The notes under the pieces: model-generated | What the model was told of the DNA's origin: nothing | What the model saw: the letters and a program-made list of their open reading frames with translations, nothing else | The model's database searches: none | Made by a program: the position numbers and the translations under genes | Assembly: GCA_031282525.1 (NCBI GenBank) | Contig: JAITDN010000002.1 | Coordinates: 1 to 56,469, forward strand | Source of the DNA: Candidatus Endomicrobiellum basalitermitum | Lineage (GTDB): Bacteria; Elusimicrobiota; Endomicrobiia; Endomicrobiales; Endomicrobiaceae | Direction: 5' to 3' | DNA: 56,469 nucleotides | Part shown: positions 1 through 56,469 of the stretch, in pieces | How the letters are laid out: each line of letters begins with the position of its first letter | Position numbering within the stretch: position 1 is the stretch's first letter

Positions 1-14
1 GAAGGATATTTTAT

Positions 15-59
15 AAGGAAGAACGACAGGTATAAAAACTTGTCGTTCTTCCTTTTTTT
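15..59 (+). terminator. Rho-independent terminator
   Basis: Two perfectly complementary 14-base arms (15-28 and 41-54, beginning AAGGAAGAACG) enclose a 12-base loop, and the right arm runs into seven T residues (53-59). This is a textbook intrinsic terminator reading rightwards. The gene it ends lies to the left of the window. Confidence 0.9.
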
Positions 60-130
60 GTTTGTTATGTTCTTATACAACTTTGCTATATTGACAAATA
101 GAATAAGAATTGTTAATATATACATACATT

Positions 131-170
131 GCATATACTGGACACATACAGATACACATATTGAGACATG
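131..170. repeat. Imperfect direct repeat A, copy 1
   Basis: This 40-base stretch recurs at 3683-3722 with 35 of 40 positions identical; the shared core is CAGATACACATATTGAGA. The two copies lie on either side of the plasmid-type parA module. A TTGACA followed after 17 bases by TAATAT sits just upstream (about 93-121), so the copy may lie in a transcribed leader. Open frames that cross either copy look accidental. Function unknown. Confidence 0.6.
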
Positions 171-616
171 GGTAAGCAGTGAGTTGAATACTGTAATAGA
201 TTTAATAATTTTGATTTGCTTGCATTGCATTTTCAGATTGGCCTATCCATATCGCCCGAGATTTTTAAGGGAGATTGAGAAAAAAAGAAGGGAACAAAGT
301 TGAAGAAATGATAACTGAAGCGATATTTGTGGTTATAAAATACCGGAGAGGATTTTGAATCTTAAATTAACAAATAAAATAGTTGAAAAAGCTGATATGG
401 AAGAAAGGGAATTGACACAGGGGGAGAGGTGTTTGATTACGGAACTCTTCTCTAAGTAAATCTTGACAGTACCAATTAAGTCACTACACACAAGGAATTA
501 TAGAAACAAAAAAAGAAGCGACTGATCAGCAGATACTATAGATATTTATTTGGAAAGCAATAGTATGCAAAAAAGAAAATTTATTTATATTAAATTAGGA
601 AAGTGCAATAAAAAAA

Positions 617-1030
617 ATGAAGTTATCATTGACTTTATTAGTGTTGTTTTGTTTTTTAGGATGCACAACTGTTTCTATCAATAAATTTACAAACGATGAA
701 TATATTCCCCCTTATTATAAAGATCCACAAAAAATAAAAATATTGCATTCTGGACATCCTATAGATAGGCCATATGATGAATTAGCTGAAATTATATTGC
801 GGACGAAAAAAATATACACAAATTAAAAGAAGAAGCTGCTAGATTAGGGGCTGACGCTCTCATTATTAAGGATACAGCTTATACTACAGTATTGAGTAAT
901 ATTATTTATTAGTCTTTTAAAAAATCTTTTTTCATTATTGACGTGGGGGTTAAGTTTTTCAGTAACTCAAAGTGATGGAGTAAAAGCATTGGCAATAAGA
1001 TTTACAGATCATGACGAAGAAATATCATAA
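617..1030 (+). pseudogene. Frameshifted exported lipoprotein
   Basis: An ATG at 617 opens a lipoprotein signal peptide with the lipobox LGC (MKLSLTLLVLFCFLGC), followed by about 50 residues ending in a stop at 826. The likely continuation is in another frame from 799 to 912 and reads KLKEEAARLGADALIIKD, a style common in the C-terminal part of small bacterial lipoproteins. A third segment, ending SDGVKALAIRFTDHDEEIS with a stop at 1030, may be the tail. At least two lesions are needed to join the parts. Export and lipidation are read from the sequence; the original role is unknown. It lies in a decayed region beside the plasmid-type parA module. Confidence 0.6.
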
Positions 1031-1084
1031 CAAAAAACATCTAACACAGAGCAATAGCATAACGATATTCAAGATGCATATTTA

Positions 1085-1431
1085 TTAAATATAGCACAAA
1101 AACAGTATTGAAAGAACTATTTCCTACTCCCATTTACAATATACAAGATAGAATAGAAATTGCTCTCACAAAAGACGTAATCTGGAAAACCTTCCCACCA
1201 TTTTTGAAACCTAATAAAGATAACAGATATTCGTACCCCATTTATATACAAAGAAGAAGATAACTTCATTTTTTCTAAAGGGCAATTATAATAGTTAAAG
1301 AAATTTTTGGAACTAATGGACAACAATACCTTTTTTCGATTTATGCATCACCAATAGATTTTCATTTCAGAGATTATTTGTACATAACTTTAGATACTCT
1401 TGAAGAAGTTGAAAAATTTAAAACGAGCTAA
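1085..1431 (+). pseudogene. Decayed gene of unknown function
   Basis: Two protein-like segments lie in different frames. The first contains LKELFPTPIYNIQDRIEIA and WKTFPPFLKP and stops near 1259. The second contains VKEIFGTNGQQYLFSIYASP and a tail TLDTLEEVEKF before a stop at 1431. Their amino-acid make-up is unlike random AT-rich translation, so they were probably one gene. No family was recognised and no start codon is clear. Confidence 0.4.
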
Positions 1432-2321
1432 AATTACGAGGATAGATTAGGAAGGTCCAACAAATACAGAGTCTTCAAGAGAGCAAAAGGTTTTATAATC
1501 ACATATTATTGTTCAATTGTATCGTAAAATTAAAATGGATCTGGCAATGGCCAACTCTTAGTAAAGAATTTTATGGAAATTCAGTTTAAATAAAAATATT
1601 TCGAATAGGATCTGCGCTAAAGGCGGACAGTTCCCTGTCAAAGTGGGCTCATGGAATTATATTATCGAAGCCTCCTACGTTGTTCCCCTCCATTAGAGTT
1701 GCTCTTTATCAGTAGCTTGGTGTCTATGTAGTGTGTGTTTCGTGTTATATTATTGTCTGAGTTATGTATATATATCTGCACAAAATAAATATTATGGAGA
1801 GCAGATACCCCCCCATAAAAAAAATATCAATTTTTCCTTGGAGCGATAGAAGGGATTATATCTATAGCTCCAACACTACAGAAAAAAAATAGTTTAAGGG
1901 TTCTGGAGTAGTGTTTGGAGCTCCATCAATGGCTTAAATAATCGAAGAGATTTTTTTGTTGGTTTTCCTTTTCTCCTATCCTCTCCATCTTTAAGTGAAT
2001 ACTTTTATAGGTTTTTAGTTCGCGAGGTGAAGTGAACTGAAGACAATGAATTGTTTATATAAAGATGTACAATATAGGCCAAGTTGAAGTTATTCGTCTC
2101 CTATTTTATTATACTTATTCAAAATAGAGGAAACAAATGGAAATAGTAAAATAGATTACTGTTGGTAGTCTCTTATCTTTACTTTTTCTTCAGTCCCGTT
2201 TTAGTGTATGGTTCTTATAAATATAAGAGTTCTACTACTTCTTATTCCTATCCTTCTTATAATTATTACTATTAAGAGTTATGGAAGTGCAGGCGCATAG
2301 AAGGTAGTATTATTATCAGCC
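1432..2321. other. Long region without an intact gene
   Basis: No complete gene was found here. The stretch holds repeat C copy 1 (1727-1759). A short plus-strand reading at about 2156-2271 looks like a signal peptide followed by a Tyr/Ser-rich tail (VYGSYKYKSSTTSYSYP) but has no usable start. Around 1490-1690 there are scraps of protein-like reading broken by stops. The region looks like decaying accessory DNA. Confidence 0.5.
1727..1759. repeat. Imperfect direct repeat C, copy 1
   Basis: These 33 bases match 3337-3369 at 28 positions. The shared core is GTTTC(G/A)TGTTA(T/C)AT followed by GTCTG. One copy lies about 560 bp beyond the 3' end of the parA/RHH module and the other just upstream of parA, so the pair brackets the module. 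A role as partition or control sites is possible but inferred from position only. Confidence 0.5.
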
Positions 2322-2561
2322 TTATTTCTTTTTATTGTATTTTCTTAGTATTTGATTAATCATCTGGTTTATACTCACATCATTGTTATCAGCCTCTTTT
2401 TGTAGAGCAAAAAATAAAGATGGGCGCAATGAAAGATATACCCTCTTGTTTCTGATTTCTTTTTTATTTCCGATTGTTTCTGTCGTATTACCTATAAATC
2501 CATCTAACACCTTGTGACTTATCTCATTGCGAGTATTTTCTGCGAAATCTGTCTTACTCAT
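2322..2561 (-). CDS. Small ribbon-helix-helix partner of plasmid-type ParA
   Basis: The 79-residue product has a charged N-terminal part and a C-terminal ribbon-helix-helix-like segment (about residues 41-76: KRVYLSLRPSLFFALQKEAD, then SINQMINQILRKY), as in small DNA-binding adaptors encoded after ParA in plasmid partition operons. Its start overlaps the end of parA by four bases, so the two are translationally coupled. The likely job is to bind the centromere and/or repress the operon. No specific family name can be given from sequence alone. Confidence 0.7.
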   Translation of the reverse strand: MSKTDFAENTRNEISHKVLDGFIGNTTETIGNKKEIRNKRVYLSLRPSLFFALQKEADNNDVSINQMINQILRKYNKKK

Positions 2562-3316
2562 TGTTGATCTCCTAAAAATTCTTCTACAAACATCTCATAA
2601 TCCTTTGCTACTTTACTCTTTGGTGCATAGTTGAGTATTGGCATGTTTTTAGCTTGAGCCTCGTTTACTACTATGGAATCTCTTATGGTTGTTTTGAATA
2701 TTTTGGTGTTGAACTTCTTTGCTATCTCATGCATTAACCTTGCAAAGTCTCTGTTTAGCCTTGTCCTCTCTCTAAACATTGTAAGGAGAATTCCTCTTAT
2801 AACAAGATCTTTGTTCCTCTGTTTCTGTATACTATCTATTATCTTATAGACACGATCTACTCCGTTTAGATCGTATTTTTCTGCTTGGGAAACTATGATC
2901 ACAGAGCTCGATGCAACTAAAGCATTGATAGTTAATATGCATAGGGCTGGTGGGGTATCTATAACAATATAATCGTACTCATTACACAACTCATTTATCG
3001 CCTCTTTCATGGCATACTCTCTATTTGTATCTGTTATTACTATGTCTGCTTTAAATAACTCTTCATCTCCCGCCAGAATGTCACCTGTAACAAGACTTTG
3101 TATAGCTTCATTGATCCCAATCTTTTTAGTCAAAACATCTAACATGTTCCCTTTGCTTTGATCTGCCTGTATTGCCATTGTCAGATTGGCTTGTCCATCT
3201 AGATCTATAAATAATACTTTATACCCCTTCTTTTTTAGACCTATTCCAAGCGCATTGACTGTTGTTGTCTTGCCTGACCCACCTTTTTGGTTTACTACTG
3301 CGACTATCTCTCTCAT
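2558..3316 (-). CDS. parA: Plasmid-type ParA partition ATPase
   Basis: This 252-residue ATPase of the ParA/MinD superfamily starts directly with the deviant Walker A motif KGGSGKTT (residues 11-18), followed by Walker A' FIDLDGQANLT and the switch IDTPPAL. It lacks the N-terminal DNA-binding extension of P1-type ParA, so it is a small (type Ib-like) ParA that works with a separate small DNA-binding protein, here the overlapping RHH gene. It is intact, unlike the chromosomal parA at 28.2 kb. A 27-bp palindrome and repeat C lie just upstream. Such modules normally belong to plasmids, so this one may mark an integrated plasmid. Confidence 0.88.
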   Translation of the reverse strand: MREIVAVVNQKGGSGKTTTVNALGIGLKKKGYKVLFIDLDGQANLTMAIQADQSKGNMLDVLTKKIGINEAIQSLVTGDILAGDEELFKADIVITDTNREYAMKEAINELCNEYDYIVIDTPPALCILTINALVASSSVIIVSQAEKYDLNGVDRVYKIIDSIQKQRNKDLVIRGILLTMFRERTRLNRDFARLMHEIAKKFNTKIFKTTIRDSIVVNEAQAKNMPILNYAPKSKVAKDYEMFVEEFLGDQQ

Positions 3317-3336
3317 TGTTGTCTCCTTGTCACCAA

Positions 3337-3369
3337 TATAGTGTGCGTTTCATGTTACATTAGTGTCTG
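3337..3369. repeat. Imperfect direct repeat C, copy 2
   Basis: This is the partner of 1727-1759 (28 of 33 identical). It begins 20 bp upstream of the parA start codon and so lies in the operon's leader or promoter, where an autoregulatory or centromere-like site would be expected. Confidence 0.5.
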
Positions 3370-3376
3370 TACTGTG

Positions 3377-3403
3377 TATATAATATAACAACAATATTAT
3401 ATA
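3377..3403 (-). promoter_or_regulatory. Palindrome in the parA promoter region
   Basis: Perfect 10-base arms (TATATAATAT and ATATTATATA) flank a 7-base centre (AACAACA). Reading the minus strand, a TTGACA lies just upstream at about 3414-3419, so the palindrome overlaps the likely -10 region. The arrangement suits an operator for the RHH partner or ParA; this is inference from position. Confidence 0.5.
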
Positions 3404-3935
3404 TGAACTTTGTTGTCAAAATTCGAATTTTAAGAAATAAAACGAAATGTGCTTTTATACCACGCTATTTTTCTTTGCTTATATAAGTTTGTTGTATTAA
3501 ATTATGCGTGGGATGGATGATGATACCTGGAGAAGAAATATAAGGGACGCGAATGTAACGCATAAGACTAACTGACTGCACCTTCCCTTGAATATAAAAT
3601 AATAAGAATATGACAAAAGGAACTTAAATAAAAAATATTAGGAGTAGTATAGGCTTAAAAAGTGTCAATATACACATGTACCACATATACTGAACACATG
3701 CAGATACACATATTGAGATGTGAGCATAACATTGATATGCCCATGAGACTCTGAGAGAAAAGGAAAAAGGGTAGGCCAGTCTTAGCGATCTTATTTTTTT
3801 ACCATTATAATCACAAAATTGCACAAGCTAGCCCGATTACCAATACCACACTTATGTCATGTAAATTTAAGAAAATACGGCACAACAAAACAACCTAAAT
3901 TACAAGTATATGATTTATACTAATATTTAATTTTT
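3404..3935. other. Intergenic stretch with repeat A copy 2
   Basis: Apart from repeat A copy 2 (3683-3722) no gene or remnant could be supported. A 66-codon minus-strand frame crossing the repeat has no ribosome-binding site and looks accidental. Confidence 0.5.
3683..3722. repeat. Imperfect direct repeat A, copy 2
   Basis: This is the partner of 131-170 (35 of 40 identical, same orientation). Together the copies bracket a 3.5-kb segment containing the decayed genes and the parA module, as repeats flanking an inserted segment might. Confidence 0.6.
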
Positions 3936-4937
3936 TTATCTTGAAGATTCTTCTACGGCAACGGCAACGGCAACTGACGCTCCTACCATAGGATTATTAC
4001 CCATACCTACAAGACCCATCATTTCAACATGCGCCGGAACTGAGGAGGAACCCGCAAATTGAGCATCGCTGTGCATGCGTCCCATAGTATCCGTCATACC
4101 ATAAGAAGCTGGCCCTGCCGCCATGTTGTCTGGATGTAAAGTCCTTCCAGTACCACCACCCGAAGCAACTGAAAAGTATTTTTTTTCATTTTCAATAGAC
4201 CACTTTTTATAAGTACCGGCAACCGGATGTTGAAAACGCGTTGGATTTGTAGAATTACCTGTAATAGAAACGTCTACGCTTTCATTAATCATAATCGCAA
4301 TGCCTTCATTTACGTCATCTGCACCATAAACCCTTACCTTTGATTTATCTCCATCTGAAAACGAAATCTCCTTCGTAATATTTAACTTACCTGTTGAATA
4401 ATCATATTTAGTTTCAACGTGAGTAAAACCGTTTACACGACTTATAATGTAAGCCGCATCCTTACCTAACCCATTGAGAATAATCTTAAGAGATTTTTTG
4501 CGTACTTTATTTGCATTCCTTACAATACCTATCGCACCTTCAGCAGCTGCAAAACTCTCATGTCCAGCTAAAAAACAGAAACATTTTGTCTGCTCTCTAA
4601 GCAACATTGCTGCTAAATTGCCGTGTCCTAAACCCACTGAGCGTTGATCTGCCACGGAACCCGGAATACAAAAAGATTGTAAGCCAATACCTATTGTCTC
4701 GGCTGCATCAACCGCATTTTTAATACCTTTCTTAATAGCTAAAGCAGCACCGACAATATAAGCCCAAACTGCATTTTCAAAAGCAATAGGTTGAATGCCT
4801 TTGACAATCTTATCTACATCAATACCTTTACTAAAGCAAAGTTTCTGTGCTTCTTCCAAATCACTAATTCCATACTTTTCAATTATTGATTTTACTTGTT
4901 TTATTCTTCTTTCATAGTTTTCAAACGTAACCCCCAT
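3936..4937 (-). CDS. GGGtGRT protein
   Basis: This 333-residue protein carries the family signature GGGTGRT at about residues 260-266 and the conserved tail THMADN-like region LHPDNMAAGPASYGMTDTMGRMHSDAQ (quoted here in two parts: LHPDNMAAGPASYGM, then TDTMGRMHSDAQ). The family (EF_0830/AHA_3911 type, sometimes a selenoprotein with Sec at the signature's lower-case position) is always paired with an IscU-like protein, as here. In this copy the variable position is an ordinary Thr codon. The start was placed at 4937 because AAGGAG lies six bases upstream, giving a 10-bp gap to the upstream gene. Biochemical role unknown; a part in anaerobic Fe-S or redox chemistry is inferred from the partner. 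Confidence 0.88.
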   Translation of the reverse strand: MGVTFENYERRIKQVKSIIEKYGISDLEEAQKLCFSKGIDVDKIVKGIQPIAFENAVWAYIVGAALAIKKGIKNAVDAAETIGIGLQSFCIPGSVADQRSVGLGHGNLAAMLLREQTKCFCFLAGHESFAAAEGAIGIVRNANKVRKKSLKIILNGLGKDAAYIISRVNGFTHVETKYDYSTGKLNITKEISFSDGDKSKVRVYGADDVNEGIAIMINESVDVSITGNSTNPTRFQHPVAGTYKKWSIENEKKYFSVASGGGTGRTLHPDNMAAGPASYGMTDTMGRMHSDAQFAGSSSVPAHVEMMGLVGMGNNPMVGASVAVAVAVEESSR

Positions 4938-4947
4938 TTGCATCTCC

Positions 4948-5667
4948 TTATTCTTTCCTTGGATCAATTTTTTTTACCGCTTCGTCAAATCTACCATAAG
5001 AATTTACATTTTCCTCAAAAGCTTCTTTATGGGAAATACCTTTTTTAATAGCTTCCATCATTTTACCAAGATGCACAAATTTACAACCTATAACTTCATC
5101 TTTCTCATCCAGTCCAATTTCAAGAACATATCCCTCTGCCATTTCTAGATAACGAACACCCTTGGTATTTGTGCTATACATTGTACCTACCTGAGAGCGT
5201 AACCCTTTTCCCAAATCTTCCATACCAGAACCTATGGGAAGACCTCCTTCAGAAAATGCAGTTTGCGTTCTACCATAAGCTATTTGTAGAAAAAGCTCTC
5301 TCATGGCAGTATTAATAGCATCACAAACTAAATCAGAATTCAAAGCTTCTAAAATTGTTTTGCCGCTTAAAATTTCAGCTGCCATAGCCGCCGAATGCGT
5401 CATTCCGCTACAGCCAATTGTTTCAATTAAAGCTTCTTCGATAACACCTTTTTTAACATTTAACGTTAGCTTGCAAGTACCCTGCTGCGGGGCACACCAA
5501 CCTATACCGTGCGTCAAACCGCTCATATCCGTAATTTGAGTAGATTTCACCCATTTCCCTTCTTCAGGAATAGGAGAAGGACCATGTTTAGCGCCTTTAG
5601 CTACGTATGTCATTCGCTGTACTTCGTGAGAGCATTCATAAGCGTATTTTTCTTTGCAGCAATTCAT
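4948..5667 (-). CDS. IscU/NifU-like Fe-S scaffold-type protein paired with GGGtGRT
   Basis: This 239-residue protein is Cys-rich (MNCCKEKYAYEC, GWCAPQQGTC) and contains the IscU-like segment IETIGCSGMTHSAAMAAEIL, where a Cys sits at the turn that binds the cluster in NifU/IscU scaffolds. It belongs to the EF_0831-type family found next to GGGtGRT genes. The start at 5667 is set by AAGGAG with good spacing; a longer frame to 5703 lacks support. It is the first gene of a two-gene operon on the minus strand. Cluster binding is a family-based inference; it is not the standard IscU because the N- and C-terminal parts differ. Confidence 0.82.
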   Translation of the reverse strand: MNCCKEKYAYECSHEVQRMTYVAKGAKHGPSPIPEEGKWVKSTQITDMSGLTHGIGWCAPQQGTCKLTLNVKKGVIEEALIETIGCSGMTHSAAMAAEILSGKTILEALNSDLVCDAINTAMRELFLQIAYGRTQTAFSEGGLPIGSGMEDLGKGLRSQVGTMYSTNTKGVRYLEMAEGYVLEIGLDEKDEVIGCKFVHLGKMMEAIKKGISHKEAFEENVNSYGRFDEAVKKIDPRKE

Positions 5668-5704
5668 CTTTATCTCCTTAGACATGATAAAATATACACT
5701 CAAA

Positions 5705-5716
5705 AGTTACGTAACT
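5705..5716 (-). promoter_or_regulatory. Perfect 12-bp palindrome upstream of the IscU-like/GGGtGRT operon
   Basis: AGTTACGTAACT is a perfect palindrome about 40 bp upstream of the first start codon, near where a -35 element would be; TATATT follows downstream on the minus strand. It is a candidate operator. No regulator can be named. Confidence 0.35.
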
Positions 5717-5758
5717 ATATCATAAGCGTATCATTTTTTTTATCTCTAAAACTGAAAA

Positions 5759-5850
5759 CGGAGAGGGAGAGATTCGAACTCTCGGTACGGACTTTTATCC
5801 GTACACCGGTTTAGCAAACCAGCGCACTAGACCAGCTATGCGACCTCTCC
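5759..5850 (-). tRNA. tRNA-Ser(GCT)
   Basis: On the minus strand the acceptor arms GGAGAGG and CCTCTCC pair, the T arm contains GTTCGAATC, and the anticodon stem/loop holds GCT. A long variable arm (GTACGGATAAAAGTCCGTAC) and discriminator G are typical of serine tRNAs. CCA is not encoded. Confidence 0.96.
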
Positions 5851-6029
5851 ATTACACCAAAAGAAATATGACTCGATATTAGCAGTGTCCGAATTATACT
5901 AAATAATGCCATTTTTAGCAACGCAATAAATTGCTTTTCAACACACTTATTTATATAATTTAGCGACTAATGTGGTATTACTAAAAGATGTTTAATTTAA
6001 TCTAACAAAGCTGTGGAGAAAATAAAAAA

Positions 6030-6896
6030 ATGGAATTGATTGACGGTAAAAAAATCTCAAATGAAAAAAGAGAAGAAATTAGAGAAAAAGTTGAGAAAAT
6101 TAAACGGCAAACTGGAAAAGCTCCCGGACTCGCAACTATCCTAGTAGGTAAAAATCTGGCAAGTCAGATATACATCAAATCAAAAATTAAAGCATGCGAA
6201 AATGTTGGAATAAAATCTTTTCATTACAATCTCTATGAAAACTCATCAAAGGAAGAGATTATAAATTTAATAAAAAAATTAAACGAAAACTCAGAAATTG
6301 ACGGTATTTTACTCCAATTGCCTCTTCCGCAAAACAAAGATGCTCAAGACTATATTAATTCAATTAATCCGTCAAAAGACGTGGACGGACTTCATCCTTT
6401 TAACGCAGGACTCCTCAACTTGTTAAAAAGCTGGGATGAGATAATCAAAAAAAACATCCTAGTTCCTTGTACTCCACTTGGAATTATGCATCTCCTATCT
6501 AAATCAAGCACTGAGGTTGCAAGCAAAACAGCAGTCATTATAGGACGGTCAAATCTAGTAGGCAAACCTTTGTCTATGCTCTTACTATCAAAAAACGCAA
6601 CTGTCATAATCACTCATTCAAAAACAAAAAACTTAAAAGAAATATGCAAATCTGCAGATATTGTTATTGCGGCTATAGGTAAACCCAATTTTATAAACAA
6701 AGAGTTCATAAAAAATGGAATCGCACTTATAGATGTAGGCATTAACAGAGTTTCGGATAAAATATGTGGAGATGTAAATTTTGAATCAGTTAAAGATATG
6801 GATATAAAAATAACCACCGTTCCTGGCGGCGTAGGACCTATGACTATAACAATGCTTCTAGAAAATACTCTAAAAGCGTTTTACAGCAGAAAATAA
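6030..6896 (+). CDS. folD: Bifunctional methylene-THF dehydrogenase / methenyl-THF cyclohydrolase
   Basis: FolD interconverts 5,10-methylene-, methenyl- and 10-formyl-tetrahydrofolate in the cytoplasm. The 288-residue protein has the usual length. The catalytic YIKSK motif (Tyr48, Lys52) is present, as are DGILLQLPLP, PCTPLGIM, the Rossmann segment IIGRSNLVGKPLSMLL and the C-terminal VPGGVGPMTITML. GGAGAA lies upstream of the ATG. It stands alone on the plus strand and converges on serS. It supplies or uses the methylene-THF that the glycine cleavage enzymes at 49.6-52.9 kb handle. Confidence 0.97.
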   Translation: MELIDGKKISNEKREEIREKVEKIKRQTGKAPGLATILVGKNLASQIYIKSKIKACENVGIKSFHYNLYENSSKEEIINLIKKLNENSEIDGILLQLPLPQNKDAQDYINSINPSKDVDGLHPFNAGLLNLLKSWDEIIKKNILVPCTPLGIMHLLSKSSTEVASKTAVIIGRSNLVGKPLSMLLLSKNATVIITHSKTKNLKEICKSADIVIAAIGKPNFINKEFIKNGIALIDVGINRVSDKICGDVNFESVKDMDIKITTVPGGVGPMTITMLLENTLKAFYSRK

Positions 6897-6954
6897 ATTA
6901 ACTGAATATAGGAAAAAGAATATATTAAAAAAATCTCATTGTAAACGGAATTTT

Positions 6955-8226
6955 TTACTTTTTAGAATTTATGACACCAAATCCGGTATATTTTTGTAGT
7001 ACTTCGGGTATTGTTACAGAACCATCTTCCTGCTGATAATTTTCAAGTATTGCTGCAAAAGTTCTTCCAACAGCAACTCCTGAACCGTTCAAAGTATGCA
7101 CAAACTCTCTTTTTTTATTTTCTAAATATTTTATGTTCATTCTTCTAGCTTGAAAATCCTTAAAATTTGAACAAGACGAAATCTCCTTATACATTCCATT
7201 CCCTGCAAACCATACTTCTAAATCATAAGTTTTAGACGATGAAAAACCAATATCTCCCGTAGACAAAAGAACAAGTCTATAAGGAAGCTTCAATAATTCC
7301 AATACACTACCCGCATCAAGTACAAGAGATTCTAACTCTTCATCTGATGCTTCTGGCTTTACAAATTTTACAAGCTCAACTTTGTCAAATTGATGATTTC
7401 TTATAAGACCTTTAGTGTCTTTCCCGTAAGACCCGGCTTCTCTTCTAAAACACGCTGAATAAGAAACATACTTTTGCGGAAGAAAAGATTCTTTCAACAC
7501 ACAATCTCTATAAATATTAGTTACTGAAACTTCAGCAGTAGGTATCAAATACAAATCGTCGTTAGCACATCTAAACAAATCTTCTTCTAGATTAGGCAAC
7601 TGTCCCGTGCCTCTCATTGAAGCACGATTTACAAGATAAGGCATCATTATTTCTTTATATCCATTTTGCTTATGAATATCCAAAAAAAACGAAATAATAG
7701 CCCTCTCCAGATCACATCCTTCATTTTTTAAAACGGCAAAACGCGAACCTGAAATTTTAGAAGCAATATTAAAATCAAGAATATCCAATTTCTCACCTAT
7801 TTCCCAATGATATTTTGGGTTAAAAGAAAACTTCTTAGGCTCTCCCACGAACTTTATAATCTTATTGTCTATCGCATCTTTGCCTATAGGAACACTCTCA
7901 TCAGGGATATTAGGAATACGTATAAGAAAATCCTCTATTTGATTTTCAACAGCTGAAAGTTGCTTATCCTGCTCCTGAATCCTATTCTTTAAAGCGTTTA
8001 CATCTGAAGTAAAATAACTAGAAATATTCTTGTTTTCTTTTTTGAGTTTACCTATTTCTTCGGACCACCTATTTCTTTTAATTCTCAGTTGTTCTATTTC
8101 ACTAACTAAAACTTTTCTTTCCTTATCCAAATTTAAAAGCTTATCTAAATCAATATTTTGATTTCTAGCTAACATCGCACGTTTGACTTTTTCTATATTC
8201 TCTCTAATAATTTTAATATCTAACAT
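6955..8226 (-). CDS. serS: Seryl-tRNA synthetase
   Basis: SerRS charges tRNA-Ser, three of which are encoded in this window. The 423-residue product starts with the usual [15 protein letters not shown] and an N-terminal two-helix coiled coil (about residues 25-105) that grips the long variable arm. Class II motif 2 is seen in [11 protein letters not shown] and motif 3 in [18 protein letters not shown]. The start at 8226 has AAGGT upstream; a 15-codon upstream extension is unlikely. It lies 108 bp downstream of dnaE on the same strand. Confidence 0.97.
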
Positions 8227-8334
8227 TTTTTCTACCTTATTCATTTGGATCTGTACCGCTAAAAATAACAATTATGACAGCCACAACCCACAATTACATT
8301 TCAACATATTGTTTTCTCTTAAGCAAACATTTCT

Positions 8335-11300
8335 CTATTTTGTATAACCATCAACATGTCGCAATTCAACAGAATGTTTAGATCCAATCGCTATTTCAAC
8401 ATCACTTATAAAACTATCCGAGCAGTCTGATAGATATTTAGTCTCAAGAGAAAAACTACCTCTTAACGCATCTTCTAAATCTATATAAACTCTTGTTTCG
8501 CCTTTATATTTCTCAAAAATTTTTTTCAGCTTCTCACATAAAGACTCATCATATTTCGAAGTTGGAAACATTATATGAATTTGTTTACATTCTATAGGAA
8601 ATTTTTCTTTTGCTTCATCTATCGTCATTATTTCTTCAACTAATAATTCAACCTGTCCCTGAAAGCCTGTTAATCTACCTTTTACCACAACAACATTGTT
8701 GGGCTTAAGATAGTCACCAAATTTTTTAAAACTTTTAGGGAAAAGTACAGCATCTACTGTACCATGCAAATCTTCTATCTTAAATCTTGCGTAAAGTTCT
8801 TTTTTAGTTTTTGAAATAAGTTTCTTTATAACCACTATCATACCCGAAACGCAAACTTTTAAATCAGTATCTTCTTTAAGTAACGTAAGCTTATCAAGCC
8901 TAAAATTTGAGTAAGCGGCAAGATCTTCTTTTTTATCTATCAACGGATGACCAGAAAGATAAAAGCCCAAAACTTCTTTTTCAAATTCAAAAGCCTTAAA
9001 AGGCTCAAGTAATCGTGATTCTGATTCCCCTTTTTTCAACGAAGGCACGCTCATAGTAGCCTCATCAGTGATATCAAAAAGAAAACCCTGTACTGACTCC
9101 TTATCTTGTTTTGCCTTCGCAACTTCATCGATGGACGAGTCCATATTTTTAAGCAAAGCCGCCCTTATTGCAAATTTATTCGAACCAAAAGAATCAAAAA
9201 CTCCAGCTTTTACAAGACTTTCAATAGCCTTTTTGTTTATTGAGTTTAAATCTATTCTATGTAAAAAATCATTCCAATCCTTAAAGTTATTAATTTGCAC
9301 ACCATTAAATCTTGCCTGTTCTATAGAACTCGTGACACCTTCTCCTACATTTTTAACGGCAAGAAGGCCAAAACGTATGTTAGAATCTTCTATTTTAAAT
9401 TCACCATTGGAATATTGAACGTCAGGCGGCAATAACTTAATGCCAAAATTATTCATATCATCCAAATACATTACAAGTTTACTTTCCTCGTTGTCTTTCA
9501 CAACTGAACGACCAATTTCGCTGTTAAGCAAAGCCGTAAAATACTCTAAAGGATAGTTTGCCTTTAAATAAGCTGTTCTGTAAGAAATTGAAGCATAGGC
9601 AGCAGAGTGGGACTTATTAAAACCATAACCGGCAAAAGCTACAATATTATTAAATATTTTCTCTGCAGTTTTTTTGTTAACGTCTTTTTTATTCGCACCA
9701 CTTATAAATTTTTCTCTTTCTTTTTCAATAACCTCGGGAATTTTTTTACTCATAGCTTTACGCAAATTATCAGCCTCTCCCGGGGTAAAACCAGCAAGTA
9801 TTTCAGACATTTTCATTACTTGTTCTTGATATAAAATTATGCCATAAGTATCTTTTAATATAGATTCTTGCAAAGGATGATCAAAAGCAATTTTTGTCTT
9901 GCCATGTTTACGGTTTACAAAATCATCTAACATTCCGGATCCCATAGGTCCTGGTCGGTACAAGGCAATTAAGGCTATTATATCCCCCATCTCGCTCGGT
10001 TTAAGTTTTCTTATTAAATCTCTCATTCCCCTACTTTCAAGTTGAAACACGCCCATAGTCTTAGCTTCAGATAGAAGTTCATAAGTTTTTCCATCATTTA
10101 ATGAAATACAATCTAAATTAAAGTTAGGATTCTTCTCTTTTATATATTTAATACACTCATCAATAACAGTAAGCGTTCTTAAGCCTAAAAAGTCAACTTT
10201 TAAAAGTCCAAGTTGTGGCAACACGACACCATCATATTGGGTTGTAACTATATCTTTTGAGCCTTTTGCAAGTGGCGAATAATTTGTAATTTCTTCATTG
10301 GCTATGACCATACCTGCGGCATGCACTCCGGTATGTCTCTTTAAACCTTCGAGTTTTCGCGAAGCAGTAATAAGTTTTTCAATTTTTTCATCACTTTTAA
10401 CAAGATTTGACAATTCTTCAGAGTTCTTCAATGCTTCAGCAATACTTACATTTTGTGGAATAAGTTTTGCAATGCTGTTAGATTCCTTAGGCGTAAAACC
10501 CATAACCCTCGCTACATCTTTTATAACAAGCCTGGATTGCATTGAACCGAATGTTATAATTTGAACACATCTTTCTTCACCGTACTTTTGGCGTACATAA
10601 TTTATGATTTCATCACGTCCAGAATCAGCAAAATCTATATCTAAATCAGGCATAGAATGCCTGTCTGGATTTAAAAATCTTTCAAACAGCAAACCATATT
10701 TTAAGGGACAAATATCTGTGATTCCCAAAGTATAGGCAACCATAGCGCCCGCACCAGAACCTCTTCCAGGCCCCACTGAAATACCATGATCTTTCGCATA
10801 TTTTATAAAGTCTGAAACTATTAAAAAATAAGAGGCAAATCCCATTTTGTTAATAATAGAAAGCTCATGTTTTAGTCGGTCTTCCTGCTCTCGTCCGACT
10901 CTACTGCCATATCTCAACGCAATTCCTTTACGACAAAGTGTTTCTAGATATTCAGAATCTGATTTATATCCTTCCGGCACTGGGAATAACGGCAGAAGAA
11001 GCTTATCCATAGCAATTTCAACATTGGTTTTCTCGGCAATTTCTAAAGTATTCTTTATAGCTTCAGGCACATAAGAAAATGTTTTTTGCATATCCTCCGC
11101 ACTACGGTAATAAAAAAGGTCTGAACCAAAATGCAATCTCTTAGAATCATCTAGTATTTTACCTGTCCCAATACAAAGCAAAATATCGTGAATCTGATAA
11201 TCTTCTTTTCTCAGAAAATGGCAATCGTTAGTTGCAACGAGCTGAATTGAGGTCCTCTTTGATAATTTAATCAAATCCGGTATTACCTTGTGCTGATCCT

Positions 11301-11877
11301 CAAGCCCATTATCCATAATTTCTATATAAAAATTATCCTTACCAAAAATGCCGCAATATTCTATTGCGGCATTTTGCGCTTTTTCAAAACTCCCTTTAAA
11401 TAAATAAGACGCAACTTCACCTGCAAGACAACCCGAAAGAGCAATTAAACCCGAACTGTATCTCTTTAAAATTTCCTTATCAACACGCGGTTTATAGTAA
11501 AAACCCTCAGTAAAGCCTACGCTCACAATTCGCATAAGATTTTGATAACCTTTAAAATCCTTGGCAATCAAAGTTAGATGATTATAGTTCTCGTAGTTTT
11601 TATTCCTAGTATTGCTTCTATCAAATCGTGATTTTGGGGCGACGTATACTTCACAACCTATTATAGGCTTTATACCGCTCTTCTTTGCAGATTGATAAAA
11701 TTCAATAGCTCCATACATATTGCCGTGGTCAGTAATAGCGAGAGCAGGCATTTTATATTCTTTAGCTATCAAATCAAAAAGCTCACTCGGATTACCATTA
11801 TCATCTGTAACTCTACACGCACCATCAAGAAGAGAATATTCAGTGTGATTATGCAAATGTACAAATTCTGCAGCCAT
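8335..11877 (-). CDS. dnaE: DNA polymerase III alpha subunit
   Basis: This is the replicative polymerase, 1180 residues, normal for DnaE1. The N-terminal PHP domain begins FVHLHNHTEYSLLDG. The polymerase palm carries PDLDIDFADSGRDEII with the catalytic aspartates, and GPGRGSGAGAMVAY precedes it. A helix-hairpin-helix region and an OB-fold (VSGMIVVIKKLISKTKKELY, about residues 1010-1080) follow. AGGAT precedes the ATG. It is encoded so that the leftward replication fork from the origin at 19 kb transcribes it co-directionally. It is followed by serS. Confidence 0.98.
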   Translation of the reverse strand: MAAEFVHLHNHTEYSLLDGACRVTDDNGNPSELFDLIAKEYKMPALAITDHGNMYGAIEFYQSAKKSGIKPIIGCEVYVAPKSRFDRSNTRNKNYENYNHLTLIAKDFKGYQNLMRIVSVGFTEGFYYKPRVDKEILKRYSSGLIALSGCLAGEVASYLFKGSFEKAQNAAIEYCGIFGKDNFYIEIMDNGLEDQHKVIPDLIKLSKRTSIQLVATNDCHFLRKEDYQIHDILLCIGTGKILDDSKRLHFGSDLFYYRSAEDMQKTFSYVPEAIKNTLEIAEKTNVEIAMDKLLLPLFPVPEGYKSDSEYLETLCRKGIALRYGSRVGREQEDRLKHELSIINKMGFASYFLIVSDFIKYAKDHGISVGPGRGSGAGAMVAYTLGITDICPLKYGLLFERFLNPDRHSMPDLDIDFADSGRDEIINYVRQKYGEERCVQIITFGSMQSRLVIKDVARVMGFTPKESNSIAKLIPQNVSIAEALKNSEELSNLVKSDEKIEKLITASRKLEGLKRHTGVHAAGMVIANEEITNYSPLAKGSKDIVTTQYDGVVLPQLGLLKVDFLGLRTLTVIDECIKYIKEKNPNFNLDCISLNDGKTYELLSEAKTMGVFQLESRGMRDLIRKLKPSEMGDIIALIALYRPGPMGSGMLDDFVNRKHGKTKIAFDHPLQESILKDTYGIILYQEQVMKMSEILAGFTPGEADNLRKAMSKKIPEVIEKEREKFISGANKKDVNKKTAEKIFNNIVAFAGYGFNKSHSAAYASISYRTAYLKANYPLEYFTALLNSEIGRSVVKDNEESKLVMYLDDMNNFGIKLLPPDVQYSNGEFKIEDSNIRFGLLAVKNVGEGVTSSIEQARFNGVQINNFKDWNDFLHRIDLNSINKKAIESLVKAGVFDSFGSNKFAIRAALLKNMDSSIDEVAKAKQDKESVQGFLFDITDEATMSVPSLKKGESESRLLEPFKAFEFEKEVLGFYLSGHPLIDKKEDLAAYSNFRLDKLTLLKEDTDLKVCVSGMIVVIKKLISKTKKELYARFKIEDLHGTVDAVLFPKSFKKFGDYLKPNNVVVVKGRLTGFQGQVELLVEEIMTIDEAKEKFPIECKQIHIMFPTSKYDESLCEKLKKIFEKYKGETRVYIDLEDALRGSFSLETKYLSDCSDSFISDVEIAIGSKHSVELRHVDGYTK

Positions 11878-12732
11878 AAAAAAATATCCTGATTTTTTAA
11901 CACCTATCCTAAACTAGTATAACAACTACACTAATCTGAAGTTATAAAAAAACTAATTCTTTTGAAAAATAGTATCTACTATTTTTTTATCTAATATCCA
12001 TACTAAAAAAATCTTAACATGTTCCCAATACCTATTATCTTCATTTTAAAACTTATACCCAAACTCAACAAACTTAATTTCCCTTCTTTCATTTTACTAA
12101 GTCTATCACTTTAATATTTCTTCAACTTCATCCTTCTAGTGTAACAAGCTTCTTCCATTAACTATACTTACTTTAGACTTGTGCTTTTTTGCCTTTTTAC
12201 TACATATCAAAAAACCCAAAGCAAAAAAATAAATGGTATTTTTTTACAACTTTAAATCATCATTTTGAGTATATCTACTTCTAAATTCTTTTTTCTCACC
12301 ATCCATTCTATGAGTAAATATCAAAGACATAACATACAAACATATTCCTTGTTATTCATACCGCTTTCACAGGATAAACTTAAAAATAACTGTAGCTATT
12401 TTTAATTATACTTTTTTACCATATTTTTTACTATAAAAATTAAACATAAGTATGGATAAATCTCTTCCCATAATTGCAAAAAACTATAACCTTCTAATTT
12501 TTATTTATTATTACTATTTTACCTACCTAATTCTACTCATTTATTTACTACTTACATTTTATAGTAAGTAATATACGCAATTTTAGATGATTGATGGAAC
12601 ATAGTAAAAATATGAAGAGAACTAATTAACTGAATAATGATTCGGAAAAATAAAGCTTTATTTTCTTTAGTTAAAGTCTTTTTTAATCACTATATTTTGA
12701 TTTACCTCATCAACATTTGATAAAATGAGTTT
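11878..12732. other. Long AT-rich intergenic region
   Basis: This 855-bp stretch between the divergent dnaE and DUF116 genes holds no intact gene. On the minus strand a 28-codon frame at 12244-12330 reads MSLIFTHRMDGEKKEFRSRY and continues TQNDDLKL; scraps further left include KKHKSKVSIVNGRSLL and KDEVEEILK. These look like remnants of one decayed minus-strand gene. No repeat or structural RNA was recognised. Confidence 0.4.
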
Positions 12733-13209
12733 ATGAAATTATGCAAGTTCTCTCAAAAAAGTAAAGAATATACATATAAAACTTTTACGGATAAGCAAAA
12801 CAAGCTTCATGGGAAAAAGTTTGCCTCAATTCCCTTTAATAAACGACTTGTTTTTGTCCCTCATTGCATGAGAAATACAACAATTTGCACTGCTAAGGAA
12901 AAAGATAGTTATTATATTTGTTCGGAATGCTCTGGATGCAAAATAAACAAAATAAGTAAACTCGTAAAAAAACTAAATTACCAGACACTTTATATTCTAA
13001 AAGGCGGCAGGACAATTGAAAAGATAATAAAAGAGCAAAAACCAAAAGCGATTATAGGCATCGCTTGTTTTTTTGAAGGCTATCAAGCACTGAAAATATT
13101 AAAAGATGAAGATGTGGCAGTTCAGTTCGTCCCGCTTAAAAAAGACGGATGCGCCAATACGGATATAGATATAGATGAAGCAGAAAAGGTATTTAGATAC
13201 GAAAATTAG
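12733..13209 (+). CDS. DUF116 family protein
   Basis: The 158-residue protein shows the DUF116 pattern: LVFVPHCMRNTTICTA, then a Cys cluster ICSECSGCKI (about residues 66-76), YILKGG, IIGIACFFEGYQAL and VPLKKDGCANTDID. The conserved cysteines suggest metal or Fe-S binding. The biochemical role of DUF116 is not established; in other genomes members occur near lipoate or radical-SAM genes, but no such neighbours are present here. The ribosome-binding site is weak. It lies upstream of the DEAD-box helicase on the same strand with a 124-bp gap. Confidence 0.82.
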   Translation: MKLCKFSQKSKEYTYKTFTDKQNKLHGKKFASIPFNKRLVFVPHCMRNTTICTAKEKDSYYICSECSGCKINKISKLVKKLNYQTLYILKGGRTIEKIIKEQKPKAIIGIACFFEGYQALKILKDEDVAVQFVPLKKDGCANTDIDIDEAEKVFRYEN

Positions 13210-13333
13210 CAATGTCTATATCTCATTTTTGCTCTTTGCATTATAATCACTCTTGGAATTAAAAATAGATTTAAAGAAAATTTAAAACAATCGAAATAAT
13301 ATCTTACTAAAAAAGAGAAAAGTACATAAAAGA

Positions 13334-14965
13334 ATGAAAACACTAAAATTTAGCGAATTGAATTTATCAAATGAAATACTAAAAGCAGTTAAGGATTTGG
13401 GCTTTGAGGAAGCTACACCTATTCAAAGTCTATCAATACCTAAAATGATGACTGGAGCAGATATTGTAGGGCAAGCTCAAACCGGTACAGGAAAAACGGC
13501 GGCGTTTGGAATCCCCATCTTAGAGAAAGTCAACTCAAAGAACAGAAACGTTCAGTCAATAATCTTATGCCCAACCAGAGAACTCGCAATACAGGTTGCG
13601 GAGGAATTAAAGCTTTTTTCAAAATACAAAAGGGGCATTGACATAGTACCAATTTACGGTGGACAACCTATTCAAAGACAAATGGTTGCTCTTTCAAAAG
13701 GAGCACAAATTGTCATAGGAACACCGGGTAGGATTATGGATCATTTAGAACGCAAGACTCTAAAACTTGACACAACTTCAACAGTTGTTTTAGATGAGGC
13801 AGATGAAATGCTAGATATGGGTTTTAGAGAAGACATAGAGTTAATTCTAAAATCTATGCCTGAAAAAAGACAAACTGTTTTCTTTTCGGCCACAATGCCA
13901 AAAGAATTTTTATTTCTTACAAAAAAATATCAACAATATCCTGAAATTATAAAAGTCGTAAGTGAAAAACTAACCGTCCCCTCAATTGAACAATACTATT
14001 TTGACATAAGAGAACATCAAAAACTTGAAGCTCTCGCAAGATGTCTTGACATGTATAGTCCAAAACTTTCACTTGTTTTTTGCAACACAAAAAAAAGAGT
14101 TGATGAGGTCGCGACAGCCCTTCAAGTAAGAGGTTATTGCGCCGACGCAATTCATGGTGATATGAACCAGTCTCAGAGAGATAGAGTTATGGCAAAATTT
14201 AGAAACGGTTCAGTAGAAATCCTCATAGCCACTGATGTTGCAGCGAGAGGAATAGATGTTGAAAACATAGATATGGTTTTCAATTTTGATATTCCCAAAG
14301 ACGATGAAAATTACGTACACAGAATTGGGAGAACAGGTAGAGCTGGGAAAGCAGGTAAAGCATACAACTTTGTCGCTGGGAAAGATATTTATAAACTCAG
14401 AGACATCCAAAGATACACAAAAGCAATTATAAAAAGAAAAAATGTTCCGTCACTCGCTGATGTTGAAAACACAAAAACAACGATCATGTTAGACAAAATA
14501 AGAGAAGTCTTAAAAGGAAAAGATTTAGAAAAATATGCAAGAATGACCGAATCTTTGATTTCAGATGAGGTTACTTCTTTAGATGTTGCAGCAGCACTTT
14601 TAAAAATGACATTCGTCGCAGAAAAAAAAGAACAAAAATCTGATATTTTTGCAAAAGAAAACGAAATGATAAGACTCTTTATTAATCTAGGTAAAAAAGA
14701 TAATGTAAAAGCAGGAGATTTAGTAGGCGCTATCACAAGCGAGGCCAGATTAGATGACAAATTAATTAGAAACATTAAAATTTTAGATGCGTTTTCGTTT
14801 ATAGAAGTTCCGCAAGAATACGTTGACAAGATAGTTAACACTCTACAGTCAAGCAACATCAAGGGGAAAAAGGTTTTTATAGGTCCTGCAAAAAGAAAAT
14901 CTTTTGATAAAGAAAAAACTCCGAATTTTAAATATTATCCCAAAAATAAAAATACAAAATATTAG
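13334..14965 (+). CDS. deaD: DEAD-box ATP-dependent RNA helicase (DeaD/CshA type)
   Basis: This helicase unwinds RNA duplexes in ribosome assembly and mRNA decay. The 543-residue protein has all core motifs: Q motif ATPIQ, AQTGTGKT (48-55), PTRELA, TPGR, DEAD (154-157), SAT, and HRIGRTGRAG (about 329-338). The C-terminal part (about 440-530) resembles the DbpA/DeaD RNA-binding domain (RLFINLGKKDNVKAGDLVGA), and a basic tail ends the protein. This fits the DeaD rather than RhlE class. The zinc-ribbon gene follows after 7 bp. Confidence 0.95.
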   Translation: MKTLKFSELNLSNEILKAVKDLGFEEATPIQSLSIPKMMTGADIVGQAQTGTGKTAAFGIPILEKVNSKNRNVQSIILCPTRELAIQVAEELKLFSKYKRGIDIVPIYGGQPIQRQMVALSKGAQIVIGTPGRIMDHLERKTLKLDTTSTVVLDEADEMLDMGFREDIELILKSMPEKRQTVFFSATMPKEFLFLTKKYQQYPEIIKVVSEKLTVPSIEQYYFDIREHQKLEALARCLDMYSPKLSLVFCNTKKRVDEVATALQVRGYCADAIHGDMNQSQRDRVMAKFRNGSVEILIATDVAARGIDVENIDMVFNFDIPKDDENYVHRIGRTGRAGKAGKAYNFVAGKDIYKLRDIQRYTKAIIKRKNVPSLADVENTKTTIMLDKIREVLKGKDLEKYARMTESLISDEVTSLDVAAALLKMTFVAEKKEQKSDIFAKENEMIRLFINLGKKDNVKAGDLVGAITSEARLDDKLIRNIKILDAFSFIEVPQEYVDKIVNTLQSSNIKGKKVFIGPAKRKSFDKEKTPNFKYYPKNKNTKY

Positions 14966-14972
14966 AGGATAT

Positions 14973-15194
14973 ATGCCATTATTTGAATTTATATGTAAAA
15001 AATGCAACGAAAAATTTGAGTTGCTTGTTTTAAGTGAAGGAAAAATAGAATGTCCTAAGTGCAAGAGCAGTGAAGTTACAAAACAATTTTCAAGTTTTTC
15101 ATCATCGTCGTCTTTAAACTGTACTTCAACAGACTTTTGCCCATCAGTTGTTGGTAATAAACATAAATGCCCAAACGGATGTTGCCATCATTGA
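14973..15194 (+). CDS. FmdB-type zinc-ribbon protein
   Basis: This 73-residue protein begins MPLFEFICKKCNEKFELLV with a CxxC pair, followed by ECPKCKS, forming one zinc ribbon as in the FmdB/CxxC regulatory family. A Ser-rich linker and a second Cys-rich end (FCPSVVGNKHKCPNGCC) follow. The start at 14973 has GAGGAT directly upstream; the frame extends further back but overlaps the helicase gene. Its closeness to the helicase suggests co-transcription. The role of the family is unclear. Confidence 0.8.
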   Translation: MPLFEFICKKCNEKFELLVLSEGKIECPKCKSSEVTKQFSSFSSSSSLNCTSTDFCPSVVGNKHKCPNGCCHH

Positions 15195-15432
15195 GGTAAG
15201 TTTACAAGAGTAGTAGCTATGGTATGGCAAGATAAAGAAAAAAAGTAACCCATAAATATGAGAGTTTTGTCAATAGGAACACAAATATTTGAAAATTGTA
15301 TATATTAAGCAATTTACTAAAAAAATATACAAATAAAAAATCATAAAAAGTGCAAGAAATAGATAATAAAAACTAAACTTGTAAAATAAACTTACATGTT
15401 AACCCAATTACAGATATAAAAGACGTATTAAT

Positions 15433-16815
15433 ATGAATTACTTAAAAGAAGACACTATTTCTGCATTATCAACTGCAGCTGGAAAATCCGCTATTGCGGT
15501 TATACGTTTGTCCGGTAATGAATCATTTTGCATAATGAATAAGATACTTAAAACTCATTCCAAGCCAGATCAACAAGTTAAACACGGATATATAATAGAT
15601 GGGGCAGAAAAAAAAGACGAGGTTATATGTACTTTTTTTAAATCGCCATATACGTATACCGGCGAAGATTTAGTAGAAATTTCAGTACACGGAAACCCTG
15701 TAATAATAAACGAAGTTTTAAATCTAACATACAAAAACGGAGCTAGACCGGCAGAACCGGGTGAGTTTACTTATAGAGCATTTTTAAATGGGAAAATAGA
15801 TCTTACAGAAGCGGAAGCAGTGTGTGCTTTAATAGCAAGTAAGACGAAAACATCTGCGAAAGCCGCTTTAAATAACATATCTGGAAAACTTTCTTCAAAA
15901 GTAAAAAACATAAAAGATTCTTTAACAAATCTCATTGCCTTTATGGAAGTAAATCTAGATCATCCCGATGAAAATATTATGTTTTTGTCGCTCGATGAAA
16001 AACTTTCAAGGCTTGATTCTTATATAAAAGACGTGAAGTATCTTTTAAATTTTTATAAAACAAGCAAAATTTTACAGCACGGAATAAAAGCAGCCATTAT
16101 AGGGAAACCGAATACCGGAAAGTCCTCGTTATTAAATACAATTTTAGGCAAAAATAGAGCAATTGTCACAGACACTGCAGGAACCACAACAGATACAATT
16201 GAAGGAGTAATAGACTGCAACGGTATTCCCATCACACTTATAGATACCGCAGGCATAAGAATCAATACCAATAATTCAATAGAATTTTTAGGGCAGGAGA
16301 AAACTAAGGAAACAGTTTCAGAAGCCGATATATTAGTATGGCTGTTTGATTCTTCTTGTGAATTAGATGAGAACGATATCAAAATAGCAAATTTTCTGGA
16401 AAAATCTAACCCAGACACACCTATTGTAGTGATGCTAAATAAATCTGATCTCTATCCAAAATTATCTTTCGCTGATATATCAAAATCTCTAAAACTTACT
16501 TTTTTTGCCTTTTTATCACTATCTACAAAAACTGGAACAGGTATTGCAGAATTGTTAAAAGAATTTTATAAATTTTCAGGTGCTTTAGACTCCCCCAATG
16601 ACTATCTAATGATAAACTTTCGTCATTACAATCTCTTACGAAACGCCTTGGAGTTCTTAATAAAAACAAAACAGATATTATCTATGAAAAATGCTGATGA
16701 AATTGCTTGCTTTGAAGCTGTCAACGCTCAGATGGCTTTAAACAAAATTTTAGGAATAAATGCCACAGAGGATATTTTAGATACAATTTTCTCTACCTTT
16801 TGTATCGGCAAATAA
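15433..16815 (+). CDS. mnmE: tRNA modification GTPase MnmE
   Basis: MnmE, with MnmG, modifies the wobble uridine (cmnm5U) of several tRNAs. The 460-residue protein has the N-terminal folate-binding domain (EDTISALSTAAGKSAIAVIR), a central helical domain, the inserted G domain with G1 GKPNTGKS (about 224-231), DTAGTTTD, DTAGI and NKSD, and the invariant C-terminal CIGK. Length and all catalytic motifs are normal. mnmG is not adjacent. Confidence 0.97.
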   Translation: MNYLKEDTISALSTAAGKSAIAVIRLSGNESFCIMNKILKTHSKPDQQVKHGYIIDGAEKKDEVICTFFKSPYTYTGEDLVEISVHGNPVIINEVLNLTYKNGARPAEPGEFTYRAFLNGKIDLTEAEAVCALIASKTKTSAKAALNNISGKLSSKVKNIKDSLTNLIAFMEVNLDHPDENIMFLSLDEKLSRLDSYIKDVKYLLNFYKTSKILQHGIKAAIIGKPNTGKSSLLNTILGKNRAIVTDTAGTTTDTIEGVIDCNGIPITLIDTAGIRINTNNSIEFLGQEKTKETVSEADILVWLFDSSCELDENDIKIANFLEKSNPDTPIVVMLNKSDLYPKLSFADISKSLKLTFFAFLSLSTKTGTGIAELLKEFYKFSGALDSPNDYLMINFRHYNLLRNALEFLIKTKQILSMKNADEIACFEAVNAQMALNKILGINATEDILDTIFSTFCIGK

Positions 16816-16996
16816 TAATCCCCCAAAAATAATCTTCAACAAAACACTCAATAAATAAAGCACACATAAATAGAAAACTAACTATACACACTTGTATTAT
16901 CAAAGCAATATGACATATATCACATTGACGTTAATATATGAAGTCACGATCCTAAGCACGCCATTTTACAAAAATTAATTTAACAGGGAAGCACAA

Positions 16997-17782
16997 ATGC
17001 CACAAAAGTATGGACAGAACTTTTTAACTGATAAAAATATCGCAAATAATATAGTTAATGCCGCAAATCTAACAAAGCAAGACGAGGTCTTAGAAATTGG
17101 ACCTGGTAAAGGCATTTTAACAAAAATTATACTATCTCAATCAAAATATCTTACTGCAGTTGAAATAGACAATAAATTATTCCACAAACTAAATAACTAT
17201 ATAACACTAAATAACATCAAAAACATTAAAGTAATAAACGGAAATTTTCTTAAATACAATGTTCCAACTACTAAACTCAAGATTATTTCAAATCTCCCTT
17301 ACAATATAGGTACAGCTATAATTCAAAAAATTCTGCCTTTAGAAAATTGGAGTTGTGCCATTTTGATGCTTCAAAGAGAAGTAGCAAGACGACTTAGCGC
17401 TCATACAGAAACCAAAAGCTATGGTTACATTTCAATATTCACCTCATATTATGCCGAATGTAAAATCTTATTTGATGTTTCTCCAAAATGTTTTAATCCT
17501 CAACCTAAAGTCGTTTCATCCGTTATAAAACTTATAAATAAAAATCAAAAACAGCCTGAAGCAATATTTTTTGAGTTTATTAAGCATTTTTTTAGCATGC
17601 GCAGAAAAACAATCTTAAACTGCCTAGCATCATTCAAACATTTAGAATTAGAAAAGAATAGTGCATTACAAATTATAAACGCTTGTAATTTAAATCCATT
17701 ATTAAGGCCAGATAAACTTTCCACTTTAGATTTTTTTCGCTTGACAAACGAAATGAAAAAACGTATAATTTATCGTCTATAA
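16997..17782 (+). CDS. rsmA: 16S rRNA (A1518/A1519-N6,N6) dimethyltransferase
   Basis: RsmA (KsgA) dimethylates two adjacent adenines near the 3' end of 16S rRNA. The 261-residue protein begins KYGQNFLTD, has the SAM-binding loop EIGPGKGILT and the catalytic NLPYN (about 99-103), and ends with a short helical domain. AGGGAAG precedes the ATG. The promoter for dnaA lies within its last 45 bases, so replication-gene expression does not depend only on read-through from here. Confidence 0.96.
   Translation: MPQKYGQNFLTDKNIANNIVNAANLTKQDEVLEIGPGKGILTKIILSQSKYLTAVEIDNKLFHKLNNYITLNNIKNIKVINGNFLKYNVPTTKLKIISNLPYNIGTAIIQKILPLENWSCAILMLQREVARRLSAHTETKSYGYISIFTSYYAECKILFDVSPKCFNPQPKVVSSVIKLINKNQKQPEAIFFEFIKHFFSMRRKTILNCLASFKHLELEKNSALQIINACNLNPLLRPDKLSTLDFFRLTNEMKKRIIYRL
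17741..17769 (+). promoter_or_regulatory. Consensus sigma-70 promoter for dnaA
   Basis: TTGACA (17741-17746) and TATAAT (17764-17769) are both perfect and separated by exactly 17 bp. The promoter lies inside the 3' end of rsmA and about 110 bp upstream of the dnaA start. The DnaA-box palindrome at 17847-17866 lies between promoter and gene, placed for autoregulation. Confidence 0.8.
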
Positions 17783-17846
17783 AAGTTAATTTGGGGGAAA
17801 CAAAATGTGTAAAAAAAAGACAAATTTCCAACTCTTGTTTATTAAC

Positions 17847-17866
17847 TTATCAACAATTGTTGATAA
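17847..17866. promoter_or_regulatory. Palindromic pair of DnaA-box-like sites upstream of dnaA
   Basis: TTATCAACAATTGTTGATAA is a perfect 20-bp palindrome formed by two inverted TTATCAACA boxes two bases apart. TTATCAACA differs from the classical TTATCCACA at one position. The site is 12 bp before the dnaA start codon, between its promoter and its ribosome-binding site. Confidence 0.8.
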
Positions 17867-17878
17867 CATGGAGATAAT

Positions 17879-19234
17879 ATGAATATTCCTGTTTTAGATT
17901 TATGGCAAAAGGTTGTTAATAACATTAAACCATCTATGACTGCGGAGACTTATAATTTGTGGGTCAATCCTTTAAAACCTATAGCTCTTGAAAGTAACAC
18001 TTTTATTTTAGAAGTCCCCAATACATATTTTTCACAATGGATAGCAAATAATCAACAGAAAAATATTGAACAAACTCTTTCATGCTCCTGTGGATATCCA
18101 ATAATTTTAGAGTTGAGACCAAAACAAAATATATCAGACATAATAAAAAAAGTAGAAGACACTCCTAAACGCGTAGATATACCACTCCAAACAATGCAAA
18201 AAGACCAGATAAATCATAAATATTTCTTTTCTGGTTTCGTCATCGGTACATCTAATAGATTTGCACATGGATGTTGTGAAGCAGTCGCAAAAAACCCAGG
18301 TAAACAATTTAACCCTTTATTCCTTTACAGCGGAGTGGGATTAGGAAAAACGCATCTATTACATGCTATAGGAAACTTTATAAAGCAGTCAACACCAAAT
18401 TTAAAAGTCCTTTATGTCACATGTGAGAAGTTTGTCACGGAATTCATAGAATCAATTCGCTTTGACAAAATATCAAACTTTAAAAGCAAATATAGAAGCT
18501 TGGACTGCCTACTGATTGATGACATCCAGTTTTTAGTAGGCAAAGAAAGCTCTCAAGAAGAATTCTTTCATATGTTTAACAATCTCTTTGATTCAAAAAA
18601 GCAAGTTGTTATCTCTTCTGACAGACCACCAAAAGAACTTGAAGGTGCTGAGGAAAGGCTAATTTCAAGATTTGAGTGGGGTATTATAGCCGATATACAG
18701 CCCCCAGATTTAGAAACAAGAATCGCGATCTTACGCAAAAAATCCGAGGAAGATAAAGTATATATTCCAGATGATGTTATTTTACATATAGCAAAACAAA
18801 TTAAATCAAACATAAGACAACTTGAGGGTTCTTTATTGAAAATAAGCGCTTTTTCAGAGTTTACAGGCGTACCTCTAACTATGGACTCTGTACAAAAAAT
18901 GCTTAAAGATATCATAAAAACAGATGATCATAAACAAATAACAATAGAAGACGTACAAAAAGTTATTTCAGAAGAATTTAATATAGATATTAGAGATTTA
19001 AAATCAAAACGCAGAACAGACGCTATTGCCTTCCCAAGACAAATTGCAATGTATCTTGTGAGAACACTATCTGATGAGTTTTCAACCACAACAATTGGTA
19101 ACGCTTTTGGAGGAAGAGACCATTCTACTGTTATGTATGCCTGTAATAAGGTAAAAGAAAAAATGAACTCTGATCCGTATTTCAATGCCAAAATTAATCA
19201 GATTGTCAAAAAAATACGCGATGCAACAGAATGA
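17879..19234 (+). CDS. dnaA: Chromosomal replication initiator DnaA
   Basis: DnaA binds DnaA boxes and melts the origin. The 451-residue protein has domain I (about 1-85), a short linker, the AAA+ domain with Walker A GVGLGKTH (about 152-159) and Walker B LLIDDIQFL (Asp214-Asp215), and the C-terminal DNA-binding domain with the signature GGRDHSTVMYACNKV. GGAG stands 5 bp before the ATG. The plus strand through this gene is C-rich, so dnaA is on the lagging strand of the leftward fork, unlike dnaN. Confidence 0.98.
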   Translation: MNIPVLDLWQKVVNNIKPSMTAETYNLWVNPLKPIALESNTFILEVPNTYFSQWIANNQQKNIEQTLSCSCGYPIILELRPKQNISDIIKKVEDTPKRVDIPLQTMQKDQINHKYFFSGFVIGTSNRFAHGCCEAVAKNPGKQFNPLFLYSGVGLGKTHLLHAIGNFIKQSTPNLKVLYVTCEKFVTEFIESIRFDKISNFKSKYRSLDCLLIDDIQFLVGKESSQEEFFHMFNNLFDSKKQVVISSDRPPKELEGAEERLISRFEWGIIADIQPPDLETRIAILRKKSEEDKVYIPDDVILHIAKQIKSNIRQLEGSLLKISAFSEFTGVPLTMDSVQKMLKDIIKTDDHKQITIEDVQKVISEEFNIDIRDLKSKRRTDAIAFPRQIAMYLVRTLSDEFSTTTIGNAFGGRDHSTVMYACNKVKEKMNSDPYFNAKINQIVKKIRDATE

Positions 19235-19454
19235 GCATAACTTAGTTGATAATGTACACAAAATTAGTACAGTAAAAAGCTTATGTTAACAATGTTGATA
19301 ACATAAGCTTTTTACTAACATGATTATTTTTATTAAACTTTCAATAATTTGTGCTTATAAATATATATTTTAAAAGTAATTAAAAAGTTTTCAATAATAT
19401 ACAGATTGTTATTAAATATAAGGGATTTTTCAATTTTTTGGGGGAAAAACAATA
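19235..19454. other. Probable replication origin (oriC) between dnaA and dnaN
   Basis: The 220-bp spacer holds AGTTGATAA (19244-19252, one mismatch to the box), a perfect TGTTGATAA (19293-19301) inside a long hairpin, and then about 130 bp of very AT-rich DNA that could unwind. Sampled lines of the plus strand are C-rich to the left (dnaE through dnaA) and G-rich to the right (dnaN, gyrB, gyrA), the pattern expected where two forks part. Location by skew and boxes is inference; the upstream palindrome at 17847 may be part of a bipartite origin. Confidence 0.75.
19271..19316. repeat. Perfect 17-bp inverted repeat enclosing a DnaA box
   Basis: Arms 19271-19287 (AGTAAAAAGCTTATGTT) and 19300-19316 are exactly complementary around a 12-base loop. 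A DnaA-box-like TGTTGATAA spans the loop and the first two bases of the right arm. It can be read as the dnaA terminator, although no clean T-run follows, or as a cruciform element of the origin. Confidence 0.85.
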
Positions 19455-20576
19455 ATGAATGTAATCTGTGGAAAAGATGAGTTATTAAGAGGTATACAAA
19501 CAGTATCTTTAACAGGGTCACCTAGGTGTACTCTCCCTGTATTATCAAATTTTTTATTTGAAACTAAAGGGGATAAAATAAAACTTTCTTCTACTGATCT
19601 TGAAATAGCAATAGAATGTTATATTAAAGGTGAAATAATTGAGGACGGTGGGGTTACAATACCTACGAAGAAATTTTCAAATATTGTAAAAGAACTCATC
19701 ATGGACAAAGAAATAGAAATCAGAGCAGACGAGACAAGTCACATAAACATTACATCTGGAAAATCAAAGTTTAATCTTATGGGAATTTCAAAGTCAGAGT
19801 ATCCTGTTATACCAATTTTCTCTAGGGAAAATTGTTTTACAATTGAGAAAGAGATCTTTACTCAAATGCTAAGAAAGACTGTTTTTTCGGTATCCAAGGA
19901 TTTACAGAGGTATGTCTTAAACGGAGTTTATTTTGTAATGATGGATAACAAACTCAGCATGGTTGCTACAGATGGTAGGCGACTTGCTTATGTTGAAAAT
20001 AAAAGTATAAAGGAAACAACAAATGGAAGAGCCATAGTTCCTACGAAAGCCGTAAACGATATATTGAGATTATTGTCTTCAGATACAAAATCCAAAAATA
20101 TAAAGATTAGTATCACTACTAATCAAGTAGCTACAGAAATCGACGACATAGTTTTTCTCTCAATACTTATAGACGGAACCTTTCCAAGTTATGAACAAGT
20201 AATTCCTAAAAATTTAAAATTAAAGATAAAATTAAATGTAAAGGATACTCTTGCTGCGGTAAAACAGATGGCTATTCTAACTGAGAACAGACCTTCATCT
20301 GATGTATCGTCATCTGTAAAGTTTTACTTTGACGCAGATGTCTTAAAAATTTCAGCCTCGACAGCGGGAATTGGTTCTGGAGAAGTCGAGCTTGAGGTGG
20401 AATATAAAGATAAGCCATCGGAGATTAACTTTAATCCTAATTTTGTAAAGGAAGTTTTACAAAATATTGATGAAGATTTTGCTATGTTTGAATTTAGTGA
20501 CTCTTTAAATCCTGTATTGATATATCCAGAAAAGAATAAAGACTATCTTTATGTCATAATGCCGATGAGAATTTAA
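19455..20576 (+). CDS. dnaN: DNA polymerase III beta subunit (sliding clamp)
   Basis: The clamp tethers DnaE to DNA. The 373-residue length is standard and the three-domain layout is seen in the repeated pattern (MNVICGKDELLRGIQTVSL at the start, VATDGRRLAYVE in the middle, and the C-terminal YLYVIMPMRI). GGGGGAAA precedes the ATG. It is the first gene right of the origin and runs with the fork. The DciA-like gene follows 2 bp after its stop. Confidence 0.97.
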   Translation: MNVICGKDELLRGIQTVSLTGSPRCTLPVLSNFLFETKGDKIKLSSTDLEIAIECYIKGEIIEDGGVTIPTKKFSNIVKELIMDKEIEIRADETSHINITSGKSKFNLMGISKSEYPVIPIFSRENCFTIEKEIFTQMLRKTVFSVSKDLQRYVLNGVYFVMMDNKLSMVATDGRRLAYVENKSIKETTNGRAIVPTKAVNDILRLLSSDTKSKNIKISITTNQVATEIDDIVFLSILIDGTFPSYEQVIPKNLKLKIKLNVKDTLAAVKQMAILTENRPSSDVSSSVKFYFDADVLKISASTAGIGSGEVELEVEYKDKPSEINFNPNFVKEVLQNIDEDFAMFEFSDSLNPVLIYPEKNKDYLYVIMPMRI

Positions 20577-20578
20577 GT

Positions 20579-20851
20579 ATGTCGTGGACATCCTCTAGAA
20601 AAGTAATAGGTTTATTAAGGAAACAACTTGGATTAGATGATGTTTTTTTTACATTGGAGAGGGTTTGGGATAAAGAAGTTGGTGTAGAAGGCGTTGAAAT
20701 AACTGGATATAAAAATGGAACAATTTTTGCACAAACCCAGAGTTCAGTTGCAAATTATGAGCTTATAATACGCAAAAAAGAAATAGTTAAAAAATTAAAT
20801 CAATATATAGGCACCCCTAAAATAAAAAATATAAAGGTAAGTATAAAATAG
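20579..20851 (+). CDS. DUF721 / DciA-like protein
   Basis: The 90-residue protein has the DUF721 layout: an N-terminal helix (LLRKQLGLDDVF), the W-D motif in ERVWDKEVG, ITGYKNGTIFAQTQSSVANYEL and a C-terminal IKNIKVSIK strand. Members in the DciA group load or assist the replicative helicase in bacteria without DnaC/DnaI-type loaders; others are of unknown role. The gene sits between dnaN and gyrB, the place where recF-DUF721 normally occurs, but recF is missing. It is probably translated with dnaN. Confidence 0.75.
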   Translation: MSWTSSRKVIGLLRKQLGLDDVFFTLERVWDKEVGVEGVEITGYKNGTIFAQTQSSVANYELIIRKKEIVKKLNQYIGTPKIKNIKVSIK

Positions 20852-20904
20852 AACTTTTATATTTTAAATTTTTTAAGTTGTATAGCTAGATTAGTCACAA
20901 TTAA

Positions 20905-23421
<2,517 letters not shown>

Positions 23422-23560
23422 GTGGTAAAAAGTGTAATAGAATAAAAGTTTTATATCTAAATAATTAAAAAATAGTTAAGGATGGATGAAGACTTTTAGA
23501 GAGAAAGTAAGATTCATAAAATTTAAAGAATTGGAAGTAGAATTACTTTGAGACATAAAA

Positions 23561-23797
23561 ATGCATGTAAAGTTTGAAATAATTCATCATTTTCTTGATG
23601 GCAATGCAATTTAATAGTTAATACATATTTTACCTAGAAAGTATTTAAAGGCAAATATAGATACGTATTATAATGTTTTGTTTAATATATCACAAAAGAT
23701 GGTAACCGGTAAAATGAGATTTGTTTTTTTTATTGAGGTTGCGGTAAAACAGTCTAAAAGAAATACATTAAATGTAGGAAAAAAATTATTAATATAA
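23561..23797 (+). pseudogene. Remnant of a Fic-domain (AMP-transferase) gene
   Basis: One frame reads MHVKFEIIHHFLDGNAI, then two stop codons, then a segment containing LPRKYLKANIDTYYNVLF and RFVFFIEVAVKQSKR. The first part matches the Fic active-site region (family pattern HPFxDGNGRxxR): the catalytic His and DGN remain, Pro has become His and the GRxxR part is lost. The second part matches the helical tail after the Fic motif. The N-terminal half is missing. It occupies the space between gyrB and gyrA. Identification rests on motif recognition by eye; it cannot be active. Confidence 0.7.
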
Positions 23798-23823
23798 ATT
23801 AGAATTGAACAAAGAGGATGGGA

Positions 23824-26310
23824 ATGACGAAAAACATTAATGAGCAGGAAGGAGCAGTAGCTTCTGGAGTTATTGCTACAAGTATTGTACCGCGAAATAT
23901 TGAAGATGAAATGAAAAGTTCCTACATTGATTATGCTATGAGTGTGATCATTGGAAGAGCTTTACCTGATGTTCGAGATGGATTAAAACCTGTTCATAGA
24001 AGAATACTTTATGCTATGAAAGAAATGGGCTTAAAGCATAATAGTGCATATAAAAAATCTGCTAGAATTGTTGGAGATGTGTTGGGTAAGTATCATCCTC
24101 ACGGCGATGCAGCAGTTTATGGTGCTATGGTCAGAATGGTACAAGATTTTTCATTGAGATATCCGATGATTGATGGTCAAGGAAACTTCGGAAGTATAGA
24201 CGGTGACTTTGCGGCGGCAATGCGTTATACTGAAGTGAGGATGGATGCAATTACTGATGAAATGCTTATGGATTTAGATAAAAATACCGTTGATTTTATT
24301 CCAAATTATGATGGTTCATTAAAAGAGCCTATCATACTTCCAACAAAACTCCCAAGTCTTTTGATTAATGGGTCGGCGGGTATAGCTGTAGGTATGGCTA
24401 CGAATATTCCTACTCACAATATTGATGAGGTTAGCGATGCGTTAATAGCTTTAATTAACGATGAAGAACTTTCAGTTTCACAAATAGCAAAATATATTAA
24501 GGGCCCAGATTTTCCTACAGGAGCAATAATTTTAGGTAAAAACGGAATCATTGATTATATGGAAAAAGGCAGAGGCTCGGTAAAAACCAGAGCTAAAGTT
24601 TATGTAGAAAAAATTAAAGGTGATAGTAGAGAAGCAATAATAGTAAATGAGATTCCTTATCAGGTTAATAAGGCGAATCTTATAAGTTCTATTGCTGATT
24701 TAGTAAAAGATAAAAAGATTGATGGCATTTCCGATTTGCGTGATGAGTCTGATCGCGATGGCATAAGAATAGTTGTTGAAGTTAAAAGAGGTGCAAATGC
24801 ACAGGTTATTTTAAATTACTTGTATAAACATACTCAGATGCAGTCATCCTTTGGTGTTATAATGCTCGCACTTGTAAATAACAGACCTAAGATTATGAAT
24901 ATTAAGGAAATCTTAACTCATCATATTGAGCATAGAAAAGTTGTTATTACAAGAAGAACAGAGTTTGACTTACGAAAAGCTGAAAATAGACTACATATTT
25001 TAGAAGGTTTGAAAATAGCAATTGATAATATTGACGATGTTATTAAGTGTATTAAAGAATCTTCAGATGAAAATATTGCACGTTCAAATTTAATGTCAAA
25101 ATTTTTTTTGACTAAGATCCAGGCTGAATCTATTTTAGAAATGAAAATTCGTCAACTGACTGGATTAAAAAGGAAAGAAATTGAAGATGAACGCTGGGAG
25201 GTTAAAGAGCTTATTGAAGAGCTTCGTTCCATATTAGCAGATTCAAGAAAAATTTTGACCATAATTAAAAATGAGATTGTAGATATAAAGAAAAAATATG
25301 GTGATAAGAGAAGAACACAAATTCAAACTGAAGAAGAAGTTGACTTTAATATTGAAGATTTGATTCAAGAGGAAGAGGTTGCGGTAACAATGTCACATTC
25401 TGGGTATATTAAGAGAATACCGCTTGATACCTACAAGGCGCAGCATAGGGGTGGAAGAGGAATAACTGGAATGAACACGAAAGAAGAAGATTTTGTGGAA
25501 AATTTGTTTATTACGAGTTCTCATTCTTATATGTTGTTTTTTACGACTCGTGGAAGACTCTACTGGAATAGAGTTTATGAGATTCCTGAAGGGTCGAGAA
25601 CGTCAAAAGGAAAGGCTATAGTAAATTTCTTAAAGCTGCAAGGAACTGAAGAGAAAATTACTGCAGCAATTCCTATAAAATCTTTTGATTCTAGGTATGT
25701 CAAAGATGAATATCTACTTATGTGTACGAAGAAAGGCATAATTAAAAAAATTGCTCTTCATGAGTTTGCCAATCCTAGAAAGGGCGGTATAATAGCGATT
25801 AGGCTTAGAGAAGGCGATATTTTAAAAGAAGTTAAAGCTATAGAAAAGAAGACTGAAGTTGTAATTGCAACTAAAAAAGGCATGGCTATAAAATTTAAAG
25901 AAAGCGATATACGCACAATAGGACGAAGTTCTATAGGAGTAAAAGGCATTTCTCTCAAAAATGATGATGAAGTTATAGGCATGGAAGTCTTTTCTTCGAA
26001 GGATGTTTTTCTATCTGTCTCTGAGAATGGTTACGGCAAAAGAACATACGTAGGAAAATATCGTCTTCAAAATAGAGGTGGGTATGGGGTTATAAATATA
26101 CAGACAACAGAAAGGAATGGGAATGTCGTCGGAATTAAAAAGACAAACGATAGTGAAGAAATAATAATTGTCACACAAAAAGGTATAACCATAAGACTTA
26201 GAGCCAAAAATATATCCGTTATAGGAAGAAATACTCAAGGTGTTCGTCTTGTTCGTCTTGATGACGATGATAAAGTTGCAAAGGTTGCAACAATTACACC
26301 TTCTGAATAG
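23824..26310 (+). CDS. gyrA: DNA gyrase subunit A
   Basis: GyrA cuts and rejoins DNA. The 828-residue protein has the winged-helix region with the catalytic Tyr in [10 protein letters not shown] (Tyr135 by this start), the coiled-coil tower, and a C-terminal beta-pinwheel with the GyrA box QHRGGRG (540-546), which marks it as gyrase rather than topoisomerase IV. Two ATGs lie 6 bp apart; the second (23824) is preferred because GAGG is six bases upstream, while it touches the first. No parC/parE is seen in the window. Confidence 0.97.
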
Positions 26311-26388
26311 AAAATGAGAATAACAAAATTAGAAGTTCAATTAAAAAAAAGAATTACAAAATAAAAAAGATCTTTATTTTTTTTCTAG

Positions 26389-27789
26389 TTATTTACATTT
26401 TTTAATCTTAGAAATTTTATATCCTGCGTAAACTACTAATACCCAAATTGGAAGTGCGATAACTTGTTTTGTCATTGAAAGTTGTGGCGATATTGCCATA
26501 ACGACTAAGATAAAAAAAATAAACAATAGAGAAGCGTAGTTTGAATATGGATAAAGCGGCGATGGAAATAAAGTCTTCTGATTTTCAAGGTTTTTTTGTT
26601 TTTTGAACTTAATGTGGGATATGGTAATCAACATCCAGTTGAGAATTATACACATAACTACAAAGCTCATAACTATTTTAAATGCTTCAGACCAGTTTGG
26701 CATAAAATAATTTAGTGGTACTACTGAAAATGTCAAAATGCCCGATAGTAAAAGAGCTGGGATAGGCACTCCATTTTTAGTTGTTTTTTTTAAAACGTCA
26801 GGTGCATTATTTTGCAAAGCAAGGCCGTAAATTGTACGACTATTGCTATAAATGCAACCGCTATAAACCGATAACGCGGCTGTTAAAATGATGAAATTAA
26901 GTGTCCATGCAGCGTATTTGAACCCTATTTTGTCAAATATAATTACGAATGGACTATCGTTTGCATTTAAATTGCTCCAGTGATAGAGTGATAAGAGTAT
27001 GATTAAAGAAGCGACGTAAAGAAATAAAATGCGCGACACTACTTGATTAATGGCTTTGGGTATGGTTTTTTTAGGATCTAAGGTTTCAGCGGCTGTAATA
27101 CCCACTAGTTCTAAGCCGCCAAAAGCAAAGATTACTATTGGTAAGGTAGTTATGAGTCCGACAATCCCGTGTGGGAAAAATCCATTGAAAATGGAATTTT
27201 CTATATTTTTACCCGTTGCTGACCACAAATTTTTGAAAGTTGCACCGTCAACCAAACTTGGATTTATGATTAATATGTACAGTCCTGTCAAAATCATTGC
27301 ACACATTGCAATGATTTTGACGATTGCAAACCAGAATTCTATTTCAGCGTAAGCTTTTACGGCACTGAGATTTATTATATTTGTGAGTATGAAAAAAAAG
27401 AGGGTTGTTTTCCATGTTTCCAGCGTTGGGAACCAATATTGAAGATAAGCTGCCATAGCTGTTAACTCTGCCATGCCTACCATAACATATATAATCCAGT
27501 AATTCCAACCTGCTAAAAAGCCCGGGAAGTTCCCCCAGTACTTATTTGCAAAATGACTAAGAGAGCCTGCAACAGGTTCTTCAGTGTTCATTTCGCCTAA
27601 TTGGCGCATAATCGAGAAAATCAAGATACCAGCGCTTGCATAACCTAGGATGACTGCCGGACCTGCTATAAAAATTGCACTTCCAGTTGCTAAGAATAAA
27701 CCTGTACCGATAGTTCCGCCGATCGTAATGAACTGAATATGACGATTTGTTAATTTGCGTTTTAAATTACTTTCATGTGATTGCGACAT
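26389..27789 (-). CDS. Amino-acid permease (APC superfamily, AAT family)
   Basis: The 466-residue protein has about twelve hydrophobic segments and the family's first-helix signature (FITIGGTIGTGLFLATGSAI) followed by GEMNTEEPVAGSLSHFANKYWG. It imports amino acids with protons across the inner membrane; close relatives include the D-serine/D-alanine/glycine (CycA), lysine and GABA/arginine carriers, and the substrate cannot be told here. The start is set by GGGAG eight bases before the ATG. It converges on gyrA across 78 bp. Import of amino acids fits a host-dependent bacterium. Confidence 0.88.
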   Translation of the reverse strand: MSQSHESNLKRKLTNRHIQFITIGGTIGTGLFLATGSAIFIAGPAVILGYASAGILIFSIMRQLGEMNTEEPVAGSLSHFANKYWGNFPGFLAGWNYWIIYVMVGMAELTAMAAYLQYWFPTLETWKTTLFFFILTNIINLSAVKAYAEIEFWFAIVKIIAMCAMILTGLYILIINPSLVDGATFKNLWSATGKNIENSIFNGFFPHGIVGLITTLPIVIFAFGGLELVGITAAETLDPKKTIPKAINQVVSRILFLYVASLIILLSLYHWSNLNANDSPFVIIFDKIGFKYAAWTLNFIILTAALSVYSGCIYSNSRTIYGLALQNNAPDVLKKTTKNGVPIPALLLSGILTFSVVPLNYFMPNWSEAFKIVMSFVVMCIILNWMLITISHIKFKKQKNLENQKTLFPSPLYPYSNYASLLFIFFILVVMAISPQLSMTKQVIALPIWVLVVYAGYKISKIKKCK

Positions 27790-28168
27790 AAAATAAACTC
27801 CCAATAATAAAATTATAAACAAAGCAGGAATAAGAATATAAACAGAAATGTTAAATAATTATTTTAATGACATTTTCAAGTTTCGTATTTTGATTATTAC
27901 ATAACGCTATCCGTTTATTAGTTATTAACAAATATTATACAAAAATTGAAAAAAAGCTTCAAGGTATTGAAAGAATTTTTAATTAATGGTTCTTATAAAG
28001 ACATTAATTTTTTATAATATTATTTTAACTAAGAGAGGTTTGTATTATTTAAGTTGAAAAATAGAATGGAGTGGGTGTAATACGAGGTACTAGTAGTTTC
28101 AATAGCATAAATGTAAGGTTGAACGTTCAAAGGATAGTTTGATAAGATTGGAGTTTGTAAATTTAATT

Positions 28169-28184
28169 TGTTTCACGTGAAACT
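28169..28184. promoter_or_regulatory. parS centromere site
   Basis: TGTTTCACGTGAAACT matches the bacterial parS consensus (TGTTTCACGTGAAACA) at 15 of 16 positions and is a near-perfect palindrome. It lies 38 bp before the parA pseudogene and less than 1 kb before the intact parB, where ParB would load. Confidence 0.93.
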
Positions 28185-28221
28185 TGTGAATCTGGAGGAG
28201 AGTATTAAATGGAGTTTTTTA

Positions 28222-28995
28222 ATGCGTAAGATAGTTGCGATAGCTAATCAAAAAGGTGGAGTTGGAAAAACTACAACCGCAATTAATCTAGCGGTTAGCT
28301 TGGGCACATTTGGGGGTGTAAATGTTTATTGATTGATATGGACCCGCAAAGTGATACGACTACTGGGTTTGGGATTAATAAAAATGTTCTTGAAAGAGAT
28401 ATTTATGATGTTTTAGTAAATCAAATTACTTTAGAAAATATTCTTCATAATACTATTATAAATCGGCTTGATCTTGATCTTGTGCCTGCGACTACCGGCT
28501 TAAGTGGAGCTGAAGTAGATTTAGTAAATATGAATGACAGAGAGAAAAAGTTAAAATTTGCATTGGAAAGATTTCATGGAATGTATAAATATATTATTAT
28601 AGATTGCCCCCCCATCTCTTGGATTACTCACAATAAATGCTTTGGTTGCAGCGGATAGTGTTTTGATTCCTATGCAATGTGAATTTTTTGCCTTAGAAGG
28701 ACTAGGGCAACTTTCGGAGACAATCTCTGTATTGATGCAAAATTACAATTTAAATTTAGAGGGTGTTCTGTTTACAATGTATGATTCCAGAGCTAACTTA
28801 GTAGAACAGGTAGTAGGAGAAGTGAAAAAGTTTTTTAAAGAAAAGGTTTGTGAAACAAAAATACCAAGAACGATAAAACTTGCTGAAGCGCCAAGTTTTG
28901 GGAAGCCTGTTTTGTTATATGATCCATCGTGTAAAGGTGCTCAAGCTTATTTAGATTTTGCAAAAGAGTTTATTGTAAGGCAAATTTTAAGATGA
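28222..28995 (+). pseudogene. parA: Chromosomal ParA (Soj) with two homopolymer frameshifts
   Basis: The gene starts at 28222 with [20 protein letters not shown], a normal Walker A. The frame is lost in a run of five G (about 28313-28317), continues in another frame from [14 protein letters not shown] to IIIDCPP, is lost again in a run of seven C (about 28607-28613, six expected) and returns to the first frame for TINALVAADSVLIPMQCEFF through the end at 28995. Restored, the product is about 257 residues, of normal length and well conserved. The two shifts cancel. They may be real recent mutations, sequencing errors or sites of slippage. parB follows after 147 bp and is intact. Confidence 0.85.
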
Positions 28996-29142
28996 GTTTT
29001 AACAGGTTATTGGGTTTTGGATTGTAAAATTTGAAAAGTTTGTAGACAAGTTGTATAAATATACATTAAAATTCTGTTTTATATTAGTAATTAATCAATG
29101 ATGTTTATATATTTTTATTAACTATAAATAATGGGAGAGTTT

Positions 29143-30015
29143 ATGTATAAGAAGGCATTGGGAAGGGGATTGGAATCTTTAATGCCGTTATTAATGACAA
29201 ATAGAGCATCTATAGAGGAAAAAATAATAACGATACCATTAAACAAAGTTAAATCTAATAGATTTCAGCCAAGAAATAAATTTGATGAGACAAAACTTCA
29301 AGAACTCGCGGATTCAATAAAAAAGCATGGACTTGCTCAACCTATTTTGGTTTCTGAGTTAATAGTTTCGGGTGAGTATGAAATTATTGCAGGAGAAAGA
29401 AGATTTAGAGCATCTAAACTGATTGGCAATAAGGATATAAAGGCTATAGTAAGACATTCTGTAAATGACAGGCAGAGATTTGATTTAGCATTAATTGAGA
29501 ATATTCAGAGAGAAAATTTAGATCCCATTGAAGAAGCAAAAGCTTTTAAAAGACTTGTAGATGAATTTGGACATACACATGAACAGATTGCAAAAATTGT
29601 CGGTAAAGATAGACCTGTAGTCTCGAATGCATTAAGACTTTTATCTTTACCTGAAGATGTTCAATTGCTAATAAGTGAAGGTAGAATTTCGTCAGGGCAT
29701 GGCAAGATTCTTGCTGGTATAAATAATGGGAATAAAATAAGAATGATTGTAAATAAAATATTAGATGAAAAACTCTCAGTAAGAGCAGTAGAGAAAATTG
29801 CCTCAAGTATTGGTTTTAATGAGAAATCTTACGGACAAAATAAACAGAGGCAAGAACAAGAAATAGAATTGGTGAATTTGAAAGAAAAAATTCAAAGAAA
29901 ACTTGACACAAAAGCAAATGTTTTTGGAACTACTAGAAAAGGCAAAATAGAAATTTATTATTACTCTTTAGAGGATTTTGAAAGAATTACAAAAGAACTT
30001 AATTTTACCTGTTGA
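29143..30015 (+). CDS. parB: Chromosome partition protein ParB
   Basis: ParB binds parS and spreads as a CTP-dependent clamp. The 290-residue protein begins MYKKALGRGLESLMP, has the N-terminal ParB/Srx domain (IPLNKVKSNRFQPRNKFDE, GEYEIIAGERRFRASKLIG), the arginine-rich clamp motif GERRFRA, a helix-turn-helix (HEQIAKIVGKDRPVVSNALR) and a C-terminal dimerisation tail. The start at 29143 has GGGAGAG upstream. It is intact although parA just before it is broken. Confidence 0.95.
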   Translation: MYKKALGRGLESLMPLLMTNRASIEEKIITIPLNKVKSNRFQPRNKFDETKLQELADSIKKHGLAQPILVSELIVSGEYEIIAGERRFRASKLIGNKDIKAIVRHSVNDRQRFDLALIENIQRENLDPIEEAKAFKRLVDEFGHTHEQIAKIVGKDRPVVSNALRLLSLPEDVQLLISEGRISSGHGKILAGINNGNKIRMIVNKILDEKLSVRAVEKIASSIGFNEKSYGQNKQRQEQEIELVNLKEKIQRKLDTKANVFGTTRKGKIEIYYYSLEDFERITKELNFTC

Positions 30016-30130
30016 TAAGTTGATTTTGTTTTTTTGTTTAAAATATGAATATAAGAATATGTTATGAAGATAATTCACAAAAATATGTTGAAAAATAAAT
30101 AGAATTTGCTTGTTGATAAATTGTTGATAA
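30010..30130. promoter_or_regulatory. Cluster of DnaA-box-like sites between parB and the Pif1-like helicase gene
   Basis: TGTTGATAA occurs at 30010-30018, 30111-30119 and 30122-30130, with a near copy TGTTGAAAA at 30086-30094, all in the same direction. The last two are 11 bp apart, about one helical turn. The first overlaps the last codons of parB. The same nonamer makes up the dnaA-region boxes. It could be a DnaA-titrating or DnaA-reactivating site, part of the origin, or a control region for the helicase gene at 30272. Confidence 0.6.
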
Positions 30131-30271
30131 GTTACTATGGATGAGCATGAATAAGCATAGCTAATTAAGCATATGATTTTTTTAAATTTTCCTTTAAAGA
30201 GCAATCTTGTAAAAGAAAGAAGTGTTTAAATATTTTTTCATTTGTTGTATAAATTATTATAAAAAAACAAA

Positions 30272-31546
30272 ATGATAAATAAGATTGAAATAAATGATGA
30301 ATTTAGACAAGCGTATAATTTGATAAACAAAACCTGTGATTGCGTTTTCATTACAGGAAATGCGGGTAGCGGTAAGACTACTTTTTTGCATTATTACATG
30401 TCTTGTGCGGGTAAAAAGGCCGTTGTTCTTGCAACTACTGGTGTAGCTGCTCTTAATTGTGGTGGTGAGACGATACACTCATTTTTTAATTTTAAACCTG
30501 ATGTGACTATTTCAAAAATAAAAAAAAAGAAACTTTCCCCAAAATCCATATATAAAAAAGTTGAAACAATTATCATTGACGAAGTTTCAATGTTGCGTTG
30601 TGATGTTTTGGACTGTATAGATAAGTTTTTGAAATTAAATAGAGAAAAACTTCAAAACCCGTTTGGTGGTGTGCAAATTGTTTTTATAGGAGATTTAAAA
30701 CAATTGCCTCCTGTAGTAAATAAAGAAGAGCAATATATATTTAATTCCATATATGAATCTCCTTATTTTTTAAGTGCGAATTCGCTAAAAAAATGTGTTC
30801 TAAATATTGTAGAATTTAAGAAAATATATAGGCAAAAAAACACTGAGTTTATAAAATTATTAAATGCTGTACGTGATGGTGAGATAACTGATAGGGATCT
30901 TGAAGAACTTAACAAGAAGGTGTCGGTTAATATTTTAGATGGACCGATGAGAGTATATTTGACAACTACAAATAAAAAAGCTACGTCTATAAATCGTAGC
31001 TATCTTTCAAAAATAAAACATAAACAGGCAATTTTTACTGCGAAAACTGAAAATATTAAGAAAGGTTTAAAAGCTTTTCCGGCGGAGCATGACCTTGTGA
31101 TAAAGAAAGGTGCTCAGATAATGATGTTAAATAATGATGTAAATTATAGATGGGTAAATGGTAGTATTGGTGTAATTAAAGATATAAAAAATGATAGTTA
31201 TTCTGACAATACATTAATACATGTGAAGTTTCCGAACGGAATAGTTGAGTGTGTTGAGCCTTATAAGTGGGAATTGTTTAAATATAAATGGAATGAAGAG
31301 CTAGAACAGATAGAAACTGAAAGTGCGGGTTTTTTTAAACAATACCCCCTAAAACTTTCGTGGGCGATTACTATACATAAAAGTCAAGGAAAAACATTTG
31401 ACAATGTTATTATAGATATGGAGCAAGGCCCATTCGTTCTCGGACAATTGTATGTTGCATTAAGTCGTTGTACTTCTTTTGATGGAATAACACTTTCAAG
31501 GCCACTTAGCAAAAGAGATATTCTTGCCCCCAGGTTTCCATTTTGA
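30272..31546 (+). CDS. Pif1/RecD-like SF1B DNA helicase
   Basis: The 424-residue protein has Walker A GNAGSGKTT (29-37), TTGVAALNCGGETIHSFF (motif Ia region), DEVSM (motif II), GDLKQLPPV (motif III), a 2B-like insertion and motifs V/VI SWAITIHKSQGKTFDNVIID and YVALSRC. These place it with Pif1-type helicases, which unwind DNA 5' to 3' and clear G-quadruplexes and R-loops in eukaryotes and some bacteria. It is short, with no N-terminal extension. It follows the DnaA-box cluster after parB. No ribosome-binding site is obvious. Confidence 0.88.
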   Translation: MINKIEINDEFRQAYNLINKTCDCVFITGNAGSGKTTFLHYYMSCAGKKAVVLATTGVAALNCGGETIHSFFNFKPDVTISKIKKKKLSPKSIYKKVETIIIDEVSMLRCDVLDCIDKFLKLNREKLQNPFGGVQIVFIGDLKQLPPVVNKEEQYIFNSIYESPYFLSANSLKKCVLNIVEFKKIYRQKNTEFIKLLNAVRDGEITDRDLEELNKKVSVNILDGPMRVYLTTTNKKATSINRSYLSKIKHKQAIFTAKTENIKKGLKAFPAEHDLVIKKGAQIMMLNNDVNYRWVNGSIGVIKDIKNDSYSDNTLIHVKFPNGIVECVEPYKWELFKYKWNEELEQIETESAGFFKQYPLKLSWAITIHKSQGKTFDNVIIDMEQGPFVLGQLYVALSRCTSFDGITLSRPLSKRDILAPRFPF

Positions 31547-31659
31547 AATTAATTGAATAAATAACCGCAATAGTATGTATTATTTGCGATTTATAAATTC
31601 CTCGCTTTCACGTAATTGCTTATTTATTATTAATTGAAAAAATTTGGTTAAAGATAGAG

Positions 31660-31746
31660 GGAGAGATGGCCGAGCGGTTTAAGGCGCAGTCCTGGAAAGA
31701 CTGTTTATCTGAAAGGGTAACTAGGGTTCGAATCCCTATCTCTCCG
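31660..31746 (+). tRNA. tRNA-Ser(GGA)
   Basis: Acceptor arms GGAGAGA and TCTCTCC pair; the anticodon stem CAGTC/GACTG encloses a loop with GGA; a long variable arm and a T arm with GTTCGAATC follow; discriminator G. Confidence 0.96.
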
Positions 31747-31812
31747 ATACTTTTTAATAATTTAGCACAATGCAATAAATAATCTTCAATAGTTTGTAAT
31801 TATGGATTTAAG

Positions 31813-32037
31813 GTGAGAAATGATAAAGTGATAGAAGAGGTAGATAATGAAAAAAAGATTAAAGATATAGAAAAAGAGTCTATGGAAGATGGAGTTTTTT
31901 TAAAAATGATAAGAAATTTATATGTCTCTGCGGGGTGGAAAAATCCGACAATCTTACGATATTATAGAGGTTGTGAAATTTTATGTGGCATTAAATTCTT
32001 TTCAGTATGCAATTTTTGTAAAATATCAAGGATGTAA
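31813..32037 (+). CDS. Possible small or decayed gene
   Basis: A 74-codon frame (GTG start) contains EKESMEDGVFLKMIRNLYVS followed by AGWKNPTILRYYRGCEI, which looks protein-like, but the C-terminal part degenerates and there is no clear ribosome-binding site. No family was recognised. It lies between tRNA genes, a common place for inserted or decaying DNA. Confidence 0.25.
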   Translation: MRNDKVIEEVDNEKKIKDIEKESMEDGVFLKMIRNLYVSAGWKNPTILRYYRGCEILCGIKFFSVCNFCKISRM

Positions 32038-32460
32038 GAGAATATCTATGCACTTTGTTTCATCATGTGCTTTCTGATATAAACTAGTTGTTAATATTGA
32101 TCGTTATTATAAAGACAACAATTTGTAAAATCAGATCAATGTTTATAAAACTCTAAAGAGTCAAATTAAATTTTAGTTCTTTATTGGTTTGGAGACATAA
32201 AAATTTTTGTATATAATCTATAAATATTATGTGGTTAGGTGCAAGTTTTACATAAAAAGTATAGTGCGAAATGTCTATTGTTTTTTCATCTTATTAAAAG
32301 TCCTGTGTATGTTTGTGTTTTGATGTTTTGTTGTTCATAGCTTTGTTAAAACAGTCCACTTAAAAGTAGAATTTTATTTTTATAATGATGTAAGATCAAA
32401 TTTTAAACGCTTTGTTTAAGGATATTAATCCGGATTAGTTGCTATAGTTATAAATTTGTT
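32038..32460. other. Intergenic stretch before tRNA-Glu
   Basis: No gene, repeat or structural RNA could be supported. The sequence is AT-rich and carries stops in every frame. Confidence 0.4.
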
Positions 32461-32534
32461 GCTGCCATCGTCTAGCGGTTTAGGACATCGCCCTCTCAAG
32501 GCGAAGGTCACGGGTTCAAATCCCGTTGGCAGCG
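32461..32534 (+). tRNA. tRNA-Glu(CTC)
   Basis: Acceptor arms GCTGCCA and TGGCAGC pair; the anticodon stem CGCC/GGCG encloses CTC; the T arm contains GGGTTCAAATCCC; discriminator G. Confidence 0.95.
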
Positions 32535-32576
32535 CGTTTATTAGCTTGTTTAATGTTTTACAAGAATATGTGAAAT

Positions 32577-32650
32577 GCGCCCATAGCTTAATTGGATAGA
32601 GCATTTGACTACGAATCAAAAGGTTGGAGGTTCAAATCCTCTTGGGCGCG
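32577..32650 (+). tRNA. tRNA-Arg(ACG)
   Basis: Acceptor arms GCGCCCA and TGGGCGC pair; the anticodon stem TTTGA/TCAAA encloses ACG, which needs A-to-I editing (TadA) to read CGN codons. It lies 42 bp after tRNA-Glu and is probably co-transcribed. Confidence 0.95.
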
Positions 32651-32913
32651 GTGTTATTTGCTCATAATTTATTGAAGTGTATTTTAAAATTGTAAACGCA
32701 TCGAAGAGGGTGTTTATTTTTTTTTACTCAAAATAAAAGATACTGTTGTATTTCATAATTTGTAGCATTTTAGAAAATTGAGTTTACTTTCATATTTTAT
32801 GTTTTTTAAGATATGTTATATTATTTTCTACAAGAGATATATAATATGATGGAGAAGTCAAAACTGCATCAGCATTATAGTGAGTCGAATAGATATTAAA
32901 CTGAAACAATTTT

Positions 32914-33300
32914 ATGAGAAAAAACATTGCAATTGCTATGTTATTTAATATTCTTTTTATATTTTTGACTTTATTTCTTTTTGTATACACAAACATATTT
33001 TTTTTATTTTTAATTTTCCCTTTTATTCCCTTAATATTTTTTAAGAGTTTTGGAATAAAACTATTGAGAAATGAAAATGACAATAATTTAGAAAAACAAC
33101 TAGTGATAAAACAAGAGATTATGGATGATATTTATCAAACCATAAACTATACGAAAAGAAGATATAAGAGTGACTTAATAAATAAAAATATTATGTTGTT
33201 GAGAGATCTAGAGAAATTAAAAAAACAGATTGATAAAGCTAGAATTGATGAAAATTGCAAAAGGGAATTGAGAGATTATTTAGATAAACAAATTGCTTAA
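32914..33300 (+). CDS. Small membrane protein of unknown function
   Basis: The 128-residue product has two closely spaced hydrophobic segments in residues 5-48 and then a charged, helical, coiled-coil-like C-terminal half rich in Lys, Asp and Glu (for example LRDLEKLKKQIDKARIDENC). It has no family signature I recognise. The long uninterrupted frame and amphipathic helix make it likely real. No clear ribosome-binding site precedes it. Confidence 0.55.
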   Translation: MRKNIAIAMLFNILFIFLTLFLFVYTNIFFLFLIFPFIPLIFFKSFGIKLLRNENDNNLEKQLVIKQEIMDDIYQTINYTKRRYKSDLINKNIMLLRDLEKLKKQIDKARIDENCKRELRDYLDKQIA

Positions 33301-33434
33301 AGCTAATTTATAATAATTAACAGAGTATTCAAGTGATATACTTTATGTCCTGTTTTATTTCTGATGTATATTGAGAAGTTTAAATATTAAACAATTTAGT
33401 GGTTAAACTTGTGGATATTTTTTAAGGAGTAAAT

Positions 33435-33545
33435 TTATATTCTTTTTGCATTCATAGTTTCTTTAACTTTTAACAGCTCTCCTACATTTCTATAATTTAA
33501 ATCTTCATATACTTTATTTACATCTTGCAAAACAAAATACCATAT
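33435..33545 (-). pseudogene. Short C-terminal gene remnant
   Basis: On the minus strand a 36-codon reading (containing VLQDVNKVYEDLNYRNVGEL and ending VKETMNAKRI) looks like the end of a protein, but a stop and no start lie upstream. The rest of the 400-bp gap (33301-33703) between the membrane-protein gene and nfu holds nothing else recognisable. No family assigned. Confidence 0.3.
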
Positions 33546-33718
33546 TTATACATTTTTGATGTGTAGGAAAGTTTTGTTTATCAGGATATTGTGGTTATGT
33601 GATGTGTTTTTCTTTTCTCTATATAAAAATTATCATACATAGTGATTTTTATATTTTTTTGTATAATGCTAGAAAAGTTACTAAAATTTAAGAAGCATAA
33701 AGGATGGAGAATTTAAGA

Positions 33719-33946
33719 ATGAGCTTAAAAGAGAAAGTTGAAAAAGTGTTGGAATCTGTGAGATCGCAGTTGCAATCAGATGGTGGTAATGTCGAATTGG
33801 TAGATGTGAGTGAAGACGGGATCGTAAAAGTTATGCTTACGGGGGCTTGTGGTCATTGTCCCATGTCTTCTATGACTTTGCAGCATACTGTTGCAAATGC
33901 AATTAAACAGGCAGTTCCGGAAATAAAAGAGGTCAAATCAATATAA
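33719..33946 (+). CDS. NifU C-terminal-type Fe-S cluster carrier (Nfu)
   Basis: The 75-residue protein is a stand-alone Nfu domain: LKEKVEKVLESVRSQLQSDG, then NVELVDV, and the cluster-binding CGHC (Cys44, Cys47) followed by PMSSMTLQ. Nfu proteins pass Fe-S clusters to target enzymes. Two in-frame ATGs exist (33704, 33719); the second has GGAG nine bases upstream and fits the family start. The aspartokinase gene follows after 117 bp. Confidence 0.9.
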   Translation: MSLKEKVEKVLESVRSQLQSDGGNVELVDVSEDGIVKVMLTGACGHCPMSSMTLQHTVANAIKQAVPEIKEVKSI

Positions 33947-34063
33947 TTTTCAATTAAGAAATTTTTGTATATTGTCTTAATTGTAACCTTGTATAAATCA
34001 AAAGATTTTTACATAAGCGAATGTGAAGGTTACGTGTTTAAAAAAGTCTTAGGGGAAAATGAG

Positions 34064-35284
34064 ATGAGTCTTGTAGTAATGAAATTTGGTGGCTCTTCCT
34101 TAGCGAATGCTGATAAGATGAAGCGTGTTGCAGAGAGAATAATTATAAAAAAGAAAAGTGGTAATAAGGTTATTGCAGTAGTTTCGGCACCCGGAGACAC
34201 AACTGATGACTTGATTAAGATGGCTGATAAGATTACTTGTAATCCTTCTATTAGGGAAATGGATATGTTGCTTGCGACAGGCGAGATGATTTCTATTTCA
34301 CTTCTTGCAATGACAATTGGCGCTATGGGAGAAAAAGTGATTTCTATGACGGGGCCACAAGCTGGCATCTTAGCAAATGATGATTATACACGTGCAAGAA
34401 TAAGAGAAATCAATCCTCAAAAAATTAATGATCAGCTTGCAAAAGATAATATTGTTATAGTTGCTGGTTTCCAGGCCTTAAATTCTATAGGTGATGTAAC
34501 CACATTAGGTAGAGGTGGGTCAGATTTAACCGCGGTGGCATTAGCGGCTGCTCTAAAATCTGATTCATGTGAAATATATTCCGATGTGGAGGGTGTATAT
34601 ACTACTGATCCAAGATTTGTGAAAGATGCAAAAAAGATTGATTATATATCTTACGATGAAATGCTTGAGATGGCAGGCTCTGGGTCTCAAGTGTTGCAGT
34701 CAAGAAGCATTGAAGTGGCAAAAAAGTTTAATGTTGAAATACATTCAAGAAGTACTTTTAGTGAAAATGAAGGAACGATAATAACAAGCGAAGAAAAAAT
34801 TAAGGGGAAGAAAATGGAATCCTTTTCAATCTCGGGAATATCATTTGATAAGAATCAAGTTAAATTTACAATATCTGTATTGGATGCTCCTGATATTGTT
34901 GCAAAAATTTTTAGTCATTGTTCGAAAGTTGGCATAATTATAGATATGCTTAGCCAATCTGTTTCAAATAAAACTAATATTATTTCTTTCGTCGTGAATA
35001 GAAGTGATATAAAAAAAACACAGGAAGAACTTGATAAAATAACTTCAGATTATAGAGTTTCGATTTCTTGTGACAAACATGTTGCGAAAGTTTCAATTAT
35101 AGGGGTGGGTATAAAAAGTCATGGTATTGTAGCTGCGAAGATGTTTGAAACATTGCATAAAAGTAACATAGGTATTAATATGGTTTCCATAAGTGAGATT
35201 AAAATATCGTGTATTATAAATGAATCTGATGTGCTAAAGGCGTTGGAAGAAATACATAAAGAGTTTGGACTTTCTAAAAAGTAG
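34064..35284 (+). CDS. lysC: Aspartate kinase
   Basis: Aspartokinase makes aspartyl phosphate, the first step to lysine, threonine, methionine and diaminopimelate. The 406-residue protein begins MSLVVMKFGGSSLANADKM with the kinase motif KFGGSS (7-12), contains TLGRGGSDLTAVALAAAL and YSDVEGVYTTDPRFV, and ends in two ACT domains (from about residue 265) for feedback control. It is monofunctional. The start at 34064 has AGGGGA upstream; the frame runs back further without support. Confidence 0.96.
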   Translation: MSLVVMKFGGSSLANADKMKRVAERIIIKKKSGNKVIAVVSAPGDTTDDLIKMADKITCNPSIREMDMLLATGEMISISLLAMTIGAMGEKVISMTGPQAGILANDDYTRARIREINPQKINDQLAKDNIVIVAGFQALNSIGDVTTLGRGGSDLTAVALAAALKSDSCEIYSDVEGVYTTDPRFVKDAKKIDYISYDEMLEMAGSGSQVLQSRSIEVAKKFNVEIHSRSTFSENEGTIITSEEKIKGKKMESFSISGISFDKNQVKFTISVLDAPDIVAKIFSHCSKVGIIIDMLSQSVSNKTNIISFVVNRSDIKKTQEELDKITSDYRVSISCDKHVAKVSIIGVGIKSHGIVAAKMFETLHKSNIGINMVSISEIKISCIINESDVLKALEEIHKEFGLSKK

Positions 35285-35300
35285 ATTAAAGGAATTTATA

Positions 35301-35453
35301 ATGAAATCAAAAGGATTTACTTTAATAGAATTTGTAATGGTAATTGCTATAGTAGGCACATTAAGTATTATGGCAATTCCTGTATATAGAAAATATATAG
35401 AAAAAAACAAAAATTTCTCAAAGAAATACATTTACGAAAAGTCTTTGAATTAA
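35301..35453 (+). pseudogene. Truncated type IV pilin-like protein
   Basis: A good ribosome-binding site (AAAGGAA) leads into a 50-residue frame with the prepilin motif GFTLIEFVMVIAIVGTLSIM, including the Gly/Phe cleavage site and Glu at +5, then PVYRKYIEKNK. Normal pilins or pseudopilins are 120 or more residues, so only the N-terminal helix is left. It lies 17 bp after lysC and is followed by a terminator. Truncated gene is the best reading; a working short peptide cannot be excluded. Confidence 0.75.
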
Positions 35454-35504
35454 GAATTTCTTTATGAAAAAGTGCGTAAACATAAGCGCTAATTTTATAA
35501 AAAC

Positions 35505-35551
35505 AGTAAAGGAAGTTACTACGAAGAGAAATTATACTGACTTCCTTTACT
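35505..35551. terminator. Bidirectional terminator hairpin
   Basis: Perfect 12-base arms AGTAAAGGAAGT and ACTTCCTTTACT enclose a 23-base loop. It stands between the pilin remnant (plus strand) and the end of the glutamine synthetase pseudogene (minus strand); T-rich sequence follows on the minus-strand side, so it can serve both. Confidence 0.7.
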
Positions 35552-35562
35552 ATCCTTATTTT

Positions 35563-37651
35563 CTAGAAAGCAGTTAAAAGTTTTTGATAACTTATTAGTG
35601 GCCAATATTCATCTGAAACTAAATCTTCTACACTATCAACTTTTTCTCTTAATGTAGATAGAATTTCTGCACCTTCAGATGCAAATTTTTCAGAAGTTAC
35701 GATAAGATTATCGTGCTCTGATGAAATGAAATTTTCTAACTCTTTACTATGTACTTTTATTTCTTCATATATTTTAATTAACGTTTTTATTTCTTTTGAA
35801 ATTGTTTCCGATTTTATGTCGATTGATTGCGTTTAAATTTTTGCTTGTTTTTGCTAAAGCATTTATTTGTTTAAAGATTGCTGGAAAGAGTAAGGTGTTT
35901 ACAGTTTTGATTGCATATTTATATTCAATTTCTTTTGTTCTTATATAGTTTTCAAATTTTATCTCTACTTTTGATTTTAGTTCTCTCTCAGTTAATATGT
36001 TGTATTTTGCAAAACAGTTTACTGTATCTTCTTTGAGAAAAAGTTTCAATGCTTCCGGGGTATTTTTAGCATCAGGCAATCCTCTTTTTGCAGCTTCTTT
36101 ATGCCAATCCTGTGAATATCCGTTTTTCTCAAATCTTATATCTTTTATTTCTGTAATCAGTTCTTTTACCACTTCTAAGGCTTTATTTTTTACGTCTTCT
36201 CCATTTTTTAACTTAATTTTAATTCGCTTATATATCTCATCAAATCCATAAGTTACGATTACGATAATGTTTATAATATATTCCAGCTTCCGAAGGATTT
36301 GCCGAAGAACCAAGAGCTCTAAACTCAAACTTATTACCTGTGAAAGCGATAGGTGAGGTTCTATTTCTGTCTGAATAATCTTTGCTAACTTTCGGAAGGT
36401 TTTTTACGCCTAGTGTGATTTCGTTTATTATATTAGCTTTTTCTATTGAGTCTAGAAGTTCGCTTATATAATATTCCCCTAAATAAACTGACATGATTGC
36501 CGGTGGAGCTTCGTTCGCTCTCAATCTATGGTCGTTACCAGCGTCTGCAACACTTGCTCTTAAAATTCCACCAAATTTTTTTACTCCCAATAAACTGCAA
36601 TAATAGCCAAGAGAGAGGAGATTTAGAAGGTTCAAAATAATTAGAGCCGGTATTGTCGCCTATTGACCAATTAAAATGCTTTCCAGAACCATTTACACCA
36701 GCAAATGGTTTTTCATGTAAGGATAGCAACCATATTGTGTTTATCAGCGATTTTTTTGAGAATTTCCATTATTTGAAGATTACTATCTATTGCTAAATTT
36801 TCTTCCTGATGAAGAGGTGCTAACTCAAATTGATTTGGAGCGACTTCATTATGTCTTGTTTTTACTGGGATGCCTCTACGATAAAGTTCATGATCAAAGT
36901 CTTCCATAAATTCTAAGATGTTTTTTTTGATGTTTCCAAAATAATGATCTTCCATCTGTTGACCCTTTGCTGGTTTATTGCCAAACAAAGTTCTCCCGGT
37001 AACGATTATGTCGGGTCTTGACTTTATTGCCTCTTTAGAAAGAAGGAAATACTCCTGTTCTATGCCTACAAAAACTTTTATTTGCTTTGCATTTTTATTT
37101 CCAAGAAGTTTTTGAAGATTTATTGCTTTTTCGTTTAGTACTGTAAGGGATCTTAGTAAAGGGGTTTTAAGATCAAGAACCTCTCCAGTCCACGAAAGAA
37201 AAACAGAAGGTATTACTAATGTTTTAGTCTTACCTGCTCCCAAGGAGGAACACTGGTGACATCGGATCCCAGGCTCTACATATCCTCGTGCTTCAAAAGT
37301 TGATCTTATTCCACCTGAAGGAAAAGAAGATGCATCAGGTTCAGATTGTACAAGCTGTGAAGCTGAAAATCTTTCTATTATTTTTCTGTTTTCGCCATAA
37401 TCTATAAACGCGTCGTGTTTTTGCGCGGTGCCTCCTCTTTGAGGTTGGAACCAATGTGTAAAATGAGTTGCCCCGTTTTCAAGTGCCCACTCTTTCATCG
37501 CATGGGCAACTTCGCCAGCTATTGATTAATCTAAAGGTTCTGAGTTGTCAATAGTTGCTATAAGTTTTTTATAAATGTTTTTACTTAACTTCTGTTCCAT
37601 TACTTTCTTTGTAAATACTAGTTCCTCGTAGTAGTCATGAATTGATTTCAT
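35563..37651 (-). pseudogene. glnN: Type III glutamine synthetase, multiply broken
   Basis: Reading leftwards from 37651 (AAGGAGG before the ATG), the pieces match GlnN in order: MKSIHDYYEELVFTKKVMEQ; an in-frame TAA near 37527; THFTHWFQPQRGGTAQKHDA; the glutamate/ATP region RHNEVAPNQFELAP; a one-base T insertion near 36721 before [20 protein letters not shown]; shifts near 36600 and 36280 around [20 protein letters not shown]; and a last shift near 35825 before the true tail ending YWPLISYQKLLTAF (stop at 35563). Total span fits the roughly 700-residue family. With five or more lesions it is dead. Loss means this locus no longer makes glutamine from ammonia. Confidence 0.93.
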
Positions 37652-37737
37652 TTCTCCTCCTTATTATTTTAGTTTTGACATATTTTTAATGTTAGTCAAA
37701 AATAAAGAGAGTGTGTTAAAAGCTTTTGTTAAGATGC

Positions 37738-39042
37738 TCATTTTGTAACGTTTAGTATGTAAATTATAATTATAATACTGCATAATACATAACGCCCTGC
37801 ATATATAATCCATTTACCCACAGGTTTAGAACGTCCGCTCTGGATTTCTCCTATAACATTGCTTGATGGGACAACCCAAAAAAGGAATATGGCACTAAAT
37901 AAAGTGCATATTGGAATAAGATGCATTTCAAGAATATTAATAAATCCTCTGATTTGCCCTACTATAAAAATATTGCACATTAATATTATTGTTGTACAAA
38001 CGGATACTATAGCCCAAGTACGTGGTATTTTAAATTTATTTTGTAGTAATTCAACTATAGTCTCAATCATACCTATGAGAGAAGTAAGAGCAGCAAAGAA
38101 TACTGCAATAAAGAAAATAACCATAAGAATTTGTCCTAAAGCTAAACATTTGAAGATTTCAGGCATTGTTATGAACATAAGAGGTGGTCCAGAATTGATA
38201 TCTTTACCAAAGGCGAATACGGCAGGGATTATTAACATGGCGGCCATTATTGAGGCAAGTGTGTCTAAAAATACAATATTTTTTGCAGAAGAAACTATAT
38301 CATCGCTTTTTTTTGAGTAAGAACCATATACGATCATGGTTGAACCTCTTAATGATAAAGAGTAAAAAACTTGTCCCAATGCTAACATCCATGTTGTAGG
38401 GTTAATCAAGCATTCCCATCTTGGAGTAAAGAGGTACTTATATCCTTCTGAAGCATGTGGAAGAAAAGCGACTCTTATAATTAAAACAAAAAACAAAACA
38501 ATAATCGCGGGGATCATGAGTTTACAACATTTCTCAATTACTTTCTTTTTACTATTAATAGAACCAGATAGAATAACAGTTACAGTAATCCACAATATAA
38601 TTTTGTCATTAATAGCCATATTATAATATCGGGTGCTATCAGATGTCGTAAAAGCAGGTCCGATAATAGAGTCCGCTAAAAAGCGGACAACCCAGGCTAC
38701 GATTAAAGTATAGCCTATTGCTTGCACTAAAGCTACTAAAACACATATCCAACCAATAGTTTCTCCTAGTTTTCCTTTTTTACCTCGCATTTCTAAAGCT
38801 TTTTTGAAGGCTCCTATTGGTCCAGTCCCTGTAAGTCTGCCTATGGTGATTTCACCGATTAAGGCGGTAATTCCTAAAACTATTACACAGGTAATGTATG
38901 GAATCAGAAAAGCTGCACCTCCAAGCTCCCCTACACGGTAAGGAAATAACCATATGTTTCCTAATCCTATAGCCGAACCAGCAGCGGCAAAAATCAGGCC
39001 CCATTTTGATGAAAATGAATCTTTGTTAGAGCTAGAACTCAT
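37738..39042 (-). CDS. Sodium-dependent transporter (NSS/SNF family)
   Basis: The 434-residue protein has about eleven to twelve membrane segments and the NSS first-helix signature KWGLIFAAAGSAIGLGNIWL with FPYRVGELGGAAFLIPY. Bacterial members (LeuT, TnaT, MhsT) take up amino acids with sodium; the substrate here is not predictable. The start was set at MSSSSNKDSFSSKWG (39042) with AAGGGAG upstream. It is intact and lies upstream of the dead glutamine synthetase on the same strand. Confidence 0.9.
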   Translation of the reverse strand: MSSSSNKDSFSSKWGLIFAAAGSAIGLGNIWLFPYRVGELGGAAFLIPYITCVIVLGITALIGEITIGRLTGTGPIGAFKKALEMRGKKGKLGETIGWICVLVALVQAIGYTLIVAWVVRFLADSIIGPAFTTSDSTRYYNMAINDKIILWITVTVILSGSINSKKKVIEKCCKLMIPAIIVLFFVLIIRVAFLPHASEGYKYLFTPRWECLINPTTWMLALGQVFYSLSLRGSTMIVYGSYSKKSDDIVSSAKNIVFLDTLASIMAAMLIIPAVFAFGKDINSGPPLMFITMPEIFKCLALGQILMVIFFIAVFFAALTSLIGMIETIVELLQNKFKIPRTWAIVSVCTTIILMCNIFIVGQIRGFINILEMHLIPICTLFSAIFLFWVVPSSNVIGEIQSGRSKPVGKWIIYAGRYVLCSIIIIIYILNVTK

Positions 39043-39346
39043 AATAACAATTTCTCCCTTAAATATAAAATTAAGATACCTTATGAGATTGATCTTTTTA
39101 TTCAATTATTCAATATCTTTGCATCTACTTAATTCTCATACAATTTTCGTATTCTATCAAATAAATTGCATTTTTTTACATTTTTGACTATATGAAATCT
39201 TAAAATTCTATATATTTTTCTAACTTTAATATTTATAATTATGGTTTTTTAAATTATTGTATGGATTGATAGGGGATAGGAATAGAGGTAAAAGTACATA
39301 AGATCAAAATAAGTATGGTCCTTAAATTTTGACTTTTGCCCATATT

Positions 39347-39375
39347 TTGACATCAAATCAAGATTTTGGTATAAT
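39347..39375 (+). promoter_or_regulatory. Consensus sigma-70 promoter for rpmH operon
   Basis: TTGACA (39347-39352), a 17-bp spacer and TATAAT (39370-39375) make a perfect promoter 107 bp before rpmH. Confidence 0.85.
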
Positions 39376-39482
39376 AGACAGAATTATAATACGCGCGAAT
39401 ATATTAAACATTGTAAAATAATTGTTTACTAAACGTATAAGCGCGCAATTGCTTAATTTGTTATAACAGAGGACTATATATA

Positions 39483-39617
39483 ATGAAAAGGACATTTCAA
39501 CCAAATAAGGACAGAAGAAAAAAAAAGATAGGTTTTATGGCTAGAATGGCGACGGCTAGTGGTAGAAGAATTTTAAGTGCACGTAGAAGAAAAGGCCGTA
39601 AAGTTATAAGTGCATAA
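39483..39617 (+). CDS. rpmH: Ribosomal protein bL34
   Basis: The 44-residue, very basic protein [20 protein letters not shown] with [18 protein letters not shown] is a clear bL34. It is the first gene of rpmH-rnpA-yidD-yidC-jag. In many bacteria this cluster is divergent from and adjacent to dnaA; here it lies 20 kb to the right on the same strand. Confidence 0.98.
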
Positions 39618-39637
39618 AATTGTGCAGATGAGTGGTA

Positions 39638-40051
39638 ATGGGGAAGATTGTTATAAGACGTAGCTTATCAAAAAAGATATTATTAAGAAAAACATTTTCT
39701 TTTACATATTTTGAGAAATTACATTTGCAAAAAGATTTTAATAAAGTTTTTGAGAAAGGGTTGAGACTTAAAAACAAAAGTATAAAAATTTTAGTTTATA
39801 AAAGGAATGATGGATCTGTCACAAGAAGACTGGGGCTTGTTACGCCAAGAAAAGTAGGGAAAGCAGTAATAAGAAACAAGGTGAAAAGAAGATTGAGAGA
39901 AATTTTTAGACTTAATAAACATTTTTTGGAACCGGGTATAGATTTGATTTTTATTTCTAGAGCGGAAACTGCTCTTTTGAATTATAGTAGTCTAAAAAAA
40001 AATGTTTTGGACTTGCTTAAAGATGCTAAGTTTTACATGGATTTGGAGTAA
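39638..40051 (+). CDS. rnpA: Ribonuclease P protein component
   Basis: RnpA helps RNase P RNA trim tRNA 5' ends. The 137-residue protein carries LHLQKDFNKVFEKGLRLKNK and the RNR signature region VGKAVIRNKVKRRLREIFR. About 25 residues precede the usual family start, so a later start is possible; 39638 is the first ATG. It lies 20 bp after rpmH. Confidence 0.93.
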   Translation: MGKIVIRRSLSKKILLRKTFSFTYFEKLHLQKDFNKVFEKGLRLKNKSIKILVYKRNDGSVTRRLGLVTPRKVGKAVIRNKVKRRLREIFRLNKHFLEPGIDLIFISRAETALLNYSSLKKNVLDLLKDAKFYMDLE

Positions 40052-40054
40052 TGT

Positions 40055-40279
40055 GTGAAAGGAATAGCGCTTTTTTTAATCAAATATTATAAATTTATGT
40101 CTAAATTTACTCCACCTAGATGTCGTTTCCTACCTAGTTGTTCTAATTATGCTTATCAAGCAATAGAAATTTATGGTTTTTTCAAAGGTTCTTTTTTAGC
40201 TTTTAAAAGAATTATTCGCTGTAATCCGTTTTGTAAAGCAGGATTTGACCATATCCCTTTGCCAAAAAAGAAAAATTAA
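40055..40279 (+). CDS. yidD: Membrane protein insertion efficiency factor YidD
   Basis: The 74-residue protein shows the YidD motif RCRFLPSCSNYAYQAIEIYG and RIIRCNPFCKAGFDHIP, with three conserved cysteines and an amphipathic N-terminal helix. It starts at GTG 3 bp after rnpA with GGAG upstream and aids YidC/Sec insertion. Confidence 0.95.
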   Translation: MKGIALFLIKYYKFMSKFTPPRCRFLPSCSNYAYQAIEIYGFFKGSFLAFKRIIRCNPFCKAGFDHIPLPKKKN

Positions 40280-40301
40280 TGTCATAAGATAAGGAAACTA
40301 A

Positions 40302-41825
40302 ATGCAAAAAAATTCTATTTTGTTTATAATTTTATCGCTTTTTACGGTTTTGAGCTGGTATTTTCTTATTGCTCCACGCTATCATCAGCAGCTTCCACAA
40401 CAAGTGGAGCAAACTCGGAATGATGCTGTCATCTCAAATGGTAGTTTACTTGAGACTAAGAGTGCCAATAAGTATATAGAAGAAAATATAAATATTGAAA
40501 CTGAGAAATATAAAGCGGTTTTGACAAATAAAGGGGCTGCGATTATAAGTTGGTCTATTAAAGAAAAAAACGGACAAATGGTAGATTTGGTAGTTCCAGA
40601 ATCTGTACCTGTTCTGGCAAACTTCCCAAATGAAATTTATAAAGTAGTTTCAAAATCCAATAAAAAAGTGGTTTTTGAACATATTTCTGTAGATGGATGG
40701 AAAATCACAAAAACATATAATTTTTCAGATTTTTATATGCACAATCTAAGTGTTTCTATTGAGAAATCTCATGAGGTTTCTTTCCCTGAGATAATTTTTA
40801 AATGGGGGCCTGGTCTTGGTACTGATGCCAAAGAGATAAAGGAAAATACTTTAGTGACAAAAATCTCAGCTTATACTGCAACGGTTCCCAACAAGATTGA
40901 AAGACTTAAAAATGTATCTAAATCTGCTGCTTTATATAAATGGGTAGCTATAGATAATAAGTACTTTCTAGCTGTATTTATACCTGTGAAATTTGCAGAT
41001 TTTGATAAAATTATATCATCCAGAATAGATAAAAAGTATCCTTATTCTCTTGCTTTTACGGCAATAGTTCCTAAGAATATCAATAAAAAAGATTATTCCA
41101 TTAACTTCTATTTGGGCCATAAAAGTTATAAGTATTTGAAAACTTATAATTTTGGATTTGAAAAAACTGTAGATTTTGGTTTCTTCGGATTTTTGGGAAA
41201 AATTGCCTTTGAGGTTCTAACATTTTTCCATAAGCTTACTAACAATTACGGCTGGGCTATTATAATGCTTACCGCTGTTATACAAATTTTAGTTTTGCCG
41301 TTAACTTTAAAAAGTTTTAAATCCGCTGCAGCAATGAAAAATATTCAACCTATAGTAAAAGATATTCAAACAAAATATAAAGATAATCCACAAAGACTTC
41401 AAGCTGAAATGTTAAATGTGTATAGGTCGCAAAAAATTAATCCTTTGGGTGGATGCCTGCCTATGCTTTTGCAACTTCCTATTTTTTGGGCGTTTTTTAC
41501 AATGTTAAGAAACGTTTATGAGTTAAGAAATGAGAATTGGATTTTTTGGATAAAGGATCTATCCGCTGCAGATCACTTTATGCGTATAGGTTCTTTTAAC
41601 TTTAATTTTCTCCCTTTAATAATGGGTGTAGGAATGTTTTTTCAACAAAGAATGACGACTGTCACTTCAGATCCTACGCAAAGAAAAATGATGTATATAA
41701 TGCCTATAGTTTTTACTTTTATGTTTTGGTCTTTTCCATCAGGCCTTGTTATATATTGGATTACTAGCAGTATGATATCAACAATAGAGCAGTATTTTAT
41801 AGTAAAAAAAGCAAGATTCATATAA
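40302..41825 (+). CDS. yidC: Membrane protein insertase YidC
   Basis: The 507-residue protein has an N-terminal anchor (SILFIILSLFTVLSWYFLIA), a large periplasmic beta domain (about 50-300), and the five-helix insertase core beginning FEVLTFFHKLTNNYGWAIIM, with PMLLQLPIFWAFFTML and a C-terminal FPSGLVIYWITSS. The large periplasmic domain is the form of bacteria with two membranes. It follows yidD by 22 bp. Confidence 0.97.
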   Translation: MQKNSILFIILSLFTVLSWYFLIAPRYHQQLPQQVEQTRNDAVISNGSLLETKSANKYIEENINIETEKYKAVLTNKGAAIISWSIKEKNGQMVDLVVPESVPVLANFPNEIYKVVSKSNKKVVFEHISVDGWKITKTYNFSDFYMHNLSVSIEKSHEVSFPEIIFKWGPGLGTDAKEIKENTLVTKISAYTATVPNKIERLKNVSKSAALYKWVAIDNKYFLAVFIPVKFADFDKIISSRIDKKYPYSLAFTAIVPKNINKKDYSINFYLGHKSYKYLKTYNFGFEKTVDFGFFGFLGKIAFEVLTFFHKLTNNYGWAIIMLTAVIQILVLPLTLKSFKSAAAMKNIQPIVKDIQTKYKDNPQRLQAEMLNVYRSQKINPLGGCLPMLLQLPIFWAFFTMLRNVYELRNENWIFWIKDLSAADHFMRIGSFNFNFLPLIMGVGMFFQQRMTTVTSDPTQRKMMYIMPIVFTFMFWSFPSGLVIYWITSSMISTIEQYFIVKKARFI

Positions 41826-41926
41826 AACGCATTTGATTATGCCATTAAACCCAGTGAAAGTTCAGAGAATTAAGGCAAGTGAATCCGTTTTTGTGTTGGC
41901 TTTATTAGTAAGTAGAGGTTTTGATT

Positions 41927-42134
41927 ATGCAAAAAGTAGAATTTAAAGGTAAAACAGTAACTGAAGCTATAAATAAAGGTTTGTCACACTTTGGATGTGA
42001 TAAGGAGTGTGTTAAAATAAAAATTGTAAACGAAGGTTCAAGGGGCCTATTCGGACCTATTGGGATAAAGCCGGGGGATTGTTTTAATATCAATTAATGT
42101 TGAAAGTAGAAGTAAGACTGCAATACCGAATTGA
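41927..42134 (+). pseudogene. jag: Jag N-terminal domain, truncated and frameshifted
   Basis: MQKVEFKGKTVTEAINKGL and NEGSRGLFGPIGIKPG are the Jag_N domain. The literal frame stops at 42097. Removing one G from the GGGGG at about 42072-42076 gives KPGIVLISINVESRSKTAIPN, closer to the family (KPAxVxV), with a stop at 42134. In either reading the KH and R3H RNA-binding domains are absent. The gene sits in its usual place after yidC. It may be a remnant or a small stand-alone Jag_N protein. Confidence 0.75.
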
Positions 42135-42380
42135 TTATGATTATGGCATAAATCTTTTTGTTTTTATGTTTATTTAGTGGGAATGAATTGAATATAAGTA
42201 AAAATACATGCCTGGTGTTTAAACGTGATATAGCTATTTTCAAAAACACTCGTTGATATATTAAGTCCTATAACAGTTTATAGTGTCGTATCGCAATGTA
42301 TTGTTTACTGCTTTTAATCGAAGTTGAATAAAAAACAGTAATGTTGTAAAACCTAATCTGTTGAATCTATAGAATGCAAA

Positions 42381-42467
42381 GGAGAGATGGCCGAGTGGTT
42401 TAAGGCGATAGTCTTGAAAACTGTTATAGAGGAAACTCTATCGGGGGTTCAAATCCCTCTCTCTCCG
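42381..42467 (+). tRNA. tRNA-Ser(TGA)
   Basis: Acceptor arms GGAGAGA and TCTCTCC pair; the anticodon loop CTTGAAA holds TGA; a long variable arm and T arm GGTTCAAATCC follow; discriminator G. Confidence 0.95.
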
Positions 42468-42859
42468 CATATCTTTTTTGTTATAAGAAAATAAATTGAG
42501 TGTTTGGATTTTGCTCTTAGAGTAACATTTTAGAAATTCCAGTGTAAACGGCGTTAGCTCCGTAGAGAGTAGAAAAATGTTGTATTTAGTTTAAAAAATG
42601 AATCTTATGGGTAATAAGAAAAGTTGATTTTTTGTATTCATAAAAAATTGCTAATATCAAGTTTCAGTTTGGATAAATTGGAATCTTTTATTATAAGTAA
42701 GAAAGTAAAAAATATTTAATAATTGTAACAACAAATTTCCCGTAGTAAAATAAATTTGTAGACTGCTTGCTAAATTAATTGTATTTTAAATAAGTCTAAG
42801 TTTTAGAGTCATAAAGGCATTATACTTGGATGGCCTAAGTCATATGCCTCTTCTTAAAA
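42468..42859. other. Intergenic stretch after tRNA-Ser(TGA)
   Basis: No gene, remnant or terminator with a good stem could be supported in this AT-rich stretch. Confidence 0.4.
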
Positions 42860-43075
42860 TTCATCCCCTTCTCCTATATATAATAGAATAGGCCATGACA
42901 TCTCGCACATGCATCTGGATCTTCAGTTTGACTAACAGACAAAACTAATCACCGTTCTTATCCATCCCACCCACACCTATCACTCCCAAACGCATAGACA
43001 GATAGATTGTGGAAATTAGCAAACAGCTAATGCAAAAGTACAACAAGCCATAATCATCAAAATAAATTTCTTCAT
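42860..43075 (-). pseudogene. Decayed exported protein with a CxxCH motif
   Basis: After a strong ribosome-binding site (GGAGGAT), a frame starts at 43075: MKKFILMIMACCTFALAVC, a signal peptide that ends at a stop (43016). One base off, the reading continues NFHNLSVYAFGSDRC and, after stops, SQTEDPDACARCHGLFYYI. CARCHG fits the heme-c motif CxxCH. The chain is broken by several stops. A former small exported cytochrome-like or Cys-rich protein is suggested; the CxxCH could be chance. Confidence 0.4.
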
Positions 43076-43307
43076 AATACATCCTCCTTTTTTAATCTAA
43101 TAAATAACTTCTAGAATACTACTTATTCATGTTTCATATGTATGGTAATATAAATAGTGCTGTCGTAAATAGGTCTTTAATACAATCAATCAATCACCTC
43201 TTCGCCTCTATTGTAATACATCTTTTAACTTTGATTAGGACGAAGTGACAGGAGAGTTAGTTGTTGCCGGGATGGATAATTTAGGGAAAGGCTTGTATTC
43301 AATATTA

Positions 43308-44140
43308 TTAAAAAGGAGGAGAAAAAAACACAGGCAATTGTAGATCTGTATCTACATCATGGTTTACAACTTTTCCGCCGGATTTTACCTTAAGTTTTTT
43401 TGCCACAGCCCCATTTTCTATATCCAAAGTTCCGCCCTTGCAGACAGTTGTGTTAATTGACAAGGAGGATATATCCCGTATCATTTGCTTTCCACCATCG
43501 TGTATTATTGTATCAATCGCTACACCATCAGCTCTAACGTACTGACTAGCACCTTTGTTAATTGTAGTGATTTTTGTTATCCCTCCTACAACTCCTTGAA
43601 CACCACCAGAATTTATAATTGTATCAGACACAGTTGCTGTATAGGATGGACTACTTGTATTAGTGTTGTACTTATTGCCGTTCCACCCTTATAAACAAGT
43701 TGTGACCCGTTGTTAATCGCAGTATTTGTAGCCACACCACATCGCGTCGATAATTGTATTTCGCCATTTATTATAGTACCTGGAGCCGCCCCATTAACAA
43801 TTTGCAACCCTTTCTCTTCTATTGTAGTCTGCCCCGCCCATCCACCATCATCTACGTACTGAAAACCTAAGGGTTTTATTCTTGTGCTAAAAGCCTTACC
43901 ATTATCATACACCATCTGTCTACCACCAGCCTCAACCGTAACATTCTCGGTTTTACCACCAGCCCATACTATCTGCGTTTCACCAGCTGAAATTACTTCA
44001 TTCTTTACAACCATGCCTTTTGTAACCTCTTTAGTACATTTAGCATAAACTATTTGATTACTAGAAGAAATAAAAAGTACCCCAATTACAAACAAAATAA
44101 AACCTATACTACAACGCTTGTTTATTATGTTTTCCTCCAC
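43308..44140 (-). pseudogene. AIDA-repeat (autotransporter passenger-like) protein, frameshifted and truncated
   Basis: From a GTG at 44140 with AGGAGAAGGG upstream, a signal peptide (SIGFILFVIGVLFISSSN) leads into repeats of the AIDA type, for example VEAGGRQMVYDNGKAFSTRI and IQLSTRCGVATNTAINNGSQ. The frame breaks near 43640-43670 and resumes in another frame with TVSDTIINSGGVQG and SGGKVVNHDVDTDLQL, stopping at 43308. Full autotransporters end in an outer-membrane beta-barrel; none follows. The gene probably encoded a surface adhesin and is now dead. Confidence 0.75.
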
Positions 44141-44286
44141 CCCTTCTCCTCTTATATGATCTGAGTTGTGCCTGCATTATATTATTAAAAGAGTTAACTT
44201 AAAAGTCCATTGCAATAGTGTTTTAACGCACACCATAGCTCTAAATATGCATTATTTTTTGGTTTAAGGTAAAAAACTTTTAGTAA

Positions 44287-44304
44287 TATGATATGTATAT
44301 CATA
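44287..44304. promoter_or_regulatory. Inverted repeat upstream of the Cys-rich exported gene
   Basis: TATGATAT and ATATCATA flank GT, giving an 18-bp near-palindrome 48 bp before the start at 44353. An operator is possible; no regulator is nearby. Confidence 0.3.
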
Positions 44305-44352
44305 CATATGAATTGGATAGCTGGTTAGATTAGAATTAGAAATGGAAAGTAA

Positions 44353-44861
44353 ATGAAGAAGTTAATAGCGTTAGTGCTATGTTTCGTGTCAAATGTTGCT
44401 TTAGCAAGTTCAGGTTGCACTGAAACATCCTACACGGAATTTTATAAATGCAAGGAAACAGCTGGCATATAAAACGACAGAAAGATCTTTAAATGTGTAG
44501 GGGAATATTGGCGAGAAAATGAAATCCTGAGACATTATTGTGTCACTTATAATGTTTCAGAGTTCAACGAAATAGCTAAAAATTATGAAAATGATATATT
44601 CAAATGTAAGATGGGCACATTATTCAAGAAAAGCAGGAAAATGGGTTACGTGGATTGTATCATCAAAAGGCAAACATTGAGGAGAAAATTATAAGTTTAG
44701 AACACAATGAAGGATTTTGCGGTATCACCTGTTTTAAAGCTAGAATTGAAAAGAAAAAGAGTGAGATTGAGGAGTCAAAGCTTCTTGCCACTGGATACAA
44801 ACACATGAGCGAGATTGACAAAATTACTCTTGACATATTTAAAATTTGGAAAAGTAATTGA
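44353..44861 (+). pseudogene. Cys-containing exported protein, broken
   Basis: A signal peptide MKKLIALVLCFVSNVALASS is followed by GCTETSYTEFYKCKETAGI, then an in-frame TAA. The same frame goes on through NDRKIFKCVGEYWRENEILR and MGYVDCIIKRQTLRR. A shift near 44655-44690 joins a last segment with NIEEKIISLEHNEGFCGITC and ending FKIWKSN at 44861. The spaced cysteines suggest disulphides in the periplasm or outside. No family recognised. At least two lesions. Confidence 0.6.
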
Positions 44862-44943
44862 CAAAAAGGGTTTAGTATTATTTATTAATCATAAGTGATT
44901 TTAAGTAGCTATACTAATAAATAAGCCACTGTAGATATACAAA

Positions 44944-44972
44944 TTGACAAAGTAGAGTGTATTTATTATAAT
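44944..44972 (+). promoter_or_regulatory. Consensus sigma-70 promoter for the rpsP operon
   Basis: TTGACA (44944-44949), 17 bp, then TATAAT (44967-44972), all perfect, 62 bp before rpsP. Confidence 0.85.
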
Positions 44973-45034
44973 CCTGAGCTATCTAACTTATACGTAGGAG
45001 TAGATGAATTGATTGAGTTTTGTGGAGGTATTTA

Positions 45035-45271
45035 ATGACGGTGCGATTACGGTTGCAAAGAAAAGGCAAACCTAAGAGGCCTTATTATAGGGTTGTAGCT
45101 ATCGATCAGAGATCTAAGAGAGATGGAAAACCTGTTGAAGTTCTTGGACAATATGATCCAATGTCTGAATGTAATAAATTTAACGTTGATATCGGAAGGG
45201 TGAATTATTGGCTAAGTGTTGGAGCGAAAGCTTCTGAGACGGTAAGTGTATTGATAAAAAGGGTCAAATAA
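45035..45271 (+). CDS. rpsP: Ribosomal protein bS16
   Basis: The 78-residue protein MTVRLRLQRKGKPKRPYYRV with LGQYDPMSECNKFNVD is bS16. The start at 45035 is set by GGAGG six bases upstream. It heads the operon rpsP-khpA-rimM-trmD-rplS-rnhB, the common bacterial order. Confidence 0.98.
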   Translation: MTVRLRLQRKGKPKRPYYRVVAIDQRSKRDGKPVEVLGQYDPMSECNKFNVDIGRVNYWLSVGAKASETVSVLIKRVK

Positions 45272-45327
45272 TAGACGAAAGTAAGTAAATAACTAAATTT
45301 GCATATAATTGCGGAGGGGGTTTGTTT

Positions 45328-45558
45328 ATGAAAGAATTGGTGCTTTTAATTGCTAAGGCTTTGGTTGATAATCCGGATAAGATAGATGTGAAAGAAATTG
45401 TTGGTGAGAAAACCACTGTTGTGGAATTGAAGGTTGCTGATGGAGATAAAGGGAAAATTATCGGCAAGGAGGGTAGAATTATAAAAGCAATAAGAATTAT
45501 TGTGAATTCTGCTTCTGCAAAGCTTGATAAGAGAGCAACTGTTGAAGTTGTAGAATGA
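45328..45558 (+). CDS. khpA: KH-domain RNA-binding protein KhpA
   Basis: The 76-residue protein has one KH domain with the GxxG loop in GDKGKIIGKEGRIIKAIRI and matches KhpA (YlqC), which sits between rpsP and rimM in many bacteria. GGAGGGG precedes the start. Its usual partner KhpB (Jag) is reduced to an N-terminal fragment at 41.9 kb. Confidence 0.92.
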   Translation: MKELVLLIAKALVDNPDKIDVKEIVGEKTTVVELKVADGDKGKIIGKEGRIIKAIRIIVNSASAKLDKRATVEVVE

Positions 45559-45564
45559 TATAAA

Positions 45565-45882
45565 ATGAAGTCTAAAAAAAATTATATAAAACGAAAAGTA
45601 TCCGGTGCTAATATTGTAGGGTTTGAGGTCTTTGATCAAAATGGGGAGCTAATAGGGATTCTTTCTAGTATTATGTCGACTAGCAGTAGTGATATATGGA
45701 TTGTAAAGTGTTGCAATGAAGAAATTTTAATTCCCGCTTTAAGAAGTGTAGTGAGAGAAGTGAATGTATTAAGAAAAAAGATTTTTGTTGTTTTACCTAA
45801 AGAATATGAAGATGTTTATAGTCATATGAAATCTGTAGATGATGTCCTTGAGTACAAGGTGTGCTTTATGTATGAAGATTGA
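45565..45882 (+). CDS. rimM: RimM, C-terminal PRC-barrel part only
   Basis: RimM matures the 16S rRNA 3' domain with uS19. Normal RimM is about 165-180 residues with an N-terminal beta-barrel (beginning GxIxxxhGlkGe) and a C-terminal PRC barrel. This 105-residue product starts almost at the PRC barrel (GFEVFDQNGELIGILSSIMS, EEILIPALRSVVREVNV). The N-terminal half is gone and the gene begins 6 bp after khpA, so the loss is complete. The frame is intact and ends overlapping trmD by 11 bp, which argues for continued translation. Confidence 0.8.
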   Translation: MKSKKNYIKRKVSGANIVGFEVFDQNGELIGILSSIMSTSSSDIWIVKCCNEEILIPALRSVVREVNVLRKKIFVVLPKEYEDVYSHMKSVDDVLEYKVCFMYED

Positions 45883-46579
45883 TATACTTACTATATTCCC
45901 TAGAATGTTTAAAGGACCTTTTTCAGAAAGTTTGATAAGTAGAGCATCTCGAAAAAAAATTCTTAAGGTTGATACTGTTGACATAAGATCTTTTTCTAGA
46001 GATAAACATAGAAAGGTTGACGACAGACCTTTCGGTGGCGGTGTTGGTATGGTTATTAAACCGGAACCGTTGTACTGTGCTATGAGAAGTGTAGGTGTTA
46101 GAAAAAGGAACAATTCTTATAAGAAAAATAATATTTATAGGAAACCATATGTTGTTTATATGTCTCCTCAAGGAAAAACTCTTGACAATGAGATTGTAAA
46201 AAATCTTGCAAAGTTTGGACATTTGGTTGTTATATGTGGTCATTATGAAGGTATTGATGAACGCATTATGAATTATGTTGATGAAGAGATATCTATAGGT
46301 GATTATGTTCTTACAGGTGGTGAGATCCCTGCAATGGTTTTGACTGATGCTGTTGTAAGGATGCTTCCGGGAGTTGTCAAAGAAAGAGGTTCAATAAAAA
46401 ATGATTCGTTTTATGATGGATTACTAGATTATCCGCATTATACAAGACCTGCAGTATTTAAAGGTCATAGAGTTCCAACAGTTCTTCTATCTGGGAATCA
46501 TAAGAAAATTGATGAGTGGTGTACAAAAGAGGCATATAAAAGAACGAAAGAACGTCGTCCTGACTTATTAAGGAAATAA
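45872..46579 (+). CDS. trmD: tRNA (guanine-37-N1)-methyltransferase
   Basis: TrmD methylates G37 of tRNAs and prevents frameshifting. The 235-residue SPOUT-fold enzyme begins MKIDILTIFPRMFKGPFSES and contains RPFGGGVGMV, the knot residues CGHYEGIDERI and ISIGDYVLTGGEIPAM. The start at 45872 overlaps the end of rimM. Confidence 0.97.
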   Translation: MKIDILTIFPRMFKGPFSESLISRASRKKILKVDTVDIRSFSRDKHRKVDDRPFGGGVGMVIKPEPLYCAMRSVGVRKRNNSYKKNNIYRKPYVVYMSPQGKTLDNEIVKNLAKFGHLVVICGHYEGIDERIMNYVDEEISIGDYVLTGGEIPAMVLTDAVVRMLPGVVKERGSIKNDSFYDGLLDYPHYTRPAVFKGHRVPTVLLSGNHKKIDEWCTKEAYKRTKERRPDLLRK

Positions 46580-46702
46580 GACAGAATGAGATTTTAGTTT
46601 TGCATTGTTAAGATAAATATAAGGATGTTGATTCAAACTTACTTTGCTCTTATTTTTTGTTTTATTCTCTCATTTACTCGTAGAAAAAGGAGTGATAATA
46701 AA

Positions 46703-47101
46703 ATGTCGCTATTAGAGCAAGTGCAAACATTGTATAAAAGAGATTTAGGAGTTAGTTTTAAATCAGGTGATCAAATAAAAGTATATTTTAAGGTGGTTGA
46801 AGCTGGAAGCGAGAGAATACAGATTTTTGAGGGTACAGTTATACGTGTTAGAGGTAGTGGGCTTTCTAAGACTTTTACGGTGAGAAAAGTTTCTTTTGGC
46901 GTTGGGGTTGAACGAATATTCCCTATCCACTCTCCGCGTATTAATAAAGTTGAGGTTGTAAAACGTGGAAGAGTGCGCAGAGCTAAACTCTATTATTTGA
47001 GAAATCTTTCAGGAAAAGCGGCGAGAATATCTGAATACTCTTCAAAGAAGAGTTCTAGAGAGAAAACTAATCCTCAAAATTTTGTGACGACTACAAATTA
47101 A
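46703..47101 (+). CDS. rplS: Ribosomal protein bL19
   Basis: The 132-residue protein has [40 protein letters not shown] and [20 protein letters not shown], all typical of bL19. AAAGGAG precedes the ATG at 46703; the longer frame to 46625 adds an unrelated hydrophobic stretch and is rejected. The tail is slightly longer than usual. Confidence 0.97.
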
Positions 47102-47117
47102 TTTTTGCGTGCAGTTA

Positions 47118-47738
47118 ATGAATCTGTTTTCCTTTGATAAAAATTTTTACAATAAGAATGTTGATTTAATTGCAGGGGTTGATGAGTCGGGGCGGGGACC
47201 TTTAGCAGGTCCAGTAGTGGCGGCGGCGGTAGTATTGCCTAGAGATCTGATGATCCCTGGCTTAAATGATTCAAAGCAGTTATCAGAAAAAAAAAGAAAG
47301 ATTCTTTTTGAACTAATAAAGAAAAAAGCTTTGTTTTATACCGTTGAAATCATAGATAATAAAACTATTGATAAAGTAAATATATTACAAGCGACATTTC
47401 TTGCTATGTTTTATGCTGTGGCTAAATTAAAAATAAAACCGAATTTGTGTCTTATAGATGGAAATCGCAAAGTGCCGGGTTTATTTTGTGATCAAGAAGT
47501 GATTGTTAGCGGAGATTCAAAAAGTGCAAGTATTGCAGCAGCTTCAATACTTGCTAAGGTTTCTAGAGATAAAATTATGCTTGAATACTCTAAGCTTTAT
47601 CCTATTTATGATTTTGAAAAACATAAGGGGTATGGGACCGAAAGACATATAGAAATTTTAAAGAAATATGGAACATGTCCTATTCACAGGATAACCTTCC
47701 GTCATGTAACTGATGTTATTTCTCATCACGTATTTTGA
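47118..47738 (+). CDS. rnhB: Ribonuclease HII
   Basis: RNase HII removes ribonucleotides and RNA primers from DNA. The 206-residue protein carries IAGVDESGRGPLAGPVV with the catalytic Asp-Glu, NDSKQLSEKKR, the third acidic residue in LIDGNRKVPGL, and ASILAKVSRDKIM. A GTG at 47109 is an alternative start. It ends the rpsP operon; the yraN-type gene that often follows is absent. Confidence 0.95.
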   Translation: MNLFSFDKNFYNKNVDLIAGVDESGRGPLAGPVVAAAVVLPRDLMIPGLNDSKQLSEKKRKILFELIKKKALFYTVEIIDNKTIDKVNILQATFLAMFYAVAKLKIKPNLCLIDGNRKVPGLFCDQEVIVSGDSKSASIAAASILAKVSRDKIMLEYSKLYPIYDFEKHKGYGTERHIEILKKYGTCPIHRITFRHVTDVISHHVF

Positions 47739-47878
47739 TATATTAATTATTAGAAACTTGTATTATCGTAAATATTAGTATAGACAAAGTAACACTTTTT
47801 ATTGAGTATTGATTACTAAAAAGTCTTGTGTAATTATGTAAATAGAATGGATGTGTATTTTAGAGCTGTTAGTTGGTT

Positions 47879-47900
47879 TTTAATGAAACATTTCATTAAA
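47879..47900. promoter_or_regulatory. 22-bp palindrome upstream of the PHP-domain gene
   Basis: TTTAATGAAA and TTTCATTAAA are exact inverted copies separated by CA. It is in the 280-bp gap between rnhB and the PHP gene and could be an operator. No T-run follows. Confidence 0.4.
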
Positions 47901-48018
47901 TTTATTAAAATTGTGTATAAAGTATATTAAGTTATGTAGTATTATAGTATAGGATATAGTAAAAAATTTAATTAAAAGTTTGATTTTCAGTTTAGGTTTT
48001 TGTTAGGATGACAATAAT

Positions 48019-48666
48019 ATGATAGATTTGCATACGCATACTTTTTTTTCAGATGGAGTATTAAGTCCTTTTGAGCTTGTTTACAGAGCGAAAAATAATG
48101 GCTACACTGCCATTGCTCTTACGGATCATGTTGACTATTCTAATATGGAATTTGTTATTTCAAACATAGTCAGAGTAACAAAAATATTGACAGAGAGTTA
48201 TGACATTTTAGTTTTACCAGGAGCGGAACTTACTTATATTCCTCCAAAGCTTATAAAATGTGTGACGGAAGAGTGCAGAAAATTAGGTGCTAAAGTTGTT
48301 GTTGTTCATGGTGAAACTGTTGCGGAAGTTGTCCCACCTGAGACGAATATCTATGCTGTTGAAGCAAACGTAGATATATTGGCTCATCCTGGACATTTAT
48401 CTGAAAAAGAAGCTGAGGTAGCTGCTAAGAATAATGTTAAAATAGAAGTTACCACAAGAAAAGGTCATGGGACTACAAATAAAGAGGTTGTGGAAATTGC
48501 GCTTAACAAAAAAGCTAAACTTGTTTTAGATACCGATACTCATAATCCGGAAAATCTTTTGACGAAAGAACTTATAGCTCAGATTTTGTCAGATTCTGGT
48601 TTACCAGGTTATTATTATGACATAATGCAAAAGAATGCATTGGAAATAGTTAACGGGTGCTACTGA
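48019..48666 (+). CDS. PHP-domain phosphoesterase
   Basis: The 215-residue protein starts MIDLHTHTFFSDGVLSPFEL, with the HTH metal ligands, ALTDHVD, a Glu in LPGAELT, VVVHGET, LAHPGH and a C-terminal DTDTHNPENL. This is the compact single-domain PHP family related to histidinol-phosphatase and YcdX; the substrate is not known. AGGATG precedes the ATG. The TPR gene follows after 30 bp, so the two are probably co-transcribed. Confidence 0.85.
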   Translation: MIDLHTHTFFSDGVLSPFELVYRAKNNGYTAIALTDHVDYSNMEFVISNIVRVTKILTESYDILVLPGAELTYIPPKLIKCVTEECRKLGAKVVVVHGETVAEVVPPETNIYAVEANVDILAHPGHLSEKEAEVAAKNNVKIEVTTRKGHGTTNKEVVEIALNKKAKLVLDTDTHNPENLLTKELIAQILSDSGLPGYYYDIMQKNALEIVNGCY

Positions 48667-48696
48667 CAGAAAAAAAATGAAAGGGATATTATTAAT

Positions 48697-49338
48697 ATGA
48701 ATTTTGTAGCCTATAAAAAGTTAATTATAGAGATAATTTCAAAAGTTATATTTAGTTTAGGGAATAAAGTAAGAATTTTTACAGTTACGGCTTTAACTAT
48801 AGGATTAATTTTTATAGGGGCATTTATTTATTTTAAGTCTAACGAAAGTAATAAAATGTCTTCTAATAAACTGTCGGAAGCTTATACGTCTTTTGCTCGT
48901 GGTGATATCAGAAGTGGATTTACTCTTATAGATGAAACTATAGCTCGATTTCCAAAGACTACGGCGGCATATCAGGCAAGACTCATTAAGGCAGATATAC
49001 TTATTGAAATGCAAAAGCATGAGGAAGCGTTAAGAATTTTAGAAGAAACCTTAAATAATGGAAAGCCTAAAACTATAAAACCACTCGCAAGTTCAAGAAT
49101 TATTTACGTATATGATTCTAAAAAAAATTATCCTAAGGCTATTTTTGCGTCAAATGAGTTTATTAAAAAGTATCCAGATCATTTTCTTATTAAAGATATC
49201 TATCTAAATTTAGCAGAATATTATCTTCTTTCCGGTTCCAAAAATGATGCAGTTAGAGTTTTTAATGAAATAGTGGTTAAATTTTCTAATACGCAAGAGG
49301 CAAAGAAAGCTCAAAGTAGACTTAATAATATAAAATGA
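48697..49338 (+). CDS. Membrane-anchored TPR protein
   Basis: The 213-residue protein has a membrane segment at about residues 28-48 (TVTALTIGLIFIGAFIYFKS) followed by tetratricopeptide-like repeats (LSEAYTSFARGDIRSGFTLI, YQARLIKADILIEMQKHEEA, AEYYLLSGSKNDAVRVFNEI). The layout resembles YfgM-type or BamD/YbgF-like periplasmic scaffold proteins. It is probably anchored in the inner membrane with the repeats outside. Partner unknown. Confidence 0.75.
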   Translation: MNFVAYKKLIIEIISKVIFSLGNKVRIFTVTALTIGLIFIGAFIYFKSNESNKMSSNKLSEAYTSFARGDIRSGFTLIDETIARFPKTTAAYQARLIKADILIEMQKHEEALRILEETLNNGKPKTIKPLASSRIIYVYDSKKNYPKAIFASNEFIKKYPDHFLIKDIYLNLAEYYLLSGSKNDAVRVFNEIVVKFSNTQEAKKAQSRLNNIK

Positions 49339-49616
49339 GTTTATATGATGTTGGTGGGTGTACATTGAAGAAGATTTATTGGGATATATATGGGGGTGAG
49401 GGTATATAGGCGACTTACTGTTGGCAAAGATAAGAGAGAGAAAGATTATTTTATTTGAGGAGGTAATGAGTTGTCTGGTTTGATTTATTTTTAATAAGAG
49501 ATTGAATGTATTAGTGTCAGTAGCGAGATAGATTTAGCTATAAGTCATAAGTATTTAGATATAGTTTCAGGTTACAGGTGTTAAGGTTATATTTATAAAA
49601 AAGGAGGTGGGGCGTA

Positions 49617-49991
49617 GTGAATATTCCGGAAGATTTAAAGTATACAAAAACTCACGAGTGGGTAAAAATTGATGGTAATAAAGCTAAAGTAGGTATAACT
49701 GATTTTGCGCAACATGAAATTACAGATATTGTGCATATAGAGTTTCCCGAAATAGGCAAGCAGGTAAAAAAGGAACAGCCTGTTGTTGTTATAGAATCCG
49801 TAAAGTCCGCTTTTGATATTTATGCTCCATTAAGTGGTAAAATTATAAATATAAATAACGATATTCTCGAGAGTCCAGAGGTCGTAAATAGATCACCTTA
49901 TGGGGAAGGTTACTTATTTACAGTTGAGTTTTATGATGAAAAAGAGATTGAAAGTTTACTTAGTGCAGATGATTATAAAAAATTGATCTAA
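49617..49991 (+). CDS. gcvH: Glycine cleavage system H protein
   Basis: GcvH carries the lipoyl arm. The 124-residue protein begins NIPEDLKYTKTHEWVKIDG and has the lipoylated Lys63 in VVVIESVKSAFDIYAP. It starts at GTG with AGGAGG upstream. gcvPA follows after 14 bp. In many bacteria gcvT precedes gcvH; here the 278 bp upstream show no trace of it. Confidence 0.96.
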   Translation: MNIPEDLKYTKTHEWVKIDGNKAKVGITDFAQHEITDIVHIEFPEIGKQVKKEQPVVVIESVKSAFDIYAPLSGKIININNDILESPEVVNRSPYGEGYLFTVEFYDEKEIESLLSADDYKKLI

Positions 49992-50005
49992 TAGAGATAA
50001 TTATT

Positions 50006-51376
50006 ATGAATTATACATCACAGAATCAAAAAGATAGGAAGGAAATGATTGAGGCGATAGGAGTTAACGATGTAAGTGAGCTATTCGATGTAATTCCTAA
50101 AAGTTTGAGGGCAAAAGACTTAAACATTGCTGGTGGTAAAACAGAGCAGGAGCTTTTAAATTGTTTTTCAGATATTGCTTCAAAAAACAAAGTTCTTACG
50201 TCTTTTAGAGGAGCTGGGGTTTACGATCATTTCATACCATCCTTAGTGAGTGAAGTTATAGGAAGATCAGAATTTTGGACAGCATATACACCTTATCAGG
50301 CTGAAGCAAGTCAAGGTACTCTTCAAACGATTTTTGAATATCAAAGTTTAATATGTGCTTTAACAGGTTTAGATACATCTAATGCTTCGCTCTATGATGG
50401 TGCGACAGCAGTAACGGAAGCCACATTACTTGCTTTGAGAGTTAGTAGAAAAAATAAAATATTAATTTCGTCAGCTTTACATCCAGAATATATACAAGTT
50501 CTGAAAACATATCTGGAAAATTCTAAAGTAAAACTTGTTTTTCTAGATGTTTCTCGTGACGGAGCGGTAAAAAAAGAAAGTCTAGATATGAACTTTGATG
50601 AAAATACAGCTGCGGTTATAATACAATCTCCAAATTATTTTGGAGTTATTGAAGATATGCAGGCTTTATCTGTTATTACAAAAAAGAAAAACTCTTTATT
50701 TGTTGCAGTGGTAAATCCTTTGTCACTAGGTGTTTTTAAAGCACCTGGTGAATATGATGCCGATATTGCTGTTGGAGAAGGACAAGTTTTAGGTTCTTCT
50801 ATGAGTATGGGTGGGGCGACGTTTGGGTTTATGGCTGTAAAAAAAGCTTTAGAGTGGAAAATGCCAGGAAGAATCATTGGACAAACAGTTGATAAACGTG
50901 GCAATAGGGGATTTGTATTGACTTTACAATCACGAGAGCAACATATAAGACGGGAAAAAGCGACGTCTAACATATGTACAAACGCATCTTTAAATGCGTT
51001 AGCAGGTTGTGTCTTTTTATCTGGCTGGGGAAATTGTGGTTTTAAAAAACTCGCTGAAATTAATATATCTAAGGCGAGGTATGCTTATAATAAGATAAAA
51101 TCCTTAAAAGGTTTTAAATCAAAATTTGGTGGAGACGAAGTTTTTTTTAATGAATTTGTGATAGAGACGCAAAAAGATGTGGATAGAATAAATAAAGTTT
51201 TGCTTGAAAATGACATTCTTGGTCCTTTAGATTTATCAGCTTATCATCGCACTCTTGTTTCTTTGGGTTTACCCGAAACACAAGAAAACTTTAAAAAATG
51301 TCTTTTGTTTTGTGTAACAGAACAAAGAAATAAATGTGAAATTGACAAGTTGGTGGAGATACTTTCTAAAATATGA
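50006..51376 (+). CDS. gcvPA: Glycine dehydrogenase (decarboxylating) subunit 1
   Basis: The 456-residue protein is the N-terminal half of split P protein: SFRGAGVYDHFIPSLVSEVI, TAYTPYQAEASQGTLQTIFE, LTGLDTSNASLYDGATA, and GQTVDKRGNRGFVLTLQSRE with QHIRREKATSN. It pairs with GcvPB as an A2B2 enzyme that decarboxylates glycine and passes the aminomethyl group to GcvH. Split P proteins are common in anaerobes and Firmicutes. Confidence 0.96.
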   Translation: MNYTSQNQKDRKEMIEAIGVNDVSELFDVIPKSLRAKDLNIAGGKTEQELLNCFSDIASKNKVLTSFRGAGVYDHFIPSLVSEVIGRSEFWTAYTPYQAEASQGTLQTIFEYQSLICALTGLDTSNASLYDGATAVTEATLLALRVSRKNKILISSALHPEYIQVLKTYLENSKVKLVFLDVSRDGAVKKESLDMNFDENTAAVIIQSPNYFGVIEDMQALSVITKKKNSLFVAVVNPLSLGVFKAPGEYDADIAVGEGQVLGSSMSMGGATFGFMAVKKALEWKMPGRIIGQTVDKRGNRGFVLTLQSREQHIRREKATSNICTNASLNALAGCVFLSGWGNCGFKKLAEINISKARYAYNKIKSLKGFKSKFGGDEVFFNEFVIETQKDVDRINKVLLENDILGPLDLSAYHRTLVSLGLPETQENFKKCLLFCVTEQRNKCEIDKLVEILSKI

Positions 51377-51456
51377 TGTATAATAGAAAGGTAGCACATA
51401 CATACATAGCAATATAAGTTATGATTATATTGTAAACTTATTTAGGAAAATTTTAA

Positions 51457-52887
51457 ATGGAAAAGTTATTAAATGAGTTATCTACGGAATGTTGTCCGGC
51501 ATATAATTTAGATTCTGACATTGAAATTGATGTTCAGGTTCCAGAGAATTTAAAGAGGAATTTGAGTTTGGGTTTGCCAAATGTTGCAGAAAGTGACCTG
51601 TTAAGACATTTTACAAACCTTTCAAGAAAAAATTATGCTTTAAGCACAACTTTTTATCCGCTTGGGTCATGCACGATGAAGTACAATCCTCTAGTGAATG
51701 AACGTATTGCAAAATTCGATAATTTTACTAAGTTGCACCCATATCAGGATTCAAAAACTATACAAGGTGTTTTGGAGATAATGTATAATCTTGAAAAGGA
51801 TTTATGTGAAATTTCAGGAATGGATTGTTTTTCTCTTCAACAGGCGGCAGGAGCTCATGGAGAATTTGCAAGTCTTTTAATAATTGCGAAATATTTTAAA
51901 TCAATAAAACAAAAGAGAACTAAAATAATTGTGCCTGATTCTGCTCATGGAACAAACCCTGCATCTGCTGCTTTTGCAGGTTTTGATATTGTTCCACTTA
52001 AATCAGAATCTGATGGTAGTATAGTACCTGAAAAACTAAAAGAAATTTTAACTCCTGAAACTGCAGCAATCATGCTTACCGTTCCGAATACTTTGGGGAC
52101 ATTTGAAAAAAATATACTTGAAATATCAAAAATAATCCATAAAAATGGTAGTCTTTTGTATTATGATGGTGCAAATTTAAATGCTGTTATGGGTATGGTA
52201 AGACCCGGTGACATGGGGTTTGATATTATGCATATAAATCTCCATAAAACTTTTTCAACACCTCACGGTGGTGGAGGACCTGGTTCTGGTCCTGTTGGTG
52301 TAAAGGCATTTTTAGAACCTTTTCTACCCGTACCTAAAATAGAAAGTAAAGGAAATGAGTTTATTTTAAATTATGAAAAACCAGAAAGTATAGGGAAACT
52401 TAAAGCATTTGTTGGAAATTTTCCGGTAATATTGAAAGCGTATGTGTACATAAAGTCATTGGGTGCAAAAGGTTTAAAAAATGTTTCTGAACAGGCTGTT
52501 TTAAATGCTAATTATATGCTTGCAAGGCTTAAAGATAAAATTGATGTGCCCGCTGGATGTAGATGTATGCATGAATTTGTTCTGGCACCAAAGGCGTTAT
52601 TTAAAAATGCTGTAAGAACTTTGGATGTTGCAAAGAGACTTTTGGATTGCGGTTATTATGCTCCTACTGTATATTTTCCCTTAATTGTTGAAGAAGCAAT
52701 TATGATAGAACCTACAGAAACAGAATCGAAAGAAACTTTAGATACATTTGTAGATGCTCTTATTAAAATCATTCTTGAGGAAGCATCATTAGAGCCGCAG
52801 AAATTAAAAGATGCACCTATTAGTACAGCTGTTGGAAGATTAAATGAGGTTGAAGCAGCTAGAAATCCAATTTTAAAGTGGAAATAA
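51457..52887 (+). CDS. gcvPB: Glycine dehydrogenase (decarboxylating) subunit 2
   Basis: The 476-residue protein carries the pyridoxal-phosphate Lys (about residue 264) in INLHKTFSTPHGGGGPGSGP, with YPLGSCTMKYNP, LQQAAGAHGEFA and DSAHGTNPASAA. It completes the P protein with GcvPA 80 bp upstream. Confidence 0.96.
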   Translation: MEKLLNELSTECCPAYNLDSDIEIDVQVPENLKRNLSLGLPNVAESDLLRHFTNLSRKNYALSTTFYPLGSCTMKYNPLVNERIAKFDNFTKLHPYQDSKTIQGVLEIMYNLEKDLCEISGMDCFSLQQAAGAHGEFASLLIIAKYFKSIKQKRTKIIVPDSAHGTNPASAAFAGFDIVPLKSESDGSIVPEKLKEILTPETAAIMLTVPNTLGTFEKNILEISKIIHKNGSLLYYDGANLNAVMGMVRPGDMGFDIMHINLHKTFSTPHGGGGPGSGPVGVKAFLEPFLPVPKIESKGNEFILNYEKPESIGKLKAFVGNFPVILKAYVYIKSLGAKGLKNVSEQAVLNANYMLARLKDKIDVPAGCRCMHEFVLAPKALFKNAVRTLDVAKRLLDCGYYAPTVYFPLIVEEAIMIEPTETESKETLDTFVDALIKIILEEASLEPQKLKDAPISTAVGRLNEVEAARNPILKWK

Positions 52888-52958
52888 GATATTATAATTG
52901 TATTTTTTATATTTTAGATGAGTTAGGCGGATATATACAAATTTAAAATGAAAAAAAT

Positions 52959-53447
52959 ATGAAATGCTCAAAAACCCAAAGCAAAGTGTTAAATAGAAAA
53001 AAACTTTGTGTAAAAATTAAGAAGTTTCAAAAAGATGGTAAAAAAGTAGTTTTTACAAATGGATGTTTTGATTTGCTTCATTTAGGCCATGTGAGTCTTT
53101 TTAAAAAAGCTAAAAGCTTTGGTGATATTCTGATAGTTGCTATAAATTCGGATAATTCTTTGAACCATATTAAAGGTTCTAAAAGACCTTTAGTTACTGA
53201 GAAAGATAGAGCAGAATTAATTCTTTCTCTAAGATTTGTGGATTATGTTGTTATATTTGATGAAGAAACTCCAAAAGAAATTTTAAGTGAATTACGTCCT
53301 GACATTTTAGTAAAAGGTGGGGATTATAAATTGTCCGAAATAGTGGGGAAAGAGTATGCAAAAAAAGTTTATAGGGTTCCTTTTTTAAAAGGGAAATCAA
53401 CAACTGATTTGATAAATTTAATAATAGACCGTTATGGTTATAAATGA
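52959..53447 (+). CDS. rfaE2: D-glycero-beta-D-manno-heptose 1-phosphate adenylyltransferase
   Basis: The 162-residue nucleotidyltransferase has VFTNGCFDLLHLGHVSL with HLGH (41-44) and INSDNSLNHIKGSKRP, VKGGDY, VPFLKGKSTTDLI. It makes ADP-heptose precursor for lipopolysaccharide inner core, so it supports an outer membrane with heptose. It is the stand-alone form, without the kinase domain of HldE. Its stop overlaps the next start (ATGA). Confidence 0.9.
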   Translation: MKCSKTQSKVLNRKKLCVKIKKFQKDGKKVVFTNGCFDLLHLGHVSLFKKAKSFGDILIVAINSDNSLNHIKGSKRPLVTEKDRAELILSLRFVDYVVIFDEETPKEILSELRPDILVKGGDYKLSEIVGKEYAKKVYRVPFLKGKSTTDLINLIIDRYGYK

Positions 53448-53992
53448 GGAAAGTTTTAGGGGATAAGTTTTCTTCACTTTGTGTGTCTACTGGTATTAGT
53501 AAGGATCTTAATCGTCAAGGTAGCGTTGAAACCTCAAAATCAAAATATAATGAGCTATATCCTCAATATACATTTAAGCAAGAAAGCATTTTAAGAATAA
53601 TAGATGCAAATTTAAATCGTTGTCGCGAAGGATTGAGAGTTGTTGAGGATAGTTTACGTTTTGTTTTAAATGATGGAATTCTTTATAAAAAGATTCGTGA
53701 AGTTCGCCATAATGTTGATGAGATTTTAAGAAATATATATAAAGATCTTATAAAAAAAAGGGATACTCTAATAGATTCAGGCAGGCAAATACCTGAAATA
53801 TCTAAGAGAGAGTTATCGGATGTGGTAATTGCAAACTTTAAACGTGTGCAAGAATCTTTAAGGGTTTTAGAAGAATATTCTAAAACTTTTCTTCCCGAAG
53901 TGTCTGCGGTTTTCAAAAAACAAAGATACGTGGTTTATACTTTAGAAAAGGAAGTTTATTTAAAATACAAGATTGTTTTTTACTCTATGTAG
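53444..53992 (+). CDS. ThiD2-like domain protein (thiamine-phosphate pathway)
   Basis: The 182-residue protein has an unmatched N-terminal 45 residues and then ILRIIDANLNRCREGLRVVE, DSLRFVLND, REVRHNVDEILR and FKRVQESLRVLEEYSKTF. This is the helical domain (ThiD2) that in many bacteria is fused in front of ThiE and is linked to hydroxymethylpyrimidine phosphate phosphorylation. Here no ThiE domain follows, so it stands alone. thiC lies 136 bp downstream, supporting a thiamine role. Function assignment is from domain family and neighbour; the enzymatic step is inferred. Confidence 0.75.
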   Translation: MRKVLGDKFSSLCVSTGISKDLNRQGSVETSKSKYNELYPQYTFKQESILRIIDANLNRCREGLRVVEDSLRFVLNDGILYKKIREVRHNVDEILRNIYKDLIKKRDTLIDSGRQIPEISKRELSDVVIANFKRVQESLRVLEEYSKTFLPEVSAVFKKQRYVVYTLEKEVYLKYKIVFYSM

Positions 53993-54128
53993 AAAAAATA
54001 TTGATATTAAAATTAAAATCTTTGGAATTTATTTTTGTTAAATTTGAAGAATAATTGTACTAGATGAACCTTGCAGTAGAAATTAAAAGTATTACAGTAA
54101 ATATAAATAGAATACCTGGGAGTGGAAA

Positions 54129-55394
54129 ATGACATTAATGCAAGATGCTCAGAACAAAAAATCTAATAATTTAATAAAGTATGTTGCGCAATACGAAAAT
54201 TTAAGCGAAGAGTTTGTGAGAAACGGTGTTGCTTGCGGTACTATTGTCATACCTAAGAACACAACTAGAAAGCTTGAAAAAATATTAGCTGTTGGAAAAG
54301 GATTAAAGACTAAAATCAATGCTAATATTGGAACTTCGCCGGATCATATTGACGTTAAAGAAGAGCTTGCAAAACTTGATGTAGCGATTAGGGCTGGTGC
54401 CGATGCCATTATGGACCTATCTACAGGTGGGAATTTGAGAGAAATAAGAAAAGAAATTCTTGAAACCTCACCAGTGCAAGTGGGGACAGTACCTATTTAT
54501 GAAGCTGCTTGTAGAACAGTTGCAAAAGGTAAAAAAATATCTGAAATTGACAGCGAATTATTATTTGATATTATAGAAGAACAGGCGCAACAAGGTGTAG
54601 ATTTTATTACTGTTCATTGTGGCATTAATAAAGTCAACGTAGAAATATTAAACCGACAAGGGAGACTTGTAGGTGTTGTGAGTAGAGGGGGGGCTTTTTT
54701 AGTTAAGTGCATAAATGCAACTGGTAAAGAAAATCCATTATTTGAACAGTATGACAGACTTTTAAAAATAGCAAAAAAGTATGATGTTACGTTAAGTTTG
54801 GGTGATGGTTTTAGACCAGGATCTATTTTTGATTCATCAGATGGGATACAGCTTGCTGAATTGTCAGTTCTAGGCGAGCTTGTTTTGAGAGCTAGAGAAG
54901 CTGGGGTTCAGTCTATGATAGAGGGTCCCGGTCATGTCCCGTTAAACCAGATTGAAGCGAATGTAACCCTTGCAAATAGGTTGGGTCATGAAGCCCCTCT
55001 TTATTTTTTAGGTCCGTTAGTTACTGATATAGCTCCAGGGTACGATCATATAACTTCAGCGATAGGTGGTGCTTTAGCGGCATCATATGGAGTTGACTTC
55101 ATTTGTTATGTCACACCTGCAGAGCATTTAAGGCTTCCTGATATTCATGATGTTTGTGAAGGTGTAATGTCAGCTAGAATCGCCGGCCATGCTGCTGATA
55201 TTGTTAAAGGAGTTAAGAATGCAAAATTGCAAGACATTGAAATGTCTAAATGGCGTAAAGCTAGAAATTGGGAGAAACAAAAAGAGTTTTGTATAGATCC
55301 TATAAAATTTGAGAATGAAAGAAAGAAACTTATGCCACAGCAGGAAGATGTCTGTACGATGTGTGGGGAGTTTTGTGCCATGAGAGATAAATGA
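54129..55394 (+). CDS. thiC: Phosphomethylpyrimidine synthase ThiC
   Basis: ThiC converts aminoimidazole ribotide to HMP phosphate by radical SAM chemistry. The 421-residue protein is the short anaerobe-type form. It shows ANIGTSPDHIDVKEELAKLD, IMDLSTGGNLREIRKEILE, MIEGPGHVPLNQIEANV, LGPLVTDIAPGYDHIT and the C-terminal [4Fe-4S] cluster motif CTMCGEFC (Cys409, 412, 416). GGGAG precedes the ATG. No convincing TPP riboswitch was seen in the 136-bp leader. Confidence 0.96.
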   Translation: MTLMQDAQNKKSNNLIKYVAQYENLSEEFVRNGVACGTIVIPKNTTRKLEKILAVGKGLKTKINANIGTSPDHIDVKEELAKLDVAIRAGADAIMDLSTGGNLREIRKEILETSPVQVGTVPIYEAACRTVAKGKKISEIDSELLFDIIEEQAQQGVDFITVHCGINKVNVEILNRQGRLVGVVSRGGAFLVKCINATGKENPLFEQYDRLLKIAKKYDVTLSLGDGFRPGSIFDSSDGIQLAELSVLGELVLRAREAGVQSMIEGPGHVPLNQIEANVTLANRLGHEAPLYFLGPLVTDIAPGYDHITSAIGGALAASYGVDFICYVTPAEHLRLPDIHDVCEGVMSARIAGHAADIVKGVKNAKLQDIEMSKWRKARNWEKQKEFCIDPIKFENERKKLMPQQEDVCTMCGEFCAMRDK

Positions 55395-55422
55395 ATTTAA
55401 CGCTACAATAATAATAATACTA

Positions 55423-55908
55423 CTACTCATTGATTAAATTATTTTCTTGAATTTTATTTTTTAAGTTTTTTGTTATTTTTTCCTTTTTTAAAAAAGATAT
55501 ATAATTGTGAAATGTCACTATTTTTTTTGTCTTACCAAGCCATACGTAAGCAGCTAAGTTTTTATGGAACTTAATTTTTACGCAATCTCCAGAATGTGTG
55601 CCTTTTGTGTACCAAGCGGAGCCGATAATATTTTTATATTTTTCTCCTTTTTTTGTCGCTACAATCTCCTTTTTATGAAGTATTAGTTTATTTCCGTATA
55701 TTCTTAATTGTTGTCTTACTATCTTTTCCGCTTCTTCAGGCTCAGGCATAACTTTTATAAAGTTAACATGTAATACTGCCGCCATTTCAGGTGATTTTTC
55801 CTGGAAATCTGTGATATAATCAGTCTTTTCAGCAAAATCTTTTCCGCAATATACATTTATTGAAAAAGTTAGTATAAGTATTAATACTGTGAAAATCTCT
55901 TTTTTCAT
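55423..55908 (-). CDS. Exported protein of unknown function
   Basis: The 161-residue protein begins with a signal peptide (MKKEIFTVLILILTFSINVY then CGK, so possibly a lipoprotein). The mature part is basic and soluble (ADVKIKF-like region: HSGDCVKIKFHKNLAAYVWL). No family was recognised. AGAGGCC lies upstream of the ATG at 55908. It converges on thiC across 28 bp. The frame is intact, unlike other exported-protein genes in this window. Confidence 0.6.
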   Translation of the reverse strand: MKKEIFTVLILILTFSINVYCGKDFAEKTDYITDFQEKSPEMAAVLHVNFIKVMPEPEEAEKIVRQQLRIYGNKLILHKKEIVATKKGEKYKNIIGSAWYTKGTHSGDCVKIKFHKNLAAYVWLGKTKKIVTFHNYISFLKKEKITKNLKNKIQENNLINE

Positions 55909-56005
55909 TATAGGCCTCTTTTTTTTAATCATAGTAGGTACAGTAAATACAATCTATTATACTATATTCCTTTGCCGGAATGGAAATAAAATAGAAGAGG
56001 AATTT

Positions 56006-56104
56006 ATGTGCAATTATTATTATGCTAGAGATTTCAACGAAACACTTGAAGAGTTTGATAAAAAGAATAAAGATTCACAAAATAAAGGAATGATATTTAG
56101 ATAA
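56006..56104 (+). CDS. Very short possible gene or fragment
   Basis: After GAGGAATTT an ATG opens a 32-residue frame, MCNYYYARDFNETLEEFDKK ending NKGMIFR. Composition is protein-like, and the region just beyond reads HLKEKGIFKGSKIDKKRRS in frame after the stop. It may be the start of a decayed gene. No family. Confidence 0.3.
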   Translation: MCNYYYARDFNETLEEFDKKNKDSQNKGMIFR

Positions 56105-56381
56105 CACTTAAAAGAGAAAGGAATCTTTAAGGGTAGTAAAATAGATAAAAAAAGACGCTCCATATAATGAAGAAGCTTATATGTTTATTACAGCTGAGAT
56201 GCAAGAGAAAAAGATATAATAACCATACGTAATGAAAAAAATTCTATTAGAAAATTTAAAGATATCTTTAAATCGTAGACTGTGTATATTGACATTAGTG
56301 TTTAGCTTTGTTACAGTACCTGTACAAAAGTTATCTGTACAGTTTTATAAAAAATATTTAATAAAGGGGATATATGACTTT

Positions 56382-56438
56382 ATGAAAAAGACTGTAGTGT
56401 TTTTTGTAATGTTATCCTTCAACGGAACAAAAAACTAA
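56382..56438 (+). pseudogene. Signal-peptide remnant at window end
   Basis: After AAAGGGG, a frame of 18 residues (MKKTVVFFVMLSFNGTKN) resembles the start of an exported protein and stops at once. TTGACA, 17 bp and TACAGT (56289-56317) form a possible promoter upstream. The rest of 56105-56469 holds nothing else that can be supported; the window ends here. Confidence 0.3.
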
Positions 56439-56469
56439 ACGTGAAGATATAGTTTGGAACACAGGATCT

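Follow-up and report, generated by a model that had tools for sequence, protein, structure and literature searches.

Chromosomal loci that control DnaA, such as datA and the DARS sites, are known in detail mainly from Escherichia coli. In datA, a non-coding array of DnaA boxes outside oriC, there is one IHF site, and boxes 2, 3 and 7 are essential (PMC10950094). DnaA boxes are also over-represented near the E. coli oriC, where they have been argued to titrate DnaA (PMC12371093). In Bacillus subtilis, DnaA-box clusters (DBCs) are found close to, but outside, oriC, and their joint removal leads to early initiation, as stated in PMC5295017 with reference to Okumura et al. (2012). For the Elusimicrobiota, no report of a dedicated DnaA-control locus was found in the literature searched.

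Here we describe a candidate for such a locus in the Endomicrobiaceae, whose named representatives, Candidatus Endomicrobiellum and Endomicrobium, include termite-gut endosymbionts and free-living bacteria (PMC11257099). The stretch of DNA analysed (hereafter the window) comprises 56,469 nucleotides from Candidatus Endomicrobiellum basalitermitum, and carries genes for an rRNA adenine dimethylase, dnaA, dnaN, gyrB, gyrA, an amino-acid permease on the opposite strand, parA, parB and a Pif1-like helicase (pif1). An earlier note on this DNA had pointed to three exact nonamers in one direction at 30010–30130, two of them 11 bp apart, and their coordinates and strand were confirmed. Box A, TGTTGATAA, occupies 30010–30018 on the forward strand and overlaps the parB stop codon (TGA, 30013–30015); it aligns by column with the corresponding box of 33 other modules described below. 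Boxes D1 (30111–30119) and D2 (30122–30130), likewise TGTTGATAA on the forward strand and placed by the module alignment, form the tandem pair.

The note's chance expectation of one or two copies per window agrees with the computed value of 1.26 ± 1.09. The window holds seven exact copies of TGTTGATAA, a number reached in none of 100 shuffles; the enrichment that the note had reported therefore stands, whereas its count of six copies, all near non-coding spots, does not, the seventh lying at 11477 within an ORF of 1180 amino acids. A same-strand triple within 121 bp arose in 0 of 400 dinucleotide shuffles, and for 719 kb the expected number is about 1e-5. Over the whole 719-kb genome there are 35 exact nonamers, compared to 18 for the reversed control, and no other triple among these 35 is as tight as that at 30010–30130. 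The nonamer is thus moderately enriched genome-wide, yet this triple is exceptional, and the objection that ordinary intergenic regions might show similar densities fails because dense triples are rare elsewhere. A separate cluster at C4:365154–370318 was considered and dropped, as its five nonamers extend over 5 kb and two of them are inside a UvrD-like helicase ORF.

When the spacer between parB and the helicase gene was compared in relatives, the cluster proved to be conserved, which answers the further objection that it might lack conservation. The conserved unit is a module of ~165 bp, consisting of box A (TGTTGATAA), ~75 bp, motif B (TATTGAAAAATCAAT), motif C (TTATGTTAAGTAG) and then tandem boxes 11 bp apart (for example TGTGGATAACTTGTTGATAAC in relatives); box A and the pair are separated by 143–147 bp in most of them. 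A sequence model extending from just before motif B through the box pair matched 33 of 77 Endomicrobiaceae genomes (E <= 1e-5), with one match per genome, and the window lineage comes in addition to these. The same model gave no match at E <= 1e-4 in 7 genomes of the order that belong to other families. Within the genus the module is sited 3′ of parB, and it is also present in free-living Endomicrobium species. It is absent from the near-complete genomes G013 and G032, and is therefore not essential; in G012 and G009 it is broken. In general, absence of the module is weak evidence, because many of the genomes are incomplete metagenome assemblies.

Thirty-one model matches were aligned with the window, G014 and G038, and the resulting 34 modules have order and spacing in common, relatedness being left out of the comparison. 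Mean column conservation is 0.89–0.92 in the boxes, 0.90 in motif B and 0.81 in motif C, compared to 0.54–0.64 in the stretches between them. Within the nonamers, positions 1–3 and 6–9 are 88–100% constant across the 34 modules; position 4 is almost always T or G and position 5 can be any base, and only these two vary freely. This pattern matches the DnaA box TTATN(C/A)ACA, as expected for putative DnaA boxes. On the complete 1.11-Mb chromosome of G039, the module is the sole site where 165 bp contain three relaxed boxes. For Endomicrobium proavitum (G085), 520 kb were read, made up of 160 kb surrounding the origin and 18 scattered samples of 20 kb each; three-box sites occurred there only at the module and upstream of dnaA. 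The contigs of G082, G083 and G086 that were read show the same two sites.

By synteny and alignment, the window cluster is a derived form of this module. Its box A-to-pair distance is 101 bp, as in G014 and G038, because ~44 bp including motif C (TTATGTTAAGTAG) have gone; the deletion junction, seen as an alignment gap at 30100–30110 on the forward strand and shared with G014 and G038, places motif B beside the box pair. Because of this deletion the window scores under the model threshold, and its membership of the module family consequently depends on synteny and alignment. A degenerate motif B, TGTTGAAAAATAAAT (family consensus TATTGAAAAATCAAT), is recognised at 30086–30100 on the forward strand by alignment with relatives. 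The near copy TGTTGAAAA at 30086–30094, which had been counted as a further DnaA-box-like member of the cluster, is what remains of this motif; a fourth DnaA box at 30086 was accordingly dropped, the alignment pairing this sequence with motif B of relatives. As the module core has decayed in the window organism, only the boxes appear to be maintained there, and motifs B and C do not.

The state of motif B can be related to the HU/IHF-family genes, of which most Endomicrobiaceae genomes have two. A single such gene was seen in G000 (the window genome), G014, G038, G033, G004, G012 and G009, and all of these have either a decayed motif B or a broken module. Mismatches to motif B are fewer where the second HU gene is present (one-sided Mann–Whitney p = 0.0009, within the genus, with kinship ignored and few losses). 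There are exceptions in both directions: G027 has the second gene and a decayed motif B, and in G016 the second gene is a pseudogene (L338, G016:C49) while motif B is intact. The association suggests that an HU/IHF paralogue may bind motif B. The motif does not fit the E. coli IHF consensus. Intrinsic A-tract curvature at the DNA helical repeat found no support, the values at 10.3–11 bp being like those of shuffles, with a rise only at 11.5–12 bp. The single HU/IHF-family gene of the window genome is located at G000:C4:193600–194200 (L330), the HU paralogue of G085 is encoded at 1274192, and the second HU gene of G010 (L341, G010:C13) is cut off by a contig end.

Among the described systems, datA is, like the module, a single non-coding array of DnaA boxes outside oriC, and its IHF site would correspond to motif B, the candidate site here for a protein of the HU/IHF family; the module likewise has several boxes, recognised from their sequence, in non-coding DNA outside oriC. 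It differs from datA in its three same-facing boxes with a fixed span of 143–147 bp, in motif C, which is without a known counterpart, and in that IHF would be replaced at best by an HU-type paralogue in its hosts. The oriC-proximal DBCs of B. subtilis share with it a box density above chance outside oriC, but they comprise six redundant clusters, whereas the module is a single, strongly conserved locus that has two additional motifs. Origin-proximal titration in E. coli also involves DnaA boxes near the origin, spread as a raised density over a wide region rather than confined to one compact locus; a sink of the kind proposed here would agree with it (PMC12371093). The module may thus work like datA or the B. 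subtilis clusters, and membership of a datA family is not claimed.

On balance, with slightly better than even confidence, we favour the explanation that the module is an origin-proximal locus which sequesters or inactivates DnaA by means of its candidate boxes and a possible HU/IHF-type site. Its arrangement has been kept across the family even where neighbouring genes decayed, which makes it likely that the module is a control site retaining DnaA and helping to time chromosome replication. The role in titration, or a datA- or DARS-like one, that the earlier note had considered is also the one that best fits a cluster conserved in relatives and rare elsewhere. DnaA would occupy box A and the tandem pair D1–D2, set at a fixed distance (143–147 bp in most genomes, 101 bp in the window), and an HU/IHF-type protein at motif B would bend the DNA so that DnaA at A and D could form a single complex. 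Being close to the origin, the locus would double soon after initiation, and the extra copy would withdraw active DnaA, through sequestration or stimulated ATP hydrolysis, and so help to block premature re-initiation. Against this explanation, the module is dispensable, and intergenic DnaA sites may also regulate transcription.

The opposite effect on initiation would result if the module acted like DARS, promoting ADP release and supplying ATP-DnaA. DARS1 and DARS2 of E. coli, which control the nucleotide state of DnaA, are likewise single, short, non-coding arrays of DnaA boxes, and DARS2 uses IHF (PMC4245941); moreover, the direction of an effect cannot be read from sequence alone. The module differs from both sites in location, lying near the origin as an early-duplicated sink would, and probably in box orientation. 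The boxes of the E. coli DARS cores are oppositely oriented, whereas those of the module all face the same way. A DARS-like role is hence considered unlikely.

We regard as equally unlikely a transcriptional role in which module-bound DnaA would act on pif1 or on read-through from parAB. In the window the module lies between parB (29131–30015) and pif1 (30272–31546), both on the forward strand, and in most Endomicrobiellum genomes read pif1 begins no more than ~1.3 kb past the end of parB, an arrangement that would suit transcriptional control. Neither neighbour is required for the module. G038 has a broken pif1 and heavily degraded copies of parA and parB, but its box positions are 27/27 identical to those of the window, compared to 76% for the rest of the spacer. 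The module persists in G027, where parB is broken, and in G008, where no parB was found and the module lies ~1.1 kb ahead of pif1 with another gene between them. An insertion parts it from pif1, ~1 kb away, in G026, and additional sequence separates it from parB or pif1 in G003, G016 and G026. In G043 the module is found in another gene context, with parB on a different contig, and neither there nor in the free-living relatives read is pif1 next after it. Since the module is kept with these genes dead, missing or apart, it is not simply a pif1 promoter or a part of parB. The suggestion that DnaA controls the helicase gene likewise lacks support: intact boxes are found with a dead pif1 (G038), with pif1 about 1 kb off (G026, G008) and with no pif1 following (free-living relatives, G043).

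More doubtful still is a second, backup or former replication origin at the module, although its tandem boxes with 11-bp spacing adjoin an AT-rich core. In G024, G041, G082, G083, G085 and G086, the cumulative GC-skew minimum, where oriC would be expected, falls at dnaA or no more than a few kb away from it, and not at the module. In the window, the skew switches at the intact dnaA (17879–19234, forward strand), the gene for the presumed binder, or a few kb to its left. A main origin at the module was dropped for this reason, GC skew placing the origin at dnaA. Wherever module and dnaA share a contig they are ~10–98 kb apart, which rules out a compact bipartite origin; in G024, the distance is 48 kb, and dnaA and parB are oppositely oriented. 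The split origin proposed in the note is not borne out, as the skew switch remains close to or at dnaA however widely this distance varies. By eye, motif C (AAGTAG) ends at least 20 bp ahead of the pair, no DnaA-trio-like run of triplets abuts the pair, and motif C is absent from the window lineage.

The other box cluster of the window lies directly ahead of the dnaA start, where the nonamer, as the note had said, recurs; it is a convergent pair, TTATCAACA-AT-TGTTGATAA, at 17847–17866. Relatives have TTATCCACA-AT-TGTGGATAACTTGGGGATAA at this site, and the 11-bp tandem TGTGGATAACTTGGGGATAA just upstream of their dnaA resembles the module pair. The convergent boxes suggest autoregulation of dnaA. 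As separate observations, a DnaA-like protein in G043 (L265, G043:C5:2700–4052), which also has an ordinary dnaA, is 37% identical to the window DnaA, and another in G092 (L264, G092:C172:473–1822) is 42% identical.

The module of G039 bears on both the favoured explanation and a second origin. Here dnaA (L064, G039:C1:1–7647) is a pseudogene with a 6.3-kb interruption and stop codons, and the module is retained. G039 is very probably Endomicrobiellum trichonymphae, for which an interrupted dnaA and, in this dnaA-less state, an atypical GC skew have been published (PMC10579323). Were DnaA the sole reason for conserving the boxes, their retention with a dead dnaA would be unexpected, except after a recent loss; between G039 and G041 one box position differs, the freely varying one, and there are too few changes for a test of box decay after dnaA loss. 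The skew minimum of G039 is at dnaA, but the skew is almost flat over the first 120 kb, module included, and G039 alone therefore cannot exclude a shift of the origin. That the module might serve as a second initiation or licensing site supporting replication in dnaA-dead endosymbionts such as G039, where it is the only compact box array left, we consider a shade less probable even than a second origin in general.

A part in chromosome segregation, whether as a ParB-associated site or as a connection between DnaA and ParAB, is highly improbable: the module does adjoin parB in most genomes having both, but it is kept where parB is dead or missing and lies apart from it in G043, and parS-like sites are found upstream of or around parA, outside the module. 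No match to the parS consensus was found within the module; in the window, a parS-like site with one mismatch, TGTTTCACGTGAAACT, lies at 28169–28184, just upstream of parA. Two frameshifts break the window parA (28219–28986) into three pieces, whereas the parB frame is open, and the partition genes appear to be decaying in the window lineage; unlike that of the window, parA of G014 is intact. Finally, a structured RNA or RNA control element can be dismissed as scarcely credible, since the module is conserved and non-coding but its consensus fold is without any base pair, and Rfam gave no match in the window and weak matches far under the cut-offs in two relatives.

For a locus that sequesters or inactivates DnaA, natural variation would allow the parts of the module to be tested one by one, since there are lineages in which motif B, one HU gene, parB, pif1 or even dnaA has been lost. 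If this explanation is true, chromosomal control of DnaA would extend to another phylum, in the form of an origin-near site of fixed architecture that is conserved across the family and outlives its neighbours.
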